A DNA stretch of 64,000 nucleotides, taken from positions 1,054,001-1,118,000 of the forward strand of contig CP002916.1 in NCBI GenBank assembly GCA_000350305.1, written 5' to 3'. The notes below the pieces were generated by a model. It saw only the letters and a program-made list of their open reading frames with translations, did no database searches and was not told the origin of the DNA. Shown in pieces: positions 1 through 64,000 of this stretch; within the stretch, counting starts at the first letter, position 1; the number at the start of each line of letters is the position of its first letter. Made by a program: the position numbers and the translations under genes. This DNA is from Thermoplasmatales archaeon BRNA1. Lineage in GTDB: Archaea > Thermoplasmatota > Thermoplasmata > Methanomassiliicoccales > Methanomethylophilaceae.

Positions 1-2594
1 ACCCTGATGTCGCCGGTACGGCGGTAGACCGATGCGCGGAACAGGATGTAATCCACGTTGTCCGGATCGGACTCCATGGCCTTGTCAGCCATCCTCCCGG
101 CGCCGACCACGTCGCCCACCTCCAGGAGCGACTTGGCTATCTGGAAGACGGATGCGGGGTCGTCATGCTGGACCTCGCTGACGGCCGCTGTCTCCCTGTC
201 ATCCTCCGTCGGGGTGCGGTCGAGGGAGGAATACAGCATGGACGCCTCGTCCCCCCTGCCGACCTTGTAGAGAGCATCCGCCAGGATCTTCCTGCTCTCC
301 TTGTCATACTGATCGAGTTTGATGATGTTGCGGCAGACCGCGATGAGGGCCTCGTTGTCCCCCATCTTCTGGCACAGTTCCCTGTAGACCACCAGGAGGT
401 CCACGTTGTCCGGGTCATCGGCGAGCGCTTTGTCGAGCAGCTTCCTCGCGGCGGCCGTGTCGTCCAGACCTATGTCCGCCCTGGCGAGACAGGCCACGGT
501 TATCGCGTCCGGGTCCTTCTTGACGAGCTTCTTCCCGATGTATGCGGCATCGGTGAAGCGGGTCGCGGCCAGATATATCTGCATCTTGATCTTCTGGATG
601 TCGTTGTTCTTCGGATCGGTCGCCTCGGCCAGATCCATGAAGTTGATGGCATCGGAGAAGCGCCCGTACTCCGCCATGATGGACGCCTTCTTCACGAGGG
701 CGTATGTGGAGGACTGGTCGAGCTCGATGGCGCGGTTGAACGAATCGACGGCGGCCACCTTGTTCCCCTTCATCTCCTGGACGCATCCCTTGGAGATCCA
801 GTAATGCGGGTTCTTCATGTCGAGCAGGACAGCCTGGTTGTAGGCCGCCTCCGCCGAATCGAGGTCGCCGAAGGCCTCGTCGGCGAGACCCTTGGAATGC
901 CATATCTCCGCACACTCCGGTTCGAGAGCAGCGGCGGATGCGAAGGACGCGGATGCCTTCAGGAACTCCCCGAGGGCGTATTCCGCGTTTCCCCTGAGCC
1001 TCCTGACTGCGGCCACGTTGCCGTATTTGTCATCGTTGTCCCTGCATAGCTTCTCCGCCTCGGCGTATTTGCGCTCGGCGATAAGCGTGGATATCAGCCT
1101 GATGAAGTCCTCCGACCCGGATACCTCCGGGAGAATGGATGAGGCGTCGGAGTCCTTGATGACCTGGGCCATCTCCAGCTTGGACAGGACGTTAGCCGCC
1201 TCGTCGTTGTGGGGATCGATCTCCAGGATCTTCCTGCAGGTCTCCATCGCCATGTCGTTCTCGCCGGCCTCGCGGTAGACCTCCATGAGGGTGGTCAGGG
1301 CCGTGACCGACTTCGCGTCGGCTGAGACGGCCCTCTTCGCATAGCGGACGGCCTTGGAGGTGTGCCTGAGGACCAGATACACCCTGGACATCTGCGCCAG
1401 GCTCTCCGGGTCCTTCCTGTTGTTGGAAACGGCGGCCTTGGCATAGGCCTCGGCCTCGCGGAGGTTGCCCTCCGCCACCATGGATTTGGACATGACGATA
1501 CATGCTGTGGCATCGCCCGGGTATGTGTTGAGGATCGCGGAAGCGACCTCGGATGCCTCGGCGGAGTATCCCATGCGGAGCATCTCGCGGGAGGCGTACT
1601 CGTAATCGTCGTACACGGCCATCTCTGAGTCCAGGAACTCGTTGAGAATCTCGAGGGCCTCGGAGTTCTTGCCGAGCGACATGTATCCCCGGATAAGTCC
1701 CCTGACGACTATGGGGTTGGCTGGGTCGTGGGCCTCCGCGCTCCTGAAACGTGCGAGGGCGGTCTCGGCATCCCCGCCGTTAAGGTAGGAGTCGCCGGTC
1801 TCGCAGAGGACGTTGATGTCATCCGGCATGGACTTGGATGCCTTCTCGTACATCCTCTGGGCGTTAACCCAGTCGCCCTCGTCCCTTGCCATCCTCGCGG
1901 ATAGGAGGATGTAGTCCGGGTCCTCCTCCTTGTATCCCTCGGAGGATATCAGAAGGCTGTTGGCGCCGTCGTGGGTGCCTCTGTACCACTCGTGGTAGAT
2001 GCGGTAGAGGGCCATCTCCGGCCCGCCGGTATCGTCGGGGGCATCGAAGGGCTTCCCCGCGGCCATGAGTTCTATGGCCATGAGCGCCCTCCAGTTCTTC
2101 TGGGGGATGAGCTTCTCGAGGAACTCGTATGCCTTGACGTTGAGGGGATCGCTGCGGAGACTGCCCATGAGGGACTTGGCCGCCTCTTGCGTGTGCTGGT
2201 CGGCGACCAGCACCTCGGCCTTCACGTAAGAGTAGGTGGGAATGTCCACCGAACCGTGGACCCCCTCGAGGTAGGTGCGGGCCTCGTTAACGATGCCCTT
2301 CCTTGCGAGACACGATGCCGCGGCGAGGGACGCTTTGCAGTCCTGGGGACGCTGTTTCGAAACCAGATCGGCGACGTCGTCCTTCCATCCCTCCGCCTCC
2401 TCGGCGGAGACGATCTCGATCATCCTCGCCAGCAGGGCGGATGAAACCTCGCCCTCGGACGTCAGGATTTTGGACAATGCCGCGGAAAGAGCCTTCTCGC
2501 GGTTCTGAAGGTTCTTCTGACCCTCGGCTCTGCGGATGTCATCCCATATGCCCGCTTCGAACTTGCTGCCGAATACCGGCAACCCCTCTGACAT
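1..2594 (-). CDS. Large TPR-repeat protein (3' end outside window)
   Basis: An open frame runs on the minus strand from an ATG at 2594 to the window edge, giving 864 codons without a stop. Translation begins MSEGLPVFGSKFEAG. The rest is alpha-helical, with repeated TPR-like pairs such as EGDWVNAQRMYEKASKSMPD, AEAYAKAAVSNNRKDPESLA and FGDLDSAEAAYNQAVLLD. I see no signal peptide, membrane segment or catalytic motif, so it is probably a cytoplasmic scaffold; its partner is unknown. The start is supported by a TATA-like ATTATTA near 2615-2622, about 25 bases upstream, and a purine-rich AGGGG stretch just before the ATG. The gene is transcribed away from the aquaporin gene. The C-terminus is missing, so a further domain there cannot be excluded. 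Confidence 0.85.
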   Translation of the reverse strand, partial: MSEGLPVFGSKFEAGIWDDIRRAEGQKNLQNREKALSAALSKILTSEGEVSSALLARMIEIVSAEEAEGWKDDVADLVSKQRPQDCKASLAAASCLARKGIVNEARTYLEGVHGSVDIPTYSYVKAEVLVADQHTQEAAKSLMGSLRSDPLNVKAYEFLEKLIPQKNWRALMAIELMAAGKPFDAPDDTGGPEMALYRIYHEWYRGTHDGANSLLISSEGYKEEDPDYILLSARMARDEGDWVNAQRMYEKASKSMPDDINVLCETGDSYLNGGDAETALARFRSAEAHDPANPIVVRGLIRGYMSLGKNSEALEILNEFLDSEMAVYDDYEYASREMLRMGYSAEASEVASAILNTYPGDATACIVMSKSMVAEGNLREAEAYAKAAVSNNRKDPESLAQMSRVYLVLRHTSKAVRYAKRAVSADAKSVTALTTLMEVYREAGENDMAMETCRKILEIDPHNDEAANVLSKLEMAQVIKDSDASSILPEVSGSEDFIRLISTLIAERKYAEAEKLCRDNDDKYGNVAAVRRLRGNAEYALGEFLKASASFASAAALEPECAEIWHSKGLADEAFGDLDSAEAAYNQAVLLDMKNPHYWISKGCVQEMKGNKVAAVDSFNRAIELDQSSTYALVKKASIMAEYGRFSDAINFMDLAEATDPKNNDIQKIKMQIYLAATRFTDAAYIGKKLVKKDPDAITVACLARADIGLDDTAAARKLLDKALADDPDNVDLLVVYRELCQKMGDNEALIAVCRNIIKLDQYDKESRKILADALYKVGRGDEASMLYSSLDRTPTEDDRETAAVSEVQHDDPASVFQIAKSLLEVGDVVGAGRMADKAMESDPDNVDYILFRASVYRRTGDIR

Positions 2595-2751
2595 ACCGCC
2601 CCTATCGGCGAAATCCGATAATAATGTATGCGCGCGGACAGGCGGGTGTGTAAACGGTTTTGCCGACACGAAGGGAGGTTGTCAATCAAGGGAATATAAA
2701 TGTGCCAGATTGCGGCCGATTGACGGCATAACCCGCTTTCTGGGGAAAACG

Positions 2752-2825
2752 TTAATAAAGGTGAGTCAATCCAATCTTCGACTTGTAATTTACAAGTCGC
2801 CTGCCAAGTGCAGGAGGGATTGGAA
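2752..2825 (+). promoter_or_regulatory. Aquaporin promoter with 21-bp perfect palindrome
   Basis: A TATA-like element TTAATAAAGG lies at 2752-2760. A perfect inverted repeat, CGACTTGTAA-T-TTACAAGTCG, occupies 2779-2799, where transcription should start. A strong ribosome binding site AGGAGGGA follows at about 2811-2818, before the ATG at 2826. The palindrome could be a protein operator or a hairpin at the 5' end of the mRNA. Its odd-length symmetric form and position at the expected start of transcription favour an operator. Confidence 0.6.
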
Positions 2826-3533
2826 ATGGATAATGCATTCAGATCATACTTCGCCGAACTCATCGGCACCATGGTTCTCGTCCTCTTCGGATGCGGAGCC
2901 GCAGTCTTCCTCGGAGGGGTCGTGGGAGGGGGTGCACTCGCTATCGCCCTCGCCTTCGGTCTGACCGTCGTGGTCATGTCCGTGACCGTCGGAAACATCT
3001 CCGGTGCTCACCTCAACCCGGCCGTTTCTCTCGGAATGTTCCTTGACAAGAGGATCGACCTCAAGACTTTCGTCATGTACTTCATCTTCCAGCTCGTCGG
3101 AGCCATCATCGGAGCTGCGCTCCTCGCGGTCTTCGCAATGGGTGCCTTCGACTGCGGATTCGGAGATCTTGGGAACCTCGCAATGGCCACCAACGATGCC
3201 GAGGGCGTCGGAGTCGCCTACGCCATGATCATCGAGATCGTCCTCACCATGATCTTCGTCCTCATCGCCCTCGCGGCAACCGCCAAGAACGGAATGGACA
3301 AGTTCGCGGGACTCTACATCGGTCTCGGACTCACCATGGTCCACCTCGTCGGAATCCCCCTCACCGGATGCTCCGTCAACCCCGCGAGGTCCCTCGGGGC
3401 CTCCATCCTCCACGTTGCCGAGGGTGCGGACTTCGTCGCATCCGAATTCTACGTGTTCCTGATCGCCCCGCTCATCGGAGCGGCGATTGCATGGGCCATC
3501 TGGAAGTTCGTCCTTGACGACGACGCTGAGTGA
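2826..3533 (+). CDS. Aquaporin / glycerol facilitator (MIP family)
   Basis: The protein has 235 aa and begins MDNAFRSYFAELIGTMVLV. It has six hydrophobic segments and the two family signatures: an NPA in GAHLNPAVSLG near residue 62 and a second in SVNPARSLGAS near residue 185. MIP channels conduct water, small neutral solutes or gases across the cytoplasmic membrane; which solute applies here cannot be read from sequence. A GTG 18 bases upstream is in frame, but the AGGAGGGA site is correctly spaced for the ATG at 2826. The gene is monocistronic, with its own palindrome-containing promoter and a terminator immediately downstream. The archaeal AqpM type is likely, but I did not compare pore residues. 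Confidence 0.95.
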   Translation: MDNAFRSYFAELIGTMVLVLFGCGAAVFLGGVVGGGALAIALAFGLTVVVMSVTVGNISGAHLNPAVSLGMFLDKRIDLKTFVMYFIFQLVGAIIGAALLAVFAMGAFDCGFGDLGNLAMATNDAEGVGVAYAMIIEIVLTMIFVLIALAATAKNGMDKFAGLYIGLGLTMVHLVGIPLTGCSVNPARSLGASILHVAEGADFVASEFYVFLIAPLIGAAIAWAIWKFVLDDDAE

Positions 3534-3545
3534 AAACGCTAACAA

Positions 3546-3580
3546 GGCAGGCTCCGGCCTGCCCGCCCTTTTCCCCTTTT
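3546..3580 (+). terminator. Terminator after aquaporin gene
   Basis: Stem GGCAGG (3546-3551), loop CTCCGG, stem CCTGCC (3558-3563), followed by pyrimidine-rich sequence with T runs up to 3580. It starts 13 bases after the stop codon. Confidence 0.65.
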
Positions 3581-3643
3581 ACGGCCTGGATTGTTCACTT
3601 CGGTAACCGTTATATAGACGATTATTTTACGGAGACTTACCGT

Positions 3644-3716
3644 GCAACCGTAATCTAGCTGGTTAGGATTCAAGCCTTCCAAGCTTGCTACTCGGGTTCG
3701 AATCCCGACGGTTGCA
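3644..3716 (+). tRNA. tRNA-Gly (anticodon TCC)
   Basis: The 7-bp acceptor stem GCAACCG (3644-3650) pairs with CGGTTGC (3709-3715), and the discriminator base is A3716. The anticodon stem CAAGC/GCTTG encloses the loop CTTCCAA, giving anticodon TCC (glycine). The T arm CGGGTTCGAATCCCG is canonical. CCA is not encoded. A TATA element TTATATA lies at 3610-3616, about 30 bases upstream. Confidence 0.95.
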
Positions 3717-4019
3717 CTCACTTCTCCATATTCCTCCGGCTGGCGGAGCCACCGTTCTCCAGGAGTCCGATCTCCCTGCGCTACTTCACCGGTGTCGCGA
3801 TCCCGCAACGGCTGCCGGGTCTTCTTTCCCCTCATCGTACCCCTGTAGCAAAAACAAACACCGCGTCGTGAGATTAAGACGCTGCTCGTGAATACGGCGG
3901 GAACAGGCGGGAAAAGATGCTGGATTGACCAATTAACCGAAGTTAACGGATATTGTTTATATGACAAAAGCCTAATCGGAGACAGCATCAGGGGAAGCCC
4001 TGGAAAGAGGAGAGAAAAA
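3717..4019. other. Intergenic stretch with chlI promoter and small palindrome
   Basis: I see no convincing gene in these 303 bases. An inverted repeat TTAAC-CGAA-GTTAA (3933-3946) stands just before a TATA-like TTTATATG (about 3956-3963), which should drive the downstream AAA+ gene; it is a candidate operator. A GAGGAGA ribosome binding site precedes the ATG at 4020. A short CTCCG/CGGAG hairpin follows the tRNA. Confidence 0.5.
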
Positions 4020-5057
4020 ATGTCAGAAACACAGGCGACTTTGTTCCCGTTCACCCGCGTTGTCAAACAGGAGAAAATGAAGAGGGCCCTGCTCCTCAAC
4101 GTCATCGACCCCACCATCGGCGGAGTCCTCATCAAGGGAGAGAAGGGAACCGCCAAGTCCACTGCGGTCAGATCCATGTCCCAGTTCCTGCCCTCAAGGC
4201 CTGCCGTCAAGGGCTGCGTCTACCGCTGCGACCCGCGCTTCCCCAAGAGGCTCTGCGCGGACTGCCAGGAGAAACTCGCCAACGGGGAGAAACTCGAGAA
4301 GATCACCGTCCCCATGAAGGTCGTCGAGCTCCCCCTCAACGCCACCGAGGACCGTGTTTCCGGAACCCTCGACCTCGAGTATGTCCTCAAGACCGGGAAG
4401 AAGAAGTTCGAGCCCGGGGTTCTCGCCGCCGCCAACGGCAACATCCTCTACGTCGACGAGATCAATCTCCTCGACGACCATATCGTCGACCTTCTCCTTG
4501 ACTCCGCAGCCATGGGAGTCAACTACGTCGAGAGGGAGGGCGTCTCCTTCTCCCATCCTGCCAGGTTCGTCCTGGTCGGAACCATGAACCCTGAAGAGGG
4601 TAACCTCCGCCCCCAGCTTCTCGACCGTTTCGGACTTTCCGTCGAGGTCGAGGGTGAGGAGGAGGTCAGCACCCGCATGGAGGTCATCAGGAGGAGACTC
4701 GAGTTCGACAACGACCCCGAGAAGTACATCGCCGGATGCAAGGACGAGCTCAAGGAGCTCACCGACAAGATCGTGAAAGCCAGAGAGCTGATCCCCAAGA
4801 TCCCGATCGATGAGAAGGCGATGGAGATGGCCGCACGCCTTTCAATGCACTACAATATGGAGGGACATAGGTCCGACCTCACCCTCATCCGCGCCGCCAG
4901 GGCCAACGCCGCCCTCGAGGGCCACGACCACATCGACGTGAAGGACATGGAGTCCGTCGCATCCCTGGTCCTCGCCCACCGCATCAAGGGAAAGGCCTTC
5001 GAGAAGGTCCAGTTCGACGACAGCGAGGTTCGCGAATGCCTCAGAAAGATAGCCTGA
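4020..5057 (+). CDS. Mg-chelatase-type AAA+ ATPase, ChlI/BchI-like (copy 1)
   Basis: The protein has 345 aa and begins MSETQATLFPF. It is an AAA+ motor subunit of the metal-chelatase family: Walker A GEKGTAKST near residue 40, Walker B LYVDEINLLDD near residue 143, and the arginine-containing GNLRPQLLDRFGLSV further on. A four-cysteine segment (YRCDPRFPKRLCADC, residues ~63-77) sits where ChlI proteins have their cysteine insert. ATG 4020 is preceded by GAGGAGA at good distance; in-frame codons upstream lack family similarity. The gene overlaps the VWA subunit gene downstream by 22 bases, so the two are co-translated. Such subunits power insertion of Mg or Co into tetrapyrroles, but no large chelatase subunit is adjacent here, so the target is unknown. 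Confidence 0.9.
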   Translation: MSETQATLFPFTRVVKQEKMKRALLLNVIDPTIGGVLIKGEKGTAKSTAVRSMSQFLPSRPAVKGCVYRCDPRFPKRLCADCQEKLANGEKLEKITVPMKVVELPLNATEDRVSGTLDLEYVLKTGKKKFEPGVLAAANGNILYVDEINLLDDHIVDLLLDSAAMGVNYVEREGVSFSHPARFVLVGTMNPEEGNLRPQLLDRFGLSVEVEGEEEVSTRMEVIRRRLEFDNDPEKYIAGCKDELKELTDKIVKARELIPKIPIDEKAMEMAARLSMHYNMEGHRSDLTLIRAARANAALEGHDHIDVKDMESVASLVLAHRIKGKAFEKVQFDDSEVRECLRKIA

Positions 5058-7015
5058 AGCCCAACTCGCTCCCGTTCTCTGCGATATACGGAAACGTGCC
5101 CGCCAAGACCGCGCTAATGGTGGCGGCGGTCAGCCCCAGCATCAGGGCCGTCATGCTCAAGGGCGCCTCCGGCACGGCCAAGACCGTCCTCGCCCGCTCC
5201 ATCATGAGCATCGACCCGGGGAAGAAGCTTATCAACGTCCCGCTCAACGTCACCGACGAACAGCTGTTCGGGTCCATCGACCTAGAGCACGCCGTGGCCA
5301 CCGGGAAGGTGGAGCTCGGGGACTGCATACTCCTCAGGGCGAACAAGAACTACCTATACCTGGACGACTGCGACCTGTTCGATCCCAACCTCCTCACGGG
5401 GCTGATGGACGACGTGGTCGACGGGACCGTCAGGGTGGAGAGGGAGAACGTTTCCACCCAGTACAGGGTGAGCACCACCGTCATCGCATCCATGCATTCG
5501 TCCAGGAAGCACTTCGACTCCCACGTCTCCGACTGCTTCGACATCTGCGTCACAATGCGCAGGCCCCGCAAGGACGACGAGGAGAACTTCCCCATGAGCA
5601 TGGAGGTCCTCAGGAGGAACCTCGCCCTGGAGGACGACACCCTGGACATCAAAAAGTACAGGCAGATGGACAAAGCGGTCGCCAACCAGATCAAGAGTGC
5701 CAGGAAGCTGCTTCCCGAGGTAAAAATCGCCCAGGAGAAGATGAGAAACATCTCCAGGATCTGCAAGCTCCTCGGCGTCAAGGGATGCAGGGGGGCGATC
5801 TCTACCGCCCACACCGCCAAGGCCCTCGCGGCGCTTGCCGGAAGGAAGAGGGTCACCGATGACGACGTTGCCAATGCGGCCGTCCTCTGCCTCGACCACC
5901 GCCGTACCGTCTCCGCCGAGGACCTGAAGGAGAAAAAGAAGAACTACACCCCCATCCAGACGGGGGAGGACAGGCTCGGCAAGCTCAGGAAGCTCACCAA
6001 GAACGTCGACAACCACGACAAGAAGCCCGAGGTCATCGAGCTCCAGCCAGGGGCGGAAGGCTCCGGAGGCGTGGAGGTCGTGCAGATCGGGGACGGCTTC
6101 ATGAACGATGACGAGGTCAAGCAGGTCATCACCAAGGCGGCCGAGAAGTTCGAGGTCCTCGACATCATGGAGGCCGAGGACAGCAACGGATTCCGCCAGG
6201 GGGACGAGGTCGCCAAGAGGATGTACGCCGAGTCCAAGGACAGGAACGGAAAGTACGTCCGCGCAAGACTGCCCGAGGGCAACTGCTCCGACATCGCCTT
6301 CGACGCCACCATCCGCGCCGCCGCGCCCTACCAGAGGGCCCGCAAGCAGCCCGGGGAGGAAGGTATCAAACTGGAGAAGCAGGACCTCAGGGAGAAGGTC
6401 AGGGAGAAGCAGATCACATCCACCTTCCTGTTCCTGCTCGACACGTCCGGGTCCCTGATCATCCGCAACCGCATGGCGAAGGTCAAGGCCGCCATTGAGT
6501 CCATGCTCCAGACCCACTACGTCAAGCGCGACAGGGTCGGACTGATGACCTTCAACGAGGAGGCGATCGACCTCATCATGCAGCCCTCCAGGGCCACCGA
6601 GCAGCTGGAACAGATCATCGACAAGATCGCGGTCGGTACCGGGACCCCTCTCAGCGCCGCGCTGATGAAGGTCTACGACTACATGCTGCCCTACTCGATC
6701 AAACACCCCGACGAGAGGTGCCACATCGTCCTCCTGACCGACGGCAAGGCCACCAAGGCCCTGGACTTCAGGAAGACCCCCATCGAGGAGGCGCTGGAGA
6801 TCTCCGAGCACATCGATATCCCCAACGCCGACTGGATCGTCATCGATACCGGTCTCGGATACACCAAGAACGACATCCCCAAGACCCTCGCGAAGAACCT
6901 CCACGCGAAGTTCTTCCTGCTCGATGACCTGCAGGTCCCCGAGGACAATACTTTCAACATCTGGAAGGGATGGTCCAAGGAGAACGAGAAGGCCCTGGCC
7001 TCCGTGAAGAAGTAA
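5036..7015 (+). CDS. Mg-chelatase-type AAA+/VWA subunit, ChlD/BchD-like (copy 1)
   Basis: The protein has 659 aa. The N-terminal AAA+ domain (residues ~10-270) has a degenerate nucleotide site GASGTAKT and LYLDDCDLFD. A charged linker follows (~290-440), then a von Willebrand A domain beginning STFLFLLDTSGSL with a full MIDAS motif DTSGS near residue 468. This is the architecture of ChlD/BchD, the integrin-like subunit that couples the ChlI ring to a chelatase. It starts inside the end of the preceding ChlI-like gene. It ends in TAA and is followed by a terminator, so the pair forms a two-gene operon. A paralogous pair lies at 52.5-55.4 kb. The cognate large subunit may be one of the CobN proteins or encoded elsewhere. 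Confidence 0.9.
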   Translation: MPQKDSLKPNSLPFSAIYGNVPAKTALMVAAVSPSIRAVMLKGASGTAKTVLARSIMSIDPGKKLINVPLNVTDEQLFGSIDLEHAVATGKVELGDCILLRANKNYLYLDDCDLFDPNLLTGLMDDVVDGTVRVERENVSTQYRVSTTVIASMHSSRKHFDSHVSDCFDICVTMRRPRKDDEENFPMSMEVLRRNLALEDDTLDIKKYRQMDKAVANQIKSARKLLPEVKIAQEKMRNISRICKLLGVKGCRGAISTAHTAKALAALAGRKRVTDDDVANAAVLCLDHRRTVSAEDLKEKKKNYTPIQTGEDRLGKLRKLTKNVDNHDKKPEVIELQPGAEGSGGVEVVQIGDGFMNDDEVKQVITKAAEKFEVLDIMEAEDSNGFRQGDEVAKRMYAESKDRNGKYVRARLPEGNCSDIAFDATIRAAAPYQRARKQPGEEGIKLEKQDLREKVREKQITSTFLFLLDTSGSLIIRNRMAKVKAAIESMLQTHYVKRDRVGLMTFNEEAIDLIMQPSRATEQLEQIIDKIAVGTGTPLSAALMKVYDYMLPYSIKHPDERCHIVLLTDGKATKALDFRKTPIEEALEISEHIDIPNADWIVIDTGLGYTKNDIPKTLAKNLHAKFFLLDDLQVPEDNTFNIWKGWSKENEKALASVKK

Positions 7016-7025
7016 ACTCATTCCG

Positions 7026-7050
7026 GCCCCCTGTCGGGGGCGTCATTTTC
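7026..7050 (+). terminator. Terminator after chlI/chlD copy 1
   Basis: Stem GCCCCC (7026-7031), loop TGTC, stem GGGGGC (7036-7041), then ATTTT. It begins 11 bases after the TAA stop. Confidence 0.65.
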
Positions 7051-7096
7051 CCTGCCTTGTCGAGGCCAATATATACCTAGATTGGATGGCACCATC

Positions 7097-7978
7097 ATGG
7101 ATTCCAAACCCGAGAAGGGTCTCCTCAAGATGCTCCCGATCGGCATCATCATCGGTATCGCCGCGATGCTGCCCGGGATCAGCGGTGCCGTCCTCGCGGT
7201 CCTTTTCGGAATCTACGAGAGGCTCGTACGCGACCTCGCCAAGCTCCACTATTACATCAAGGCGGATTTCTGGTTCATCATCCTGTTCCTGATCGGAGGG
7301 ATCGTCGGTACCGTCATCTCCGCCAAGCTGCTGAACGAGGCGATGGACAGATATCCCGCGGAATGCCTGATGTTCTTCGTCGGTCTCATCGCCGGGCAGA
7401 TCCCCGCCCTCTACAAGCTAACCGCCACCAGCAGCTGCGAGAAACCGGCCGCCCACAACATGCTGGCATTTATCATCGGAATCATCGCCATGGGATCCAT
7501 GATCGCCGTCGACTTGCTGGAGATATCCAGCGGCGACGTCGAGCTCCTTCACGACAGCTACGGATACGCAGTCATGTTCGTCATCGGGGTGGTCGTAGCC
7601 ATCTCCGCCCTGGTACCCGGAATCAGCCACTCAACCATCCTCATCGTGTTCGGGCTGTTCGCCGCGTTCACGGCGGCCGTCGGCGATGTCGATGTGGCGT
7701 TCATCGGATGCATGATGCTTGGAATCCTCGCCGGCGCACTGTTGTTCTCCAAGGTCATCCACTATGCCCTCGACCACCACCACCGCACCATGATGTTCCT
7801 CATCCTCGGACTGACTATCGGTTCCCTTGCCGCCCTGCTGTTCACTTCGGCCGACAAGGTCGACGGCCTGATGCACATCCTCGCCTGCATCTGTACGCTC
7901 GCCGTCGGACTCGCCGTCAGCATCTGGTCCATGAAGATGTCGCACAAGAACATGGTGAGGGAACACCGGGAAGCCTGA
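7097..7978 (+). CDS. DUF368 membrane protein (polyprenyl-phosphate transporter family)
   Basis: The protein has 293 aa and about eight hydrophobic segments. The two family signatures, AAMLPGISGAVLAVLFGIY near residue 20 and ISALVPGISHSTILIVFGLF near residue 170, are the duplicated PGIS motifs of DUF368. Bacterial members were shown to recycle lipid-linked undecaprenyl phosphate across the membrane; in an archaeon a dolichyl-phosphate carrier is the natural inference. A TATA element ATATATA at about 7068-7074 lies some 25 bases before ATG 7097, with no ribosome binding site, so the mRNA is probably leaderless. An in-frame TTG 15 bases earlier is a weaker start. A zinc-ribbon membrane protein follows after 4 bases. 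Confidence 0.88.
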   Translation: MDSKPEKGLLKMLPIGIIIGIAAMLPGISGAVLAVLFGIYERLVRDLAKLHYYIKADFWFIILFLIGGIVGTVISAKLLNEAMDRYPAECLMFFVGLIAGQIPALYKLTATSSCEKPAAHNMLAFIIGIIAMGSMIAVDLLEISSGDVELLHDSYGYAVMFVIGVVVAISALVPGISHSTILIVFGLFAAFTAAVGDVDVAFIGCMMLGILAGALLFSKVIHYALDHHHRTMMFLILGLTIGSLAALLFTSADKVDGLMHILACICTLAVGLAVSIWSMKMSHKNMVREHREA

Positions 7979-7982
7979 TAGC

Positions 7983-8510
7983 GTGTTCTGCCCGAGATGC
8001 GGATGCATGCTCCCCGATGATGCGAGATCGTGTACCGAATGCGGCCATCTCATCAGCAGGAAGCTCAGGGACGACCTCCTCCAGGAACAGCCTGCCGAGG
8101 AGACCGAGGTAAGGACCGGGAGGACCGCCGAGGCAAGCATCTACCAGATATTCCTCACAGTCTCTGTGGCCGTCTGCGGTATCGGACTGATGTCCCTGTT
8201 CTTCTTCTGGATACCTGACACCACGGGATTCGCTCTCCTCGTAGACGATTCCCTTCACGGCCCCGGCTCCGACCTTCTGCGCTTCGCACCGGTCACGGTC
8301 TCTCTAGCATCCGCCGTGGCAGGTACCGTGATAGTCTCCGGGCGCTACAGGTTCCTTATCATCCCGATGGGCCTCACCATGACGGTCATGGCGTTCTTCT
8401 TCCTCATCGAGCTGAGGAACCATTACTCCGTGGACCCCTCGTTCGGGGCATACGCCGCATTCGCAGCGGGCATAATCGTCTGCCTTCTGGGTCTTTCCAG
8501 GAAGGTATGA
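7983..8510 (+). CDS. Zinc-ribbon membrane protein, function unknown
   Basis: This 175-aa protein starts with a double-zinc-ribbon-like half, MFCPRCGCMLPDDARSCTEC (CPxCG and CxxCG knuckles), typical of archaeal zinc_ribbon_2 proteins. Three or four hydrophobic segments follow from residue ~55 to the C-terminus. The start is a GTG four bases after the DUF368 stop, so the two genes are almost certainly one transcript. No enzyme motif is visible. Many archaeal proteins join an N-terminal zinc ribbon to a short membrane domain, and I do not recognise a specific function. Confidence 0.75.
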   Translation: MFCPRCGCMLPDDARSCTECGHLISRKLRDDLLQEQPAEETEVRTGRTAEASIYQIFLTVSVAVCGIGLMSLFFFWIPDTTGFALLVDDSLHGPGSDLLRFAPVTVSLASAVAGTVIVSGRYRFLIIPMGLTMTVMAFFFLIELRNHYSVDPSFGAYAAFAAGIIVCLLGLSRKV

Positions 8511-8683
8511 GATGGGATTCGGCCCGGGTAGAGAATTGGGATAGGATGGGTAGACCCGGACCGAAGGGATTGTACACGCATTGGGGATGCTTGTGTTTCC
8601 CTCTGATTACTACTACGTCGGGAACGGTATATAATCGGAACCCAAGGGGGTCGCCGAATCTGCCCGAATCTGCCGAATCTCGC
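8511..8683. other. Intergenic stretch with TATA-like element and short tandem repeat
   Basis: The genes on both sides end here convergently, yet a good TATA-like GTATATAATC (~8627-8636) is present with no gene downstream on the plus strand. Three copies of a GAATCTGCC-like unit occur at about 8656-8680. No hairpin terminator or RNA fold is obvious. Confidence 0.35.
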
Positions 8684-10384
8684 TCAGACTGCGTGGCGCA
8701 TCCTGATGGCCACGCCTCTCCTGGCCTGCTCCATCTCGCGTCCGCACATCATGGCGACTCCCACTCCCCTGAGCTGTCCGTTGTAGACGACCACTGCCTC
8801 GTCGCCGATGCGGATGCCGTGGTCGGCCTTCTTCACACCGACGGCGTAGAGGCTTCCCTTGACGGCGAAGTCGTCGACGGTCTCGACCAGATGGTAGCCC
8901 AGGTCGACCAGGATCTGTGCGCCCTCGGGGGAAAGTGAGAACATTCCCCTCTCTGCGGACATCATACAGATCTGGGTCTTCTTCTTCGGGTTCTCGGGAT
9001 CGACCCTGAACACCTTCCAGTAAGGATACTTGCCCATGGATACGGTGTTCGCGTCCATGATCGCGTCAGCGATCTCGGGGCCGAACTGATAGGTGAGCGC
9101 GGAACGCACGGTGGCATCGCGGTCGGCGTTCCACGAGAGGTTCTCGTACCCCTTGGCGGCCTCCCTCAGAGCTTTGTCTAAGTTATCGAGGGATGCGGGG
9201 GAGACGGGATCTCCGACGAATGTGGAGACCATGTCTGGGAAGAGGTCGCGGACGAGTTCATCGTCCTCCCCCATGTGGGAGACGACCTTCTCGTAGCCCC
9301 CCTTGGAGACGAGGTCCTTCAGCATCCTCCTTATCCTGTCCTTCTCCTCGGGCTTCCACTCGCCGGTGACGGGGATGTCGTATGAGTTGGCGGGATACAT
9401 GGCATCGAGCTCCCTGGGGACGATGCCGAGAGGGGATGTGACGATGACCTCGTGGACGAGGGTGTCATGCTGCGCAGTGTGGATCGCGGAGGCGAACATC
9501 CTGTGGGTCCTGGAGATGTGATAGGGCTTCTTCGCGCTGCAGGGCAGGAGAAGGAGGACCTTCTTGTGCTTCGGGGGAGAATAGAGGTCGCGCATCCTAT
9601 TCTCGTAGCGCGCGATATCCGGGCGGCGAAGGGCCTGCACGGTGTTGCAACTGAACCTGACACCGGTGACGGAGAAGCACTCCTCCTGGTAATCATAACC
9701 GTCGGCATCGAATATCCTGAGGGCGGCGACAAGATCTGAGTCTGAGAACGACCTCTGGTCGACGAGCTCCCTGAGCCTCTGGGCCCCGATGAAGGATGCG
9801 ATCTTGGAGATCTCCCTCTCCAGTTCCTCCGCGTTCTCGGAGGTACAGTCCTTCCCGATGGCCATCTTTGCCTCGGGCAGGGTGAGGATGCCGTTCATGC
9901 CGGCAACGTTGCAGAACCCGTCATCGACTACGTCGACGCCCATGTACGCGAGGAATGCGGCGTTGGAAGGCTCGGCGATTCCGAGCATGACGAGGAGACG
10001 TCCGAATCCGGCTGCGTTCCTAGCCTTCATGACCTGGTCTACCATGCGCCTGAAGTCCTCCTTGACCTCGAAGGCGTTGGGAACGACCACTATCTCGGAG
10101 TCATCTGGGATGATCTCGTCCCCGGTGACGGGAAGGCGGAGCACAGTGACCTTGCCCCTGGTGAGTGGCTGAGCAACAGTGCCAGATCCTGCGGATGTAA
10201 GCAGTTCCGGATCGACGGAGACCTCGTTCCCAGCAATCCTCACGGTGCGTCCTTTGTCTCCGACAACTATCCCGGTGGGACCTTCGGCACCGGCCCTGAG
10301 CACGGCAGGGGTCCTGAGGGTGACCTCTCCGTCCGAATAAACACAAACCCTTCCGCACTGAGACCTGCTCATGACATCCAGCAT
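8684..10384 (-). CDS. arcS: Archaeosine synthase (ArcS family, PUA domain)
   Basis: The protein has 566 aa. It carries the ArcS signature LLLPCSAKKPYHISRTHRMF (near residue 300), a conserved Cys/Lys/His motif in the catalytic part, and a C-terminal PUA RNA-binding domain (residues ~490-566) ending HAV. In archaea ArcS converts preQ0 at position 15 of tRNA to archaeosine, either as an amidinotransferase or as the lysine-transfer step with RaSEA; sequence alone does not separate these. The N-terminal part is TGT-like without an obvious TGT active site, as expected for ArcS. A TATA-like CCTTTATAGG at about 10417-10426 lies some 35 bases before the start. ATG 10384 is used here; ATG 10372 is an alternative. 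Confidence 0.88.
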   Translation of the reverse strand: MLDVMSRSQCGRVCVYSDGEVTLRTPAVLRAGAEGPTGIVVGDKGRTVRIAGNEVSVDPELLTSAGSGTVAQPLTRGKVTVLRLPVTGDEIIPDDSEIVVVPNAFEVKEDFRRMVDQVMKARNAAGFGRLLVMLGIAEPSNAAFLAYMGVDVVDDGFCNVAGMNGILTLPEAKMAIGKDCTSENAEELEREISKIASFIGAQRLRELVDQRSFSDSDLVAALRIFDADGYDYQEECFSVTGVRFSCNTVQALRRPDIARYENRMRDLYSPPKHKKVLLLLPCSAKKPYHISRTHRMFASAIHTAQHDTLVHEVIVTSPLGIVPRELDAMYPANSYDIPVTGEWKPEEKDRIRRMLKDLVSKGGYEKVVSHMGEDDELVRDLFPDMVSTFVGDPVSPASLDNLDKALREAAKGYENLSWNADRDATVRSALTYQFGPEIADAIMDANTVSMGKYPYWKVFRVDPENPKKKTQICMMSAERGMFSLSPEGAQILVDLGYHLVETVDDFAVKGSLYAVGVKKADHGIRIGDEAVVVYNGQLRGVGVAMMCGREMEQARRGVAIRMRHAV

Positions 10385-10847
10385 GGTAAACGTCCTTACA
10401 ACACCCCTCTGCCTATAAAGGTGACGTGTTCGCGCACGTGTGCGCGGGCACTATACGGCCGAAACCCTTGGGGATCAAAGAAAGTCGAACATTTGGTACA
10501 TATCTTCAGAAGTGCATCGGCCGTCAACAGGGGATCGTGTTCCGAAACAGCGCCCGATGCGCCACATCGCTTGATGAACAAATCGTGAAACAATGGAATG
10601 AATGTTCCCAAACGGAATCGGGAAACCAGTGTTTGCTGAACAGGCTGCGGATGCCTTTCTTTTCGGAGGATACTTTCCTCTGCCTGTCGGGCCGCTCGCC
10701 CTCGTAGAGGCCGACCAGATACGGGATCTCCAACACCAACTCACAGGCCTCCTGCGCGAATATCTGCGTAATGGATTATGCGTTTTATCCGAACATTGCA
10801 AGTGCGCGGGTCAATGGTTAAATCGTCGTTATTCACTATCCCATAAC
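10385..10847. other. Unexplained intergenic region between arcS and pyrB
   Basis: No gene is convincing in these 463 bases. The left 50 bases hold the arcS promoter and the right 40 a TATA-like GGTTAAAT (~10816) for pyrB. On the minus strand, 10524-10800 encodes protein-like sequence (LVLEIPYLVGLYEGERPD, then EKKGIRSLFSKHW) without a usable start and broken by stops, which looks like a decayed gene end. I cannot assign a family. Confidence 0.3.
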
Positions 10848-11780
10848 ATGGACTTTTATGACAAGGACCTCGTGTCTATCCGTGACCTCAGCAGGGATGA
10901 CATCGAGAGCATTCTCGCTCTCTCGAAGAAGATGGTTCCCTACGCTAAAGGAGAGAAGGTGAAGAGGGCCCTGGACGGCAAGATCCTCGGCAACCTGTTC
11001 TTCGAACCCTCCACCAGGACCAAACTGTCGTTCGAAAGCGCGGCCTACAGGCTTGGGTGCGATGTCATCGACGTCTCCGAGATGTCTATGACCTCCATCG
11101 CCAAGGGCGAGACCCTTGCAGACACCATCCGCATGGTCGACGCGTACTGCGACGCCATCGTCCTCCGCCACCCCTTCGAAGGTGCCGCGAGGCTCGCCGC
11201 GGATGTCTCCGAGAACCCTGTCATCAACGCCGGAGACGGAGCCGGAAGCCACCCCACCCAGATGTTGCTCGACCTCTTCACCATGGAGGAGGCCAAGGGA
11301 TCCCTTGACGGACTCAACGTCACCCTCGTCGGCGACCTGAAGTACGGACGCACCGTCCACTCCCTCGCCCAGGCGCTCACCATGTTCGGGGTCAATCTAA
11401 CCCTTGTCGCCCCCGACAGCCTCCAGATGCCCGAGGACATCACCGCCCGCCTGAAGGAGAAGGGCTGCATGAGGAAGCAGACCGCCGACCTCGAGGAGGT
11501 CATCCCCGACACCGACGTCCTGTACGTCACCAGGATCCAGAGGGAGAGGTTCCCCGACCCGTCCGAGTATCAGAAGGTCGCAGGCACCTACCGCATCGAC
11601 AACGCGCTGCTGAGGAGCGCGCGCGACGACATGATAATCATGCACCCTCTGCCCAGGGTCAACGAAATCGCCACCGAGGTCGATTCCACGCCCCACGCCC
11701 GCTACTTCCAGCAGGCGTTCAACGGAGTCCCCGTCAGGATGGCCATACTCTGCGCGATCCTCGGAGGTGATATCGAATGA
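10848..11780 (+). CDS. pyrB: Aspartate carbamoyltransferase catalytic subunit
   Basis: The protein has 310 aa, the usual length for PyrB. It shows the carbamoyl-phosphate loop FFEPSTRTKLSFESA (near residue 50), NAGDGAGSHPTQMLLDLFT (near 130) and the C-terminal HPLPRVNEI. It condenses carbamoyl phosphate with aspartate, the first committed step of pyrimidine synthesis in the cytoplasm. ATG 10848 gives the standard N-terminus MDFYDKDLVSIRDLS; the open frame reaches further upstream but without family similarity. The stop overlaps the pyrI start by four bases, so catalytic and regulatory chains are translationally coupled. Confidence 0.97.
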   Translation: MDFYDKDLVSIRDLSRDDIESILALSKKMVPYAKGEKVKRALDGKILGNLFFEPSTRTKLSFESAAYRLGCDVIDVSEMSMTSIAKGETLADTIRMVDAYCDAIVLRHPFEGAARLAADVSENPVINAGDGAGSHPTQMLLDLFTMEEAKGSLDGLNVTLVGDLKYGRTVHSLAQALTMFGVNLTLVAPDSLQMPEDITARLKEKGCMRKQTADLEEVIPDTDVLYVTRIQRERFPDPSEYQKVAGTYRIDNALLRSARDDMIIMHPLPRVNEIATEVDSTPHARYFQQAFNGVPVRMAILCAILGGDIE

Positions 11781-12253
11781 GCGAACCCGTGTCAGAAATC
11801 AAGATCCCCCCAATCAGGAACGGTACCGTCATAGACCATATCAAGGCGGGACAGGCCTTGAACGTCCTGAAGATCCTCGGAGTCAGCGAGGACACCATCG
11901 ACTCCACCATCTCCATCGCCATGCGTGTCGCCACCGAGAAGCATGGCATGAAGTGGAAGGATATCGTGAAGCTGGAGGACATGGAGCTGGACCCCGACGC
12001 GGCCGACAAGATCGCTCTCATCGCGCCCGATGCCACCATCTCCATCATCCGTGACTACTATGTAGCAGAAAAGAGCCAGGTCAAGCTCCCCGACACCGTT
12101 GTCGGCCTGGTTAAGTGCAGCAATCCCAACTGCATCACCAACAAGGGCGAGCCCGTCTCACCGCAGTTCTACGTCGAGAGCAGGAACCCCCCGAGGCTCC
12201 GCTGCATGTATTGCGACCGCGTCCTGATCAACATCTCGGACAACCTGATATGA
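11777..12253 (+). CDS. pyrI: Aspartate carbamoyltransferase regulatory subunit
   Basis: The protein has 158 aa. The N-terminal allosteric domain begins IPPIRNGTVIDHIKAGQALN and binds nucleotide effectors in known PyrI. The C-terminal zinc domain has the Cys4 pattern CSNPNCITN...CMYC (residues ~113-146), which docks on PyrB. Together they form the allosteric holoenzyme typical of archaea and enterobacteria. The ATG overlaps the pyrB stop, and the gene's own TGA overlaps the ATG of the next gene (ATGA), so three genes form one coupled operon. Confidence 0.97.
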   Translation: MSEPVSEIKIPPIRNGTVIDHIKAGQALNVLKILGVSEDTIDSTISIAMRVATEKHGMKWKDIVKLEDMELDPDAADKIALIAPDATISIIRDYYVAEKSQVKLPDTVVGLVKCSNPNCITNKGEPVSPQFYVESRNPPRLRCMYCDRVLINISDNLI

Positions 12254-12783
12254 AGCTCATCGTCGTCACCGGGATGCCCGGGGCCGGGAAAGAGGAGTTC
12301 CTCCAGGTCGGCGCCGGACTAGACATACCTTTCTTCCGCATGGGGGACGTGGTCCGTGAGGCCTACGCCGCCTCCGATTCTAATGATAGGGGTATGTCCG
12401 TGGGGGAGTTCGCAGGGAACGAGAGGAAGCTCCACGGCACCGACATCTGGGCGAAAAGGGTCATGGCCAAGGCCGAGGGAAACAGTCTGGCACTTATCGA
12501 CGGATGCCGCAGTCTCGATGAGATCGCAGAGTTCAGAAACCTCGGCGCGGACATCATCGTCGTCGGGATCCATGCTTCCCCCTCCGTGCGCTTCGAACGC
12601 CTCAAGCTGAGAGGAAGGGATGACGCACCCAAGGACGAACAGGAGTTCCAGGCACGCGACACCCGTGAGCTCTCCTGGGGCCTCGGCAACGTTCTGGCAC
12701 TGTCCAATTTCATGATCGATAACATGTCCTCTCTGGACGAGTTCCGCCAGGAGTCCGAGATCCTTCTGAGGGCTCTGAGATGA
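12250..12783 (+). CDS. P-loop nucleotide kinase, UPF0200 / dephospho-CoA kinase-like
   Basis: The protein has 177 aa. It begins with a hydrophobic strand and P-loop VVTGMPGAGKEEF (Walker A GMPGAGK), then FRMGDVVREA, and later the lid-like sequence RFERLKLRGRDDAP. This pattern matches archaeal UPF0200 proteins, related to adenylate and dephospho-CoA kinases. The exact substrate is not established by these motifs. The start overlaps the pyrI stop as ATGA and the stop overlaps the next start, so it belongs to the pyrimidine operon. That makes a nucleotide-related substrate plausible, but this is only context. Confidence 0.8.
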   Translation: MKLIVVTGMPGAGKEEFLQVGAGLDIPFFRMGDVVREAYAASDSNDRGMSVGEFAGNERKLHGTDIWAKRVMAKAEGNSLALIDGCRSLDEIAEFRNLGADIIVVGIHASPSVRFERLKLRGRDDAPKDEQEFQARDTRELSWGLGNVLALSNFMIDNMSSLDEFRQESEILLRALR

Positions 12784-13046
12784 GGTTCACGACCGCCCGC
12801 CTGTGCGGGGGAAAGGCACTGATGGCGATCTCCGCCGACATCCTCGATCTCGATCTCGACAAGGCGGCGGCCATCCTCGAATCGGAAGGCTGCGAGATCA
12901 AGGAGAAGGACGAGATGCTCCTCGTCTTCATGTGGGAGGGGAAGGAGGTCACACTCTACCCCCAGGGGAAGGTTATGTATCTTCCCCAGACCGACCGCGC
13001 ACAGTGCATTTCCGATGCCGCCGCGCTCCTTGAACGCATAAGGTGA
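12780..13046 (+). CDS. Small conserved-looking protein, function unknown
   Basis: This 88-aa protein starts MRFTTARLCGGKALMAISAD. It has alternating helices and strands (KEVTLYPQGKVMYLPQ) and ends ALLERIR. It overlaps the kinase gene by four bases and is the last gene of the pyrB operon. I see no signal peptide, metal site or catalytic motif. The strand pattern around the YPQGKVM turn resembles small nucleic-acid- or ligand-binding folds, but this is not enough for a call. Coupled translation and codon use like its neighbours support it as real. Confidence 0.7.
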   Translation: MRFTTARLCGGKALMAISADILDLDLDKAAAILESEGCEIKEKDEMLLVFMWEGKEVTLYPQGKVMYLPQTDRAQCISDAAALLERIR

Positions 13047-13090
13047 AAACCTCTCAACAACTTTTATAACGCTAAGGCCATCATCGTGCA

Positions 13091-13813
13091 ATGGATGTAC
13101 TGGCAGAGTTCATCGTCATCATCGCGATAGTGGTAGCTCTGTGCATCTTCTCCTACAAGGTCAACCTGATGACCGCCGGTGCCTGCGTGGTCTCCTTCTT
13201 CATGGCCACCGCAATCGGTGCCGCGGCAGGGATCTGGTGGACACTGGCGTTCTTCACTTTCCCCGCGATCGCCTTCGCCTCCACGAAGATCGGTTTCAAG
13301 AAGAAATCCGAGGAGGGCCTCCAGGAAGGGAAGAGGGGTGAACGTTCCACCCTCAACATCCTCGGCGTGGGGACCATCCCGACCGTGATCGCGTTGGCTT
13401 ACTTCTTTACCGACGGTGCCGGCTTCGAGCAGACCGTCGCATTCGTATCCGCCCTTGCCGTGTCCTGCTCGGACACCGTAGCATCCGAAATCGGCGTTAG
13501 GGACAAGAGGGTGTACATGATCACCACCCTGAAACCCTGCGAGGTCGGCCTGAACGGGGGGATTTCCCGCTTCGGGATGTTCGTCTCCGCCGCCTCGGCA
13601 CTGCTGTTCTCCTTCGTCGCGTTCTCGCTGGTGATGCAGGACCTCGACGTCAGGTTCCTGATTCCGGCTTTTGCCGGGATCATGGGGAACATATTTGACA
13701 GCCTGTTCGGAGCCCTCTTCGAGAACAAGGGGAGGATGTCCAAGTACACGGTCAACTGCTCCACGTCCCTCATCGGCGCGACGATCGGATGCGTCATCGC
13801 ATTTCTGATATGA
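13091..13813 (+). CDS. DUF92 / TMEM19-like integral membrane protein
   Basis: The protein has 240 aa with six or seven hydrophobic segments. It shows the DUF92 landmarks TKIGFKKKSEEG (residue ~60), ALAVSCSDTVASEIG (near 130) and the glycine-rich FAGIMGNIFDSLFGA (near 198). Plant and cyanobacterial relatives act in lipid-linked prenol phosphorylation (VTE6-type phytyl-phosphate kinase), so a prenyl-phosphate role in archaeal lipid metabolism is possible but unproven. A TATA element TTTATAAC at 13064-13071 lies about 25 bases before the ATG with no ribosome binding site, so transcription is probably independent of the pyr operon and leaderless. Confidence 0.85.
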   Translation: MDVLAEFIVIIAIVVALCIFSYKVNLMTAGACVVSFFMATAIGAAAGIWWTLAFFTFPAIAFASTKIGFKKKSEEGLQEGKRGERSTLNILGVGTIPTVIALAYFFTDGAGFEQTVAFVSALAVSCSDTVASEIGVRDKRVYMITTLKPCEVGLNGGISRFGMFVSAASALLFSFVAFSLVMQDLDVRFLIPAFAGIMGNIFDSLFGALFENKGRMSKYTVNCSTSLIGATIGCVIAFLI

Positions 13814-13827
13814 GGATGCAAAAGTAA

Positions 13828-13849
13828 AGGGCCCGAAGGCCCTGTTTTT
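13828..13849 (+). terminator. Terminator between convergent genes
   Basis: AGGGCC-CGAA-GGCCCT (13828-13843) followed by GTTTTTG. The hairpin sits between the DUF92 stop and the stop of the convergent surface-protein gene; the T run favours the plus strand. Confidence 0.7.
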
Positions 13850-13857
13850 GTAAGGTT

Positions 13858-15969
13858 TCAGGCCTTCCTTCTGAACTGGAGGTACAGCAGGACGGAGATC
13901 GCGATCACGGCGAGAGCTGCGACTATTCCGACCTCGATCCACATGAGGGTGTCGTCGGACTCGTCCTCGAAGACGATCGCGTAAGTGGAGAAGTGGTTGG
14001 TTGTGAATACGACCTTTCCGTTCTCATAGGTCGCATCCATCTTCTCCTTGGTGTCGCCGTTGATGAAGTAGACGACGAGCTCCTTCCCCTCTGGGACCTC
14101 CTGCGTGAAGGGTACGGTGACCTTCGCGGTTCCGTTTGCGAACAGGGCGCCGTCGAGGGTGACCTCGATAACTGCTTTGGCATCCGGGACGGTCAGGCCC
14201 TCGGTCTTCATCTCGGCCTTGAGGGAGACTGTGTTTCCCCCTATTGCGGAGACGGCCGCGGAATCGAAGGAGATGTCCATGGTTCCGATCTTCACGTCTA
14301 CTGCTCCGTTTGCGCCCTTGGCTGCGGTGAAGATTCCCGAGACATCGGTATCGGTGGCAGCGGCGATCTCGTTCTTGTAGACGGCCTTGCCGTCAACCGT
14401 ATCGGAGGCGTACGCTGGCTCGGGAGCGGGAACATCCTTCCAGACGGCCTTCACGGTGACGTTTGCGGCCACATTGATCTTCTCGCCTACCTTGAACTGC
14501 GCATCGCCGACGGACCAGCACTTGAAGGTCTTCTCCGCAGGAGCGGTGAATCCGTTGGCGGGAAGGGTGTACTCGCCGCTGACGTCGGCCACTGGGGCCA
14601 TCTCACCGGTTCCGCCGTTGGCGTCGAAAGTGACGGTGAAAGTCTGGGCAGGGGCGGGCGATGAGGAATCCTGCCAGACTGCGGTGACCTCGACATTCTG
14701 GGTCACGGTAATGACGTCGCCGACGTTCTTCTCGACCCCTCCGACGGACCAGCACTTGAACGCCTTGTTGGCGGGAGCGGTGAATCCGTTGGCGGGGAGT
14801 GTGTAGGACCCGGTGGTGTTCTCGACGTTGGCCATCGTTCCCGTTCCGCCGTTGGCGTTGAAGGAGATGGTGTGGGAGACCGCCGGGAAGCTTATCGATG
14901 CGGATCCGGCCTGAATCACGGTCAGCTGATTGTCGTCAAACGCCAAGTTGTTGAGCGGGTTCGCTCCCTCGTATGTCAATATGGGTGTGGCGCTGGGAGG
15001 GCTGTTGTCAGAGGCGGCAATGAATATGATTCCTGCAGCGGCATTGTTGACCGTTATGGAACCTCCCGTAAGGGTGACCGTTCCATCCGATTCGGGTGTT
15101 CCATAGGCTCCCAGGGAAACTCCGGGATGTCCGCCCGCGAATACTATGGAACCGCCGGACATTGTTATGTTCCCGTTCACATCGATGTATCCGTTCGCGG
15201 CCACATTGATGGTCCCTCCGCTCATGCTGAAATTGGAATTGGCAGACGGTGCTTCTCCAATATTCATATTCGTTACATTCACGGTAACGGATCCGGAAAC
15301 TGACAATCCGCCGGTTCCGGTCGTAATCACAGAAGACTCGACCGCGGCCGAGCCTTCGATGGAAATTATACCGCTTGTGGCTTCGATTCCGCCAGAATTG
15401 ACTGTGGATGAACCGGATATCGTAATGCCGTTGTTGCTGTCGAGGGAACTGTTGACGGTTCCCGCGCTGATGACAATTCCGTTGTTTCCGCAGACGGGGA
15501 GGGATCCTGCTGCAATGGTAACGGTTGGTCCGTTGAATGTCAGCGAACCCACAGTGAAAATACCGCACACCCCGTTGCTAGCAGATACAGACAGACTGCC
15601 TGACCCGGTTATGGTCAGATTGCCCGCAACCTGGATCCCGTTCTCTTCGCCGCTTGCGGAGTTGTTGATCACATTGCTGTTGCCGACAACATTCAGCACA
15701 AGGGCGGTGTCGCGGTCATCGAAGATGACCGCACCGAGAGTCCCCTGCGTCAGGAACGGCGCGACATGAGATGTCGTAAGATTTGCTCCGTTCAATGTCA
15801 GGGTGTTGGATCCGGGGTCGTATGTGCATCCGGCAGGCATAGATTCCGGATGGTTGATAACATCGACTCCGTTCACCCAGAGCGATTCTCCGTCCGCATC
15901 CGCCGATGGCACGCAAAACACGGCCAGCAGCATCGCGGCGGCTATAACAAAAGGTAGCGTTTTCCGCAC
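13858..15969 (-). CDS. Membrane-anchored surface protein with InlB-like repeats
   Basis: The protein has 703 aa. A signal peptide (MRKTLPFVIAAAMLLAVFCV, then PSADADG) is followed by a beta-rich domain of short glycine/serine repeats such as LTITGSGSLSVSASNG and INVAANGYIDVNGN, resembling a right-handed beta-helix (residues ~40-360). Two InlB-type (Listeria-Bacteroides) repeats follow, then a C-terminal domain and a membrane helix (LMWIEVGIVAALAVIAISVL) ending FRRKA. The start is GTG 15969, preceded by AAAGGTGAT; this leaves a clean signal peptide, whereas the open frame upstream does not. The N-domain lies outside the cell. Function is probably adhesion or matrix contact; no enzyme motif is visible. 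A TATA-like TTTATTAAT lies near 16014-16022. Confidence 0.85.
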   Translation of the reverse strand: MRKTLPFVIAAAMLLAVFCVPSADADGESLWVNGVDVINHPESMPAGCTYDPGSNTLTLNGANLTTSHVAPFLTQGTLGAVIFDDRDTALVLNVVGNSNVINNSASGEENGIQVAGNLTITGSGSLSVSASNGVCGIFTVGSLTFNGPTVTIAAGSLPVCGNNGIVISAGTVNSSLDSNNGITISGSSTVNSGGIEATSGIISIEGSAAVESSVITTGTGGLSVSGSVTVNVTNMNIGEAPSANSNFSMSGGTINVAANGYIDVNGNITMSGGSIVFAGGHPGVSLGAYGTPESDGTVTLTGGSITVNNAAAGIIFIAASDNSPPSATPILTYEGANPLNNLAFDDNQLTVIQAGSASISFPAVSHTISFNANGGTGTMANVENTTGSYTLPANGFTAPANKAFKCWSVGGVEKNVGDVITVTQNVEVTAVWQDSSSPAPAQTFTVTFDANGGTGEMAPVADVSGEYTLPANGFTAPAEKTFKCWSVGDAQFKVGEKINVAANVTVKAVWKDVPAPEPAYASDTVDGKAVYKNEIAAATDTDVSGIFTAAKGANGAVDVKIGTMDISFDSAAVSAIGGNTVSLKAEMKTEGLTVPDAKAVIEVTLDGALFANGTAKVTVPFTQEVPEGKELVVYFINGDTKEKMDATYENGKVVFTTNHFSTYAIVFEDESDDTLMWIEVGIVAALAVIAISVLLYLQFRRKA
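14430..14875 (-). repeat. Two tandem InlB-like (Listeria-Bacteroides) repeats
   Basis: Two coding repeats of about 70 aa share FxANGGTGxMA, SGEYTLPANGFTAPAxK, FKCWSVGG and a closing V-AVWxD. They are nearly identical over the middle 20 residues, suggesting recent duplication. Bounds are approximate. Confidence 0.7.
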
Positions 15970-16076
15970 TGTTATCACCTTTAAAGTATGCGTGAAAACA
16001 ATCCAGACCGAAATTAATAAACCAAACCGACTACCGGCCGACGGACGGCAGTTTTCAGAGGACGGACGGCTGGGCT

Positions 16077-16544
16077 TCACCGCTTTCCGGAACGCCGCTC
16101 CTCGATGGCCCTGTTAATCTGATCTACCCGAATCTTGAACGACAGGGTTATCGAGAACCATATCAGCAGATAGATCATGAGGATGAACAGCAGGAACAGC
16201 AGCGTTCCTTTTACGGTGCGGTCCGTCCACCAGAGGAAATAGCTCACCAGGGCCATCGACACCATCGCGATGGATCCGTGGATGAGTGTCGCGGACAGGA
16301 TGCTGAACCTCTCCGAATAATAGACTGCGGTGGTGGCGAACATGACGAAACCGAGGATTCCCGAAACGATAGTCTGGAGGATGAAGGCTGCTGCCAGACC
16401 GAACTCCTCCTCGAGCCTTGGAGCCACAAGTGCCAGACCTGTCTCTCCGGAAGTAAACGCGATGGTGATGCCGTTACACATGATCATGCCGAGGACTATC
16501 CCTATGAGCCCCGCCCTCAGAACCATCCTTTCAATCTCGTTCAC
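16077..16544 (-). CDS. DUF3021 membrane protein (partner of LytTR regulator)
   Basis: The protein has 155 aa and four hydrophobic segments: near residues 10-30, 50-72, 82-104 and 112-132. It then has a charged tail, KIRVDQINRAIEERRSGKR. The ATG overlaps the stop of the LytTR gene by four bases. Small four-helix DUF3021 proteins encoded directly after a LytTR regulator are a known bacterial pair in which the membrane protein restrains the regulator. That pairing, rather than a catalytic motif, supports the call. Its end lies about 100 bases before the surface-protein gene on the same strand. Confidence 0.8.
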   Translation of the reverse strand: MNEIERMVLRAGLIGIVLGMIMCNGITIAFTSGETGLALVAPRLEEEFGLAAAFILQTIVSGILGFVMFATTAVYYSERFSILSATLIHGSIAMVSMALVSYFLWWTDRTVKGTLLFLLFILMIYLLIWFSITLSFKIRVDQINRAIEERRSGKR

Positions 16545-16975
16545 ATCAGCACCCCCTTCACCTTTGAAAGATATCTCCTGGAGACGCGCGATTCGATATC
16601 CCCCTCCAGATGGATCCTGATGGTCCCGGCCAGATTCATGTCCAGCCTGAGGATCTTGTCGATGTTTACAATCTCGGAATTGGATATCCTCACGAAGTTA
16701 TTCGGAAGTTCCTCTTCGAGCTGATACAGGGGGCTCTTCACGGAAAATGAGCCCTCCAACGTATCCACATACACCCTCTTGTCCCTGGAGTAGAAGCGGA
16801 TGACGGATTTCTTCGCAATCTTGACCACGGACCCGTCCGAATAACCGGATATGGGGGACATGGAAAAACCCTCGATCAGGCTTATCAGGTCATCCACCTC
16901 CACGGAACGGGACGGTGCCTGGACGGTCACTCTGACCTCGTCGAGACTGCTGTTCTGGAAGAAATCCACACGCAT
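16541..16975 (-). CDS. LytTR-type DNA-binding regulator
   Basis: The protein has 144 aa from ATG 16975 (MRVDFFQNSSLDEVRV). The C-terminal LytTR domain (residues ~50-144) shows VVKIAKKSVIRFYSRDKRVY, LYQLEEELPNNFVRISNSEI and VNIDKILRLD, matching the family pattern of an aromatic-rich beta core followed by F.RI..S.IVN...I. No receiver domain is present. A TATA-like ATATATGA overlaps an earlier in-frame ATG at 16999 and sits 25 bases before 16975, so the shorter, leaderless start is preferred. With the coupled DUF3021 gene it forms a two-gene regulatory unit, possibly acting on itself and on the surface-protein gene downstream. The family is mainly bacterial, so acquisition by transfer is likely. 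Confidence 0.85.
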   Translation of the reverse strand: MRVDFFQNSSLDEVRVTVQAPSRSVEVDDLISLIEGFSMSPISGYSDGSVVKIAKKSVIRFYSRDKRVYVDTLEGSFSVKSPLYQLEEELPNNFVRISNSEIVNIDKILRLDMNLAGTIRIHLEGDIESRVSRRYLSKVKGVLM

Positions 16976-17086
16976 TGGGTCCCCGATGGATTTAATCATA
17001 TATCTGATGTTGGGGACGGGACAATATCCGCATGTTCCCTCGTAACAATAACGGAACCGACGGATCTGGCACTTATGTAAATGAAA

Positions 17087-17106
17087 GCCTCCGGTCTCCC
17101 GAAGGC
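17087..17106 (-). terminator. Terminator of the por operon
   Basis: On the minus strand GCCTTCGG-GAGA-CCGGAGGC is followed by TTTCATTT. It lies 10 bases after the stop codon of porB. Confidence 0.6.
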
Positions 17107-17115
17107 CAAGAAGTT

Positions 17116-18069
17116 TCAGAGACTGCAGAGCTTCAGCAGCTTGTTCCAGCGCTTGTCGACGTCCGCCTGGATCTCCTCAACGATGTTGGACCAGCGCTCG
17201 TCCTTGAGGTGCTTGAAGCGGCCCTGGGCATCGATCCAGTCGGTGATCGGCTTCTTCTCGACCTTTCCGTCGGCGATCCTCTGGGACTCGGAGGAGAGCG
17301 CGTACTCTCCGTCGACGACCTCGAAGAGGGGCCAGACGCAGGTCTCGACCGCCAGCTTGGAGATGCTGATGGTATCCTTGGAGTCGAACCTCCATCCGCG
17401 GGGGCAGGGGGACAGTGCGTTGATGAAGGACGGGCCTCCGCACTCGAACGCCTTCCTCGCCTTGCCGACCAGGTCCTTCCAGTTGTGGGGGGCGACCTGC
17501 GCGACATAGGGGATGTTGTGGGCGACCATGATCGCGGTGACATCCTTGGATGCCTCCTTCTTACCGTAGGCGACCGCGCCGTTCCAGGAGGTGGTGGTGC
17601 TGGCTCCCTTGGCGGTCGCGGACGAGCTCTGGATACCGGTGTTCATGTACGCCTCGTTGTTGAGGCAGACGAACAGCATGTCGTGTCCCCTCTCCATAGC
17701 ACCGGAGAGAGCCTGGAGTCCGATGTCGTAGGTGGCACCGTCTCCGGCGAAGTTCACGAACTTGATGTCCTTGTCGATCTTGCCCTGCCTCTTGAGGGAC
17801 CTGTATGCGGTCTCGACCCCGGCGCATCCCGCCGCTCCGTTTCCGAAGGCGGTGTGGATCATGGGGACGTTCCAGGAAGTGTAGGGGAAGATGGTGGTGG
17901 AGACCTCGAAGCAACCGGTGGAGCAGGACACGATGACGTCCTTGTCGGTTCCCATGAGGATCTGCCTTGCGATGATTCCCTCGGCGCATCCTGCGCACAG
18001 CCTGTGTCCGCTGGCGAGCCTGTCGGGAATGTCCTTGTTGAGTTCCTTGAGTGTAAGAGGTGCGCTCAT
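17116..18069 (-). CDS. porB: Pyruvate:ferredoxin oxidoreductase, beta subunit
   Basis: The protein has 317 aa. It carries the thiamine diphosphate signature GDGATYDIGLQALSGAMERG followed by NNEAYMNTG (near residue 110), and cysteines CAGCAEG near the start plus a later C that ligate the proximal 4Fe-4S cluster in this family. With PorA, PorD and PorC it interconverts pyruvate + CoA and acetyl-CoA + CO2 with ferredoxin, supplying acetyl-CoA or pyruvate for biosynthesis in methanogens. It is last in the order porC-porD-porA-porB; its start overlaps the porA stop by four bases. A terminator follows. Confidence 0.96.
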   Translation of the reverse strand: MSAPLTLKELNKDIPDRLASGHRLCAGCAEGIIARQILMGTDKDVIVSCSTGCFEVSTTIFPYTSWNVPMIHTAFGNGAAGCAGVETAYRSLKRQGKIDKDIKFVNFAGDGATYDIGLQALSGAMERGHDMLFVCLNNEAYMNTGIQSSSATAKGASTTTSWNGAVAYGKKEASKDVTAIMVAHNIPYVAQVAPHNWKDLVGKARKAFECGGPSFINALSPCPRGWRFDSKDTISISKLAVETCVWPLFEVVDGEYALSSESQRIADGKVEKKPITDWIDAQGRFKHLKDERWSNIVEEIQADVDKRWNKLLKLCSL

Positions 18070-19241
18070 TCCTTCACCCCCAGATAGTTGATGGTGTTTG
18101 CCTTGCCCGCCTCGACGGTCTTGTACACGGACATGAAGTCGGACACCATGGTGTCGGCTCCTCCGAGTCCGTAGATGAAGTTGTACATCTCGGGCATCTT
18201 GCCGTTGACGGCGATGGATGCACAGACCTCGGGGAACATGGGGCCGTAGGCTCCGATGCTGAGGTGCCTGTCCATGACGATGACGGCCTTCTTTCCCTTG
18301 CAGAGGGCGGCGATCTCGTCGGCGGGCCAGGGGCGGTAGACCCTGGGCATGGCGACTCCGACCTTCATTCCCTCGTCGCGGAGGTTGTCGACGGCCTGCT
18401 TCATGGTTCCGAAGCTGGATCCGAGGACGATGGCGATGTAGTCCGCGTCGTCACAGCGGTACTCCTCGACCATGTGGTACTCCCTTCCGGAGATCTTGGC
18501 GAACTCGGCGAATACCTCCCTTGCGACGTCGAGCGCCTTGTTCATGGCGACGACCATCTGGTACTTGTGGGGGAAGTAGAACAGCGGACCGTCCATCAGG
18601 TTGTGGGTGACGGGGTGGTCGGTGTCGAGCAGGGGGTACAGCGGCTTGAACTCGCCGACGAAGTCCCTGACATGCTGGGTGTCGAGGGGGGTCATCCTCT
18701 CGATGGCATGGGTCAGGATGAATCCGTCTAGGTTGACAAGGATGGGCAGCTGGACCTCGTGGTGCTCTGCGATCCTGGGGCCGATGATGCTCATGTCATA
18801 GGCCTCCTGGACGTTCTCCGCGAAGATGGAGAGCCATCCGGTGTCCCTTGCGGACATGACGTCCCCGTGGTCGTTGTTGATGTTGATGGGTCCGGAGACG
18901 GTCCTGTTGGCGACGGCCATCATGACCGGGACGCGCATGGCGGCGGTGATGGGGAGCATCTCCCACATGTAGGCGAGACCCTGGGACGCGGTTGCGGTGA
19001 AGGTCCTTGCCCCTGCGGAGCTGGAGGTGGAGCAGAGGGTGAGCGCGGAGTGCTCGGACTCCACGTCGATGAACTCGGTGTCCACCTCTCCGTTGGCGAC
19101 GTACTTGGAGAAGTCCTCGACGATGATGGTCTGAGGGGTGATGGGGTAAGCTGCGACGACGTCGGGGTTGATCTGCTTCCATGCGAGGGCGACCGCTCCG
19201 TCTCCGTTGATTGCGATGTCGGTTCCGACCTTGCTGCTCAT
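18066..19241 (-). CDS. porA: Pyruvate:ferredoxin oxidoreductase, alpha subunit
   Basis: The protein has 391 aa from ATG 19241 (MSSKVGTDIAINGDGAVALA). The pyrimidine-binding domain begins with AYPITPQTIIVEDFS, the PITPQT signature of 2-oxoacid:ferredoxin oxidoreductases. Further landmarks are ASQGLAYMWEMLPI and VANRTVSGPININNDHGDVM, the latter typical of pyruvate-specific enzymes. In-frame codons upstream of 19241 belong to porD sequence in another frame. The ATG overlaps the porD stop by four bases. The alpha chain binds TPP jointly with PorB in the cytoplasmic heterotetramer. Confidence 0.96.
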   Translation of the reverse strand: MSSKVGTDIAINGDGAVALAWKQINPDVVAAYPITPQTIIVEDFSKYVANGEVDTEFIDVESEHSALTLCSTSSSAGARTFTATASQGLAYMWEMLPITAAMRVPVMMAVANRTVSGPININNDHGDVMSARDTGWLSIFAENVQEAYDMSIIGPRIAEHHEVQLPILVNLDGFILTHAIERMTPLDTQHVRDFVGEFKPLYPLLDTDHPVTHNLMDGPLFYFPHKYQMVVAMNKALDVAREVFAEFAKISGREYHMVEEYRCDDADYIAIVLGSSFGTMKQAVDNLRDEGMKVGVAMPRVYRPWPADEIAALCKGKKAVIVMDRHLSIGAYGPMFPEVCASIAVNGKMPEMYNFIYGLGGADTMVSDFMSVYKTVEAGKANTINYLGVKE

Positions 19242-19522
19242 GCGATGTCCTCCTTCATGGTGATGGCATCCTTGGGGCAGACCTGGGAGCAGATCCCGCA
19301 TCCCTTGCAGTGGGTGGTCTTGACGTCGACGAGTCCGTCCTCGTCGACGACGATGCAGTTGTCGGGGCAGTCAATCCAGCAGCTGAGGCAGCTGATGCAG
19401 ATCGATTTGTCGATGACCGGGACCTGGGATCTCCAGTCACCGGTGCGGAACTTCTCGGAGTTTCCGGGCTCGATGACCCTGCTTCCGATAATCATTTCCT
19501 TGTAATCGGCTAGGTTGACCAT
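19238..19522 (-). CDS. porD: Pyruvate:ferredoxin oxidoreductase, delta (ferredoxin-like) subunit
   Basis: The protein has 94 aa and two classical 4Fe-4S motifs, CISCLSCWIDCP (residue ~42) and CKGCGICSQVCP (residue ~72). It starts MVNLADYKEMIIGSRVIEPG, the usual PorD leader region. It relays electrons from PorB to external ferredoxin. It lies between porC (one base after the porC stop) and porA (four-base overlap). Confidence 0.96.
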   Translation of the reverse strand: MVNLADYKEMIIGSRVIEPGNSEKFRTGDWRSQVPVIDKSICISCLSCWIDCPDNCIVVDEDGLVDVKTTHCKGCGICSQVCPKDAITMKEDIA

Positions 19523-19523
19523 T

Positions 19524-20081
19524 TCACTCGACCTCGTCGTATGCCCTCTTGAGGGCGGTAAGGTTCTTCACGATGAGCTTGTCGGAGAGCTTCCCGGTGA
19601 ACTTATCGGTGATGTGATCCTCCATCTCGCTGTAGGAGATGATGGGGCGGATCTTGATGAGCGCTCCGAGCATTGAGGTGTTGACAAGGGGCTTTCCGAT
19701 CTCCTCGAGGGCGATCTTGGATGCCTTGACGGCATGGCACTCGGCGGTGGTGCCGATGGCCTTCTGAAGCTCTGCGGAGGTGCCCTCGTAGTTTGCGAGG
19801 ATGAACCCTCCTTTCTTCAGACCCTTTGCGACATCGACCTTTCCGATGAGGGTGGGGTCGATGACGATGACGATGTCAGGCTCGTAGACCTGGGTGTGGA
19901 CCCTGACAGGGGTGTCGGAGATACGGGCGAACGCCCTGATAGGAGCACCCATCCTCTCGGGTCCGAACTCGGGGAATGCCTTTACATACTTTCCAGAATA
20001 AATGGCGGATTCGGCAAGGATCTCGTTAGCGGTAACGACTCCCTGACCTCCTCTTCCGTGCCAACAGATTTCTGTATCCAT
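19524..20081 (-). CDS. porC: Pyruvate:ferredoxin oxidoreductase, gamma subunit
   Basis: The protein has 185 aa from ATG 20081, beginning MDTEICWHGRGGQGVVTANE. The WHGRGGQG loop and FPEFGPERMGAPIRAFAR are the gamma-family signatures. A longer start 30 bases upstream adds residues foreign to the family. A TATA-like GTTTAAATG (~20111-20119) lies about 30 bases upstream, so the message is nearly leaderless. It is the first gene of the por operon and is transcribed divergently from the PEP synthase gene, with a shared control region between them. Confidence 0.95.
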   Translation of the reverse strand: MDTEICWHGRGGQGVVTANEILAESAIYSGKYVKAFPEFGPERMGAPIRAFARISDTPVRVHTQVYEPDIVIVIDPTLIGKVDVAKGLKKGGFILANYEGTSAELQKAIGTTAECHAVKASKIALEEIGKPLVNTSMLGALIKIRPIISYSEMEDHITDKFTGKLSDKLIVKNLTALKRAYDEVE

Positions 20082-20487
20082 GGGAACCGTACGAACATCG
20101 GCACATAGCATTTAAACTCTTGTATGGATTTTTTACGAATATCGTAGAGCATTTACCGTATTCATGAAAAAATCATCCGAAATTCTGCATTTTCCATTTT
20201 TTCAATATGCAAATTTTTGCGATTTTCGTAAAAAGTTAAGGCAGTCTTAAATATTATTGTAGAAAACTTATCAAAAAAACAGGGTACTGGATGTCCCCCG
20301 ATGTGCGGGGAATGCCCATGTTCTGCACGGTTTCGTACAATCCACGAAATTTATGCAACATATGTTGCTTTGCTTATATACAACCCTTTATTTTTCGGCA
20401 TATCTCCTAATATACTCCATGCAAATTCGAGAGCATAAACCCCACGGGCTAGACCCGAAAAACGCCTTCAAAAGGAAGTCGGTTCAT
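20082..20487. promoter_or_regulatory. Divergent por/ppsA control region with several inverted repeats
   Basis: This 406-base AT-rich region has no gene. From left to right it holds the porC TATA (~20111-20119, minus strand); TACGA-ATA-TCGTA (20134-20146); a distant inverted pair TTTTTACGAA (20130-20139) and TTCGTAAAAA (20225-20234); a TATA-like CTTAAATATTATT near 20246; a GC hairpin CCCCG-ATGTG-CGGGG (20296-20310); TTTCGT-N7-ACGAAA (20331-20349); the 14-bp palindrome GCAACATATGTTGC (20355-20368); and a TATA element CTTATATAC (~20372-20380) for ppsA. AAGGAAGT lies 5' of the ppsA ATG, so the ppsA mRNA has a leader of about 80 bases. Repeated ACGAA/TTCGT elements suggest shared control of both genes. 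Confidence 0.6.
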
Positions 20488-22830
20488 ATGGACGAGACCA
20501 CCACTACAAAGAGAATCATCGATGTTAACGAACTGCGTGTCACCGACGTGCCCATCGTCGGAGGTAAAGGTGCGAACCTCGGAGAGCTCACCTCTTCCGG
20601 ATTCCCCGTCCCCCACGCCTTCGTGCTGACCACCGTCTCCTACGACGAGTTCGTCAACGCCAACAAGCTCATGCCCAAGATCATGAAGGAAATCAAGGGC
20701 ATCGACCCCAACTCCGACGATTCCCTCGTCGCGGCCTCCGAGAAAATCAGGGCCATCTTCGACAAGTCCAAGATCCCCGCCGCCCTCAAGAAGGACATCG
20801 AGGACAACTACAAGATCCTCTGCGGCAGCAGCAAGCAGAAGACCTTCGTCGCCGTCAGGTCATCCGCGACCGCCGAGGACCTCCCCGACGCATCCTTCGC
20901 AGGACAGCAGGAGACCTACCTCAACGTCGCCTCCCTCACCGAGCTCTACGAGAAGATCATCATGTGCTGGTCCTCCCTCTTCACCGCCCGCGCAATCTCC
21001 TACAGGGAGAAGCAGGGCTACTCCCACGAGGAGGTCAAGCTCGCGGTCGTCGTCCAGAGGATGGTCAACTCCGAGTTCTCCGGGATCATGTTCACCGTCA
21101 ACCCCAACAACGGGGCCAAGAACATCATCGTCGAGGGCGGATACGGCCTCGGCGAGGCCATCGTCGGCGGCGAGATCACCCCCGACACCTACACCATCGA
21201 CAAGGTCAAGATGGACATCACCGACCGCAGGTTCTCCACCCAGAAGTGGAAGTACGCCCGCGGCCCCAAGGGAGGGCTCGTGAAGGTCGACATCCCCGAG
21301 GACCTGCAGAAGGCCCAGAAGATCGACGACGCCCACGTCCGCGAGATCGCCGAGATCGGGAGGCAGGTCGAGATCCACTACGAGAAGCCCATGGACATGG
21401 AGTGGTGCATCGAGGAAGGGAACGTCTACCTCGTCCAGGCCCGCCCCATCACCACGCTCAACAAGATCAAGGAGGCCAACACCTCCGAGGGACCCATCGA
21501 CGGAGGGGACGTCGTCCTCACCGGTCTCGGAGCATCCCCCGGAATGGCATCCGGACGCGTATGCATCTACGACGAGGGCATGTCCCTCGATGTCATCAAG
21601 GACGGCGACGTCCTCGTCACCAAGATGACCATGCCCGACATGGTCCCCGCGATGTCCAGGTCCGTCGCCATCGTCACCGACGAGGGAGGTATGACCTGTC
21701 ACGCCGCAATCATCTCCAGGGAGCTCGGAACCCCCTGCGTCGTCGGAACCGGCGAGGCCACCTCCGCCCTGAAGAACGGCGACATCGTCACCGTCGACGG
21801 ATCCACCGGAACCGTCTACCGCGGAGAGATCAAGGGCAAGGCCGCAGAGCAGGCGGCACCTGCCGCAGCCACCGCCGTCTTCGCCGAGCAGGTCCCGATC
21901 ACCGGCACCAAGGTCATGGTCAACATGAGCATGCCTAACAAGGCCGAGGAGATCGCCCAGCTCCCCTGCGACGGCGTCGGACTCCTCAGGTCCGAGTTCC
22001 TGTTCACCAACTACATCGGGGAGCACCCCTGCGCCGTCATCGCCGACGGACGCTCCCAGGAGCTCATCGACAAGCTCGCCGACGGAGTCGGCAAGGTCGC
22101 CAGGGCATTCTACCCCCGCCCGGTCACCCTCAGGACCAGCGACTTCAAGACCAACGAGTACCGCGACATGAAGGGCGGAGCAAACTACGAGCCCAACGAG
22201 GACAACCCCATGATCGGATGGAGGGGATGCTCCAGGTACGTCTCCGAGAACTACCGCGAGGCGTTCATGTGCGAGCTCAAGGCCATCAAGAAGGTCAGGG
22301 ACGAGATGGGAATGAAGAACGTCAACATCATGCTGCCGTTCGTCAGGACCATCGACGAGGTCAAGGAGATCACCGCCATGATGGAGTCCGTCGGACTCAA
22401 GCGCGGACTCGACCTCAAGCTCTACTTCATGGCGGAGGTCCCGGTCAACATCTTCATGGCCGAGGAGTTCTGCAAGTACTGCGACTGGTTCTCCATCGGA
22501 TCCAACGACCTGACCCAGCTCACCATGGGCTGCGACAGGGACTCCGACATCCTCGGAAAGATGGGCTACTTCGACGAGAGGAACCCCGGCGTCAAGGCCG
22601 CCATCAAGCACCTCATCAAGGTCGCCCACAAGTACGGCAACCACGTCAGCATCTGCGGACAGGCACCCTCCGTCTACCCCGACTTCTGCGAGTTCCTCGT
22701 GGAGACCGGAATAGACTGCATCAGCCTGAACCCCGACACCTTCGTCAAGACCAAGAAGATCATCGCTTCCGCGGAGCAGAGGGTCCTCCTCAACGCCGCC
22801 CGCAGGAACGCGGGATGCTGCGACGACTGA
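20488..22830 (+). CDS. ppsA: Phosphoenolpyruvate synthase
   Basis: The protein has 780 aa, normal for PpsA. The N-terminal ATP-grasp domain begins VPIVGGKGANLGELTSSGFP. The swivelling phosphohistidine domain has GGMTCHAAIISRELGTPCVV (catalytic His near residue 413). The C-terminal TIM barrel has GSNDLTQLTMGCDRDS and CGQAPS. It converts pyruvate + ATP + water to PEP + AMP + phosphate, directing pyruvate made by Por into gluconeogenesis. ATG 20488 gives the normal N-terminus; in-frame codons upstream cross the promoter. A terminator follows. Confidence 0.96.
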   Translation: MDETTTTKRIIDVNELRVTDVPIVGGKGANLGELTSSGFPVPHAFVLTTVSYDEFVNANKLMPKIMKEIKGIDPNSDDSLVAASEKIRAIFDKSKIPAALKKDIEDNYKILCGSSKQKTFVAVRSSATAEDLPDASFAGQQETYLNVASLTELYEKIIMCWSSLFTARAISYREKQGYSHEEVKLAVVVQRMVNSEFSGIMFTVNPNNGAKNIIVEGGYGLGEAIVGGEITPDTYTIDKVKMDITDRRFSTQKWKYARGPKGGLVKVDIPEDLQKAQKIDDAHVREIAEIGRQVEIHYEKPMDMEWCIEEGNVYLVQARPITTLNKIKEANTSEGPIDGGDVVLTGLGASPGMASGRVCIYDEGMSLDVIKDGDVLVTKMTMPDMVPAMSRSVAIVTDEGGMTCHAAIISRELGTPCVVGTGEATSALKNGDIVTVDGSTGTVYRGEIKGKAAEQAAPAAATAVFAEQVPITGTKVMVNMSMPNKAEEIAQLPCDGVGLLRSEFLFTNYIGEHPCAVIADGRSQELIDKLADGVGKVARAFYPRPVTLRTSDFKTNEYRDMKGGANYEPNEDNPMIGWRGCSRYVSENYREAFMCELKAIKKVRDEMGMKNVNIMLPFVRTIDEVKEITAMMESVGLKRGLDLKLYFMAEVPVNIFMAEEFCKYCDWFSIGSNDLTQLTMGCDRDSDILGKMGYFDERNPGVKAAIKHLIKVAHKYGNHVSICGQAPSVYPDFCEFLVETGIDCISLNPDTFVKTKKIIASAEQRVLLNAARRNAGCCDD

Positions 22831-22839
22831 AACTAACTT

Positions 22840-22868
22840 ACCCGGCAGCGATGCCGGGTTTCTTTTTT
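22840..22868 (+). terminator. Terminator after ppsA
   Basis: ACCCGGCA-GCGA-TGCCGGGT followed by TTCTTTTTT; a strong intrinsic-type terminator nine bases after the stop. Confidence 0.85.
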
Positions 22869-22938
22869 GCATCACCTGCCTTTCACTCGTGTCTGAAAAA
22901 CGCCAAGAGCATTTACACTGTATAAATAACAGACAATT

Positions 22939-23372
22939 GTGACACTCGGGAAGAGCCCCAAACGGCATCTTGCCGATCCTTCGCTGTCGATGACGGCCAT
23001 AGGGATGACTCCTGAAACCGCCATGAAGGATCTGAATGCCTTCGGGTTCATGTTCGAAGCCTTGTGCGAACGCGACCTCCTTGTGTATGCCGAAGCAACG
23101 AAGGCAGACTCTTCCATTACCGCGACTCATACGGAAACGAGATAGATGCCATTGTGGAGCTGCCCGACGGAAGATGGGGAGCGTTCGAAATCAAACTCGG
23201 CACCGACAAGATTGATGATGCCGCAAACAACCTAATCGGAATCTCGAAAATGTTCGAGGATCGCGGCGGTAGAGTCCCCACATTCCTCTGCACCATATGT
23301 GGCGTGTGCAAGGGAGCATTCAGACGCGACGACGGTGTCTATGTTGTCCTGATAACCTCCCTCCGCGAGTGA
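22939..23372 (+). pseudogene. Remnant of a DUF4143-type AAA ATPase gene (truncated, frameshifted)
   Basis: Only the C-terminal third of an archaeal/bacterial AAA ATPase with a DUF4143 nuclease-like domain remains. Frame one gives SPKRHLADPSLSMTAIG and FGFMFEALCERDLLVYAEA. The sequence then continues one frame over as EGRLFHYRDSYGNEIDAIVE and GRWGAFEIKLGTDKIDDAAN, ending VYVVLITSLRE with a TGA. The switch lies near 23098 and is explained by loss of one base. The ATP-binding half is absent and terminator/promoter sequence sits in its place. Such genes are common, variable elements in gut archaea. A second, shorter fossil of the same family lies near 44.5 kb. Confidence 0.8.
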
Positions 23373-23374
23373 CA

Positions 23375-24307
23375 TCACTTGCCGGAATCGGATCTGGGAG
23401 TGCTGGATTTCTTCGTCTGGCTCCTCTTCATGCTGTTCGGGTTGATGACATTCGGGACACCCGGTCCGGGCTTGTTCTCTATCCTGTCCATGAGCATCCT
23501 GTTGATGTTGTTCCCGATCTCGTTGGGCATCAGCATGGTGGTGATCTCCATGAACGGGTGCTTGGAACCCTCGATGATCTTCACATCGTCGAGGGATTTC
23601 AGACCCCATCTCTTGGCGGTGGTCTCGAGCCCCAGGGGGACGTCGAGGTCGTTGGGCTCCAGGACGATGCAGTTGAAGGTCTTCAGGCCCAGCCGCTTCG
23701 CCGCCATGATGCGGTGGTGGCCGTCCACAACCAGGTACCCGTTGTGCCTCTTGATGACGATGAGCGGCTCGTTCAGACCCCTCTTCAGCTCGTACTGCCT
23801 CCCGATGAGCTCGTCCATGTAGACCTCCTTCTGCGTGGGGATCATCTGGTCGATGGGAATCTCGTGGTTGTGCACCCTGATGGTTATGTGGTTCTGCTCC
23901 TCCATGAACTTCTTGACGCTCATGACCTTGCCTGGACGGGATTTCTCAATCTGGGACCTTACGATGTCGATGTTGCTGATGATGCCGACGATCCTCTTCT
24001 CGTCGTCCACGACAGGGAGGTTCCTCAGCCCGTATCTGAAAAGCACGCGGGTGGCGTCGTCGATGCTCATCGACGGGATGACGCACAGGGTGCCGCGGGA
24101 CATCTTGGAACGGAGCTTGGCCTTGGGCTCGTCCATGTAACGGAGGAGCTCCTTCGCGGTGACGTACCCGAGGAGATAGCCGTTCTCCACCACGGGATAT
24201 CCGTGGAAATTGGAGTCTATAAGTTTCTCCTTGACCTCTTCGATGGTCATATCCGGCGTAACGTATTCGACGTCGCGGACCATGTAGTCGCCGACTGTGG
24301 TTGCCAT
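23375..24307 (-). CDS. CBS-domain pair fused to ParB/Srx-like domain
   Basis: The protein has 310 aa from ATG 24307 (MATTVGDYMVRDVEYVTPDM). Two CBS motifs (residues ~5-60 and ~70-125, containing GYPVVENGYLLGYVTAKELL and LRNLPVVDDEKRIVGIIS) form a Bateman module that in known proteins binds adenosyl nucleotides. A ParB/sulfiredoxin-like domain follows with LIVIKRHNGYLVVDGHHRIM and AAKRLG (residues ~185-225), the GDGHHR-type motif of this fold, and a basic C-terminus. The combination suggests a nucleotide-sensing kinase- or nuclease-like protein; DNA partitioning is not implied. A TATA-like ATTATACA about 25 bases upstream supports a leaderless start and argues against the longer open frame. 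Confidence 0.85.
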   Translation of the reverse strand: MATTVGDYMVRDVEYVTPDMTIEEVKEKLIDSNFHGYPVVENGYLLGYVTAKELLRYMDEPKAKLRSKMSRGTLCVIPSMSIDDATRVLFRYGLRNLPVVDDEKRIVGIISNIDIVRSQIEKSRPGKVMSVKKFMEEQNHITIRVHNHEIPIDQMIPTQKEVYMDELIGRQYELKRGLNEPLIVIKRHNGYLVVDGHHRIMAAKRLGLKTFNCIVLEPNDLDVPLGLETTAKRWGLKSLDDVKIIEGSKHPFMEITTMLMPNEIGNNINRMLMDRIENKPGPGVPNVINPNSMKRSQTKKSSTPRSDSGK

Positions 24308-24362
24308 ACACCCAACGTATCGTGTTCGATGTATAATTGGTTGTGCCGAACATCTCCGAGGA

Positions 24363-25355
24363 TCAGGCCCAGGCGCTCTTCCTCTGGCGGATGAGGATCC
24401 ATATGAACAGCGGACCGCCGACCATCGCACTGATGACTCCGACGGGAAGTCCGCTGGAACCGGAAACCTTGGCGACGGTGTCTGCAAGGAGGATGAAAGC
24501 CGCACCGAAAGCCGCCGAAGCGGGGAGGAAATACCTGTTATTGGATCCGACGAATATCCTCGCGATATGAGGGCCGACGAGTCCGATGAAACCGATGGTC
24601 CCTGTGAAACTGACCACGGAAGCGGTCATGAACGACAGTATGATCAGCGTAGCAATACGGATCCTGTTGGCGTCCTCGCCCAAGGTGAGTGCGGACTTGT
24701 CCCCCGCATACATGACGTTGAGCTTGTTGACGAAGAAATACAGGGAAACGCCCAGCACCACGGTCGCCGAGACCATAACGGGGAGGACGTCCCAGGATAC
24801 CCTGTTGAGGGAACCCACCCTCCACGAGTATGCGTCCGCCAGGGACTCGGAGGGGGCCGTGACCATGAGCACCTGCGAGATCGAACTGAACAGGAACATG
24901 ACGGCTATTCCTGTGAGAATCATCGCGGCAGGAGTCATCTTCTTGAACTTCGATATGACCACGATGACTGCGGTCGGAATCAGAGAGAACACGAACGCAT
25001 TTGCCATGGTCACCAAAGGGCCGCTGATGAATGGGAGGATGGAGAATCCGCTTATGATGCTCAGACATGCTCCCAGGAACGCGCCTGACGATATTCCCAT
25101 CGTGTAGGGTTCCGCCAGGGGGTTTTTGAAATCGTTCTGCATGACCGCTCCGGCCAGGGCCAGCGCCGCGCCGGTCACTATCGCTCCGATCGCGCGAGGA
25201 GTACGGATATCCCAGATGTAGTAGTCGTCTCTCTCATTCACAGGATTTCCGAGAATATGATTGAAGAATGTTGAAATCGAATCCGACAGCGAGATATCAT
25301 ACACTCCGAACCCGAGGGTGAGTATGAACGATGCCACTACAAGAGCAGTGAACAT
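24363..25355 (-). CDS. FecCD-type ABC importer permease (system A, second permease)
   Basis: At least 330 aa, with eight or more hydrophobic segments and family landmarks IRTPRAIGAIVTGAALALAG, NPLAEPYTMGISSGAFLGA and GTIGFIGLVGPHIARIFVG. The family imports siderophores, haem or corrinoids with a binding protein and ATPase. ATG 25355 is the first standard start, but family-like sequence continues upstream in frame (EFAREYRRSNSKKVLFIL, parallel to EYHRQIARRIMLL of its neighbour). The true start may therefore be CTG at 25424, overlapping the upstream stop as CTGA. It is the last gene of a binding protein-permease-permease operon that lacks an ATPase. Confidence 0.88.
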   Translation of the reverse strand: MFTALVVASFILTLGFGVYDISLSDSISTFFNHILGNPVNERDDYYIWDIRTPRAIGAIVTGAALALAGAVMQNDFKNPLAEPYTMGISSGAFLGACLSIISGFSILPFISGPLVTMANAFVFSLIPTAVIVVISKFKKMTPAAMILTGIAVMFLFSSISQVLMVTAPSESLADAYSWRVGSLNRVSWDVLPVMVSATVVLGVSLYFFVNKLNVMYAGDKSALTLGEDANRIRIATLIILSFMTASVVSFTGTIGFIGLVGPHIARIFVGSNNRYFLPASAAFGAAFILLADTVAKVSGSSGLPVGVISAMVGGPLFIWILIRQRKSAWA

Positions 25356-25420
25356 CAGAATGAACAGGACCTTCTTCGAATTCGATCTCCTGTATTCCCT
25401 GGCGAATTCGGACGACGTGC

Positions 25421-26512
25421 TCAGTATATCGCCCCCGTCCTCTTGCTCTGGAAGACGATTAGTAGGAAGAACAAAGGCGCTCCGATCAGGCTCATTACCA
25501 CTCCGACCGGGATGTTGGCGAGCAGGTAGGCTATGTAGTTGGAAATGAGCAACAGCAAAGCTCCCAATGCCATGGAGATGGGCGTTACGAATCTGTTATC
25601 CGACCCGATTACCAACCTGACCAGGTGGGGGGCGACGAGTCCGACGAAACCGATAATTCCCGTGAAAGCCACGATGGACGCGGTCATGATTGCCATAAGT
25701 CCGAGGCAGAGGACCCTGAACTTATGGACGTCGATTCCCAGACTGATGGCGCTGTTGTCTCCCAGGGACATGACGTTCATCTTGCTGGTGGCTAGCATGA
25801 CGAATATCGAGCCGATTATGGTCACCCCGGCCATCACGGGCATGGAATCCCAGCCGATGCTCGACAGAGACCCGACCTGCCAGAGGTAAGCACTCTTCAG
25901 GGTGTCCGCATCCGTGGTCACCATCATGTACGTAATGAGGGCATTGAAGAAGTACGAGATGGCGGTACCCAGAAGAATCAGGGTAGCCGGGGTCATGCGT
26001 ATCCTCTCCGATATGATGATGATCGTTATCGCGGGAACCATCGCACCCAGGAACGCATTGGCCACTAGCCCGGTCTCGCCCGCTACCCCGGAAAAAGAGA
26101 TACCGACGATGATTGCCGCGACCGCACCGAAACAAGCTCCCGAGGAAATACCCGTGCTGTACGGATCCGCCAGGGGGTTAGCCATGATGGCCTGCATCAG
26201 GGTTCCGCATATCGCCAGGGATGCACCGGCCAGAATTGCTGCGACAACCTGCGGCATGGCAGTATTCCAGAGGTTTCTGTCCGCCCACCATTCGTAAGAC
26301 CTGGGAGGATACTCATTTCCAAGGATGTGGTTCCAAATCAATTCGTATGCCTTGCTGAGCGATAGCTCAGGGTACATCTTGATGGAAAATAGGCCGGCAA
26401 AGAGGATGATGCCCACTACGCATACCGCTAAAAGCATAATGCGACGGGCGATCTGACGATGGTATTCCGTTATGACCTCGCCCTTACTCAGGCTCTCTTC
26501 TGTTCCAGCCAT
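25421..26512 (-). CDS. FecCD-type ABC importer permease (system A, first permease)
   Basis: The protein has 363 aa from ATG 26512 (MAGTEESLSKGEVITEYHRQ). It has about nine hydrophobic segments with PQVVAAILAGASLAICGTLM, NPLADPYSTGISSGACFGAV and GIIGFVGLVAPHLVRLVIGS, the FecCD signatures including the ATPase-coupling region. Two different permeases in one operon may form a heterodimeric channel. It lies 43 bases after the binding-protein gene, separated from it by a hairpin, and its stop probably overlaps the start of the second permease. A start 42 bases upstream is possible but would lie in the hairpin. Confidence 0.92.
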   Translation of the reverse strand: MAGTEESLSKGEVITEYHRQIARRIMLLAVCVVGIILFAGLFSIKMYPELSLSKAYELIWNHILGNEYPPRSYEWWADRNLWNTAMPQVVAAILAGASLAICGTLMQAIMANPLADPYSTGISSGACFGAVAAIIVGISFSGVAGETGLVANAFLGAMVPAITIIIISERIRMTPATLILLGTAISYFFNALITYMMVTTDADTLKSAYLWQVGSLSSIGWDSMPVMAGVTIIGSIFVMLATSKMNVMSLGDNSAISLGIDVHKFRVLCLGLMAIMTASIVAFTGIIGFVGLVAPHLVRLVIGSDNRFVTPISMALGALLLLISNYIAYLLANIPVGVVMSLIGAPLFFLLIVFQSKRTGAIY

Positions 26513-26525
26513 TGTATCAAGTAAT

Positions 26526-26545
26526 GGGGAGGGTTTCCCCTCCCC
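26526..26545 (-). terminator. Intra-operon hairpin after binding-protein gene
   Basis: GGGGAGGG-GAAA-CCCTCCCC on the minus strand, a perfect 8-bp stem with no T run, between the binding-protein stop and the permease start. It most likely stabilises or attenuates the message so that binding protein exceeds permease. System B has a hairpin at the same place. Confidence 0.6.
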
Positions 26546-26554
26546 GGTTTTCAA

Positions 26555-27928
26555 TCAGGCAATCGCTGCATTGTAATCGTTCACATCGATGTACGAGCAG
26601 ATGCTGGAGAGGGTCTGTCCCTTGAGGGGCATGGTTCCTGTGTTGATGTAGTCCTTGAGGACGTCATCGGCCCAGCTCTTGGAGAACAGGTCGGGATACA
26701 TCGCGTGTGCCATGTATGCGATCTTGGCTCCTCCGGGGAGCAGGTTGTTGACGTAGACGAGCTTATCATCGTACCCCTTGAAGTAGACCTTGGAAGAAAC
26801 ACCATCGTTGTCGTGATCCCAGGTGTCGATGATCATGGCTTTGATACCGTCTGCATCGAGTCCGAAATCCATGGAACGGTTGTTGATGACCTTACCAACG
26901 GTAGTGTAGTTCGCCATAGCCTCGGTACCTCCCATCTTTTGGGAGTTCTTGGGGGTCGCCGCGTCGAAGTCCGCATTGACGTTCGCGTAGGCGTACCCTC
27001 CCGCAGTGGTGGCGGTGGTGTTGAAGGTCGAGGTCTTTCCGCAGAGGTAAATGTACATGGTGCAGCAGATGTAGGTGACCTTCTGCTCGTTGGTGTATCC
27101 TCCGACCTTGCTCTTGACGAACTCGATTACGTCCCATGCGATCTGGGCGTACTTGACCCCGAGCTTCTCACAGTCACCTCCGAAGAGGAATCCGAGAGTC
27201 AGGACGGTGGTGGTCTCATCGGTTGCATCTGCAGAGGAGAAGATAAGCATGGGAATGCCCGCCTTGGCACAGTCGTCTGCGCGGGCGGCGGTAATCTGGG
27301 CGATTCCGCTGTAGTCCACGATGAGTGCTCCGACTCCTCCCTTAGAGATGAGATCGGAATCGAGCTTGGTGAAGTTGGACCAGGCGGTCGCGCTGATGGT
27401 CCTGGTGGTTCCGTGAAGATTGACCGCGGTTTTTGCGATGGAAGCATCGGCAACATCATAGGAACTGACGAAGTATCCGGCCACATACTGTCCGCCGTTA
27501 GCATACAGGACGGGCTCCTGAACGTTGGTTCCGTAAGGCACAACGTTACGGAGCGGGTAGGTGCAGGAGACGGAAGTGTTCTTTCCATCTCTGTCAAGAC
27601 ATATCACATAAACGGTGCATCCTTCTTTCCTGTCGATGAGGTCCTGAAGGAGGGAGACATCGGTCTCATTTACCTTTCCGTCGTCATTGACATCGGCAAG
27701 AGGGAAGTCGTCTTTGTTCCTGGTTCCGTTGATGATATCCTGAACGATGGCCATATCGTCGCTGTTAATGGTGTGGTCGTCGTTCGCGTTTCCACGGATC
27801 TGGAGTTTAGACGCGATGTCGGCACTGGATCCGCTGTCATTTCCGTTTCCGAAAAGAACGAAGCATCCGGCTCCGACTACAACGACAACGGCAACCACTG
27901 CGGCGACCATTGTTATCATTTTGCTCAT
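26555..27928 (-). CDS. ABC importer binding protein with dockerin-like module (system A)
   Basis: The protein has 457 aa. The N-terminus MSKMITMVAAVVAVVVVVGA is a signal or membrane anchor with a cysteine soon after. Residues ~42-97 form a dockerin-like duplicated EF-hand-type module: RGNANDDHTINSDDMAIVQD and ADVNDDGKVNETDVSLLQDL, each with the D-x-N-D-D-x-x-I/V pattern. The rest is a TroA/BtuF-like periplasmic-binding fold (PYGTNVQEPVLYANG, ALIVDYSGIAQITA, KIAYMAHAMYPDLFS). It should capture the imported ligand, perhaps a corrinoid or metal chelate, outside the membrane. It is first in its operon; operators flank the TATA box. The dockerin fusion is unusual and recurs in the divergent system B. 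Confidence 0.88.
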   Translation of the reverse strand: MSKMITMVAAVVAVVVVVGAGCFVLFGNGNDSGSSADIASKLQIRGNANDDHTINSDDMAIVQDIINGTRNKDDFPLADVNDDGKVNETDVSLLQDLIDRKEGCTVYVICLDRDGKNTSVSCTYPLRNVVPYGTNVQEPVLYANGGQYVAGYFVSSYDVADASIAKTAVNLHGTTRTISATAWSNFTKLDSDLISKGGVGALIVDYSGIAQITAARADDCAKAGIPMLIFSSADATDETTTVLTLGFLFGGDCEKLGVKYAQIAWDVIEFVKSKVGGYTNEQKVTYICCTMYIYLCGKTSTFNTTATTAGGYAYANVNADFDAATPKNSQKMGGTEAMANYTTVGKVINNRSMDFGLDADGIKAMIIDTWDHDNDGVSSKVYFKGYDDKLVYVNNLLPGGAKIAYMAHAMYPDLFSKSWADDVLKDYINTGTMPLKGQTLSSICSYIDVNDYNAAIA

Positions 27929-28291
27929 TTTATCACTTAACCCCGTTATGACTTAAGGTCATAGAGTTGGGTCTATCATCCAAATGCTATATTTTATAGT
28001 TGGCATAGAAATCCAACATAAAATACAACCAACCATTCTACAATTGTTAAACAGGTAAATTAGATGTTTTAGGTCAATATTTAATGTCAAAACAAAAAAT
28101 AATGACAACTTTTATCAAAAATTCAATAATTGCTCGTGTCAATTTTATGTCGAATTTTTACAATGTCAATATTTATTTTTCTAATTGCCCGATTGTACTT
28201 AATCATTGGATTGATGAGCTGTTGCTAGTCAATGAAACATATTTGTAGTACTCGAAAAATAAACTCTTGGAGTATTAATCCAACTGATACT
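27929..28291. promoter_or_regulatory. Divergent importer control region with three TTGG-N9-CCAA sites
   Basis: This AT-rich 363-base region has no gene. Sites: TTGGGTCTATCATCCAA (27967-27983) and TTGGCATAGAAATCCAA (28000-28016) flank the minus-strand TATA (CTATAAAATATA, ~27986-27998) of system A. TTGGAGTATTAATCCAA (28267-28283) lies between a TATA-like AAAAATAAA (~28255-28263) and the system B start. A direct repeat GTCAATATTTA occurs at 28073 and 28165. Placement against the TATA boxes suggests repression. Confidence 0.7.
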
Positions 28292-29617
28292 ATGGCAAGC
28301 ATGAAAATTATCGCGATCGTTGTTGTCGCTGCAGTCGTAGTAGCCGGCGGTGCCGCCGCAGTCTTCATGCTGAATAATGATGATTATTATTCAGACAACT
28401 CCGACTGCAGGCTCCAGATTCTCGGAAACGCCGATAAGAACGACTATCTCGACAGCAAAGACGTTGACAAGATCAACGAACTGATTGAGAACAAACAGTA
28501 TGACCTTATGGCTGACGCCAACCACGACGACAAGGTCGATGCCGCGGATGCGGAATTCGTCAAGAAACTCATCGACCTGAAGAAGTCCAATACAGGCAAG
28601 GCCGCTGCCGACAAGGAGAAGGTCACCGTCTACTACATCACCGTGGACAACAAGGTCCAGCCCGCAACCTACCCTGTCAACAAGATGATCATCGTCAACA
28701 CCCAGAGGGCACTCGATCTCTGCATCAACCTCGGAATCACCGACAGGATCGTCGCACTCAACGACTACATCTTCGATCAGGCGATCAACGTAGACACCAT
28801 CAAGTACAAGGGATTCTCCAGCTACCCCTCTGTCGGAGACAGGAAGGAGCCCAATCTCGAGACCATCACCAAGACCGATGCCGACACAATCTTCGCCGGA
28901 ACCACTGGAACCTACATGAAGAACATCAGTGCCTCGGCCGCTACCTACGGGGAGAAGACCGTTCTCCGCCTCGCCACCTGGGAGAGGGGAGAATTCTGCA
29001 GCGGTGCGCTCACCCTCGGATTCTTCACCGATGCCGACGACAACGCCCAGAAGTACGTCAAGTGGAACGACAAGATCAACGAGGTTACTTCCGATGCCCT
29101 CGCAAAGGTCAACACGAAGGCAACCAAGATGCTCAACGCCTCCAGCGCCACCTGGTTCGGTGCTCAGTCCGACGGAGTGTCTACCGCACTCACCGCGACC
29201 GGAGTTACCAACATCGGAAACGACATCATCGTTAAGACCACCGGAAGCGGAGGATCCGTAACCACGTACAAGGAGAACATCGTGAAGGCTAACCCCAGCG
29301 TCATCGTCCTCTCGTACACCGTCGGTTACAACTGGACCCAGGAGCAGATGGATGACAAGTTCAACGGCATCGTGACTACCATGAAGGGAAGCATCGGTGC
29401 AACCACGGCCATCACCAACAACAATGTCTGCTGGCTGAACTACTACATGCCCTTCTGCCTGATTACCATGGTTGGAGCCAAGCTGATGTTCCCGGATGCC
29501 ATGTCCGATGTCAACGTGGACAAGTACATCCAGGAGTACCTGAAGGACTACTGCTCGAACATTACCGACTACACCTACAACTCCGCGCACTTCTACCGCG
29601 TTGCGGCAACTGCGTGA
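28292..29617 (+). CDS. ABC importer binding protein with dockerin-like module (system B)
   Basis: The protein has 441 aa from ATG 28292 (MASMKIIAIVVVAAVVVAGG). The N-terminal anchor is followed by a dockerin-like pair of calcium-loop repeats (LGNADKNDYLDSKDVDKINE and ADANHDDKVDAADAEFVKKL, residues ~37-92), then a TroA/BtuF-like binding domain (ALDLCINLGITDRIVALNDY, TITKTDADTIFAG). It is a paralogue of the system A protein transcribed in the opposite direction. An open frame extends 60 bases upstream, but the TTGG-N9-CCAA site at 28267-28283 and the TATA fix the start at 28292. It heads a binding protein-permease-ATPase operon, and the likely ligand is a corrinoid or metal complex. Confidence 0.88.
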   Translation: MASMKIIAIVVVAAVVVAGGAAAVFMLNNDDYYSDNSDCRLQILGNADKNDYLDSKDVDKINELIENKQYDLMADANHDDKVDAADAEFVKKLIDLKKSNTGKAAADKEKVTVYYITVDNKVQPATYPVNKMIIVNTQRALDLCINLGITDRIVALNDYIFDQAINVDTIKYKGFSSYPSVGDRKEPNLETITKTDADTIFAGTTGTYMKNISASAATYGEKTVLRLATWERGEFCSGALTLGFFTDADDNAQKYVKWNDKINEVTSDALAKVNTKATKMLNASSATWFGAQSDGVSTALTATGVTNIGNDIIVKTTGSGGSVTTYKENIVKANPSVIVLSYTVGYNWTQEQMDDKFNGIVTTMKGSIGATTAITNNNVCWLNYYMPFCLITMVGAKLMFPDAMSDVNVDKYIQEYLKDYCSNITDYTYNSAHFYRVAATA

Positions 29618-29627
29618 ACCAAAACAT

Positions 29628-29649
29628 TAGGCGGCCCCACGGCCGCCTA
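29628..29649 (+). terminator. Intra-operon hairpin after binding-protein gene (system B)
   Basis: TAGGCGGCC-CCAC-GGCCGCCTA, a perfect 9-bp stem between the binding-protein stop and the permease start, with TTCCCTTT after it. Position matches the hairpin of system A. Confidence 0.6.
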
Positions 29650-29671
29650 TTCCCTTTGGGGATTGGCCAAG

Positions 29672-30781
29672 ATGTTTTGCAAAAAGGAAAAACAGGAAAC
29701 CGAATTCACTCCGGAGTCCATAGATAGGGTTCTCGACGAAGAAGAGTTCAATGCCATCTACGGCCACTCCATTTACAAGAAACTGCTTTTTATCGCCATA
29801 TGCGTCGCTTCGTTCATACTGGTGTCGGGAATCTCGATGACCATCGGGGAGTACGACATCGGCTTCTTCGAATCGTACGTCATCGCCTGGAACCATCTCT
29901 TCGGAGATGTTGGAGACACCACCAAGGACTTTGTAATCTGGGAGATCAGACTGCCCCGCATAATTGCGGGGATAATATCCGGTGTCGGCCTAGCTACCTG
30001 CGGTGCCGTCATGCAGAGCACCATGAAGAACCCGCTCGCGGACCCGTATACGACCGGAATCTCCTCCGGAGCGTCGTTCGGTGCGACCCTTGCCATCATC
30101 CTCGGGCTGACCATCATCGCAGGCGATTACGCCATCGTCCTGAACGCGTTCATATTCGCACTCATACCGATGGCACTCATCATGCTCATCTCAAGCATAA
30201 GGAAGACGACTGCCACGATGATCATCCTGTGCGGAATTGCGGTCATGTATCTCTTCAACGCCATGACCACCGTCATGATGCTGATGGCCAACCCTAACGA
30301 TCTTGCTGCCGTATATTCATGGCAGGTGGGTACGCTCGGCAGTTCCTCCTGGAACACCATTCCTATAATGTTCACTTTCGTTCTCGTAGGATTCGTCATC
30401 CTCGAGCTCCTTTCGAGCAAAATCAACGTTCTGGCCTCCGGAGATGAAAACGCAAAGTCGCTGGGTCTCAACGCTGAACAGCTCCGTCTCATATGTCTGT
30501 TAGTCGTGTCGCTGGTCGCTGCGTCTGTTGTCAGCTTCACCGGAATCATCGGTTTCGTCGGACTCGTCTGTCCCCACATGTGCCGCATGATACTGGGGTC
30601 CGATAACAGGTACCTGATCCCCGCATCGGGCGCCCTCGGTGCCACACTCATGGTGGCCTGCGACCTCATCGGAAGGACGATCATAGCCCCCTCCGTCCTC
30701 CAGGTCGGAGTGGTGACCGCGTTCATCGGAGGTCCGATGTTCCTCTGGCTGCTGCTCAGACAGAAGAAGGAGGTGTGGTGA
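29672..30781 (+). CDS. FecCD-type ABC importer permease (system B)
   Basis: The protein has 369 aa from ATG 29672 (MFCKKEKQETEFTPESIDRV). It has an unusually long charged cytoplasmic N-terminus (~40 residues), then about nine membrane segments with IRLPRIIAGIISGVGLATCG, NPLADPYTTGISSGASFGAT and GIIGFVGLVCPHMCRMILGS. It forms the membrane channel of system B. Its TGA overlaps the ATG of the ATPase gene. A TTG nine bases upstream is an alternative start. Confidence 0.93.
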   Translation: MFCKKEKQETEFTPESIDRVLDEEEFNAIYGHSIYKKLLFIAICVASFILVSGISMTIGEYDIGFFESYVIAWNHLFGDVGDTTKDFVIWEIRLPRIIAGIISGVGLATCGAVMQSTMKNPLADPYTTGISSGASFGATLAIILGLTIIAGDYAIVLNAFIFALIPMALIMLISSIRKTTATMIILCGIAVMYLFNAMTTVMMLMANPNDLAAVYSWQVGTLGSSSWNTIPIMFTFVLVGFVILELLSSKINVLASGDENAKSLGLNAEQLRLICLLVVSLVAASVVSFTGIIGFVGLVCPHMCRMILGSDNRYLIPASGALGATLMVACDLIGRTIIAPSVLQVGVVTAFIGGPMFLWLLLRQKKEVW

Positions 30782-31623
30782 TGACCTCGCTCCGCTTCGA
30801 GAACGTGTATTTCGAATACAACAGCAAAGCGAAGATCCTCCGCGACATCAACCTCTCCATCGACAGGCCCGGGCTGATATGCATCATAGGGCCCAACGGA
30901 GTGGGGAAATCCACTCTCGTCAAATGCATCAACAGGCTCCTCACACCGACCGAGGGCAACGTCCTGATCGACGATAAACCGATATCGGAATACCGTACGA
31001 GGGATCTCGCCACCGTTGTCGGATATGTGCCAGCGTTCTCTACCGATGACTTCGCCATGTCCGTTGTCGACACCGTCATGATGGGCAGGCACCCATACCG
31101 CCGCATGGGTTCCACAAGGGAGGACCTCCACATCGTGTACGAGGTCCTGAAAGAGTTGGGGATCACTCACCTTGCCATGCGCAACTTCGATGAACTCTCG
31201 GCGGGACAGCACCAGAAGGTATCGCTCGCCAGAGGTCTGGCACAGAGTCCGGACATCCTCATCCTCGACGAACCCACCGCCAATCTGGATATCAAACACC
31301 AGGTGGAGGTCACCCGTCTGATGAGGGACATCTCCCACGAGAAGAACATCACCACCGTAATGATCAGCCACGACCTCAACGTCTCGTGCAAATACGCCGA
31401 CGAGGTCATTGTCATGTCCTCCCCGGGGATCATCTACAAGATCGGCACGCCTTCGGAGGTCATGACCCCCGAACTCGTCAAGTACGTGTACGGCATGAAT
31501 TGTCTCATAGTGGATGACAACGGCCGCCCCCACGTAATCCTTCAGGAGCCCATACCTGAAGAGGAGTTCAGGGCGCTTCATTCCACCGACCCAGAAATAA
31601 CCCGGAGCGAATCAGATGACTGA
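30781..31623 (+). CDS. ABC importer ATPase (system B, FecE/BtuD-like)
   Basis: The protein has 280 aa. It has Walker A GPNGVGKST (residue ~37), signature LSAGQHQKVSLARG, Walker B DILILDEPTANLD and switch His in TVMISHDLN. It pairs with the system B permease, whose stop overlaps its ATG (GGTGATG). The C-terminal extension VYGMNCLIVDDNGRPHVILQ closely resembles that of the orphan ATPase heading the cbi operon, so the two are recent paralogues. It overlaps the next hydrolase gene by eight bases. Confidence 0.94.
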   Translation: MTSLRFENVYFEYNSKAKILRDINLSIDRPGLICIIGPNGVGKSTLVKCINRLLTPTEGNVLIDDKPISEYRTRDLATVVGYVPAFSTDDFAMSVVDTVMMGRHPYRRMGSTREDLHIVYEVLKELGITHLAMRNFDELSAGQHQKVSLARGLAQSPDILILDEPTANLDIKHQVEVTRLMRDISHEKNITTVMISHDLNVSCKYADEVIVMSSPGIIYKIGTPSEVMTPELVKYVYGMNCLIVDDNGRPHVILQEPIPEEEFRALHSTDPEITRSESDD

Positions 31624-32215
31624 CGATAAGGGATACAGAGTCCCCGAGAAATCAGAGCGCAGGATCTGCCTGATAGTGGTGGACCTCCAGAACTGCTTCT
31701 TCGACGAAGACCGCCCGAGGACGCCCGAGGACGATGCGGCCATCGGTGTTGTCGCAAAAACTGTGAAGGCGTTCAACGAGAACTCCCGCGACATATTCGT
31801 CGTCAAACACATCGGCAGCCACAAGGAAGGCCCTTCCGACGACAGGCTCGTCGAGGAGATCCGCGACCTCGTCCCCCGGGAATTCACCGGCAAGTTCCAC
31901 ATGGGCGCGTTCCAGGACACCTGCCTAGCCGACCTCATCAAGAGCAAGGGATACGACAGCGCGATCATCTGCGGGGCGTACACCGAGTACTGCGTCATGG
32001 CGAGCTACTGGTCCGCATTGGAGCACGATATCGCCCCCTTCCTCCTTGCGGGAGGGACCGTCCCGTACAGGCAGGAGATGAGGGCGCATTCCGAAGCGAT
32101 CTGCTACACCTTCACATACGAGGATGCGGTGGAGAATCTGACTAACCCAGATGTCCAAATCAGGGTGCCTTCCCTGGCCGAGAGGATGCGCCGCAAGTAC
32201 TGGTACGTGAACTGA
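31616..32215 (+). CDS. Isochorismatase-like cysteine hydrolase
   Basis: The protein has 199 aa. It has the catalytic triad of the family: Asp in LIVVDLQNCFF (residue ~23), Lys in GKFHMGAFQDT and Cys in ICGAYTEYCVMASY with the preceding cis-peptide region. Family members hydrolyse isochorismate, nicotinamide or other amides; specificity is unclear. It overlaps the importer ATPase gene by eight bases, so it is probably co-transcribed and might process the imported ligand, for example an amide of a corrinoid or siderophore, which is an inference from context only. Confidence 0.85.
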   Translation: MTDDKGYRVPEKSERRICLIVVDLQNCFFDEDRPRTPEDDAAIGVVAKTVKAFNENSRDIFVVKHIGSHKEGPSDDRLVEEIRDLVPREFTGKFHMGAFQDTCLADLIKSKGYDSAIICGAYTEYCVMASYWSALEHDIAPFLLAGGTVPYRQEMRAHSEAICYTFTYEDAVENLTNPDVQIRVPSLAERMRRKYWYVN

Positions 32216-32291
32216 ATTCGGTTCCCCTGCCAGACTGGCAATGGTGCCGACAACACCATTATATACTTCATTCCAATAGGGAGTTTCAGTC

Positions 32292-32364
32292 GTCCCGGTA
32301 GTGTAGCGGCCTATCATGAGGCCCTGTCGAGGCCTCGACACGGATTCGAATTCCGTCCGGGACG
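32292..32364 (+). tRNA. tRNA-Asp (anticodon GTC)
   Basis: Acceptor stem GTCCCGG (32292-32298) pairs with CCGGGAC (32357-32363), discriminator G32364. The anticodon stem AGGCC/GGCCT encloses CTGTCGA, giving anticodon GTC (aspartate). The T arm is CGGATTCGAATTCCG. CCA follows at 32365-32367 and so appears encoded, unlike the tRNA-Gly of this window. A TATA element TTATATAC lies about 35 bases upstream. Confidence 0.95.
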
Positions 32365-32514
32365 CCAGTTCTTATCTTCAATTCCATCCGCCCCGGTACA
32401 TCATTTTCCGTTGATCCCCTGGTTGCATGAATCCTTTCTCAAAAACGTATTTGGTAACACGGAGATTGTAAATCGTACACATCGTTATATACGGAAATTC
32501 TTTCCCTCAGACGT

Positions 32515-33624
32515 ATGAGAGCAAGGAACCTAGCTATCCTCATTTCCGCTGCGTTCCTGCTCTCCTCCGTTCTGGTCCTCGCGTCCGACGATTCCTCCGC
32601 AGAGGCGAGCATCACCCTCACCGACGGCCGCGGGAAGACCTGCAAGCTGTACGAGCCCGCACAGCACATAGTCAGCGTGGGGAAAGGGCTCACAATGACC
32701 GTCATCGACCTCGGCTACGTGGACAGCATCGTGGTCTGCGACAAGTACTCCAACGTCGCCACGGACGGCCGCTTCAAGAAACTGAACGACAACGTCGCCA
32801 CGGGGAAGACCTACGCCGGCGGAAGCCTGTGGAGCATCCCCGCGATGAAGAACGAGATCTTCGACAAGGCGGATTCCGAACAGGGAGGGACTTTCGACAA
32901 AGAGAAGGACGTGGTCATGATCACCGTGGGAAGTGCTAGCACCACCTCGACCGGCATCAACGTCCTCAACCTGGAGAGCGAGCTAAGATCCGCGGGATTC
33001 AGGAACGTCCTCATCTGGTTCGAGATTACCGAGTATGACGAGATCGTCGATTTCGTGAGGCAGGTCTCCCTCGCCATGAAAGGCGAGGTGGACGGCGTGG
33101 TGTTCGACATGGAGTATGTGAAGGACCATATCGCCTCCGAACTAGGCGATACCGAGAAGAGGAAGGCGTTCTACGTCACCTACTCCGGCGGTGCCTTCAA
33201 GGTGGGTAACAAGGGTTCCCTGGGAACATCTCTGGCACTTGCTGCTGGAGCAAACGTCGTGACCATCGATGCGTCCAAGGAGCCCACCTATGCCGCCAAC
33301 CTCACGGACCTCATCGGCACGTACGGGACGGACACCGTCGTATTCGCAGACGGCAGCATGGCTAGCGCGAGGCTCTCGGAACTCAGGGACAAGGTCGGCA
33401 ACGACGTCAAGATCGTGGTCATGGATCCCCTGTGGAACAACTTCGACCCCGAGAGCAAGGACGGGATCTGGACCTTCGCCTGCGCACTGTATCCCGAGCT
33501 GTTCTCCGGGGATGTGCCTACCGCGCCACTCGCCGACGATCCGAATTACCTGGGATACTCTCTCGCCGGATTCGGCGTCGCAACCGTAATCGGCCTAGCG
33601 GGAACGTTCTACATCAGGAGATGA
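32515..33624 (+). CDS. ABC importer binding protein, membrane-anchored at the C-terminus (system C)
   Basis: The protein has 369 aa. A signal peptide (MRARNLAILISAAFLLSSVL, cleaved near SSAEA) is followed by a BtuF/FepB-like binding domain (QHIVSVGKGLTMTVIDLGYV, SIVVCDKYSNVATDG, NVVTIDASKEPTYAANL). A C-terminal membrane helix SLAGFGVATVIGLAGTFYIR ends RR. It lacks the dockerin module of systems A and B. A TATA GTTATATAC about 28 bases upstream and no ribosome binding site suggest a leaderless mRNA. No TTGG-N9-CCAA site precedes it, so it is regulated separately. It heads a binding protein-permease-ATPase operon. Confidence 0.88.
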   Translation: MRARNLAILISAAFLLSSVLVLASDDSSAEASITLTDGRGKTCKLYEPAQHIVSVGKGLTMTVIDLGYVDSIVVCDKYSNVATDGRFKKLNDNVATGKTYAGGSLWSIPAMKNEIFDKADSEQGGTFDKEKDVVMITVGSASTTSTGINVLNLESELRSAGFRNVLIWFEITEYDEIVDFVRQVSLAMKGEVDGVVFDMEYVKDHIASELGDTEKRKAFYVTYSGGAFKVGNKGSLGTSLALAAGANVVTIDASKEPTYAANLTDLIGTYGTDTVVFADGSMASARLSELRDKVGNDVKIVVMDPLWNNFDPESKDGIWTFACALYPELFSGDVPTAPLADDPNYLGYSLAGFGVATVIGLAGTFYIRR

Positions 33625-33630
33625 ACTGAC

Positions 33631-34656
33631 ATGGAAAGGATGAGACTGACAACGATGATCATCGCCCTGACGGTCCTTGTGGCCGTGACGGTGGTCTGCG
33701 TCTTTCTCGATCTCTCCTGGGTCTCCGCCACCAAGAGCTACTCCTTCTCGGAGGTCTTCGACGCCCTCTTCGGCAACGCAAGCTGGTCCGCCAACAAGAA
33801 CGTCCGCGAGGAGGGGCTCCCCAGGGTGACCATAGGGATCTTCGTGGGCGCCGGACTCGCCATATCCGGATGCGCGATGCAGGCTGTCTTCAAGAACCCC
33901 CTCGCATCGCCTTACATCCTCGGTCTGTCCTCCGGAGCGTCCGTCGGAGCCGCCGTCGGCATGCTCTTCGCCATCTCGTTCATACCCGTCGCCATACAAG
34001 TGCCAGCACTTGCATTCGTGACCTGCTTCGGCACCATGATGCTCGTGTACACCATGTCCCGCATCGGGGGGACCATCCGTACCGAGACCCTCATCCTCTC
34101 GGGGGTTGCGGTATCCTCCCTCCTGTCCGCCCTGGTCTCGTTCCTGACGTTCATCGCCGGGGATCAGCTCAGCGGAATCGTCTTCTGGACCATGGGCGAC
34201 CTCAGCCACGCGGACTGGGAAGAGATCTGCTTTGCGGCACCCATCATCGTCGTGTCCTCGGTCTTCCTCATCACCCAGGCCAAGAACCTCAACGTGATGA
34301 TGCTCGGGGACATCCACGCCCTCGATCTTGGGGTGGACGTGAAGAAGACCCGTCTCTTCGTCCTGATACTCACCACGTTCATCGTCGCCGCCGCGGTTTC
34401 CTTCGTCGGGATCATCGGATTCATAGGTCTGGTTATCCCGCATATCCTCCGCATGCTGCTGGGCCCGGACAACCGCGTCATCATGCCTCTCAGCATGGTC
34501 GGCGGTGCCTGCTTCATACTAATCTGCGACTATCTTTCACACATAGTCGCGCCCCTCTACGGAACCCTCCCGATCGGTGTCACCACCGCGCTCATCGGTG
34601 CCCCGATATTCATCTACCTGCTGATCAGCAGGAAGAAGGAGGTGGGCTGGAATTGA
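33631..34656 (+). CDS. FecCD-type ABC importer permease (system C)
   Basis: The protein has 341 aa with about nine membrane segments. It shows LPRVTIGIFVGAGLAISGCA, NPLASPYILGLSSGASVGAA and GIIGFIGLVIPHILRMLLGP, the FecCD landmarks. The start ATG lies six bases after the binding-protein stop. Its TGA overlaps the TTG start of the ATPase gene. It forms the channel of system C for a siderophore, haem or corrinoid-type ligand. Confidence 0.94.
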   Translation: MERMRLTTMIIALTVLVAVTVVCVFLDLSWVSATKSYSFSEVFDALFGNASWSANKNVREEGLPRVTIGIFVGAGLAISGCAMQAVFKNPLASPYILGLSSGASVGAAVGMLFAISFIPVAIQVPALAFVTCFGTMMLVYTMSRIGGTIRTETLILSGVAVSSLLSALVSFLTFIAGDQLSGIVFWTMGDLSHADWEEICFAAPIIVVSSVFLITQAKNLNVMMLGDIHALDLGVDVKKTRLFVLILTTFIVAAAVSFVGIIGFIGLVIPHILRMLLGPDNRVIMPLSMVGGACFILICDYLSHIVAPLYGTLPIGVTTALIGAPIFIYLLISRKKEVGWN

Positions 34657-35444
34657 CCTCACTCAGTACCAAAGGCCTGCGTTACCTGTATGACAAGCAC
34701 ATCGTCCTAGACGGGATAGACCTCGACATCAGGGAGGGGGAGGTCCTCGGCATACTCGGACCCAACGGATGCGGGAAGACCACCCTTCTCCGCAACCTCA
34801 ACAAGAACCTCTCCCCCTACGGCGGATGCGTCATGCTGGACGGTTCCGACATGGAGGACATCTCGAAGAGGGATGTCGCCAAGACCGTCGCCGTCGTCCC
34901 CCAGACCAACGAGATCCGGTTCTCGTTCACCGTCAGGGAGATAGTCTCCATGGGCAGGATGCCGTTCCAGGGGCTGATGTCCGGCGAGTCTAGAGAGGAC
35001 CGCGACATAATCGAGGAGGCCATGAGGAAGACCGGTGTGGACAGGTTCGCCGACCGCCGCATCAACACCATGAGCGGGGGCGAGAGGCAGAGGGCTATCA
35101 TCGCCCGTGCAATCGCCCAGAAACCGAAGATCCTCCTCATGGACGAACCCACGCTCCATCTCGACGTGAGCATGCAGTTCGATGCCCTCAACCTCGTCTA
35201 CAGACTCTCCAAAGAGGAAGGGCTTACCGTGGTCATCGTCTCCCACGACCTATCCATGGTCGCAAGATACTGCGACAGGATCCTGATGATCAAGGACCAC
35301 AAGGTCCACTCCATCGGCACACCCGAGGAGGTCCTCACCCCCGAGAGCATGAGGGAGGTCTTCAACGTCGATGCGGAGCTCATCTTCGACGGGAAGATTG
35401 GCAAGAGGACGGTTCTCCTGCACGATTCCCTCAACCGCATATGA
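34653..35444 (+). CDS. ABC importer ATPase (system C)
   Basis: The protein has 263 aa from TTG 34653, coupled to the permease stop as TTGA. It has Walker A GPNGCGKTT (residue ~37), signature MSGGERQRAIIARA, Walker B KILLMDEPTLHLD and TVVIVSHDLSMV. The open frame continues upstream through the permease gene but without ABC similarity, so the coupled TTG is preferred. It energises import by system C. Its C-terminal region differs from the VYG-IVDDDG tail shared by the other two importer ATPases. Confidence 0.92.
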   Translation: MTSLSTKGLRYLYDKHIVLDGIDLDIREGEVLGILGPNGCGKTTLLRNLNKNLSPYGGCVMLDGSDMEDISKRDVAKTVAVVPQTNEIRFSFTVREIVSMGRMPFQGLMSGESREDRDIIEEAMRKTGVDRFADRRINTMSGGERQRAIIARAIAQKPKILLMDEPTLHLDVSMQFDALNLVYRLSKEEGLTVVIVSHDLSMVARYCDRILMIKDHKVHSIGTPEEVLTPESMREVFNVDAELIFDGKIGKRTVLLHDSLNRI

Positions 35445-35488
35445 GGTCCGAGGGATAGTTTTAAAGTCTGCGCATTAATGGAGAATAC

Positions 35489-35836
35489 ATGCGCTGGATG
35501 CTCAGAAGCAAGATCCACAGGGCGACCGTGACGGAGGCAAGACTCGACTACGAGGGTTCCATCACCATCGACGCCGATCTCCTGGACGGGGCCGGCATGT
35601 GGGTGGGCGAGAAGGTCACCGTCGTCGTGATCGAGACCGGCGCGCGTTTTGAGACCTACACCCTTCCGGGAGAGCGCGGTTCGGGCATCATAGCGCTGAA
35701 CGGTGCAGCGGCAAGGCTGGCTTCCGTGGGCGACAAGGTCATCATCATGGGGTACGAGCTCACCGACGACCCCATCAGGGCGAAGGTCCTCCTCGTAGAC
35801 CAGCACAACAGGGTCGCCAAGGAGCTGACCTACTGA
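35489..35836 (+). CDS. panD: Aspartate 1-decarboxylase, pyruvoyl type
   Basis: The protein has 115 aa, typical of PanD. It has the self-cleavage site [12 protein letters not shown] (Gly-Ser, residues ~24-25), from which the pyruvoyl cofactor forms, an early Lys/His ([15 protein letters not shown]), and [13 protein letters not shown]-like strands followed by LNGAAARL. It makes beta-alanine from aspartate for pantothenate and CoA. Most methanogens use the PLP-dependent MfnA-type enzyme instead, so the bacterial-type PanD suggests transfer. A TATA TTTTAAAG lies about 28 bases upstream; the TGA overlaps the next start (TGATG). Confidence 0.93.
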
Positions 35837-36240
35837 TGCGTTCGCTGAAATGCTACTCCGACGGGGGATCCAGAGGCAATCCGGGCCCTTCCGCGTTCGC
35901 CATCGTGATCTCGGAGAACGGGAAGATAATCTTCGAGCATTCGGAGTTCCTCGGAGTACACACAAACAACTACGCCGAGTACCGCGGGCTGATCGCCAAC
36001 ATCAGGAAGTGCATCGAGCTCGGGGCGGACGAGGCGGAGTTCATAATGGACTCCCAGCTGGTCATCAGGCAGATGACCGGCGAATATAGGGTCAAGAGCG
36101 CGGACATGGTCCCTCTGCACAACGAGGCCGAGGAGCTCTGCGAACTGATACCCAAGGTGAAGTTCACCAACGTGAGGAGATCGGAGCAGCTCATCCCCCG
36201 CGCGGACGCCCTCCTCAACGCAGAGATGGACCGCCACTGA
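35836..36240 (+). CDS. rnhA: Ribonuclease HI
   Basis: The protein has 134 aa. Conserved acidic catalytic residues are visible: Asp in KCYSDGGSRGNPGPSAFA, Glu in TNNYAEYRGLIAN, Asp in AEFIMDSQLVIRQMTGE, and a final Asp in PRADALLNAEMD. This is the compact RNase HI form found in bacteria and some archaea; it cleaves RNA in RNA-DNA hybrids. It starts inside the panD stop codon, so it is co-transcribed, though the two enzymes have no evident shared pathway. Confidence 0.92.
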   Translation: MRSLKCYSDGGSRGNPGPSAFAIVISENGKIIFEHSEFLGVHTNNYAEYRGLIANIRKCIELGADEAEFIMDSQLVIRQMTGEYRVKSADMVPLHNEAEELCELIPKVKFTNVRRSEQLIPRADALLNAEMDRH

Positions 36241-36287
36241 ATCCAACCGACAATCAGTTTTAATCCACTGTTTCGGATGCACCCCCT

Positions 36288-37121
36288 ATGATGGATGTTC
36301 CCCAGGAATCCAGTTCGCGCGAGAAAGAGACCCTCAAACGCCACATCGCGGCAAGGAAGGCATACGAGTCTGGAAAGCAGGACCTGTCCGAAGAGAAGGA
36401 GATGCTCCGCAAGAACTCGGATGACCCCGCATCCATGGTGCTTCTGGGTGTGATCCTCATCAACGGGGGTCCCGAGGAGAAATCGGAAGCCGTCAGGCTC
36501 TTCGAGGAGGCCGGGAAACTCGGCAACTCCTCCGGTTACAGGAACCTCGGATACTGCTACGCGGTCGGACTGGGAGTGGAGAAGGACAAAGCCAAGGGCG
36601 CGGAGATCTACGCCCTGTCCGCCGACATGGGGAACGGCGGCGCCATGTGCAACCTCGGGGTGATGTATTCATTCGGGAACGGAGTGGAACAGGACGACGA
36701 GAAGGCGTTCCAGTGCTATCTCGCATCCGCCGAGAAGGGCTATCAGAGGGGGATGACCAACCTCGGAGAGTACTATCTCTGGGGGAGAGGCACTCTCAAG
36801 GATGTCGCCCAGGCCGAGAAATGGTTCCACAATTCCGGCAGCGCGAGGGCGGATTACCGCCTTGCGGAGATCTATCTGGACGAACCGGACTGGAAAGACC
36901 CAGAGATCGGAAACGCATACCTCGAGAGAGCCTGCGAGAAGAAATACTCCAGGGCCATGGTTCGCTACGGCGAGACCATCGAGGCCGCCGACCGCGAGAA
37001 GGCGATCTCGCTGTACAACGAGGCCGCATCCAAGGGGAATAAGGACGCCATCAGCAAACTGGAGTCCATGGGGCTGCCAGTTCCCGAGTCCATGTTCGGA
37101 AGGAAGAAGAAGTCCGACTGA
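36288..37121 (+). CDS. Sel1-like repeat protein
   Basis: The protein has 277 aa and at least five Sel1-type repeats, for example GNSSGYRNLGYCYAVGLGVE, GNGGAMCNLGVMYSFGNGVE and GYQRGMTNLGEYYLWGRGTL, each continuing with a KDxxKAxxxY-like helix. These repeats form solenoids that bind partner proteins. No signal peptide is seen, so it is probably cytoplasmic. A TATA TTTTAATC near 36257-36264 lies about 25 bases upstream of ATG 36288, leaderless style; a second ATG follows immediately as codon 2. Partner and process are unknown. Confidence 0.88.
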   Translation: MMDVPQESSSREKETLKRHIAARKAYESGKQDLSEEKEMLRKNSDDPASMVLLGVILINGGPEEKSEAVRLFEEAGKLGNSSGYRNLGYCYAVGLGVEKDKAKGAEIYALSADMGNGGAMCNLGVMYSFGNGVEQDDEKAFQCYLASAEKGYQRGMTNLGEYYLWGRGTLKDVAQAEKWFHNSGSARADYRLAEIYLDEPDWKDPEIGNAYLERACEKKYSRAMVRYGETIEAADREKAISLYNEAASKGNKDAISKLESMGLPVPESMFGRKKKSD

Positions 37122-37133
37122 CCCTTTGTTATT

Positions 37134-37178
37134 CCCTTAAAGTTCCCTCCGAAGTGAACTTTGAGGGAATTTTAAGGG
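37134..37178. terminator. Bidirectional terminator between convergent genes
   Basis: A 16-base arm CCCTTAAAGTTCCCTC (37134-37149) pairs with GAGGGAATTTTAAGGG (37163-37178) with one G-T pair. It lies between the Sel1 gene and the convergent ABC-2 permease gene, with T-rich sequence to the right. Confidence 0.8.
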
Positions 37179-37202
37179 TATTTTATTTTCTTCGGAAATC
37201 TG

Positions 37203-37958
37203 TCAATTTGCGACTTTCAAGGCATAGCGGCCCAGCACGTAGAAGATCAGCAGCCAGACGAACAGTATCGCTGCGCTTACCCACGGGAATTCCAGCCCCA
37301 GTGCGGATGCCCTTATGCAGGACGATGCCTGAGTCAGCGGAAGATAATCGATGATTGCCTTCGCCACTCCCGGCATCTTGTCCGTGGGGAACATGGTTCC
37401 GCAGAGGAAGGTCATCGGCAGGATGATGAAGCTGTTGAACAGGTTCATGTAGGGCAGGTCGGGCATGAGCATTCCTGCTGCCACCGCGAGGAAGGCGAAG
37501 GTGAAGCTGGACAGCAGCATGCAGAGGATCAGGAGGGCGTTGATCTCCAGATCGTCCGTCAGGAAGTAACCCAGAACCAACATGATGCCTGCACAGAGCA
37601 TCCCCTTGATCATGCCCAGGAGCGATTTCCCCACGATGATACTGGTCTTCGATATGGGGCAGAGCATCAACTCGTCGAAGCTCTCGTAGAACCTCTTCTG
37701 GACCAGCAGCTTGTTCGCCACTGTGGAGAAGGACGATGTCAGGGTGGTCAGCGAGACCACTCCCGGGATCATGTAGGCGATGTAGGTGAACGTCTTCCCG
37801 TCGATGGTCTCCTCTATGCCGTCCCCCAGCCCCCATCCGAAGGCTATGAGGTACAGCAGAGGGGTGATGACCGATGTGGATAGGAGGATGAGGATGTTCC
37901 TCTTGAGGTAGAACATGTCGCTCATCGCGACCCTTCCGATGTCCCCTATGACGCTCAT
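37203..37958 (-). CDS. ABC-2 type transporter permease (exporter 1)
   Basis: The protein has 251 aa from ATG 37958 (MSVIGDIGRVAMSDMFYLKR). Six membrane segments are visible, with the ABC-2 signature region FIILPMTFLCGTMFP followed by KMPGVAKAIIDYLPLTQASS. This is the NodJ/DrrB form that works with a DrrA-like ATPase, whose stop overlaps this start by four bases. It is the last gene of the cbi operon. The substrate is unknown. It is a paralogue of the permease at 43665-44426, sharing the LPLT-ASSCxRA motif. Confidence 0.9.
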   Translation of the reverse strand: MSVIGDIGRVAMSDMFYLKRNILILLSTSVITPLLYLIAFGWGLGDGIEETIDGKTFTYIAYMIPGVVSLTTLTSSFSTVANKLLVQKRFYESFDELMLCPISKTSIIVGKSLLGMIKGMLCAGIMLVLGYFLTDDLEINALLILCMLLSSFTFAFLAVAAGMLMPDLPYMNLFNSFIILPMTFLCGTMFPTDKMPGVAKAIIDYLPLTQASSCIRASALGLEFPWVSAAILFVWLLIFYVLGRYALKVAN

Positions 37959-38851
37959 ATCCTCAGCACCTTCTCGATTGCTTTCACATTGGTCCTGCCG
38001 GTCTCCTCCAGGAACACGTCCTCGAGGTGGGTCCCGCGGAGGATGCCGTTGCTGGTCTCCACGGTCTCGTAGAATGCCTTGGCCTCCGCACGGTCGGAGA
38101 AGAAGCGGTACGACCTGGTGCCGCTCTCGCCGTCGTATTCCACGCAGTATGCGCCGAGGCTGTCGCACATCTCCCTGGGGGTGCCGACATGCTCGATCTT
38201 TCCATGGCTGATGATAGCCACACGGTCGCAGAGGGTCTCGGCCTCGTCCATGTAGTGGGTGGTGATGAAGACCGTGGTTCCGCGTTTGTTCAGCAGACGG
38301 ATGACGTCCCAGAGCATATGGCGCGACTGGGTGTCCAGTCCCGCGGTGGGCTCGTCCAGGAAGAGGATCTTCGGCTCATGCATGAGGGCACACACGATAG
38401 CGGTCTTCCTCTTCCATCCGCCGGAGAGGTCGCGGGCGGTCTTATCTAGATAATCGGTGAGACCGATGGCATCGCAGAGATCCTTCATCCTCTCCTTGAT
38501 AAGGGGCTTCGGGACCTTGTGGAGCGTCGCCCTGCTGATGATGTTCTCCCTCACGGAGATATCCATGTCGAGGGCGATATGCTGCTGCACGACACCGATG
38601 AGCGATCTGACGGAAAGGGGGTTTTCGGAGGCGAGATTGCCTCCGATGGAAATTGTGCCAGCAGTCGGTTTCCTCATCGTAGTGAGGACCTTGACCGTGG
38701 TCGTCTTGCCTGCTCCGTTGGGACCGAGGAAACCGAAAATCTCCCCGTCGCCCACGTGGACCTCGATGTCGTCCACTGCCGTGAAATCGCCGAAGCGGAC
38801 GGTGATGTGCTCCGCATCGATGATGTTCCCAGGCATGGATCCCACGCTCAT
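37955..38851 (-). CDS. ABC-2 type transporter ATPase (exporter 1)
   Basis: The protein has 298 aa from ATG 38851 (MSVGSMPGNIIDAEHITVRF). It has Walker A GPNGAGKTT, Q-loop VVQQHIALD, signature DLSGGWKRKTAIV, Walker B ILFLDEPTAGLD and TTHYMDEAE, followed by a DrrA-type C-terminal domain. The LSGGWKR signature is shared with its paralogue at 42739. It is coupled to the upstream cbiC gene by an ATGA overlap and to the permease downstream, so transcription ties this transporter to corrin synthesis. Confidence 0.92.
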   Translation of the reverse strand: MSVGSMPGNIIDAEHITVRFGDFTAVDDIEVHVGDGEIFGFLGPNGAGKTTTVKVLTTMRKPTAGTISIGGNLASENPLSVRSLIGVVQQHIALDMDISVRENIISRATLHKVPKPLIKERMKDLCDAIGLTDYLDKTARDLSGGWKRKTAIVCALMHEPKILFLDEPTAGLDTQSRHMLWDVIRLLNKRGTTVFITTHYMDEAETLCDRVAIISHGKIEHVGTPREMCDSLGAYCVEYDGESGTRSYRFFSDRAEAKAFYETVETSNGILRGTHLEDVFLEETGRTNVKAIEKVLRI

Positions 38852-39486
38852 CTGCCCATGGTGTAGAGCATTGCGTTGATGATGGTGGCGCCGATGTTGC
38901 TGCCTCCCTTGCGTCCCTTGGCGACGATGTAGGGGATGCCGAACTCCTCGGCGGTCTTGATGATGAGCTCCTTGGACTCCACGACGTTGACGAATCCGAC
39001 GGGGACGCCGACTATCATCGCGGGCTTGTACTTGCCCTCGCGGACCAGCTTGTCGATCTCGATGAGAGCGGTGGGGGCGTTTCCGCAGACGTAGATGGTG
39101 GGCTTCGCGTGCTTGGAAGCCTTTTCGACGGCGACGGTGGAACGGGTGCATCCCCTGGCCTTGGCCTCATCGACCACATCGGGATCGCTTACGAAGCAGA
39201 ATGCCTCCCCGCCGTGCTTGGCAAGGGCGTTCTTGTTGATGCCTGCCATCGCCATCTTGGTATCCGTAATCACGTCCGCTCCGTTCTTCAGAAGCTCGAC
39301 TCCCCTGTTGGCGGCATCCAGGCCGAAAACGAGGTTGTCTGCATAGTCGAAGTCCGCAGAGGTGTGGATGCACCTCTTCACGATGGAGAACTCGGGCTCC
39401 GGCCAGGTACGGCCGTTGAGTTCCTTCACGATGGTGGCCATGCTGTGCGTTTCAATGTCGCGCGGGTCTGTAATCTCGAATACCAT
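38848..39486 (-). CDS. cbiC: Cobalt-precorrin-8 methylmutase
   Basis: The protein has 212 aa. It contains the family catalytic segment VKRCIHTSADFDYADNLVFG with its conserved His (residue ~41), then GADVITDTKMAMAGINK and KPAMIVGVPVGFVNVVESKE. CbiC moves the C11 methyl to C12, making cobyrinate. The stop overlaps the ATPase gene downstream (ATGA) and the start lies 19 bases after cbiH. Together with cbiL, cbiF and cbiH it covers the methylation and rearrangement part of the anaerobic corrin route; cbiD, cbiE, cbiT, cbiG and cbiJ are not in this window. Confidence 0.94.
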   Translation of the reverse strand: MVFEITDPRDIETHSMATIVKELNGRTWPEPEFSIVKRCIHTSADFDYADNLVFGLDAANRGVELLKNGADVITDTKMAMAGINKNALAKHGGEAFCFVSDPDVVDEAKARGCTRSTVAVEKASKHAKPTIYVCGNAPTALIEIDKLVREGKYKPAMIVGVPVGFVNVVESKELIIKTAEEFGIPYIVAKGRKGGSNIGATIINAMLYTMGR

Positions 39487-39505
39487 ATTCTCACAACCTA
39501 TATCC

Positions 39506-40258
39506 TTACTGTTTTTCGCTCCCCTTCACGGGATATCCGCGGGGAGTGATCATAAGCCCGTTCTTGGCGTATGACTGTGAATTGCCGATCACCACGGTGC
39601 AGAACATGTCCACATCGGCCTCCTTGAGCTTGCCGAGGGTGGTGATGGTGGAGCCCTGGTCCTTCCTGCCTGCCTGCCTGACGATTCCGACGGGGGTGTC
39701 GGGGGAACGGCATTTCAGGAGGATGTCCGCTGCCTGTGCCAGATACTCTGTCCTTCCCTTGCTCTTGGGGTTGTAGAGGGCGATGACGAAATCACCCTCT
39801 CCCGCGAGCTCGACCCTCTTCATGATCTTCTCGATGGGGGTCATGAGGTCGGAAAGGGATATGAGCGCCACATCGTGCATGAGGGGCGCTCCGAGGATGG
39901 CTGCGCTGCTGGACGCGGCGGTGACACCGGCCACGGAGGTGATCTCTATGTCGGCTCCCATCTCATCGGCGAGCTGGTAGATGAGTCCGGTCATCCCGTA
40001 GATTCCGGAGTCCCCGGAGGAGACCATCGCGACGTTCTTGCCGGACAGCGCATCCTCGATGGCCATGCGGCAGCGGTCGACCTCCTTCATCATTCCGGTG
40101 GCCTTGTACTCCTTCTCGGGGAAGAACTCCTTGAGGATCTTGATGTATGTGGTGTATCCGGTGACGATGTCCGCCCCCTTGATCGCCTCGACGGCGCGGA
40201 CGGTCATGTCCTCGTAGCTTCCGGGTCCGAAACCCACAACGGTAAGTTTTCCGGCCAT
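39506..40258 (-). CDS. cbiH: Cobalt-factor III C17-methyltransferase (ring contraction)
   Basis: The protein has 250 aa. It is a SAM-dependent tetrapyrrole methyltransferase with VVGFGPGSYEDMT at the N-terminus, SSGDSGIYGMTGLIYQ (residue ~80) and VAGVTAASSSAAILGAPLMH, then ALYNPKSKGR, the set that marks CbiH/CobJ. It methylates C17 and contracts the ring. No CbiG-like extension is present. It is the only cbi gene here ending in TAA. The start lies one base after the cbiF stop. Confidence 0.94.
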   Translation of the reverse strand: MAGKLTVVGFGPGSYEDMTVRAVEAIKGADIVTGYTTYIKILKEFFPEKEYKATGMMKEVDRCRMAIEDALSGKNVAMVSSGDSGIYGMTGLIYQLADEMGADIEITSVAGVTAASSSAAILGAPLMHDVALISLSDLMTPIEKIMKRVELAGEGDFVIALYNPKSKGRTEYLAQAADILLKCRSPDTPVGIVRQAGRKDQGSTITTLGKLKEADVDMFCTVVIGNSQSYAKNGLMITPRGYPVKGSEKQ

Positions 40259-40259
40259 C

Positions 40260-41021
40260 TCAGTCCGTCCCCTTGCGGTATCCGGTGGTGAAATGGCTGT
40301 CGTAGAGCTTGGAGAGCTCGAACTTGTCGCCGAGGAATCCGCCGACCATGGTCATTGCGGTCTTCTCGATGTTGTTCTCCTTGACCAGCTTGGCCATGGT
40401 CTCCACGGTGCCGTAGATGATCTTCTGTTCCGGCCAGGATGCCTTGTAGACGACCGCCATGGGGGTGTCTGGCTCATATCCGGCCTCCAGGAGGGTCTTG
40501 GTGAGCTCGTCCATGAATCCGACGGAGAGGAAGATGCACATCGAGGAGTGGTGCTTCGCCAAATCGATGAGCTTCTCCTTCTCGGGCATGGGGGTCCTTC
40601 CCTCCATACGGGTGATGATGACCGTCTGGGAAACGGAAGGTAGGGTGAACTCCTTCTTGACGGCGGCGGCCGAGGCGCAGAACGAGGATACCCCGGGGGT
40701 GACGTCGTACTCGATGCCCTCGGCGTCGAGCCTGACCATCTGCTCGCGGATGGCCCCGTAGATGGAGGGGTCTCCGGTGTGGACGCGGACGACCTTCTTG
40801 CCCGCCTTGGCGGCGGGGATGGTGACGTCCATTACCTCGTCCAGGTTCATGTATGCACTGTCGTAGACGACGGCATCCTTCTTCCTTCCTTCCAGGACGG
40901 CGGGGTTCACGAGGGAACCTGCGAAGATGATGATGTCCGCCTGGTCGATGAGTTTCTTTCCTTTGATGGTGATGAGTTCGGGATCTCCGGGTCCGGCTCC
41001 GACGAAGTGTACCATTTCCAT
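40260..41021 (-). CDS. cbiF: Cobalt-precorrin-4 C11-methyltransferase
   Basis: The protein has 253 aa. Motifs VHFVGAGPGDPELITIKGKK at the start, IIFAGSLVNPAVLE, RVHTGDPSIYGAIREQM and TPGVSSFCASAAAVKKEFTL identify the CbiF/CobM clade of SAM methyltransferases. It adds the C11 methyl. ATG 41021 is used; an ATG six bases later and a TTG six bases earlier are possible. It follows cbiL within two bases of its stop. Confidence 0.94.
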   Translation of the reverse strand: MEMVHFVGAGPGDPELITIKGKKLIDQADIIIFAGSLVNPAVLEGRKKDAVVYDSAYMNLDEVMDVTIPAAKAGKKVVRVHTGDPSIYGAIREQMVRLDAEGIEYDVTPGVSSFCASAAAVKKEFTLPSVSQTVIITRMEGRTPMPEKEKLIDLAKHHSSMCIFLSVGFMDELTKTLLEAGYEPDTPMAVVYKASWPEQKIIYGTVETMAKLVKENNIEKTAMTMVGGFLGDKFELSKLYDSHFTTGYRKGTD

Positions 41022-41023
41022 TT

Positions 41024-41725
41024 TCAAACCTTCTTCTTGATCAGAACGGTCGTGAAGTACCCGTACTCTCTTGACGGGTCCAGCGGACCGATGTATTCGT
41101 CATCCATTCCGACATTGCTCATCACGGTGGCGTTGGAGAGGGGTATGTCCCTCTGGTTGAGCATATCAACAATCTCGCCGATGGAGGCGAACGCCTTCAT
41201 GACGACGACGTTGTCGATGCAGTCGAGGGCCTTCTCGACCTTGGCACGGTTGTGCTTGGCCATGGAGAGGACGGCGAGGCTCTCCTCCCCGATCATGAGG
41301 GGCAGGCGTGCGAGGGCGGCGCCGTGACAGAACGACGGGATGCCGGGGACCACTTCGGTCTCGTAACCCCTGTCCCTGACGTCCCTGTCGATGTACATGT
41401 AGGTACTGTATACCGCGACGTCCCCGAGGGTTACCATGGCGATGTTCTTTCCCTCGTCGAGGAGGCTGCAGACCTTCTCGAGCGCCTTCGCGCGGCACTT
41501 CTTGCGGACCTCGTCGTCTGGGTCCATCTTGAACAGAAGTTCGACGACTTCCTTTCCGGAGACGTCGACCTTCTTCTTGATGATCTCGAGGGCGGTTCCG
41601 TCCTCCCCGAGCTTCCTTACCGGGTATGCGATGACCTGGGAATCCTCGAGTAGCTCCTTTGCCCTGATGGTCATCAGGTCCGGATTCCCGGGACCTACTC
41701 CGATTCCGTATAGTTTGCCTTTCAT
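41024..41725 (-). CDS. cbiL: Cobalt-factor II C20-methyltransferase
   Basis: The protein has 233 aa from ATG 41725 (MKGKLYGIGVGPGNPDLMTI). Motifs VTLGDVAVYSTYMYIDRDV and VVPGIPSFCHGAALARLPLM are characteristic of CbiL/CobI, which methylates C20 of the early corrin intermediate. In the anaerobic path the substrate already carries cobalt. It lies next to the importer-type ATPase gene, with a few bases between stop and start; a TTG overlapping the upstream stop is an alternative start. Confidence 0.94.
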   Translation of the reverse strand: MKGKLYGIGVGPGNPDLMTIRAKELLEDSQVIAYPVRKLGEDGTALEIIKKKVDVSGKEVVELLFKMDPDDEVRKKCRAKALEKVCSLLDEGKNIAMVTLGDVAVYSTYMYIDRDVRDRGYETEVVPGIPSFCHGAALARLPLMIGEESLAVLSMAKHNRAKVEKALDCIDNVVVMKAFASIGEIVDMLNQRDIPLSNATVMSNVGMDDEYIGPLDPSREYGYFTTVLIKKKV

Positions 41726-41730
41726 TGCGT

Positions 41731-42600
41731 TCAAGCCTCTGTCTGCTCAGCGCCCTGTTCGGTATCGGTGACTTCGGCCTTGTTGTTGAGAGCTGCAAGC
41801 ATCTTCGGGGACCTGACCTCGGTCTCGTCCATCGGGAGGGCATCCTTGAGGATGACGTGAGGGGCCCCGTCGTCATCGACGATGGCGGACTCCACGCCGT
41901 ACACCACCCTAAGGTTCTCCTCATTGATAACCTCTTTAGGCGTACCGACGGCGAAGATGGTCCCCTGGTGCATCATTATGACCTCGTCGGAATACTTCGC
42001 CGCGATGTTGATGTCGTGGCTGATCATGATGATCAGAATCTGCTTCTCGACGGAGAGCCTCTTGAGCATCTTGGTGACGTCCAGCTGGTGCCTGACGTCG
42101 AGGTTGGAGGTAGGTTCGTCGAGCAGGAGGATCTTGGGCTCCTGGACGAGACCCCTGGCGAGCATGACCTTCTGGTGCTGCCCCGCGGAGAGCTCGTTGA
42201 AGGCCCTCATGGCGAGGTGGGAGATGCCCAGCATCTTCAGTGTGTCATAGACGATGTCGAGGTCGTTGTCGAGGGATTTCCACTTGCTGTGGGGGTGCCT
42301 TCCCATAAGGACGGTATCGACAACGGTGAGGGGGAACGTGTCGTTCGCAGAGTATGGAACGTAACCGACCTGCTTCGCCATCTCCTTGATGGTGATCTCT
42401 TTGACGTCCTTCCCGTCGATGAACACGTTTCCCTCGGTTGGGGAGAGGATCTTGTTGATGCAGTGGATGAGGGTGGACTTACCGACGCCGTTCGGTCCCA
42501 GGATCGAGACGAAACGGGGGCCTTCAAGGTTCAGCGTGATGTCGTTCAGGACGGGCACGCTTGAGTAAGAAAACGCAACATCGTCAATCTTCAGTTCCAT
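41731..42600 (-). CDS. Importer-type ABC ATPase heading the cbi operon (BtuD/FecE-like)
   Basis: The protein has 289 aa from ATG 42600 (MELKIDDVAFSYSSVPVLND). It has Walker A GPNGVGKST, signature LSAGQHQKVMLARG, Walker B ILLLDEPTSNLD and IIMISHDIN. A C-terminal extension VYGVESAIVDDDGAPHVILK matches the system B ATPase. No permease or binding protein is adjacent. The system A importer lacks an ATPase and carries the same operator, so this protein may energise it. It is the first gene of a seven-gene operon: ATPase-cbiL-cbiF-cbiH-cbiC-exporter ATPase-exporter permease. Confidence 0.9.
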   Translation of the reverse strand: MELKIDDVAFSYSSVPVLNDITLNLEGPRFVSILGPNGVGKSTLIHCINKILSPTEGNVFIDGKDVKEITIKEMAKQVGYVPYSANDTFPLTVVDTVLMGRHPHSKWKSLDNDLDIVYDTLKMLGISHLAMRAFNELSAGQHQKVMLARGLVQEPKILLLDEPTSNLDVRHQLDVTKMLKRLSVEKQILIIMISHDINIAAKYSDEVIMMHQGTIFAVGTPKEVINEENLRVVYGVESAIVDDDGAPHVILKDALPMDETEVRSPKMLAALNNKAEVTDTEQGAEQTEA

Positions 42601-42611
42601 CTTATCCCTCG

Positions 42612-42628
42612 TTGGATATATCTGCCAA
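42612..42628 (-). promoter_or_regulatory. TTGG-N9-CCAA operator of the cbi operon
   Basis: TTGGATATATCTGCCAA, with one mismatch from the TTGGA-N7-TCCAA form, lies 11 bases before ATG 42600. A TATA-like CTTTTTATAG (minus strand, ~42640-42650) is about 25 bases upstream of it, so the palindrome covers the start of transcription. Confidence 0.6.
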
Positions 42629-42710
42629 TGCATACCCTCTACACTATAAAAAGATTTAATGAGGAAAATCAAGCCACTCCGACCGATTGACATCAACCGT
42701 TATATTAAAG

Positions 42711-42727
42711 TTGGATTATATCTCCAA
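42711..42727 (+). promoter_or_regulatory. TTGG-N9-CCAA operator of ABC exporter 2
   Basis: TTGGATTATATCTCCAA follows directly after the TATA element TTATATTAAAG (~42700-42710) and ends 11 bases before ATG 42739, the same spacing as at the divergent cbi operon. Confidence 0.7.
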
Positions 42728-42738
42728 TGATATAGGGA

Positions 42739-43665
42739 ATGGCTATGGCCGGAGAAGACATAATCGAGATTGAGGGTCTTGTCAAACGGTACAAGAACAA
42801 GACCGCGATAAACAACATCACCATGACGGTCAAGAAGGGCGAGATGTACGCCTTCCTCGGCCCGAACGGTGCAGGCAAGACGACCACCGTCCGCGTGCTC
42901 TCGACCCTCACGAACTTCGACGAGGGCAAGGTTATCATCGACGGATACGACCTTCTGAAGAACCCCAAGGAAGCCAAGTCCTGCATGGGGGTCATCCAGC
43001 AGCACATCAGCCTCGACAAGGATCTGACTGTGTGGGAGAACATGATGGCCCACGCCATGTATCAGCAGATCCCCAAGGCCGAGAGGAAGAAGCGCATCGA
43101 CGAGCTTTCCGAATACATCGGCCTCGGCGAATACTACAATTACAAGGTCGACAAGCTCTCCGGCGGATGGAAGAAGAGGGTCGCCATCGTGTGCGCCCTG
43201 GTCCACCGCCCCAAACTCCTGTTCCTCGACGAGCCCACCGTCGGACTCGACATCCAGGCGAGACGTGGCCTCTGGGACCTCCTCAGGAAACTCAACGACG
43301 ACGGGATGACCATCTTCCTTACCACCCACTACATCGAGGAGGCGGAATCCCTCTGCCACCACGTCGGATTCATCGACAAGGGTACGATCATCGCCGAGGG
43401 AACCCCCGACGAACTGGCGTCCAAGGTGGGCAACACCACTGTGGAATACTACGGTCCCGACAGAAAGACCCAGTACCGCTATTTCGCGTCGAGGGATGAG
43501 GCCACGGAGTTCTCAAAGACCCTCGGACCGGAGTTCACCGTGACCGTCCGCAAGACCAACCTCGAGGATGCGTTCGTGGAGATGACCGGCAACAAGATCG
43601 GCGATAACGGATTTATGACCATGGACGGGAAGTCCGAAGGCAAGAAGATGGGAGGGATGGCCTGA
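42739..43665 (+). CDS. ABC-2 type transporter ATPase (exporter 2)
   Basis: The protein has 308 aa. It begins MAMAGEDIIEIEGLVKRYKN and has Walker A GPNGAGKTT, signature KLSGGWKKRVAIV, Walker B LLFLDEPTVGLD, TTHYIEEAE, and a DrrA-type C-domain, with a glycine/lysine-rich tail EGKKMGGMA. It is a paralogue of the ATPase at 37955-38851; both keep the unusual LSGGWK signature. Its TGA overlaps the permease ATG. It is transcribed divergently from the cbi operon, and both promoters carry the shared palindrome. Substrate unknown. Confidence 0.92.
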   Translation: MAMAGEDIIEIEGLVKRYKNKTAINNITMTVKKGEMYAFLGPNGAGKTTTVRVLSTLTNFDEGKVIIDGYDLLKNPKEAKSCMGVIQQHISLDKDLTVWENMMAHAMYQQIPKAERKKRIDELSEYIGLGEYYNYKVDKLSGGWKKRVAIVCALVHRPKLLFLDEPTVGLDIQARRGLWDLLRKLNDDGMTIFLTTHYIEEAESLCHHVGFIDKGTIIAEGTPDELASKVGNTTVEYYGPDRKTQYRYFASRDEATEFSKTLGPEFTVTVRKTNLEDAFVEMTGNKIGDNGFMTMDGKSEGKKMGGMA

Positions 43666-44426
43666 TGTCTTTCTTCAGAGAGACCTACTGCGTCGCATGG
43701 GCGGACCTGCGCTTCATGAAGCACAACGCCATGAACATCGTGATCTCCAGCCTCATGGCGCCCATCCTGTACCTTCTAGCGTTCGGTTACGGACTCAACG
43801 CGGGGGATGTTGAGATCGAGGGCCACATGGTCCCGTATCTTGACTTCGTCATCCCCGGAATCATCGCCCTGTCCTCTCTGAACGGATCCTACGGCTCCAC
43901 CGCCACCAGGATGAACGTCCAGAGGCTGTACTACCGCAGCTTCGACGAGATGATGATGTGTCCTCTCAGCAACTCGGCCATCATCATCGGAAAGGCAACC
44001 CTGGGAATCCTCAGGGGAATGTTCAGCTGCATGCTGATGTTCATCATCGGATTCGCCCTCGAGCCCGACTTCATGAACTTCACCCCGTGGTTCGTGGTGA
44101 CCCTCGTGACCTGCACGTTCACCTTCTCCCTCCTGGGAGAGACCTGCGCGCTGATGGTAAGCTCCCACCAGGGAATGGCCACCTTCGGGTCCCTCGTGAT
44201 CACCCCCATGACCTTCCTCTGCGGCACGTTCTTCAACGTCGCCAACCTGCCCGAGTGGGCACAGGCGGTCCTGTACGCTCTCCCGCTCACCGAGGCTAGC
44301 TCCTGCTTCAGGGCGGCAACCCTTGACATCTACGCGTTCCCGATACTCCAGTACCTTGTCATCGTGGCGTTCGGTGTCGCGTTCTTCCTGATAGACCTCT
44401 ATCTGCTGAAGAACAAGAAGGTCTGA
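43665..44426 (+). CDS. ABC-2 type transporter permease (exporter 2)
   Basis: The protein has 253 aa and six membrane segments. It shows the family pattern VITPMTFLCGTFF followed by NLPEWAQAVLYALPLTEASS and CFRAATLDI. The ATG overlaps the ATPase stop (TGATG). It is a paralogue of the permease at 37203-37958. A strong terminator follows, so the ATPase and permease are a two-gene unit. Confidence 0.92.
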   Translation: MSFFRETYCVAWADLRFMKHNAMNIVISSLMAPILYLLAFGYGLNAGDVEIEGHMVPYLDFVIPGIIALSSLNGSYGSTATRMNVQRLYYRSFDEMMMCPLSNSAIIIGKATLGILRGMFSCMLMFIIGFALEPDFMNFTPWFVVTLVTCTFTFSLLGETCALMVSSHQGMATFGSLVITPMTFLCGTFFNVANLPEWAQAVLYALPLTEASSCFRAATLDIYAFPILQYLVIVAFGVAFFLIDLYLLKNKKV

Positions 44427-44432
44427 CTAAAC

Positions 44433-44452
44433 GGCGGGGGATTTCCCCCGCC
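44433..44452 (+). terminator. Terminator after exporter 2
   Basis: GGCGGGGG-ATTT-CCCCCGCC, a perfect 8-bp GC stem six bases after the stop codon. T-rich sequence is lacking downstream, so it may also work as an mRNA 3' stabiliser. Confidence 0.6.
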
Positions 44453-44503
44453 CACATTAATCCAATCACCAAACTCGAGATTTGAGGCCGTTTCTTACCA
44501 GAA

Positions 44504-44600
44504 TTATGGCCCCAATGAGGTTATCGGCAAGACGTAAACTCCGTCTTCTCTGCGATTCACCAATTTCATATGGGATTTTTCACCGCGACGGTTGCAGACA
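44504..44600 (-). pseudogene. Fossil C-terminus of a DUF4143-type ATPase gene
   Basis: The minus strand encodes MKLVNRREDGVYVLPITSLG followed by P and a TAA stop. This closely resembles the end of the DUF4143 ATPase remnant near 23.3 kb (RRDDGVYVVLITSLRE). Nothing upstream continues the family before the cobN stop. It is only a short 3' scrap, and the right bound is uncertain. Confidence 0.5.
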
Positions 44601-44648
44601 CAACAGCCACCGGTTGAACCCATACGATAGATTTGACATCGCTCAGAC

Positions 44649-47600
44649 TCACCTGTCGGTGATCTCCTCGATCCTCTCCTCGAAGTCGAGGTACACCTGC
44701 TTGAGCTTCTCCAGCATCTCATCGGATGCGTCCCAGAATCCCCTGTCCACGGCCTCCTGCAGGCGTGCGAGCATAGCCATCATCGCATAGGGGTTCTCGT
44801 CCTTGATCCATTCCTGGGTCTCCTTGTCCAAGACGAAACGGTTCGCCAGGTCGTCGTACATCCAGTTCTCGATGATGTCCTCGGTGGCGGACCATCCCAT
44901 GGTGTAATCGAAGAGCTTGGACAGCTCCTTGGCGCCGGCGAAGCCGTGCTGCTTCAGGCCGTTCAGCCACTTGGGGTTGTCGATCTTGCTCCTGAAGATG
45001 AACCTGCACTCCTCCTCGGTGGTCCTCAGTTTGAGGTTCTGGGTGTCCGAGGAGTCCCCCATGAACGACACGGGCTTCTGTCCCTTCTCCGCGGTGACCG
45101 CCGCGGTGAACCCTCCGAGACAGTCGAAATCGTCGTCCATGTCGAGCATGTCCACCGCCCTGGTGTTGTGGTTCTTGACGGTGACGTCCATGATCTTCAG
45201 TCTCTTGCGGAACATCTCCGGCTTTGCCTCTCCCTTGAGACCTTTGCCGTACACGTAGCAGCCGTGCTTGACGTAGGTGTCCCTGAGATCGTCCACGGAC
45301 TTCCAGTTCCCGGTCTGAACCAGGTCACTGATTCCGCATCCGTACTGCCCGGGGGCATCTCCGAAGATACGGTAGCTGGCTTCCCTCTGGGCCTCGTCCA
45401 CCGGGACGCCCTGTGCGATGGCCTCCACGGTGTCCCTCCTGATGTTCGCCGCGAGGTAGTTCTGGTCGTCATCCTCGTCGAGGGCGGCGATCATCTAGAC
45501 TCCCCTGTCGATCAGGTTGGAGAGGTTGGGGAAGGTGTCCCTGAACAGCCCGCTGATCCTGACTGTAACGTCTATCCTGGGCCTGCCTAGTTCCTCGATG
45601 GGGATGACCTCCACATCCTTCACGCGTCCGCCGTAGCCGTCCCAGACGGGACGGAGCCCCATGAGCCGGAGGATGTAGGCAACGTCGTCGCCCCCGGTCT
45701 TCATGGTGTCTGTCGCCCAGAGGATTATTCCGATGGTCTGCGGGCAGACCCCGTTGTCCTGGATGTATCTCTCCACCATCTGCTCTGCCATCTTGGAACC
45801 GATCTCCCAGCTGGAATGCCAGGGGATGCTGTCCGGATCGATGGAATAGAAGTTCCTTCCCGTGGGGAGAATCTGTGCGCGTCCCCTGCCGGGACATCCG
45901 GAGGGTCCGGGCGGAACGAATCCGCCGCCTAGGGCCTTGAGGACGTTTCCGATCTCGTCGCCCATGTGCCTCACGGCATCGATGAGGAATCCGCAGACGA
46001 ACTCTATCGCCTGCTTCATGTCCTCCCCCGCATTCGGATACCTCCCGACTGCGAAACCTATTGCCTCGGAAGCATCGAAATCATACTCCTGGCACTTCTC
46101 GATTAACTCATACATTCCGGCATCGATGATGTCCGTCATCTCCCCGTTCAGGTGGCCGTCGGGCTGAACGCCGGACGGGTCCTTCAGGAGATCCTCCATC
46201 TCCAGGCCGTACGTGTGGGCGACGGCCTCCCTGAGGGACGGGACGTCCCCGTTCCTGTATCTGACCAGCATGTAGAGGGTCTCGGCCATCCTCTCCCCCT
46301 CGGGGATCTGACCTAGGATGTGGAGACCGTCCTTGATCAGGGCGTCCTTCACCTCTAGGATGTAATCGTATAGCTTGTCGATCTTGGAATCCATCTCCTC
46401 CGCGGTGGCATCAGCTGAGAGATTCAGGTCGGACATCATGTTGAGCTTGACGCAGAGGCTGATGACCTTCTCCATGATGAGCGGGAGCTTGTCGGTCTGC
46501 TTCTGCTCCTTGGCCTTGAGGAACGACTGGACCGCAGACTCCAGTTCGTTGATCTCGTCATACCCTCCGGACCTGGCCATGGCCGGGATCAGATGGGTGG
46601 TGGTTACCGCATACTGGCGGCGCTTTGACTGCATCCCCTCTCCGGGGTTGTCTATGATGTACGGGTTGATGTTCGGCAGTTTGGAAAGGACGATGTCGGG
46701 GTCGCACTCATCGGAGAGACCCGCGCTCTTGCCTGGAAGCCACTCCAGGGTCCCGTGGGTCCCGATGTGGACCACGGCGTCCGCTCCCCAGACATACTTC
46801 AGCCATCTGTAGAACCCGAGGTACTGGTGCGGCGGTGCGGTCCACGGGTCGTGGACGGACTCGGTGGTGCACTTGCCGCGGTCGGGCTGGAAACCGATAA
46901 ACACGTTGCCGTTCATGATTCCCGGCAGGAGGATCTTCCCGTCCAGGACGTGGATGTCCCCGGGGGTGTCGCCCCAGGCCTCTACGAACCTCTTCCTCGC
47001 GGATTCGGCTATCTCGTCGAACCATGCGTCGTACTGCTCCTTGGTGACCATGTCGACGGCGGCCTCGCGCATCTGCGCCTCGGACCTCCAGTTGTCGTCG
47101 TTGGTGATGCCCTCGAGCATCCTGTTGACCAGGTCCTTCCCGTCCTCGGGGACCCAGTCGAGAGCGTAACCCGCATCCTTCATCCTCTCGAGCATAGAGG
47201 TCACGCTGGCGAAGGTGTCCAGGCCGTATCCCCCTCCCGCCAGGTCCTGCCTCGGCGGGTACATGTAGATGAGGATCGCGACCTTCTTCTCGCTCTGCTT
47301 CCTGTGGGTTAGGGTTCCCCATCTGACGGCCATCTCCGCAAGCGCGGAGCACCTCTCCTCGATGGGGACCTGCTTGTAGTCTCCGTTCTCCATCTTCTCG
47401 GTGCCGCAGTACGGGACTCCGTCGATCTGTCCGTCGAACTCGGGATCGACGACGCTCATGGCGATGTCGGCGGGACCGAGTCCGAAGGGACTCTCCCTCC
47501 AGGCCTTCGCCGGACCGTAGAGGTTGATCGCCTGTATGACCGGAACGTTGAGCCTCTCGTAGAAGTTGTCCTCTGAGACCTGCTCGCCGCACCCGGGGGA

Positions 47601-48392
47601 TGCGATGAGGGTGGATGAGAACCCGATGGTGTTGATGACGGCATCCACGATGGGCTTCCCGTCCCTCAGGAGATATCTGTCGACTATGGCGCTGACCCCG
47701 ATGGAGCCCACGACCTCGTCGGCGTAGGTCTTGTAGAATATGGCCAAGGGTTCACCCCCCGCCCTCTCGACCGCGTGATACAGCTCGTCCATGGCGCGGG
47801 TGTTGTGCCTGATGTAGAACGTGTAGACGAATGTGATGAGTACGACCGGACGGCCGGTGGAACCGACGTCTTTCAGACCCTCCTCGAATGTGAATGCGCC
47901 CCTCCCGGGAACGTAGACTCCCTGGGCCATCGGCCTCACCGGGTCGGGGACCTTGAGACCCGCGTTGTCGAACATGTTGAGGAGTTTCTTCACGACGGAG
48001 AAGTTGTTCTCGTCTCCACCTATCTCGGAGAGGATGGTCAGGGTGCGGAAGCATTCGTCGTCCTGTCTGAACATGTACCTCCAGTCGGCGATAATCTCCG
48101 GGTCGCATCCGGTCATGAATGCGGAGATCCCGTAGGTGTCGATTACCTCCCTCAGGTTCCCCCAGTGGCGGAAGTAGGAGACATCCCCGTGGACGTACAG
48201 GAATATGATGTCGCATCCCTTCACGACGTCGAGGAACCTCTTGAGCTCGTCGATGTCATCGTCAAGGGTGACGGAATCCGCACCGTGGAATTCGATATCG
48301 TAACCCTGACTGCGCATGATGCTAATCGGACCCTCCAGAACGAAACCCTCGTGGGATCCGACACCGAAACCTGCGATTCTGACCATTTCCAT
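44649..48392 (-). CDS. cobN: CobN-like chelatase large subunit with in-frame amber codon (predicted pyrrolysine)
   Basis: Read through the TAG at 45495-45497, this is one frame of 1247 aa. Landmarks: VHIGTHGTLEWLPGKSAGLS, PNINPYIIDNPGEGMQSKRR, GGGFVPPGPSGCPGRGRAQI and WATDTMKTGGDDVAYILRLM. These mark the CobN/ChlH superfamily that inserts metal into tetrapyrroles with an AAA+ partner. The amber codon is residue 966 and aligns with Lys970 of the 1251-aa paralogue at 48458, with colinear similarity on both sides (GLFRDTFPNL before, then LDE and LAAN after). The alternative is two proteins of 965 and 281 aa, since an ATG follows the TAG directly. The first ATG is used; ATG 48386 has better spacing from AGGAG. 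Substrate unknown. Confidence 0.85.
45495..45497 (-). other. In-frame TAG codon, predicted pyrrolysine
   Basis: The codon order on the minus strand is GGA GTC TAG ATG ATC, and the frame is unchanged before and after it. All other complete genes read in this window end in TGA or TAA. No obvious hairpin immediately after the codon was identified. Pyrrolysine decoding is known in Methanomassiliicoccales; it is inferred, not shown, for this genome. Confidence 0.7.
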
Positions 48393-48435
48393 TCTCCTGC
48401 GGATGGATGGATATCGGTTCCATGATTATTTAATA

Positions 48436-48452
48436 TTGGACCATACATCCAA
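48436..48452. promoter_or_regulatory. TTGG-N9-CCAA operator shared by the divergent cobN genes
   Basis: TTGGACCATACATCCAA lies between the two cobN starts, directly after TATA-like TTTAATATT (~48429-48436) and six bases before ATG 48458. It is nearly the reverse complement of the site at 52496-52512: the two differ at no position when one is inverted. Confidence 0.75.
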
Positions 48453-48457
48453 CGAAT

Positions 48458-51400
48458 ATGGACATGAACATCGTCATAATCTCAGTCCAGAGCGCGGACG
48501 CTGCCACCATGGCGGAGCCCGCACAGAAGCTGAGGGAACTGGGGATTGCCCCCAACGTCCTCGCCCTCAACTCGGACGATATCGACGACGATGTTCTGGT
48601 TTATCAGGACGTGGTCAGACACGTCAGGAACGCCGACTTCATCTTCATCAGATGCATGTCGGACACCAACCGCTTCAAGAGGTTCGAGAAGCTGGAGAAG
48701 GTGCTCGAGGAGACGTCCGCATACGTCCTAATCTTCAGCGGGAACGCCGAGGTCACCATGATGACCCGTCACCTGTTCAGGGGCACCGATGATGAGTTCA
48801 GGGACGTCTGCAGGTACTCAGCCGCCAGGGGGTTCGAGAACGAGTACGGCATGATGCACTACATGGCCCGGCTCCTGGGAAAGACCCAGACAACTCCCCC
48901 TGAACCAGTGGAGCAGAGGCGCGACGGCTACTACCACAAAGGGATGGACAGGGATATATCGAGAGAGGATTACCTCAAGACCCTCGACCCCTCGAAGATG
49001 ACCATCGGGATCCTCTTCGCCAGTTCCCTCTGGCTTTACGACAACCTCGCCGCCATCGACGCCCTCACCGATGAGATCGAGAGGAGAGGTATGAACTCCC
49101 TTCCCCTGTTCTACTCCGCCGTCTCCTACAAGACCGACGGCGAGGAGGGCACCAGGGCCACAATCAGGAAGTACTTCACCGACAACGGGAAACCCATCCC
49201 GGACGCGGTGATCATCCACACCTCGTTCTCCGTGATGTACAACTCCCGCCAGGACATGGGTGTGGAGATCCAGGAGAGGGACAATTACTACAGGTCCCTG
49301 CTGAACGTCCCCATGCTGAACACCCTCACCATCACCGGGGAGTACAGCGACTTCGAGAACGACAAGGTCGGCGCGGACAAGCACACCGTGACTAACAACG
49401 TCGCCTTCCCCGAGATCGACGGCGACATCATCACCGTACCCATCGCCTGGACCCCCAGGAAGAGCGGGATGAAGAAGAACGTCCCCATCCCCGACAGGAT
49501 CGAGAGGGTGGTGGACCTTGCCTACAGATGGGCGAAACTGAGGCACATGCCGAATTCCGAAAAGAAGGTGGCGATCCTCCTCTGGCAATCCCGCCCCAAC
49601 TCGGGCGTCATCGGTAACGCAGCAGGCCTGGATTCCGTCGAGAGCATCGCCGGGCTCCTCCGCAGGATGTCCGCCTCCGGATACATTGTGGAGAATGTGC
49701 CAGACAGCGGAAGGGCCCTCGTCGATGAGATCCTCGACGGGGTCACGAACGACCTCGACAACATGTCCGCGGAGGCCATGCGCAAGAAGGCGGCGGACCT
49801 CGTCCCGGCCTCCGATTACATCAAGGAATATTCCAAGGTCCCTCAGTGGGACAGAGAGATGACGGAGAAGGACTGGGGGGACCCTCCGGGGGACATCTGC
49901 GTCGACAGGGACAGGATTATCATCCCCGGCATCGTCAAAGGGAACGTCTTCGTCGGATACCAGCCTCTCCGCGGAAGGGCGGAGAAGATGGAGCAGAACA
50001 TACACGACCCCGTCCTCTTCGCACAGCACCAGTACCTCGAATATTACAGATGGATCAGAGACGTGTTCAAGGCGGACATGGTCATCCACGTGGGGACCCA
50101 CGGTACCATCGAGTGGCTCCCGGGCAAGAACGTCGGGATGTCTCAGAAATGCGACCCGGACGTGGTCCTCGGAGGGCTTCCCAACCTCTACATCTACATC
50201 GTCGACGACCCCGGGGAGGGGATCCAGTGCAAGAGGAGGATCGAGAGCGTCCTCATAGAGCATATGCCCCCTTCGATGGCCAGAGCGGGACAGTACGACG
50301 AGATTGCACAGGTCGAAAGGCCCATCCAGGAATACCTTGAGCATAAGGCCACCAACGATTCCAAGCGCAGGGCGGTCCTTGTGAAAAACATCTACGAGGC
50401 GGCAAAGGAGCACAAGATGCTCAACGACATCGGCCTGGGCGACGATAAGGATCCCGGGCCGGAGGGCTTCGAACCCCACATCGTGGAGCTGCACGAATAT
50501 CTGTCCGAGGTCAAGGACACCCTGGTCAGGGCGGACCTGCACGTCCTGGGAAGGGTCCCTAAGGAGGACCACTACGATGAGATGGTCTACTCCCTCATGA
50601 GGCTGGATAACGGGGACGTGAAGAGCCTCAGGGATGCGTTCGCGGACAGCATGGGGATCGACATCCAGAAAGCCATCGACGACCCGGCCGGAAGACTCCC
50701 CTCGGGAGAACTAAACAGTTCAGCGGTCGATAGGGTCGATGACCTCCTGCAGGAATTCCTGAAATATGCCAGATCCGTGAAGTATGACATCCAGTCCTGC
50801 ATCTCGAAGCTCGAGAACGATCTGGGGAAGGCATCCAAAGACCTCAGGGAATCGGTCTCCTTCATGTGCTCCAGGGTAGTCCCCGGCATCGACGGGATGA
50901 CCGACGAGATCGACAACATCCTCCACGGCATGAACGGAGGGTACGTGCTCCCCGGACCCGCGGGAGCCCCTACCCGCGGGAATGCGCATATCCTCCCGAT
51001 GGGGAGGAACTTCTATTCCCTGGATCCGGACACCGTGCCCAGCAGGGCATCGTGGGAGATCGGGAAGAAGATGGCCGACCAGATGATCGAGAAATACGTC
51101 GCCGAGAAGGGGGAGTTCCCCAGGGAGGTCGGGTTCATCATCTGGGCGACTGACACCATGAAGACCGGCGGGGACGATGTAGCATACATCCTGTGGCTGC
51201 TCGGAGTGAGGCCGGTGTGGTCCATGGCGGGCGGGCAGGTCATCGGACTGGAGGTTGTCCCGAAGGAGGAACTGAAAAGACCCAGAGTGGACGTTTCCGT
51301 CAATATCACAGGTCTGTTCAGGGACACTTTCCCCAACTTGATCGACCTCATCGACGACGCGGTGAAACTGGTCGCCGAACTCGACGAGAGCGACGAGGAC

Positions 51401-52213
51401 AATGCCCTCGCGGCCAACCTCAGGAGGGACATCGTGGAGGGCATCGCCGAGGGTCTCACCCCAGATGAGGCCCGCCAGAGGAACTCCGTCCGCATATTCG
51501 GAGCCCCCTTGGGAGGTTACGGGACGGGAGTCAACTTCGCCATCGAGTCCGGCGCGTGGAAGACCGTGAACGACCTGGCCGATGTATACATCGACTGGTG
51601 CAGCAACGGATATTCCAAGGGCAACTACGGACAGAAGATGAGAGGGGAGTTCATCAGGAGATTCTCCAAGGTGGGTGTCACCGTCAAGAACATGCCGGAC
51701 AGAGAGATAGACCTTCTGGACTGCGACGATGTCTACGAGTACCTCGGGGGCATGAACGCCTTCGTCAGGGCATACGGCAGGAAGGATGCCGTCACCTACA
51801 TGGGGGACGATTCCGACCCCAAGAAGACCAAGGTCCGCAGCACCAAGGACGAACTCAGATTCGCCTTCCGTTCGAAGGTCCTCAATCCCAAGTTCATCAA
51901 CGGGCTGAAGGAACACGGATACCGCGGCGCGGCTGAAATGGCTAACCTCACCGAATATACCATGGCCTGGGGCGCCACCTCGGATGTCGCCGAAGATTGG
52001 ATGTACGAGGGACTCGCCGACAAGTTCCTGTTCGACAAGGACACCCAGGAATGGATGCAGGATGTCAACCCCTATGCGATGATGAACATCCTGAACAGGC
52101 TTCAGGAGGCCATCGAAAGGGGGCTCTGGAACGCGGACGACGAATACCGCGAGGAACTGAAGGACCTCTATATCAAGACCGAGGAGAGGATCGAGGAGAT
52201 CACCGACAGGTGA
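48458..52213 (+). CDS. cobN: CobN-like chelatase large subunit (copy 2)
   Basis: The protein has 1251 aa in one uninterrupted frame. It shares the landmarks of copy 1: IHVGTHGTIEWLPGKNVGMS, DDPGEGIQCKRRIESVLIEH, GGYVLPGPAGAPTRGNAHIL and WATDTMKTGGDDVAYILWLL, then NITGLFRDTFPNLIDLIDDA. The length is typical of CobN/ChlH. The large subunit binds the tetrapyrrole and receives the metal while a ChlI/ChlD-type motor hydrolyses ATP. The ATG at 48458 is close to the TATA and operator and has no clear ribosome binding site, so it is probably leaderless. The two CobN copies diverge from a common promoter region, so they may form alternative or mixed complexes with the ChlI/ChlD pair downstream. Gene name by family only. 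Confidence 0.9.
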   Translation: MDMNIVIISVQSADAATMAEPAQKLRELGIAPNVLALNSDDIDDDVLVYQDVVRHVRNADFIFIRCMSDTNRFKRFEKLEKVLEETSAYVLIFSGNAEVTMMTRHLFRGTDDEFRDVCRYSAARGFENEYGMMHYMARLLGKTQTTPPEPVEQRRDGYYHKGMDRDISREDYLKTLDPSKMTIGILFASSLWLYDNLAAIDALTDEIERRGMNSLPLFYSAVSYKTDGEEGTRATIRKYFTDNGKPIPDAVIIHTSFSVMYNSRQDMGVEIQERDNYYRSLLNVPMLNTLTITGEYSDFENDKVGADKHTVTNNVAFPEIDGDIITVPIAWTPRKSGMKKNVPIPDRIERVVDLAYRWAKLRHMPNSEKKVAILLWQSRPNSGVIGNAAGLDSVESIAGLLRRMSASGYIVENVPDSGRALVDEILDGVTNDLDNMSAEAMRKKAADLVPASDYIKEYSKVPQWDREMTEKDWGDPPGDICVDRDRIIIPGIVKGNVFVGYQPLRGRAEKMEQNIHDPVLFAQHQYLEYYRWIRDVFKADMVIHVGTHGTIEWLPGKNVGMSQKCDPDVVLGGLPNLYIYIVDDPGEGIQCKRRIESVLIEHMPPSMARAGQYDEIAQVERPIQEYLEHKATNDSKRRAVLVKNIYEAAKEHKMLNDIGLGDDKDPGPEGFEPHIVELHEYLSEVKDTLVRADLHVLGRVPKEDHYDEMVYSLMRLDNGDVKSLRDAFADSMGIDIQKAIDDPAGRLPSGELNSSAVDRVDDLLQEFLKYARSVKYDIQSCISKLENDLGKASKDLRESVSFMCSRVVPGIDGMTDEIDNILHGMNGGYVLPGPAGAPTRGNAHILPMGRNFYSLDPDTVPSRASWEIGKKMADQMIEKYVAEKGEFPREVGFIIWATDTMKTGGDDVAYILWLLGVRPVWSMAGGQVIGLEVVPKEELKRPRVDVSVNITGLFRDTFPNLIDLIDDAVKLVAELDESDEDNALAANLRRDIVEGIAEGLTPDEARQRNSVRIFGAPLGGYGTGVNFAIESGAWKTVNDLADVYIDWCSNGYSKGNYGQKMRGEFIRRFSKVGVTVKNMPDREIDLLDCDDVYEYLGGMNAFVRAYGRKDAVTYMGDDSDPKKTKVRSTKDELRFAFRSKVLNPKFINGLKEHGYRGAAEMANLTEYTMAWGATSDVAEDWMYEGLADKFLFDKDTQEWMQDVNPYAMMNILNRLQEAIERGLWNADDEYREELKDLYIKTEERIEEITDR

Positions 52214-52459
52214 TCACTGGTGCTTCTCCTCCCACTCCCTATCCATCTCCTCGAACCTCTTGGCGATCTCCTCATTGGAACGGTTCCTCATGAGGAGAAC
52301 TGCGGAAACGATGGTCACGAGCATCAGGATTGTGCTGAGGGCGTACATGGCCATGAGGCGCGTGTTATCGCTGTCGATGCTCACCACGACGTAGATGAAT
52401 ATTGCTAGGAGCACTGCGTAGATTGCGAGAAAAACTGTCATCACCAGTTTGGTTTTCAC
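52214..52459 (-). CDS. Small two-helix membrane protein, unknown
   Basis: The protein has 81 aa from GTG 52459 (MKTKLVMTVFLAIYAVLLAI). Two membrane helices (residues ~5-28 and ~37-58) are followed by a charged tail RSNEEIAKRFEEMDREWEEK. Its stop abuts the cobN copy 2 stop convergently. Its promoter faces the chlI copy 2 promoter, and the TTGG-N9-CCAA site at 52496-52512 lies between them, so it is probably co-regulated. It could anchor a complex at the membrane; no family is recognised. Confidence 0.65.
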   Translation of the reverse strand: MKTKLVMTVFLAIYAVLLAIFIYVVVSIDSDNTRLMAMYALSTILMLVTIVSAVLLMRNRSNEEIAKRFEEMDREWEEKHQ

Positions 52460-52495
52460 GGAAAGGCCATGTGGGTGATTACATTAAATAGTTTA

Positions 52496-52512
52496 TTGGA
52501 TGTATGGTCCAA
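52496..52512. promoter_or_regulatory. TTGG-N9-CCAA operator of chlI/chlD copy 2
   Basis: TTGGATGTATGGTCCAA between the divergent small membrane-protein gene and chlI copy 2. A TATA-like ATTAAATAGTTTA (~52483-52495) sits directly to the left, and the TTG start of chlI is 22 bases to the right. Confidence 0.75.
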
Positions 52513-52533
52513 TAAGCTATAGGGTGTGTCGAA

Positions 52534-53565
52534 TTGCAAAAACAGACTGCGTTCTTCCCGTTCACTGAGGTCGTCGGACAGGACGACATGAAAAGGGCCC
52601 TTCTCCTGAACATCATCGACCCCGGAATCGGCGGCGTGCTGATCAAGGGAGAGAAGGGGACTGCGAAATCCACCACCGTGCGTTCGCTCAACTGGATCCT
52701 CCCCTACCGCGAGGCCGTGAAGGGGTGCCCGTTCCGCTGCCAGTTCGGACGCGAGGACAGATACTGCCCCATCTGCTCGGAGAGACTCGCCAAAGGCGAG
52801 AAGCTGGAACCCGAGAAGGTCCGCATGAAGGTCATCGACCTCCCTCTGAGTGCCACCGAGGACCGTGTATCCGGAACTCTCGACCTGGAACACGTCCTCA
52901 AGACCGGGGAGAAGAAGTTCGAACCCGGTGTCCTCGCAGCGGCAAACGGCAACATCCTCTACGTCGACGAGGTCAATCTCCTCGACGACCACCTGGTCGA
53001 TCTCCTTCTCGACTCCGCCGCTATGGGCATCAACTACGTCGAGAGGGAGGGGGTTTCCTTCTCACACCCCGCTAAGTTCGTCCTCGTAGGTACCATGAAC
53101 CCCGAGGAGGGAGACCTCCGCCCCCAGCTCCTGGACAGGTTCGGACTGTCCGTGGACATCAAGGGGGAGAGGGATGTCAAGATGCGCGCCGAGGTCGTCA
53201 AGAAGAGAGTCGCATACGACGCCGACCCCGAGGCCTACATCAAGAAGTGCCAGAAGGACCTGGATGCCATGACCGAGAAGCTGGAGAAGGCCATCGCTCT
53301 GCACCCCAAGGTCATCGCCGGCGACGATGTCGTGGACATGATCGTCTCGGTCATGGTCCACTTCGGTATCGACGGACACCGCGCGGACATCACCCTAATG
53401 AAGGCCGCCAAGGCCAACGCCGCGCTCGAAGGCCGCAACAAAGTCACAAAAGACGATATTCGCCAGACGGCGGAACTCGTGCTCTCACACCGCCTGAAGA
53501 GGAAGCCCTTCGAGGAGAAGGCCCTCGACAGGGAGGAACTCGAGGCATGTCTGGAGAACCTCTGA
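52534..53565 (+). CDS. Mg-chelatase-type AAA+ ATPase, ChlI/BchI-like (copy 2)
   Basis: The protein has 343 aa from a TTG start (MQKQTAFFPFTEVVGQDDMK). It has Walker A GEKGTAKST, Walker B LYVDEVNLLDD and a four-cysteine segment FRCQFGREDRYCPIC at the same place as copy 1. No ATG or GTG occurs in frame before the conserved FPF region, so TTG is the likely start. It overlaps chlD copy 2 by 19 bases. It lies beside the cobN genes and shares their operator, so it is the best candidate motor for the CobN chelatases. Confidence 0.9.
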   Translation: MQKQTAFFPFTEVVGQDDMKRALLLNIIDPGIGGVLIKGEKGTAKSTTVRSLNWILPYREAVKGCPFRCQFGREDRYCPICSERLAKGEKLEPEKVRMKVIDLPLSATEDRVSGTLDLEHVLKTGEKKFEPGVLAAANGNILYVDEVNLLDDHLVDLLLDSAAMGINYVEREGVSFSHPAKFVLVGTMNPEEGDLRPQLLDRFGLSVDIKGERDVKMRAEVVKKRVAYDADPEAYIKKCQKDLDAMTEKLEKAIALHPKVIAGDDVVDMIVSVMVHFGIDGHRADITLMKAAKANAALEGRNKVTKDDIRQTAELVLSHRLKRKPFEEKALDREELEACLENL

Positions 53566-55427
53566 ACTGCCTCCCGTTCACAGCCGTCGTAGGCATGGAC
53601 GACGCGAAGCGCGCACTGGAGTGCGCACTGTCGTCCCCTCACATCAAGACCGTTCTTATCAGGGGCGGCGAAGGCTCTGCCAAGACCACCCTGGCCCGCG
53701 CGGCCGCGGGCGTATCCGGGAGGAAGATCGTCAACTGCCCCTTGAACGTCACCGACGAACAGCTCTTCGGCGGCATGGACATCGAGAGGACCATCCGCGA
53801 GGGCAGACCCGTTTTCGAACCCGGTCTCCTCCAGCGTGCCGACGGCAACATACTCTACATCGACGACGTCAACCTCATGGACCGCGCCATGCTCGCCGGT
53901 ATCCTGGATTCCGTCCTCACCGGCACCGTCACCGTGGAACGCGGTTCCATATCTGCAAAATATCCCGTGGACACCACCCTGGTGGCCACCATGAACCCCA
54001 ACGACAGCGACCTGTCCTCCCACGTCCTGGACAGGTTCGACCTCTGTGCCTATCCATCCCCCGAGGACGACCGCAGGGAGATCCTCCGCAGGAATGCGGA
54101 GTTCAACGCCGATCCGAAGAGGTTCTCGGAACTGTTCTCGGATGATGAGAACAAAGAGTGCCAGAAGATAGAAAGGGCATCGAAGATCATCCCTCTTGTG
54201 ACGGTCTCGGACGAACTTCTCTCCGTCATCTCCGAGCTGTGCATCAAGGTCGGTGCGGACGGTCTCCGCGGAGACCTCGCCATGATCAACTGCGCCAAGG
54301 CCCTTGCCGCCCTGAACGGCAGGGATGAGGTGATGAAGAAGGATATCGAAGAGGCGGCAGTCCTCTGCCTTCCCCACCGCCGCAACTACTCTCAGCCCCC
54401 TCCGGAACCCCCCGAGCCGCCGGAACCCCCGGAACCCGACGACAACGAGCAGGAGCCGCCTGACGACGATCAGCAGCAGGAACCCCCCGAGCCCCCTGAG
54501 CAGGAGGACAAGGACGACGAGGAGGACCAGAACCCCCCAGAGCAGCCTCCTCCCGAGCTTCCAGACCTCGAGGATATGATGTTCGAGATCGGAAGGCAGT
54601 TCAGGGTCATCGATTACCTCGCGGACAGGGAGCGCATCCCCGCACGCACCAAGACCCGCAAGGGGCGCCGCACCATGGCCCAGAGCGCCGACGGCACCGG
54701 AAGATACGCAAGGTCGAGGATTCCCGACGGCAAGACCAGCGACATCGCCTTCGATGCCACCATACGCGCCGCAGCACCCTATCAGAAGGTCAGGCACAGC
54801 GACAAGGTCTCGGTCGTCATCGAGAAGGGCGACATCAGGGAGAAGGTGCGCGAGAGGAGGTGCGGGACCACCCTGCTGTTCCTCGTGGACGCCTCCGGTT
54901 CCCTGGGAGTCAGAAGGAGGATGGCCACCGTCAAGGGGGCGATCCTCTCCATGCTCCGTGACAGCTACGTCAAGAGGGACCGCATCGGACTGATGGCTTT
55001 CCGCAGGGATTCCGCCGATATGATCCTCCCTCCCACCAAATCCGTCGAATACAGCTACAAACAACTGGAGGAACTCCCCACCGGCGGCAAGACCCCGCTC
55101 GGGGAGGCGCTCATGAAAGTGGACGAGTACATGACCGCCTATGCGAGATGCCACGTCGGGGAGAGGTGCTTCATAATCCTCGTCACGGACGGAAGGGCGA
55201 ACGTACCTCTGCAGGCCGGGGCCGATGCCAACGAGGAGGTCCAGAAGATGGCCGAGGACCTGAAGATTCCGTCGGTCAAGTGGATCGTCGTCGATGCCGC
55301 GTCCGGATTCCCACACTTCGACAACGCCGAAAGGCTCGCCGAGAAACTAGGTGCTAGATACTTCAAGCTCGAAGATCTTGATGCCGACCGTTTCGCCGAC
55401 GGCGTGAAGGCTGCCATCGACTCGTGA
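53547..55427 (+). CDS. Mg-chelatase-type AAA+/VWA subunit, ChlD/BchD-like (copy 2)
   Basis: The protein has 626 aa from ATG 53547 (MSGEPLNCLPFTAVVGMDDA). The AAA+ domain shows GGEGSAKTTLARAA and LYIDDVNLMDRAML. An acidic proline-rich linker (PPEPPEPPEPPEPDDNEQEP and similar, residues ~280-345) follows, as in many ChlD proteins, then a VWA domain with MIDAS DASGSL (residue ~450). Unlike copy 1 its Walker A looks complete. It overlaps chlI copy 2 and, with the cobN genes, gives all three chelatase subunit types in one 11-kb block. Confidence 0.9.
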   Translation: MSGEPLNCLPFTAVVGMDDAKRALECALSSPHIKTVLIRGGEGSAKTTLARAAAGVSGRKIVNCPLNVTDEQLFGGMDIERTIREGRPVFEPGLLQRADGNILYIDDVNLMDRAMLAGILDSVLTGTVTVERGSISAKYPVDTTLVATMNPNDSDLSSHVLDRFDLCAYPSPEDDRREILRRNAEFNADPKRFSELFSDDENKECQKIERASKIIPLVTVSDELLSVISELCIKVGADGLRGDLAMINCAKALAALNGRDEVMKKDIEEAAVLCLPHRRNYSQPPPEPPEPPEPPEPDDNEQEPPDDDQQQEPPEPPEQEDKDDEEDQNPPEQPPPELPDLEDMMFEIGRQFRVIDYLADRERIPARTKTRKGRRTMAQSADGTGRYARSRIPDGKTSDIAFDATIRAAAPYQKVRHSDKVSVVIEKGDIREKVRERRCGTTLLFLVDASGSLGVRRRMATVKGAILSMLRDSYVKRDRIGLMAFRRDSADMILPPTKSVEYSYKQLEELPTGGKTPLGEALMKVDEYMTAYARCHVGERCFIILVTDGRANVPLQAGADANEEVQKMAEDLKIPSVKWIVVDAASGFPHFDNAERLAEKLGARYFKLEDLDADRFADGVKAAIDS

Positions 55428-55488
55428 CATCCGACATCGGGAAAATACTAATTCTGCAGACGCGGTACTGAGCGGATGAAAACAACCC

Positions 55489-55507
55489 GGGAGGCAACCT
55501 CCGGGAA
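55489..55507 (+). promoter_or_regulatory. Leader hairpin before the DUF4177 gene
   Basis: CCCGGGAGG-CAA-CCTCCGGG with one bulged base, 15 bases before the ATG, followed by GAGGTG as ribosome binding site. A TATA-like AAAATACTAA lies near 55441-55450. It may be a stable 5' leader structure. Confidence 0.4.
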
Positions 55508-55521
55508 TCGAGGTGTGAAAA

Positions 55522-55713
55522 ATGGCAATCAAATACAAGACCGTGAACTTCAACTTCGACCTCACCGAGAGCGGAAGGCTCGACGACGTCGAGGAGGCAT
55601 CCGACAAGCTCAACGACAGCGGAAAGGACGGCTGGGAGCTCGTCAACACCGTTGTCTCCAGGATGGATCCCACCTACGTCTCCGGTTTCTTCATCTTCAA
55701 GAAGAACGAGTGA
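55522..55713 (+). CDS. DUF4177-like small protein
   Basis: The protein has 63 aa: MAIKYKTVNFNFDLTESGRL at the start, then SGKDGWELVNTVVSRMD and a closing GFFIFKKNE. The GWELVNTV followed by a hydrophobic strand ending in lysines matches DUF4177 proteins, a small alpha/beta fold of unknown role common in bacteria. It is monocistronic, with its own TATA, a leader hairpin and a GAGGTG ribosome binding site. It is short but well supported by these signals. Confidence 0.8.
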   Translation: MAIKYKTVNFNFDLTESGRLDDVEEASDKLNDSGKDGWELVNTVVSRMDPTYVSGFFIFKKNE

Positions 55714-55730
55714 ATCCTGAAACTGTATCC

Positions 55731-55751
55731 GTCCGCACATCGCGTGCGGAC
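55731..55751. terminator. Terminator between DUF4177 gene and convergent surface-protein gene
   Basis: GTCCGCAC-ATCGC-GTGCGGAC, a perfect 8-bp stem between two convergent stops; probably bidirectional. Confidence 0.65.
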
Positions 55752-55761
55752 ACATATTCTC

Positions 55762-58700
55762 TCAGAAACATCTGCGGCGGATGATTGCCGCTGCGGGAAT
55801 CGATACAAGTGCCAGAGCGAGAAGAACCCATGCAGTGTTGTCCTCCACGGCAGACACCACTGTGCGGACGGCGCCCATTCCGAGGTCCTCGGGCTCGACG
55901 CCGACGGTCACGGAGCTGAAGATAGGCTCCGACACCGACAGCATTCCGTTCACCCTGTGGATGGTATAGTTGCCGGCAACGTTGTGGCTCTCGGAATCGA
56001 CAATCGTGACGGCATCGATGACGTTGGAGCAGGCGCCCACGTCGCTTATTCTGGAACCGGCTGTCATGGTAGCAGTAAGGACATGAGTCGGGACGAGGCC
56101 GATGACCGTGAATCCGCTGGCCGTGTGCGTGCTTCCGTCATTCGCGAAGACGGCGCTGTCTGCGATGACATATACGTGACGGGCCGAAATGTGCCAGGTT
56201 ATGTTCTTGTCGGCATTTGTCCCGTCGGACCACTCGTATCCGTCCAGAAGCGAAACTACCGCAACGTACTCTCCGACATCTCTTTGCGAATTCTGTCCGG
56301 AAATATCGTATCCGTCTCCCACGGCTACTCCCACCTGCAACTGTCCGTCATATATGTGGTCGATGGCCTCTGGAATGGCGATGACGATTATGCTAATCTC
56401 CCATATCGCATAGATATTCACGGTGGATCCGTTGACTGCCGTCAGGTTCCTGACGGATTGGCCTGCATCGAAGGAGGTCCCGGATCCGTCGTTCGCCCCG
56501 TTCCATGAGACGAAGTCGTGCCCGGAGTACGTAAAGGAGCACTGCGGCATGTTGAACGGAGTATCATAGGTGGCCACGATGGGCGCCATCGAACCGCTTC
56601 CCCCGTTGGAGTTGAAGGCCACTGTATACGTTATGGGCGTCCATACGGCATTCAGCTCCAGATCCTCAGCCGGCATCAGTGAATCCACGTCGAACGCTAC
56701 ACCGGCGTGCTTCCACCCTGTGACGTAATATCCGGTCGCGACCGGGGTCTCGACATATGCGGAGATGACCGAGTTGTATTCGACCGATATGTGTACGACC
56801 GATGCTCCATTGGATGGGAATGATCCGCGCAACGTCGACAGGGTTAGGGTGTACTCGTTTATCTGGAACGAAGACTGGATGACGATCGCATCCAAACTGT
56901 AAGTGGAACCCGTTAGGGTTACCGAACTGAACACATAGGTGGCCTGGGCATAGGCGTTCCCGTTCACGGTCCAGTTTTGCCTGTATCCCGTCTTGGACAG
57001 CACCGGCAGTGTAAGCGATTCCTGATACTCCACCGTCTTGCTCATCGACAGCCCGTTCCCGGCACGGACCCATCCGGCCGGGACATCCCCCTCCTGGATG
57101 GCTTCCGAGAACGTAACCGTCTGGGACGACGTTGCCCTCACGTAATAGAGGCGGATCGTGCTCTCGTCGACGGCATCTACGGTGGTGTAGTTGGCGGGCA
57201 GGGAGTGGTCGTAGTTGAATCCCTCGAACAGTGCCGTGAACTCGGCATACTTGCTTCCCTCCGATACGGCACCCTCGCGGGTGTCGAAGAGGGCATATGT
57301 GTCGGCACCCACGTTCTTCTGGTAGATCTGGATGGTGTAGGTGAATGTGTCCCTCACCACAATGTATGCGTAGAGCGTCGTGTCCCCTTCGATGCTCACC
57401 GGCCAAGATACGGGGTTGTTGTGATCCACATCGGTGAACCATCCCATCAGGATGAAACCGTCCTGAGGCTGAAGCTGGGCCCTGACATTCACCTCGCGGT
57501 ACACATTTCCGTCCTTCGCATAGACCGTCATGACCGATGCGGTGTCACCGTAATCGACGTCCGTGATGTAGGGGTAAACGACCTCGGAATTGCTGAAACT
57601 GAAGGTACCGCTCGCCCCCACTACCCTGTACGTCACGGTATAGGTCTCGGGGCTGATGGTTCCCACGACGATGATGGCAAGCTTCTGGGCGGATGCGACC
57701 GTATAACCGAGGGCATCGCTTCCCGTCATGACCGGCGATCCGCCCTGGGTGGCGGCCAGTCCGGCAGATTCGTAATGGGCCGGAACGGAGAAGGAGAACG
57801 ACCCGTCGTACGCCAGATATGTCGGGATGCGCGTATCCAGATACTGCGCCCCGGTGACTCCCGAGGAGTCGACGGTCACGATGTTAACTATCTGCCCGCT
57901 GGTGATGCCGGTGGATCCGACGGTAACGGTCCCGACGTTGTTATACGCACCCTGACCGTCGCGGACGGTTACACCGAACACTCCGACAGAGGTGTCTACG
58001 GAATATCTGGAATAAGTGACATCGTCGACGATTTGGGTGCCCGAGTATGTCAGGGAATTGTATTCTGAACCCTTGGCGAACGAGATGGACAATCCGTCGT
58101 CCGTACCGCCGTTCAGGGTGACTAGGATACTGACGTTTGTCGTTCCCGTAAGCTGGACGTAAACCGCACAGTTGCCCGTGACGGTGAGGACCGCCGGATT
58201 GCCGACGGCGTCATCGAAAGAGCCCTCCCCGTTCAGATACCAGTTGTTGAAGATGTATCCGGAGTCTCCGGGGGCGTAGGACAAGGTGTAGGTGTCTCCG
58301 TAATGAACGGTCAGAGTGGTCTCCACTACACGGGCCCCGTGTTCGTCGAACACCGTGATTGCTCCGCCGTACGGGGAGACGATGTTCATAGTGTAGTCGA
58401 TCTCCTCCCATATAGCATACAGCGTGAGGGTGTTGTGCTCCTCATCAAACAAGCTCGTAGACAGGGACCATTCCGTGTCGATAGGTACGAACACGGCGCC
58501 ATCATCGTTAACACGGTGCGTAGTGCACCATCCGATCAGGCGGAACCCCTGGGAACAGGTTGCATTGTTACCGAAGAACGTATAATGCAGGTCCTCCGGA
58601 TCGTTACCCACCGGGTATTCGAGATGGACAGTGGGGGCCACGATCTCGATGGAACTGGAGTAGTCGGTCTCTCCCTTGATGTAACACCCGTTCTTGTCCA

Positions 58701-61700
58701 TTATGACCGTGATTGCGGTGGACTGCAGGTCGGCATACAGGACCAGGTACGCCTGTCCGTCCGGGAACGCCTGCAGGTATGACGATATGTTGGTGGGGAC
58801 CTCCGTATCATCGTACACCTGGAAGACCGGGGCGTCATCGTACCATACCTGCCAGCGTATGAACCTGACGTTGTTGACGTTGTTGGACTCCGATATGAGG
58901 GCTTCCATAGCATCGGTCGCGTACTGTATGAAATCGTTATGACTGTCCGCCGCCCCGAAGGTGCCTCCTATAAGAACGGTATCGATGAGTACCTCGTCGT
59001 TGACCTCCAGGTCTGCCGTTCCCCTGGTTCCTACTCCGAAGTTGGGGTCGTACTGGAACCTGACCTTGATCGGAAGACCGTTCCAGTGGGCGTAAATTAC
59101 CACATCTCCGTTTATGGTGTCCGCGCCGGGAATTAGGTCGTCGCTGAAGTTCCACTTGACGTTGCCGTCGAGTGTTGTGTACCATCCCTGGAACTCGTAT
59201 CCCACCCAGGTCGGATCTGGACGTGGGGTGCTCAGAGTGGTGCCCTCGGATTCGATGTAAACCATGGAGGAGGTTCCGTTCATGTTGTTGAATGTGACGC
59301 TGAACGCATATCTGGCATACAGAGTGATGGGGGCTGTGAGGGGGGTGTTGAAATTATACGGATTGTTGAACGAACTGTCCTGGTACCATCCTACGAAGTT
59401 ATCCGATGTTGCGGGACAGTCTCCGCCGGATATCACCGTACCGTAGGTGAAGTCCCTGGAGAAGTGGTTCCCGCCGTCATATCTGTCGTAGAACGTGATC
59501 TTGATCGGATCGGAGACCTTCACCGAGATGTTCACTGTGAACTCCTTGTAAACCCCGCCCTTCTCGACCTTCATCACAAACGTGCATTGCTTGATCTCCG
59601 AACCCTCCAGATTGGAAACGGAGAACTGGATTGTCGCCATGTACGCACCGAGAGTGGTACCTATGGACTCGTTGATTCCCACGGCTGCGCTGGAATACTG
59701 ACGCTGGAGGAGGCTGTTCCAACCGACGGAACTGAAATCGTTCTTGACGGACGCGACGGATATGGGGAACGTGCTGCCTGTGTACGACAGGCTCCTGACG
59801 GTCACATCGTATCCCACAAGACCCTGGGGAAGAATCACGTTGGTGGAACCGGAGCCCGATATGGTGGTGATCTCCAGATCCATTGTGCTCTTGATGTTCG
59901 GCTTGCCATCGACCAATGCGGAACCTGACGTGTAAATGTCGATCTTGGCCTCGCACCTGTTCTGGACGACCACCATGTGCTGGGTGAGGCCCTCCGAATC
60001 GGTATAGTCCACCATGGTGATCTCCTGGAAGTAGACCATTACGTAACCCACGTAGAGGTTCACACCGTATGTGGTACCTTCCACGGATAGTCCTATGTAC
60101 GCCTGGAGATCCGTCGTGTATTCCTGGCTGGGATTTTGGATGTATGCGCTGAATGCATCGTCTATGCAGGTGGACGAGTTGATGTTCTGGGGGACCATCA
60201 CTCCCGAGGCGGAATCGAATGTGACATACCCCTCTGTATCGTCAGACCCCACGTTAACGCTGAAATATCCCTCGCCCTGGCCGCCGATATCGTCGACCAG
60301 GTGGTAAGAGGAGGAATTCGGCGCGAAATAACCGCTAACGAATCTGACACCAGTGCTCTGGGAGACCTTCGGCATCGTGAGGAACGTGGATGCGGTACCG
60401 TCGTTCGCATCGGTCACGACGGATTGGGTTATCTGGATGGTTCCGGAGAGGAACCAGCATCTGCATGATGCCGAGAACATCGTATCCGCGACCGTGTACG
60501 AACCCTGGCGTTCGATAACGAAACCTCCGGTGGATGCGACCCCTCCGATGGCATATGCACCATAGTAGGACTCGGTGTTCATCAGGGACAGGGTTGTGTA
60601 TCCGGTAACGTTGTTGTAAGTGACGCCGCTGTTGCCCGTACTCTTTATGACGAAGACCGTTCCGTCGCAGATGACCACACGGTTGGACGGTGACGAGGAC
60701 ACAGACGGGTTTCCGTCGACCCCCAGACTGTTGTATCCCAGGATCTTCTCCATCTGGGCATAGAGGTACAGGGTGGTCCCGTCCCTGATGCTAAGGCTTC
60801 CGATGTCATAGAAACTGTATCTGGTGTTTGTTCCGTCGGAACACTCCCTTCCGGAGAGGGAAAGGGTGGATGACCATATCAAGACGGTATTCGCGCGGTG
60901 AATGGATTCCATCCTCGCCGGGAGGTTGAGATCCTTCACCTGAATGCTGGAGGTTCCGTCGATGATGCAGGAGTTCCCGCTTCCGAATATACTTCCGGTG
61001 AAGGAGATGTTGAGGTACGAAGCGCAGATATTGATGGTGGAGTTCCCGGTGAATATGTGCTTGCTGGGATCAAACGGCTGCTGTCCGTCTCCGAGCTGTC
61101 CGATATCTCCTCCGCCGTACACCGATTGCCCGATGGTCAGGTCTAGACGCTCTCCGAAGTATTCGGAGACCCCTGCATCGGTGTACCCGACATAGATGAA
61201 GGAGCTTCCGTTGGTCGTCCCCTTGAATCCTCCTCCGTAGAGAGACATGCCGATGTTGCCGGACACGACTATCAGCACGGAATCTCCGTAATCGGTTCCG
61301 AGGGAGGAACCGCCGTACACGGAACCGGATATCCTTGCACCCCTCAGGGTGATGTTTCTGTTGCCTCTCACAGACGTGCTGTTGAGCGTTCCGAGTCCTC
61401 CTCCGTAGACCGCCCCCTCCACGGTTCCTCCGTTAATGGTCACCGCGATGTTGCCGATGACGAGGCCGTATGCGGATCCCCCGTACACGCTTCCGTGTAT
61501 GGTCCCTCCGGCGACTAGCACGGAGGCGTTCCCGCTGACTGATGTCCTGTCCGGTGCTCCGAGACCGCCTCCGAAGACGTCTCCGCCTATCTCCCCGCCG
61601 TTAATGACCACGGATGTGTCAGCGGATACCAGTCCCATTCCTCCGCCGCCGTAGACGCTGTGTGAAATACTTCCCCCGTTGACTGTCACGGTACAGTCGT

Positions 61701-64000
61701 TGTTGGCCTTGGCATAGTCAAGGAGACAGTCAACGAGTTCGGGATTGCCGAGATCCTCCGCCGATTCGGCAAGGTCCGACAGGGAGTAGTATTCGATGGT
61801 CATGTCGTCGCTAGTAGCCTTTGCAAACCAGTCGTTGAAAATGAAGCCGCTATCGGTCGCTAGAATGACCTTAGAGTAATAATCGGATTCGACAACCTGT
61901 CCCGCGGCATTGACGTATGAAGGGATCACATTCCCCGAATCATCGAGCTTGATTCCCTTCCCTGCACCGTAGACGCCCCCGTTAACGGTGGCACCGTCGC
62001 CAACGGTCACGGTGACCGTTCCGTAAACCTCGGCGACCACGGTACGGATGCTGCTGGCAGGGAACTCCTCACCCTTGTAGGTCTTCAAAGGCGCAATCGA
62101 TTCCCCGCCGCCGTAAACGTCGCCATTGACGGTGCCGCCGCTGATGGTCACGTTGATGTCTGCATAACAAACGGACGCACCCGTTGTGTCTGCGTAAGCC
62201 TTTCCGTGCTTGTACAGACTCCCGTCAGGCTTCAGGACTACCTTCTCCAGCCCTCCGCGGCCCCCGCCGAACACGTCGTATTGGACCGTTCCCCCGCTGA
62301 TGGTCACGTTGATATCGAGGTCGTTCCCAGGAGAACCCACCGTTCCTCTGAAACCCCCTCCGTAGACGAACCCGATGGTCCCGCCGTCTACAATGACATC
62401 GATGCTCTTGCTCTCGTACATCAGCATCGAGGGGAGCCTCCAGACATCGAAACCCGCTCCGCAGAGCATACCGATCCTGATGCCGTCCGTGGCCACGACC
62501 TGTGTGCCGATGACCCTTGTCGCGGTCGCATTCTCCTTTCCGTCGGTCAACCCTCCGCACATGGCGTGACGGACTATTGCGGAACCCGATGCCTCGATGT
62601 AGCCGAATGTAGTCAGGGAATAAGTTCCAGACCTGCCTCCTCCCTGGGCATCCCAGACAGACGCGGTTCCGGAAAGGAATACGTGGGTCGACCCGATGAC
62701 CTCCGCCTGGGTACTTCCCCCGACAACTGCGGCCGCTTCCCTGATTTGTACCCCGTAGTCTTCGGAATGCCCGACTGCCGCTGATGACCATGTGTCTCCA
62801 GGCGTCGTAGCCCCGATGATGTAGAGGAATGTGCCGCCCTGCCTCGCCGTCACGGGCGCAAGATCGTAACTGGCATAGGCAGCACCGTAAATGGTCTTTC
62901 CCAGCGGAACGTTCCCCGCGCACAGTGTATCTAGAACGGTCCCGCCCTTCAAGACAAGATATGTGGACAGCGGATTCCCGGACGATCCTATCGTCGAGCT
63001 GCCTCCCCCGATAACGTTCGCATATACTCCGCTGTGGATGATGACAAAGGTGCCGAGATTCACCGTGAGGCCATAGAGGCTGCTCTGATCCTGCGACTCC
63101 GATGTATAATACCCGGACACTATCTCCTTGCCGGTAACTGCAGCTTGGGTGATGTCTTCGGGCCCACCTCCGTACACCTGGGGGCCCGTGATGGTCATAT
63201 CGTTCAACGTCATATTGCTGCTAGTCAGTCCGGAGCCCATGATCAGCTTGTGGCCGCAGGCGAAGAACCCGTACCTGGTATCGTTTCCGTGGTTGTTTGA
63301 GAACTGAGGGTCTGACTTGGACTTCAAAACCACGTTGTCTACTATCGCATTGCCGCCGAGTGATATCTTGCCCCCGATGGTCAGTTCGATGGGGGAGAAC
63401 GAATTCGGATTGGAGTAGGCCGCATAAGTCCTGTACGTTCCCGTCTTGAAAGTGATGTTGCCTAAAGATACGTTCCCCGAGAAATGATACTGACGGACAT
63501 ACATGGGGTCGATGAAATCATATACACTGGACTCGCCGGCATGCCTAGTCTTATCGGAATCGTATGACACGGTGGCATTGCGAGTATTTCCGTTGCCCCA
63601 TGTGTCCGGGAACACCCAGAAAGCATACAGGCAGTCAATGGAAGAAGGGATGACATCTCCCGGATCGTAAATCTGACTGGCGTTGCTCGGAGTCCTCACC
63701 GTGGACCAGCCTGCGAACACCTTACTGAGGGTTACGTTCTTGCCATCATACCTGTAGGTTCCGCTGGGAGGGGTCCAATTTGTGGCCAGTTTCACTCCCG
63801 AATCGGAAAAATCACCCGTGAACGTTCCTTTCCAATACGCCGGATTGTATTCGGTGGCGATGATTCCCTCGTACGATACCGTAACTGTGACGTTATCGTT
63901 GGCGTTTTGGTTGCGGTAGTACGTGACTTCATGGGTGTATCCGTCCGCAACACTGTCACTGGAATTGTTCATCACCAAGAAACAGGAGATAACGAGGACA
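55762..64000 (-). CDS. Giant membrane-anchored surface protein (5' end outside window)
   Basis: The frame stays open to the right edge, with 2745 aa in the window. The residues at the edge, VLVISCFLVMNNSSDSVADG, look like the end of a signal peptide, so the true start lies just outside; an internal TTG at 63978 is not the start. Residues ~500-960 are glycine-rich repeats built on GGTV/I-x-G-x-VYGGG, probably a beta-helix. From ~1500 to 2510 there are multiple InlB-like repeats (YARYAFSVTFNNMNGTSSMV, FQGWYTT, YAHWNG, YAIWEE). A YDG/MBG-like domain follows (DHIYDGQLQVGVAVGDGYDI), and then a membrane helix WVLLALALVSIPAAAIIRRR at the C-terminus. It should project from the cell as an adhesin; no enzyme motif is seen. 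Confidence 0.88.
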   Translation of the reverse strand, partial: VLVISCFLVMNNSSDSVADGYTHEVTYYRNQNANDNVTVTVSYEGIIATEYNPAYWKGTFTGDFSDSGVKLATNWTPPSGTYRYDGKNVTLSKVFAGWSTVRTPSNASQIYDPGDVIPSSIDCLYAFWVFPDTWGNGNTRNATVSYDSDKTRHAGESSVYDFIDPMYVRQYHFSGNVSLGNITFKTGTYRTYAAYSNPNSFSPIELTIGGKISLGGNAIVDNVVLKSKSDPQFSNNHGNDTRYGFFACGHKLIMGSGLTSSNMTLNDMTITGPQVYGGGPEDITQAAVTGKEIVSGYYTSESQDQSSLYGLTVNLGTFVIIHSGVYANVIGGGSSTIGSSGNPLSTYLVLKGGTVLDTLCAGNVPLGKTIYGAAYASYDLAPVTARQGGTFLYIIGATTPGDTWSSAAVGHSEDYGVQIREAAAVVGGSTQAEVIGSTHVFLSGTASVWDAQGGGRSGTYSLTTFGYIEASGSAIVRHAMCGGLTDGKENATATRVIGTQVVATDGIRIGMLCGAGFDVWRLPSMLMYESKSIDVIVDGGTIGFVYGGGFRGTVGSPGNDLDINVTISGGTVQYDVFGGGRGGLEKVVLKPDGSLYKHGKAYADTTGASVCYADINVTISGGTVNGDVYGGGESIAPLKTYKGEEFPASSIRTVVAEVYGTVTVTVGDGATVNGGVYGAGKGIKLDDSGNVIPSYVNAAGQVVESDYYSKVILATDSGFIFNDWFAKATSDDMTIEYYSLSDLAESAEDLGNPELVDCLLDYAKANNDCTVTVNGGSISHSVYGGGGMGLVSADTSVVINGGEIGGDVFGGGLGAPDRTSVSGNASVLVAGGTIHGSVYGGSAYGLVIGNIAVTINGGTVEGAVYGGGLGTLNSTSVRGNRNITLRGARISGSVYGGSSLGTDYGDSVLIVVSGNIGMSLYGGGFKGTTNGSSFIYVGYTDAGVSEYFGERLDLTIGQSVYGGGDIGQLGDGQQPFDPSKHIFTGNSTINICASYLNISFTGSIFGSGNSCIIDGTSSIQVKDLNLPARMESIHRANTVLIWSSTLSLSGRECSDGTNTRYSFYDIGSLSIRDGTTLYLYAQMEKILGYNSLGVDGNPSVSSSPSNRVVICDGTVFVIKSTGNSGVTYNNVTGYTTLSLMNTESYYGAYAIGGVASTGGFVIERQGSYTVADTMFSASCRCWFLSGTIQITQSVVTDANDGTASTFLTMPKVSQSTGVRFVSGYFAPNSSSYHLVDDIGGQGEGYFSVNVGSDDTEGYVTFDSASGVMVPQNINSSTCIDDAFSAYIQNPSQEYTTDLQAYIGLSVEGTTYGVNLYVGYVMVYFQEITMVDYTDSEGLTQHMVVVQNRCEAKIDIYTSGSALVDGKPNIKSTMDLEITTISGSGSTNVILPQGLVGYDVTVRSLSYTGSTFPISVASVKNDFSSVGWNSLLQRQYSSAAVGINESIGTTLGAYMATIQFSVSNLEGSEIKQCTFVMKVEKGGVYKEFTVNISVKVSDPIKITFYDRYDGGNHFSRDFTYGTVISGGDCPATSDNFVGWYQDSSFNNPYNFNTPLTAPITLYARYAFSVTFNNMNGTSSMVYIESEGTTLSTPRPDPTWVGYEFQGWYTTLDGNVKWNFSDDLIPGADTINGDVVIYAHWNGLPIKVRFQYDPNFGVGTRGTADLEVNDEVLIDTVLIGGTFGAADSHNDFIQYATDAMEALISESNNVNNVRFIRWQVWYDDAPVFQVYDDTEVPTNISSYLQAFPDGQAYLVLYADLQSTAITVIMDKNGCYIKGETDYSSSIEIVAPTVHLEYPVGNDPEDLHYTFFGNNATCSQGFRLIGWCTTHRVNDDGAVFVPIDTEWSLSTSLFDEEHNTLTLYAIWEEIDYTMNIVSPYGGAITVFDEHGARVVETTLTVHYGDTYTLSYAPGDSGYIFNNWYLNGEGSFDDAVGNPAVLTVTGNCAVYVQLTGTTNVSILVTLNGGTDDGLSISFAKGSEYNSLTYSGTQIVDDVTYSRYSVDTSVGVFGVTVRDGQGAYNNVGTVTVGSTGITSGQIVNIVTVDSSGVTGAQYLDTRIPTYLAYDGSFSFSVPAHYESAGLAATQGGSPVMTGSDALGYTVASAQKLAIIVVGTISPETYTVTYRVVGASGTFSFSNSEVVYPYITDVDYGDTASVMTVYAKDGNVYREVNVRAQLQPQDGFILMGWFTDVDHNNPVSWPVSIEGDTTLYAYIVVRDTFTYTIQIYQKNVGADTYALFDTREGAVSEGSKYAEFTALFEGFNYDHSLPANYTTVDAVDESTIRLYYVRATSSQTVTFSEAIQEGDVPAGWVRAGNGLSMSKTVEYQESLTLPVLSKTGYRQNWTVNGNAYAQATYVFSSVTLTGSTYSLDAIVIQSSFQINEYTLTLSTLRGSFPSNGASVVHISVEYNSVISAYVETPVATGYYVTGWKHAGVAFDVDSLMPAEDLELNAVWTPITYTVAFNSNGGSGSMAPIVATYDTPFNMPQCSFTYSGHDFVSWNGANDGSGTSFDAGQSVRNLTAVNGSTVNIYAIWEISIIVIAIPEAIDHIYDGQLQVGVAVGDGYDISGQNSQRDVGEYVAVVSLLDGYEWSDGTNADKNITWHISARHVYVIADSAVFANDGSTHTASGFTVIGLVPTHVLTATMTAGSRISDVGACSNVIDAVTIVDSESHNVAGNYTIHRVNGMLSVSEPIFSSVTVGVEPEDLGMGAVRTVVSAVEDNTAWVLLALALVSIPAAAIIRRRCF
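61080..62380 (-). repeat. VYGGG repeat region of the giant surface protein
   Basis: About eight imperfect coding repeats of 35-60 aa each carry an INGG or ISGG strand, then a hydrophobic x-G-x-V-Y/F-GGG turn (HSVYGGGGMG, GDVFGGGLG, GSVYGGSAYG, GAVYGGGLG, GSVYGGSSLG, MSLYGGGFKG, QSVYGGGDIG). Bounds are approximate. Confidence 0.7.

What the first reader, a model, noticed from the sequence alone, without database searches (positions are those of the whole stretch)
26555..29617. Two ABC binding proteins carry a dockerin-like calcium-binding module
Both divergent binding proteins have, between the N-terminal anchor and the ligand-binding fold, two repeats of the D-x-N-D-D-x-x-I/V-x-x-x-D type (NANDDHTINSDD and DVNDDGKVNETD; NADKNDYLDSKD and DANHDDKVDAAD). 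Dockerins normally attach enzymes to cohesin scaffolds. Here the module could tether the receptor to a surface cohesin or act as a calcium- or metal-stabilised spacer.
Basis: partly seen in the sequence, partly recalled or inferred. Interest (0 to 1): 0.6.

Follow-up and report, generated by a model that had tools for sequence, protein, structure and literature searches.

The report
Dockerin-fold module fused to transport receptors
Two nutrient-uptake receptors of a gut methanogen carry a small calcium-binding module descended from the 'dockerin' plug of cellulose-digesting bacteria, but the matching socket is missing from this genome, so here the module is more likely a built-in structural part of the receptor than a plug.

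Summary
In detail: both divergent FecCD-type binding proteins have a two-loop calcium module between membrane anchor and ligand-binding fold. It is homologous to type I dockerins: P0001 passes PF00404, P0002 is borderline, and the family profile matches CelS dockerin at 2.7e-10. The genome has four such receptors and no detectable cohesin, by Pfam or by a lineage-specific profile. The module is fixed in one receptor clade of Methanomassiliicoccales-like archaea. In a tree built without it, 45 module receptors fall on one side of a branch. An SBP-only search of 14 congeneric genomes found it upstream of 68 of 69 receptors examined. Calcium ligands are nearly invariant; cohesin-recognition positions are variable, even in a genome that has cohesins. 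Of 87 genomes with the module, 74 have no cohesin hit. Some relatives string two or three [module+receptor] units into one protein. Best reading: a dockerin turned into an obligatory calcium-stabilised spacer/subdomain of the receptor. Against this, genomes with cohesins carry more modules (median 15 against 3), so docking in some species is not excluded. Dockerin-bearing ABC receptors are in print for ANME archaea; I saw no print on this clade or its concatemers in nine searches of one open-access library.

The parts
26555..27928 (-). P0001: anchored substrate-binding protein with dockerin-fold module, 457 aa
   Evidence: ORF; PF00404 26.3 bits; model pLDDT 89.0, pTM 0.87
27815..27928 (-). 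P0001 N-terminal hydrophobic anchor and linker (residues 1-38, low pLDDT)
   Evidence: sequence; pLDDT under 50 for 1-38
27617..27808 (-). P0001 dockerin-fold module (residues 41-104)
   Evidence: PF00404 49-95; pLDDT 95-98 over residues 41-110; family alignment
27755..27790 (-). P0001 calcium loop 1 (residues 47-58), Asn at position 1
   Evidence: 58 of 58 parsed modules have Asn there
27659..27694 (-). P0001 calcium loop 2 (residues 79-90)
   Evidence: Asp1 and Asp12 in 58 of 58
26579..27613 (-). P0001 substrate-binding fold (residues 106-450), complete, YiuA-like
   Evidence: Z 24.3, rmsd 2.9, 308 aligned, model 106..450 to chain 1..347
28232..29617 (+). P0002: anchored substrate-binding protein with dockerin-fold module, 461 aa (residue 24 is a likelier start, 28301)
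   Evidence: ORF; PF01497 34.9 bits; model pLDDT 81.1, pTM 0.82
28409..28606 (+). P0002 dockerin-fold module (residues 60-125)
   Evidence: pLDDT 93-98 over residues 61-130; A3 profile 95.3 bits
28427..28462 (+). P0002 calcium loop 1 (residues 66-77)
   Evidence: invariant columns G65 N66 D77
28514..28549 (+). P0002 calcium loop 2 (residues 95-106)
   Evidence: invariant columns D95 D106
28622..29605 (+). P0002 substrate-binding fold (residues 131-458)
   Evidence: YiuA Z 28.5, rmsd 2.6, 310 aligned, model 134..458; FepB row starts at 132; PF01497 154-377
25421..26554 (-). FecCD-type permease next to P0001
   Evidence: PF01032 1.2e-76
24363..25355 (-). second FecCD-type permease of the P0001 side
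   Evidence: PF01032 1.7e-83
29663..30781 (+). FecCD-type permease of the P0002 side
   Evidence: PF01032 2e-90
30775..31623 (+). ABC ATPase of the P0002 side
   Evidence: PF00005 2.4e-31; FecE-like best NCBIfam row, under cut-off

Best explanation
The module is a real dockerin descendant that was fused once to the front of a FecCD-type (metal or siderophore class) receptor in an ancestor of this archaeal order and has stayed as an obligatory part of that receptor clade. SHOWN: homology to dockerins, one side of the receptor tree, near-constant association with the receptor fold, near-invariant calcium ligands, unconserved cohesin-recognition positions, no cohesin detected in this genome, and use between receptors in two- and three-receptor chains. 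INFERRED: it binds two calcium ions in the mineral-rich gut fluid and folds into a rigid block that holds the receptor off the membrane anchor (or off the preceding receptor) so that it can reach its permease, with no cohesin partner.
For: Homology: A3 profile against PDB, 4fl4 2.7e-13 and CelS dockerin 1daq 2.7e-10 over residues 4-68 of 71. No cohesin in the own genome. Across the order the module is in 87 of 147 genomes, a cohesin in 15 of 147 by PF00963 and 12 of 147 by the local profile, all 12 among the 15; 74 of the 87 have none. One side of a branch (SH-aLRT 96) for 45 module receptors against 28 others, module removed. SBP-only profile in 14 genomes of the genus: of 73 hits at E<=1e-20, 69 examined, 68 with the module upstream; own genome 4 of 4. 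Calcium positions 1, 3, 5, 9, 12 have entropy 0-1.13, positions 10, 11, 17, 18 have 2.25-2.90, 58 modules. In 13 P0001-type orthologues: ligands 0.95, recognition 0.45, receptor 0.75. In G041, which has cohesins, recognition identity among 16 SBP modules is 0.18 against 0.26 for other surface positions. Tandem units: L048-L051 and L136 two each, L135 three. Models: module pLDDT 93-98, pTM 0.82 and 0.87.
Against: Genomes with a cohesin carry more modules (median 15 against 3, Mann-Whitney p 4e-5; presence 13 of 15 against 74 of 132, Fisher p 0.026); 'cohesin-positive' here counts weak hits, and genome size also correlates (Spearman 0.24). Recognition identity is not low everywhere: G036, cohesin-positive, 0.325 against 0.243 for other surface; also above the other surface in the cohesin-negative G039, G040 and G034. 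Recognition residues differ between species in true cellulosomes too, so variability between genomes is weak evidence. Many genomes are incomplete drafts. The canonical comparison set is only 9 dockerins, of which not all have the K/R pair. Coordinates and inter-domain error were not available, so rigid packing of module and receptor is inferred from pTM alone. One of 69 receptors lacks the module (L194), so it is not strictly indispensable.
Confidence: 0.6

Rival explanations
1. It is a working dockerin: the receptors dock, by calcium-dependent plug-in, to a cohesin too divergent for the profiles, or to a cohesin displayed by a neighbouring gut organism.
For: Real dockerin homology; real cohesins and cohesin-dockerin proteins occur in the same genus and family; module copy number is higher in cohesin-positive genomes; Chadwick 2022 (section 32 read) proposes such docking for ABC receptors of ANME archaea.
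Against: No cohesin in the own genome with two profiles; 74 of 87 module genomes without one; recognition positions do not converge among the four own modules (0.167) or the 16 of G041 (0.181), whereas the four repeats of two canonical dockerins in G041 all have K/R at 17 and 18. The receptors already have their own membrane anchor.
Confidence: 0.2
2. The module is a calcium sensor that changes receptor position or affinity with external calcium.
For: Loop 1 has Asn at the first ligand position in 58 of 58 modules, which might weaken one site and make it adjustable (recalled EF-hand chemistry); the junction to the receptor is as conserved as the receptor itself, 0.75.
Against: No direct evidence; ligand sets are otherwise full, as in a structural site; no calcium-related genes were sought nearby.
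Confidence: 0.1
3. The module mediates self-association, clustering receptors at the surface.
For: Concatemers of two and three [module+receptor] units show that multivalent display is favoured in the lineage.
Against: No conserved surface patch was seen at the tested positions; not modelled as a complex.
Confidence: 0.08

Closest known systems
Type I dockerin (PF00404), e.g. CelS dockerin of Clostridium thermocellum (1daq)
   Same: Two 12-residue calcium loops each followed by a helix, ligands at 1, 3, 5, 9, 12; profile match over nearly the whole chain.
   Different: Asn at loop-1 position 1 in 58 of 58; recognition positions 10, 11, 17, 18 not conserved; at the N-terminal side of a receptor fold; no cohesin found in the genome.
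Dockerin-bearing ABC substrate-binding proteins of ANME archaea (Chadwick et al. 2022, PMC9012536, section 32 read)
   Same: A dockerin domain on the receptor of an ABC importer in methane-cycling archaea.
   Different: There NikA/OppA and TroA types, in genomes with cohesin-rich proteins, and docking is the proposed role; here a FecCD-type clade of another lineage, mostly without cohesins.
Cluster of YiuA / FepB / MolA / CeuE metal- and siderophore-type binding proteins
   Same: Complete receptor fold in both proteins (YiuA Z 28.5 and 24.3), FecCD permease next door.
   Different: Extra module in front; sequence identity 10-18% in the best rows; ligand unknown.
Tandem substrate-binding domains of GlnPQ (PMC8025302, abstract start seen in a search listing)
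   Same: Several receptors in one chain at different distances from the permease.
   Different: In GlnPQ the domains are linked to the transmembrane domain; here two or three FecCD-type receptors are joined to a separate anchor, each with its own dockerin-fold module.

Membership tests
Dockerin type I | Curated profile score PF00404 at or over 22.9 bits | tested here: met
   P0001 26.3 bits. P0002 18.9 on the protein, 22.8 (23.4 with neighbours in frame) in the genome search: met for P0001, borderline for P0002.
Dockerin type I | Two calcium loops with D/N ligands at 1, 3, 5, 9, 12 and F-hand helices | tested here: met
   helices 56-66 and 88-98 (P0001), 75-86 and 104-120 (P0002) in the models. 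Calcium binding itself not tested.
Dockerin type I | Cohesin partner encoded in the same genome | tested here: not met
   PF00963 no match at E<=1; lineage profile A4 no match at E<=0.1. Genome 99.68% complete, one contig.
Dockerin type I | Conserved recognition residues at 10, 11, 17, 18 among dockerins of one genome | tested here: not met
   Pairwise identity 0.167 among the 4 own modules and 0.181 among 16 of G041. Positions taken from PMC6780208 and PMC4582956 (passages). Position 22 was not counted.
Dockerin type I | Calcium-dependent tight binding to cohesin | not testable with these tools
   Needs a binding experiment.
FecCD-associated substrate-binding protein (Peripla_BP_2 class) | Profile PF01497 | tested here: inconclusive
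   P0002 met, 34.9 bits (cut-off 27.5); P0001 no match at E<=0.1.
FecCD-associated substrate-binding protein (Peripla_BP_2 class) | Two-lobed fold with a complete match to solved members | tested here: met
   YiuA Z 28.5 (P0002) and 24.3 (P0001).
FecCD-associated substrate-binding protein (Peripla_BP_2 class) | FecCD permease gene adjacent | tested here: met
   PF01032 for window 24363-25355, 25421-26554 and 29663-30781.

The most novel reading that the evidence does not exclude
A dockerin that has left the cohesin world: fused once to a receptor, it lost the recognition face, kept both calcium sites, became an inseparable subdomain, and serves as the calcium-locked repeating joint from which this archaeal clade builds one-, two- and three-receptor rods, so that receptor display or reach depends on gut calcium.
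Probability: 0.35. Interest if true: 0.6.

Novelty: new variant of a known kind. Interest (0 to 1): 0.45.

Why it matters
Dockerin hits are commonly read as a sign of cellulosome-like assembly. Here a large set (458 module-profile hits in 87 genomes of one order; 284 of them in genomes without a cohesin hit) is better explained without docking, so dockerin counts in archaeal genomes may mislead. It also gives a clean case for the old question of what dockerins do outside cellulosomes, testable with two small recombinant proteins, and it points to multi-receptor ABC import proteins in gut methanogens.

Tried and rejected
Rejected: chance EF-hand-like linker (profile E-values). Rejected: anchor spacer only, since internal units in tandem proteins keep the module. 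Considered and kept as rival: cohesin docking. I looked for results that would rescue it and found one partial point, the higher module count in cohesin-positive genomes; I then tested recognition convergence inside G041 and saw none.

Led nowhere: alignment A1 was too diverse for the search for related loci; NCBIfam had no model at E<=0.01 for the three receptors; a first script for canonical dockerins had a slicing fault and found none, corrected; no dockerin appeared among the VIA rows, which one domain can fill, so this says nothing. Papers saying what this clade's module does: none seen in nine searches of one open-access library; Peer 2009, a review of non-cellulosomal dockerins cited by the papers read, is not held and was not read, so priority is not settled.

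Rows dropped before counts: receptor units under 380 aa, with X, cut at a contig end, or duplicate (45 units kept); 1 of 59 modules not parsed. Of the 73 SBP-profile hits at E<=1e-20, 69 went into; one more (L090) was known to have the module; 3 were not examined (two at contig ends, one 107-aa fragment). In one search one of the 68 positives is a partial match at a contig end (L148), and two (L153, L202) score only about 20 bits because some tens of residues are inserted between intact loops. In one search, 65 modules were parsed, so some of the hits above are not in it.

Full report
OBSERVATION. The two divergent genes encode P0001 (27928..26555, minus, 457 aa) and P0002 (28232..29617, plus, 461 aa). 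PF00404 finds three places in the 1.46 Mb genome: these two, and a third receptor outside the window at 803020. On the proteins alone P0001 passes the curated cut-off (26.3 against 22.9 bits) and P0002 does not (18.9). A profile built from 29 relatives finds four module receptors in the genome, the fourth at 1032396. Named relatives of P0001 are Candidatus Methanomethylophilus and Methanomethylophilaceae, several from the rumen; I infer that the window's organism belongs there.

IS IT A DOCKERIN BY DESCENT? Yes. P0001 alone hits dockerin chains in the PDB (4fl4 3e-4, 1daq 4.2e-4). The family profile hits 4fl4 at 2.7e-13 and CelS dockerin 1daq at 2.7e-10 over residues 4-68 of 71. Both models show the two loop-helix units with pLDDT 93-98.

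WHAT SITS BEHIND IT? A complete binding fold. P0002 residues 134-458 match YiuA with Z 28.5, rmsd 2.6, 310 aligned; P0001 residues 106-450 match it with Z 24.3, rmsd 2.9, 308 aligned. The module is therefore added to, and does not replace, part of the receptor. FecCD permeases flank both genes and an ATPase follows on the P0002 side. The ligand is unknown; the nearest structures bind iron, siderophores, nickel or molybdate by their titles.

IS THERE A COHESIN? Not that I can find in this genome: none at E<=1 with PF00963 and none at E<=0.1 with a profile of ten cohesins from the same order. In the order, 147 genomes held: PF00404 in 82, the receptor-type module profile in 87, PF00963 in 15, local cohesin profile in 12, all among the 15. 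Two of the 15 have no module hit, so 13 of 87 module genomes have a cohesin hit and 74 have none. The eleven genomes with a PF00404 match of 42 bits or more are all among the 15 cohesin genomes. The best such matches that I read are canonical dockerins in non-receptor surface proteins, several beside a cohesin in the same ORF. The receptor-type modules score far higher on their own profile (75-129 bits) than the canonical ones do (21-31 bits).

HOW TIGHTLY DOES IT GO WITH THE RECEPTOR? I removed the module from 45 receptors and built a tree with 28 module-less receptors of the same family. The 45 form one side of a branch, SH-aLRT 96, one change of label against a shuffled mean of 22.8 (quick method, several long branches). 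The rows were chosen by different searches, so I also searched 14 genomes of the genus with a profile of the receptor part alone. Of 73 hits at E<=1e-20 I examined the upstream sequence of 69, and 68 have the module; one, L194, does not. In the own genome it is 4 of 4. Outside the order the profile finds only weak matches: 15 of the 52 positive genomes among 389 of the phylum, best 1.4e-15.

TANDEM RECEPTORS. In four named rumen loci the P0001-type receptor is the C-terminal half of a 966-1126 aa ORF with a first [module+receptor] unit in front. In L049 two Big_2 domains lead, and two permease-like ORFs and an ATPase-like ORF follow (judged by likeness to the window's genes, not by Pfam). L136 has two units, and L135 has three in 1324 aa, with module starts 426 and 420 residues apart. 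Every unit keeps its own module.

CONSERVATION. In 58 of 59 distinct modules that could be parsed, loop 1 has Asn at position 1 in 58 and Asp at 12 in 58; loop 2 has Asp at 1 and 12 in 58. Ligand positions have entropy 0-1.13 bits; positions 10, 11, 17 and 18, which published work on clostridial dockerins names as cohesin contacts (PMC6780208 and PMC4582956, passages), have 2.25-2.90. In 13 P0001-type rows, ligands are 0.95 conserved, recognition positions 0.45, the receptor 0.75 and the junction after the module 0.75. Variation between species is expected of true dockerins as well, so I looked inside single genomes: mean pairwise identity at recognition positions is 0.167 for the four own modules and 0.181 for 16 modules of G041, a genome with five cohesin hits, against 0.259 for other surface positions in G041. 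Two canonical dockerins of G041 have K or R at both 17 and 18 in all four repeats; the 16 receptor modules listed have this in 5 of 32 repeats (my count from that list).

AGAINST MY READING. Cohesin-positive genomes have more module hits, median 15 against 3, p 4e-5, and presence is enriched too (13 of 15 against 74 of 132). Genome size correlates weakly and some surface-rich genomes may simply have more of everything, but docking of some receptors in those species is not excluded. In G036 recognition identity is higher than other surface (0.325 against 0.243; five modules), and the same holds in cohesin-negative G039, G040 and G034, so the measure is noisy for small sets. The models came without coordinates or inter-domain error, so rigid packing rests on pTM 0.82 and 0.87.

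MECHANISM. Most likely the module is a calcium-locked block that joins anchor and receptor, or receptor and receptor. Shown: homology, constancy, ligand conservation, missing partner here, internal use in tandems. Inferred: calcium binding, rigidity, effect on reach or stability.

COMPARISON WITH PRINT. Chadwick et al. 2022 (section 32 read) report that common dockerin proteins of ANME archaea are ABC binding proteins of NikA/OppA and TroA types, in genomes with scaffold-like cohesin proteins, and propose that docking attaches functional proteins to the cell's outer layer. The 2017 review PMC5244752 (passages) reports many dockerin and cohesin domains in ANME and says the function outside cellulosomes is not known. 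Searches with Methanomassiliicoccales or Methanomethylophilus plus dockerin listed no paper whose title or abstract start concerns these receptors; of those I read passages only of PMC13317134, where the dockerin mentions are cellulosomal. So the kind (dockerin on an ABC receptor) is known; the lineage-fixed, cohesin-independent variant and the receptor concatemers appear new within what I could search.

Noticed in passing
L048, L049, L050, L051; L135 and L136: Two- and three-receptor fusion proteins in which each FecCD-type receptor carries its own dockerin-fold module; the three units of L135 look like recent duplicates.
   Followed up: partly
L105, L107, L110, L113, L116, L123, L127, L132 and others: A second receptor clade of the same family has a different N-terminal domain of about 165 aa (motif LDFG near its start) and no dockerin module; Pfam names only Peripla_BP_2 in the two tested. 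From memory it recalls a cobalamin-related DUF4430 domain; not tested.
   Followed up: no
window 32515-33624: A further receptor-like protein (369 aa) downstream of the P0002 operon, with a C-terminal instead of N-terminal hydrophobic anchor and no module; no Pfam match over cut-off.
   Followed up: no
G000:C1:1032396 (L090, L137) and G000:C1:803020 (L002, L138): Two more module receptors of the same genome outside the window; the first faces two convergent permease-like ORFs, the second is followed by an ORF that looks like a double methyltransferase (judged by sequence only).
   Followed up: partly
L139 and L048: Receptor proteins with an additional domain of roughly 120 aa (motif near S-S-R, T-E-N-Y), repeated several times in L139; not identified.
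   Followed up: no
L004, L005, L007, L036, L038, L042 and cohesin loci L034-L043: True cohesins and canonical dockerins, several in the same ORF, in a minority of methanogens of this order: a possible archaeal cohesin-dockerin surface system.
   Followed up: partly
L153, L202, L209: Receptor modules with an insertion of several tens of residues between two intact calcium loops.
   Followed up: no

Follow-up and report, generated by a model that had tools for sequence, protein, structure and literature searches.

An in-frame TAG in a cobN-like gene of Thermoplasmatales archaeon BRNA1 is probably read as pyrrolysine

A cobN-like gene in the genome of Thermoplasmatales archaeon BRNA1 is interrupted by one TAG. 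Its product is very probably a whole CobN-type chelatase subunit, made in a gut-type methanogen that decodes UAG genome-wide as pyrrolysine. The TAG is most likely a recent, near-neutral substitution to pyrrolysine, which would be tolerated because the cell decodes UAG in this way throughout its genome. The genome is a single contig (99.7% complete, 1.46 Mb), and the window, i.e. the whole stretch of 64,000 nucleotides that was analyzed, covers its positions 1054001-1118000. When TAG is counted as a sense codon, the frame at 44649-48392 of the window (minus strand) has 1247 codons. The TAG at 45495-45497 (minus strand) is its single interruption; translation of the frame revealed no other stops or frameshifts. 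The parts of the gene are as follows (window positions).

44649..48392, minus strand: cobN-like gene, read through, 1247 residues (translation, TIGR02257, Pfam PF02514, PDB relatives)
45498..48392, minus strand: part before the TAG, 965 codons (open reading frame, orthologue comparison)
45495..45497, minus strand: in-frame TAG, codon 966, predicted pyrrolysine, at a variable column and in a predicted helix
45492..45494, minus strand: ATG beside the TAG, an internal Met shared with stop-free orthologues; GGAG precedes it
44649..45494, minus strand: part after the TAG, 281 codons plus stop, the C-terminal piece of the CobN domain, with no domain of its own

The first-pass annotation had described a CobN-like frame that continues for 281 codons beyond the TAG. 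This description holds, since the frame is otherwise intact and the 281 codons obtained a coding score of +182 from a codon-usage gene finder. The read-through protein matches the family of CobN and class I chelatase large subunits over its full length. It scores 884 bits against TIGR02257 (cut-off 822; residues 57-1237) and 1192 bits against Pfam CobN-Mg_chel (PF02514; residues 125-1226), and its relatives in the PDB include CobN (7c6o) and the heme de-chelatase HmuS (9d26). Judged from its sequence, the product is by family a CobN/Mg-chelatase large subunit; insertion of cobalt into a corrin ring is only predicted. The chelatase superfamily also includes ChlH and HmuS; its role in archaea is unclear, and no function has been established for class I chelatases in methanogens (PMC12583661). 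Several CobN copies per genome are frequent in Methanomethylophilaceae. The neighborhood of the gene contains a second CobN, two further chelatase subunits and corrin-ring genes (window positions).

38848..41734, minus strand: cbiC, cbiH, cbiF and cbiL corrin-ring genes near the cobN pair (TIGR01467, TIGR01465 and TIGR01466 over cut-off; precorrin-8X methylmutase matches)
48458..52213, plus strand: uninterrupted, divergently transcribed CobN paralogue, about 41% identity (orthologue search, TIGR profile)
52534..53565, plus strand: ChlI/BchI-like AAA+ chelatase subunit (TIGR02442 and TIGR02030, both below cut-off; Pfam Mg_chelatase)
53559..55427, plus strand: ChlD/BchD-like AAA+ plus VWA chelatase subunit (profile matches)

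The reading of the amber codon as pyrrolysine, which had been proposed from the letters of this stretch, is supported by the pyl genes, by the usage of TAG in a third of the genome and by unsplit orthologues. As is expected of a pyrrolysine-decoding organism, the genome carries pylS, pylB, pylC and pylD, a pylT with a CUA anticodon, and mtmB with an in-frame TAG. Absence of the pyl genes would have told against this reading; the four protein genes were found over their cut-offs and pylT was read directly (genome positions).

988657-989493, minus strand: pylD, over the curated cut-off
989494-990639, minus strand: pylC, over the curated cut-off
about 990726-991547, minus strand: pylS, 263 bits (cut-off 178)
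C1:991573-991643, minus strand: pylT, read directly, just upstream of pylS
442315-443328: pylB, standing alone, over the curated cut-off

The pylD, pylC, pylS and pylT genes lie about 60 kb before the window together with the two mtmB copies of the genome, both with an in-frame TAG; all of them are on the minus strand. The distance of pylB from this pylTSCD cluster is about 0.55 Mb. In pylT an A comes after the anticodon CTA, and CAG forms the variable loop; this compact shape agrees with the published description (PMC3941956). ARAGORN misses the gene. Its predicted fold has no anticodon stem, in agreement with the broken stem reported for M. alvus (PMC3941956). PYLIS-like matches occur in both mtmB genes; they are weak and below Rfam's threshold. 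A recoding RNA element at the cobN TAG was rejected since no PYLIS-like element was found near it in 45300-45700. This speaks somewhat against the pyrrolysine reading, although PYLIS is not needed for UAG decoding according to the literature (PMC4153887).

Usage of TAG was analyzed with the codon-usage gene finder in the window and 20 further stretches of 20 kb each, which together make up 464 kb or 32% of the genome. The 351 sampled genes end in TGA (315), TAA (28) or TAG (8). TAG triplets are commoner than TAA in the sampled sequence, yet TAG is rarer at gene ends. The eight genes that seem to end in TAG are the two mtmB, cobN, CarA, a phosphoglycerate mutase, a carbon-nitrogen hydrolase, a thioesterase-family gene and one marginal call without a family match. 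In seven of these eight the same protein continues beyond the TAG. CarA, the mutase, the hydrolase and the thioesterase-family protein each match their family when read through, and the first two exceed equivalog cut-offs over their full length.

L012:848-1933, minus strand: CarA (carbamoyl-phosphate synthase small subunit), in-frame TAG at codon 143; equivalog match over the full length
L017:6186-6947, plus strand: 2,3-bisphosphoglycerate-dependent phosphoglycerate mutase, in-frame TAG; full-length equivalog match
L019:5051-5815, plus strand: carbon-nitrogen hydrolase, in-frame TAG; family match
L018:15424-15966, plus strand: thioesterase-family gene, in-frame TAG; family match

The frame stays coding for 40 codons beyond the stop in 5/8 genes with TAG, compared with 12/343 genes with TAA or TGA (Fisher p = 7e-6). 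On inspection, these twelve continuations resemble adjacent in-frame genes; where a protein in the sample is interrupted midway, the codon is TAG. Within the 32% sample, TAG is thus depleted as a terminator and present inside conserved genes. Because TAG ends are few and the same protein goes on beyond seven of the eight, TAG behaves as a rare sense codon in the sampled genome.

Orthologues of the interrupted gene were sought in 102 Methanomethylophilaceae genomes. The closest CobN relatives (61-72% identity) are unsplit and stop-free. The first-pass annotation had raised the case of consistently split orthologues; no CobN match in the 102 genomes searched is split at the point of the cobN TAG. 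Among the 11 closest orthologues that cover column 966, the codon is CAG in six, CGC in three, AGG in one and ATG in one; in more distant orthologues the residue is Arg, Lys, Gln, Asn, His or Asp. TAG occurs at this column in none of the orthologues and is peculiar to the species of BRNA1. This counts against our preferred explanation, in that conservation of the TAG itself lends it no support. A conserved or functionally selected pyrrolysine site in this orthologue group was rejected since the TAG is not kept and the column is variable.

It had further been argued that the TAG aligns with a lysine of the paralogue at 48458-52213, and that orthologues should be checked for a kept TAG or lysine codon. 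The paralogue does have Lys at column 966. The check found neither codon kept; the orthologues have ordinary sense codons, mostly CAG among the closest. The alignment with lysine is coincidental as an argument for pyrrolysine, because Gln (CAG), Arg or Met stands at this column in close orthologues. That lysine is the rule there was also rejected; close relatives usually have Gln or Arg, and Lys is in the minority.

The following course of events would account for these data. Codon 966, for which the nearest relatives mostly have CAG (Gln), likeliest became TAG by a single C-to-T transition, as the aligned codons suggest; the ancestor may also have been an Arg or Met codon. The tRNA-Pyl, charged by the short PylS, would then place pyrrolysine at residue 966 and so yield the protein of 1247 residues. 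Pyrrolysine at this position would be tolerated and would most likely have no special catalytic role. Partial termination at the UAG may in addition yield a fragment of 965 residues.

The main rival to this explanation is a natural split, in which UAG ends the first chain and translation restarts at the adjacent ATG with the help of GGAG, so that two polypeptides form one CobN. Its sole positive evidence is the TAGATG arrangement together with the GGAG motif 5 bases upstream of the ATG, and this context also counts against pyrrolysine. About 5% of internal ATGs have such a motif in front of them, compared with 16% of gene starts, and before the ATG at 45492..45494 it is probably there by chance. 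The Met that follows the TAG is an internal residue in several stop-free orthologues; hence the ATG is not a start that was made for a second gene. Against a split speak also the 102 genomes searched, which have no match divided here, and the sampled genome, where TAG is almost never the end of a gene. The structure model of CobN has a modest mean pLDDT of 67 and was used for the local helix alone. In this model residue 966 is part of a predicted helix, with a local pLDDT of about 93, and falls within one folded domain; its helical position is variable and probably exposed. Such a site would be a poor spot for a natural break. We consider a split quite improbable.

The TAG could also be a recent disabling mutation in a pseudogene, or a miscalled CAG. 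This is consistent with its being unique to the species and one base away from CAG. A contig scan for another record of the same species that could confirm the TAG base returned other species only. The genome, on the other hand, is complete and in a single contig, and the sampled interruptions inside proteins are TAG, with TAA and TGA continuations that look like neighboring genes in frame. Furthermore, selection is not relaxed after the TAG. Identity to eight orthologues from the same family is 57-66% before and 73-84% after the TAG; dN is about 0.3 before and 0.13-0.23 after it, with dS at 0.85 or more throughout. Pairs of stop-free orthologues have the same pattern of dN/dS before and after this point, which indicates that the tail has been selected together with the rest of the protein. 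Purifying selection acts on the sequence beyond the TAG as strongly as it does in stop-free orthologues.

The CobN copies of related genomes also argue against such decay or error. Among the CobN matches listed, nine copies including that of BRNA1 contain 12 in-frame TAGs at scattered positions, one copy has a TAA and none has a TGA. With the near-identical pair G053/G054 collapsed, eight copies with TAG remain and one with another stop; with equal chances for the three stops, p is about 0.001. The genomes with a TAG-bearing CobN each have pylS or pylC, and mtmB with a TAG is present in all four that were checked besides BRNA1 (G016, G042, G059, G061). A pylS-negative reading of G059 and G061 was rejected because both carry pylC, which is in two pieces in G061, as well as mtmB with a TAG; their pylS is probably absent from the assembly only. 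The genome with the TAA-bearing copy (G092:C91:8479-12272, L070) has no mtmB, no pylC over the cut-off and no pylS match, and this copy is probably a pseudogene or an assembly error. Taken together, a disabled or miscalled BRNA1 gene is very unlikely.

In another CobN paralogue a TAG is found at column 175 in two genera, in copies with 69% protein identity (L064 residue 174 in G016, L062 in G054 and L063 in G053); the next relatives have Lys or Glu there. This implies that a TAG in a CobN was tolerated for long or recurred, i.e. was gained twice. The CobN of G053/G054 has a second TAG, at a column with Gly in 41/47 rows.

That UAG is read by a near-cognate Gln or Lys tRNA, for which one may cite that close relatives most often have Gln here, is hardly credible given a dedicated CUA tRNA with its synthetase and a tRNA scan that saw no further CUA tRNA in the window or stretches L001-L004. 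UAG decoding as a switch is a highly improbable scheme, in which the chelatase would end at 965 residues when pyrrolysine is scarce and be made whole when it is plentiful, during growth on methylamines. If this were true, metal insertion into tetrapyrroles would be coupled to methylamine use, since methylamine growth needs corrinoid methyltransferases.

In the methylamine methyltransferases MtmB, MtbB and MttB, UAG encodes pyrrolysine; the residue is catalytic and the TAG conserved. The reading predicted for CobN is the same as in these enzymes, which the BRNA1 genome represents with its two mtmB. In CobN, by contrast, the column varies and nothing points to a catalytic role. Another parallel is the tRNA-His guanylyltransferase of Methanosarcina, which is reported (Heinemann, 2009, as cited in PMC4153887 and PMC8211752) to have gained pyrrolysine through neutral evolution. 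The enzymes differ, but in both a conserved enzyme probably gained its TAG neutrally. A study of 2025 reportedly found that such archaea read every TAG codon as pyrrolysine.

The first-pass annotation had considered a chelatase subunit to be a different kind of host for pyrrolysine. This view has to be given up, since genes with TAG other than methyltransferases are common in the order (PMC4153887, PMC5011839), a TAG-bearing CobN was already proposed in 2005 (PMC1242214), and nine copies in the family bear TAG. In Ca. Methanomethylophilus alvus, TAG makes up 1.6% of stops (2.3% or less in the BRNA1 sample), 16 non-methyltransferase genes contain it, and it was proposed as a sense codon (PMC4153887); in ISO4-H5, 46 genes contain TAG (PMC5011839). 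As in BRNA1, these are unrelated genes with single TAGs and with relatives that have none. Both belong to the same order as BRNA1, and M. alvus likewise has its genes in the order pylTSCD with pylB far away, and a tRNA with a broken anticodon stem (PMC3941956). CobN is absent from the M. alvus table and is not named in the main text on ISO4-H5, whereas BRNA1 has a TAG-bearing CobN. The homologue proposed by Chaudhuri and Yeates is from Methanosarcina acetivorans (PMC1242214); it was doubted, and judged a probable pseudogene, because the gene has an in-frame TAA besides the TAG (PMC1914089). The two genes share their family, an in-frame TAG, a pyrrolysine-decoding archaeal host and variable aligned residues. 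The BRNA1 gene differs in being free of other stops and subject to purifying selection.

The novelty of a TAG-bearing CobN is therefore small. The BRNA1 cobN is an ordinary and probably neutral case of a known code variant, one of several TAG genes in its genome. The general understanding is unchanged, since proteins that use UAG for pyrrolysine, many in number, and TAGs gained neutrally had been described before in the order and in Methanosarcina. For this species, the annotation of cobN is corrected from two fragments to one gene, and a large conserved enzyme near corrin-synthesis genes is added to the proteins that probably depend on pyrrolysine. Together with CarA and phosphoglycerate mutase, it suggests that the core metabolism of the species relies on the pyl genes.
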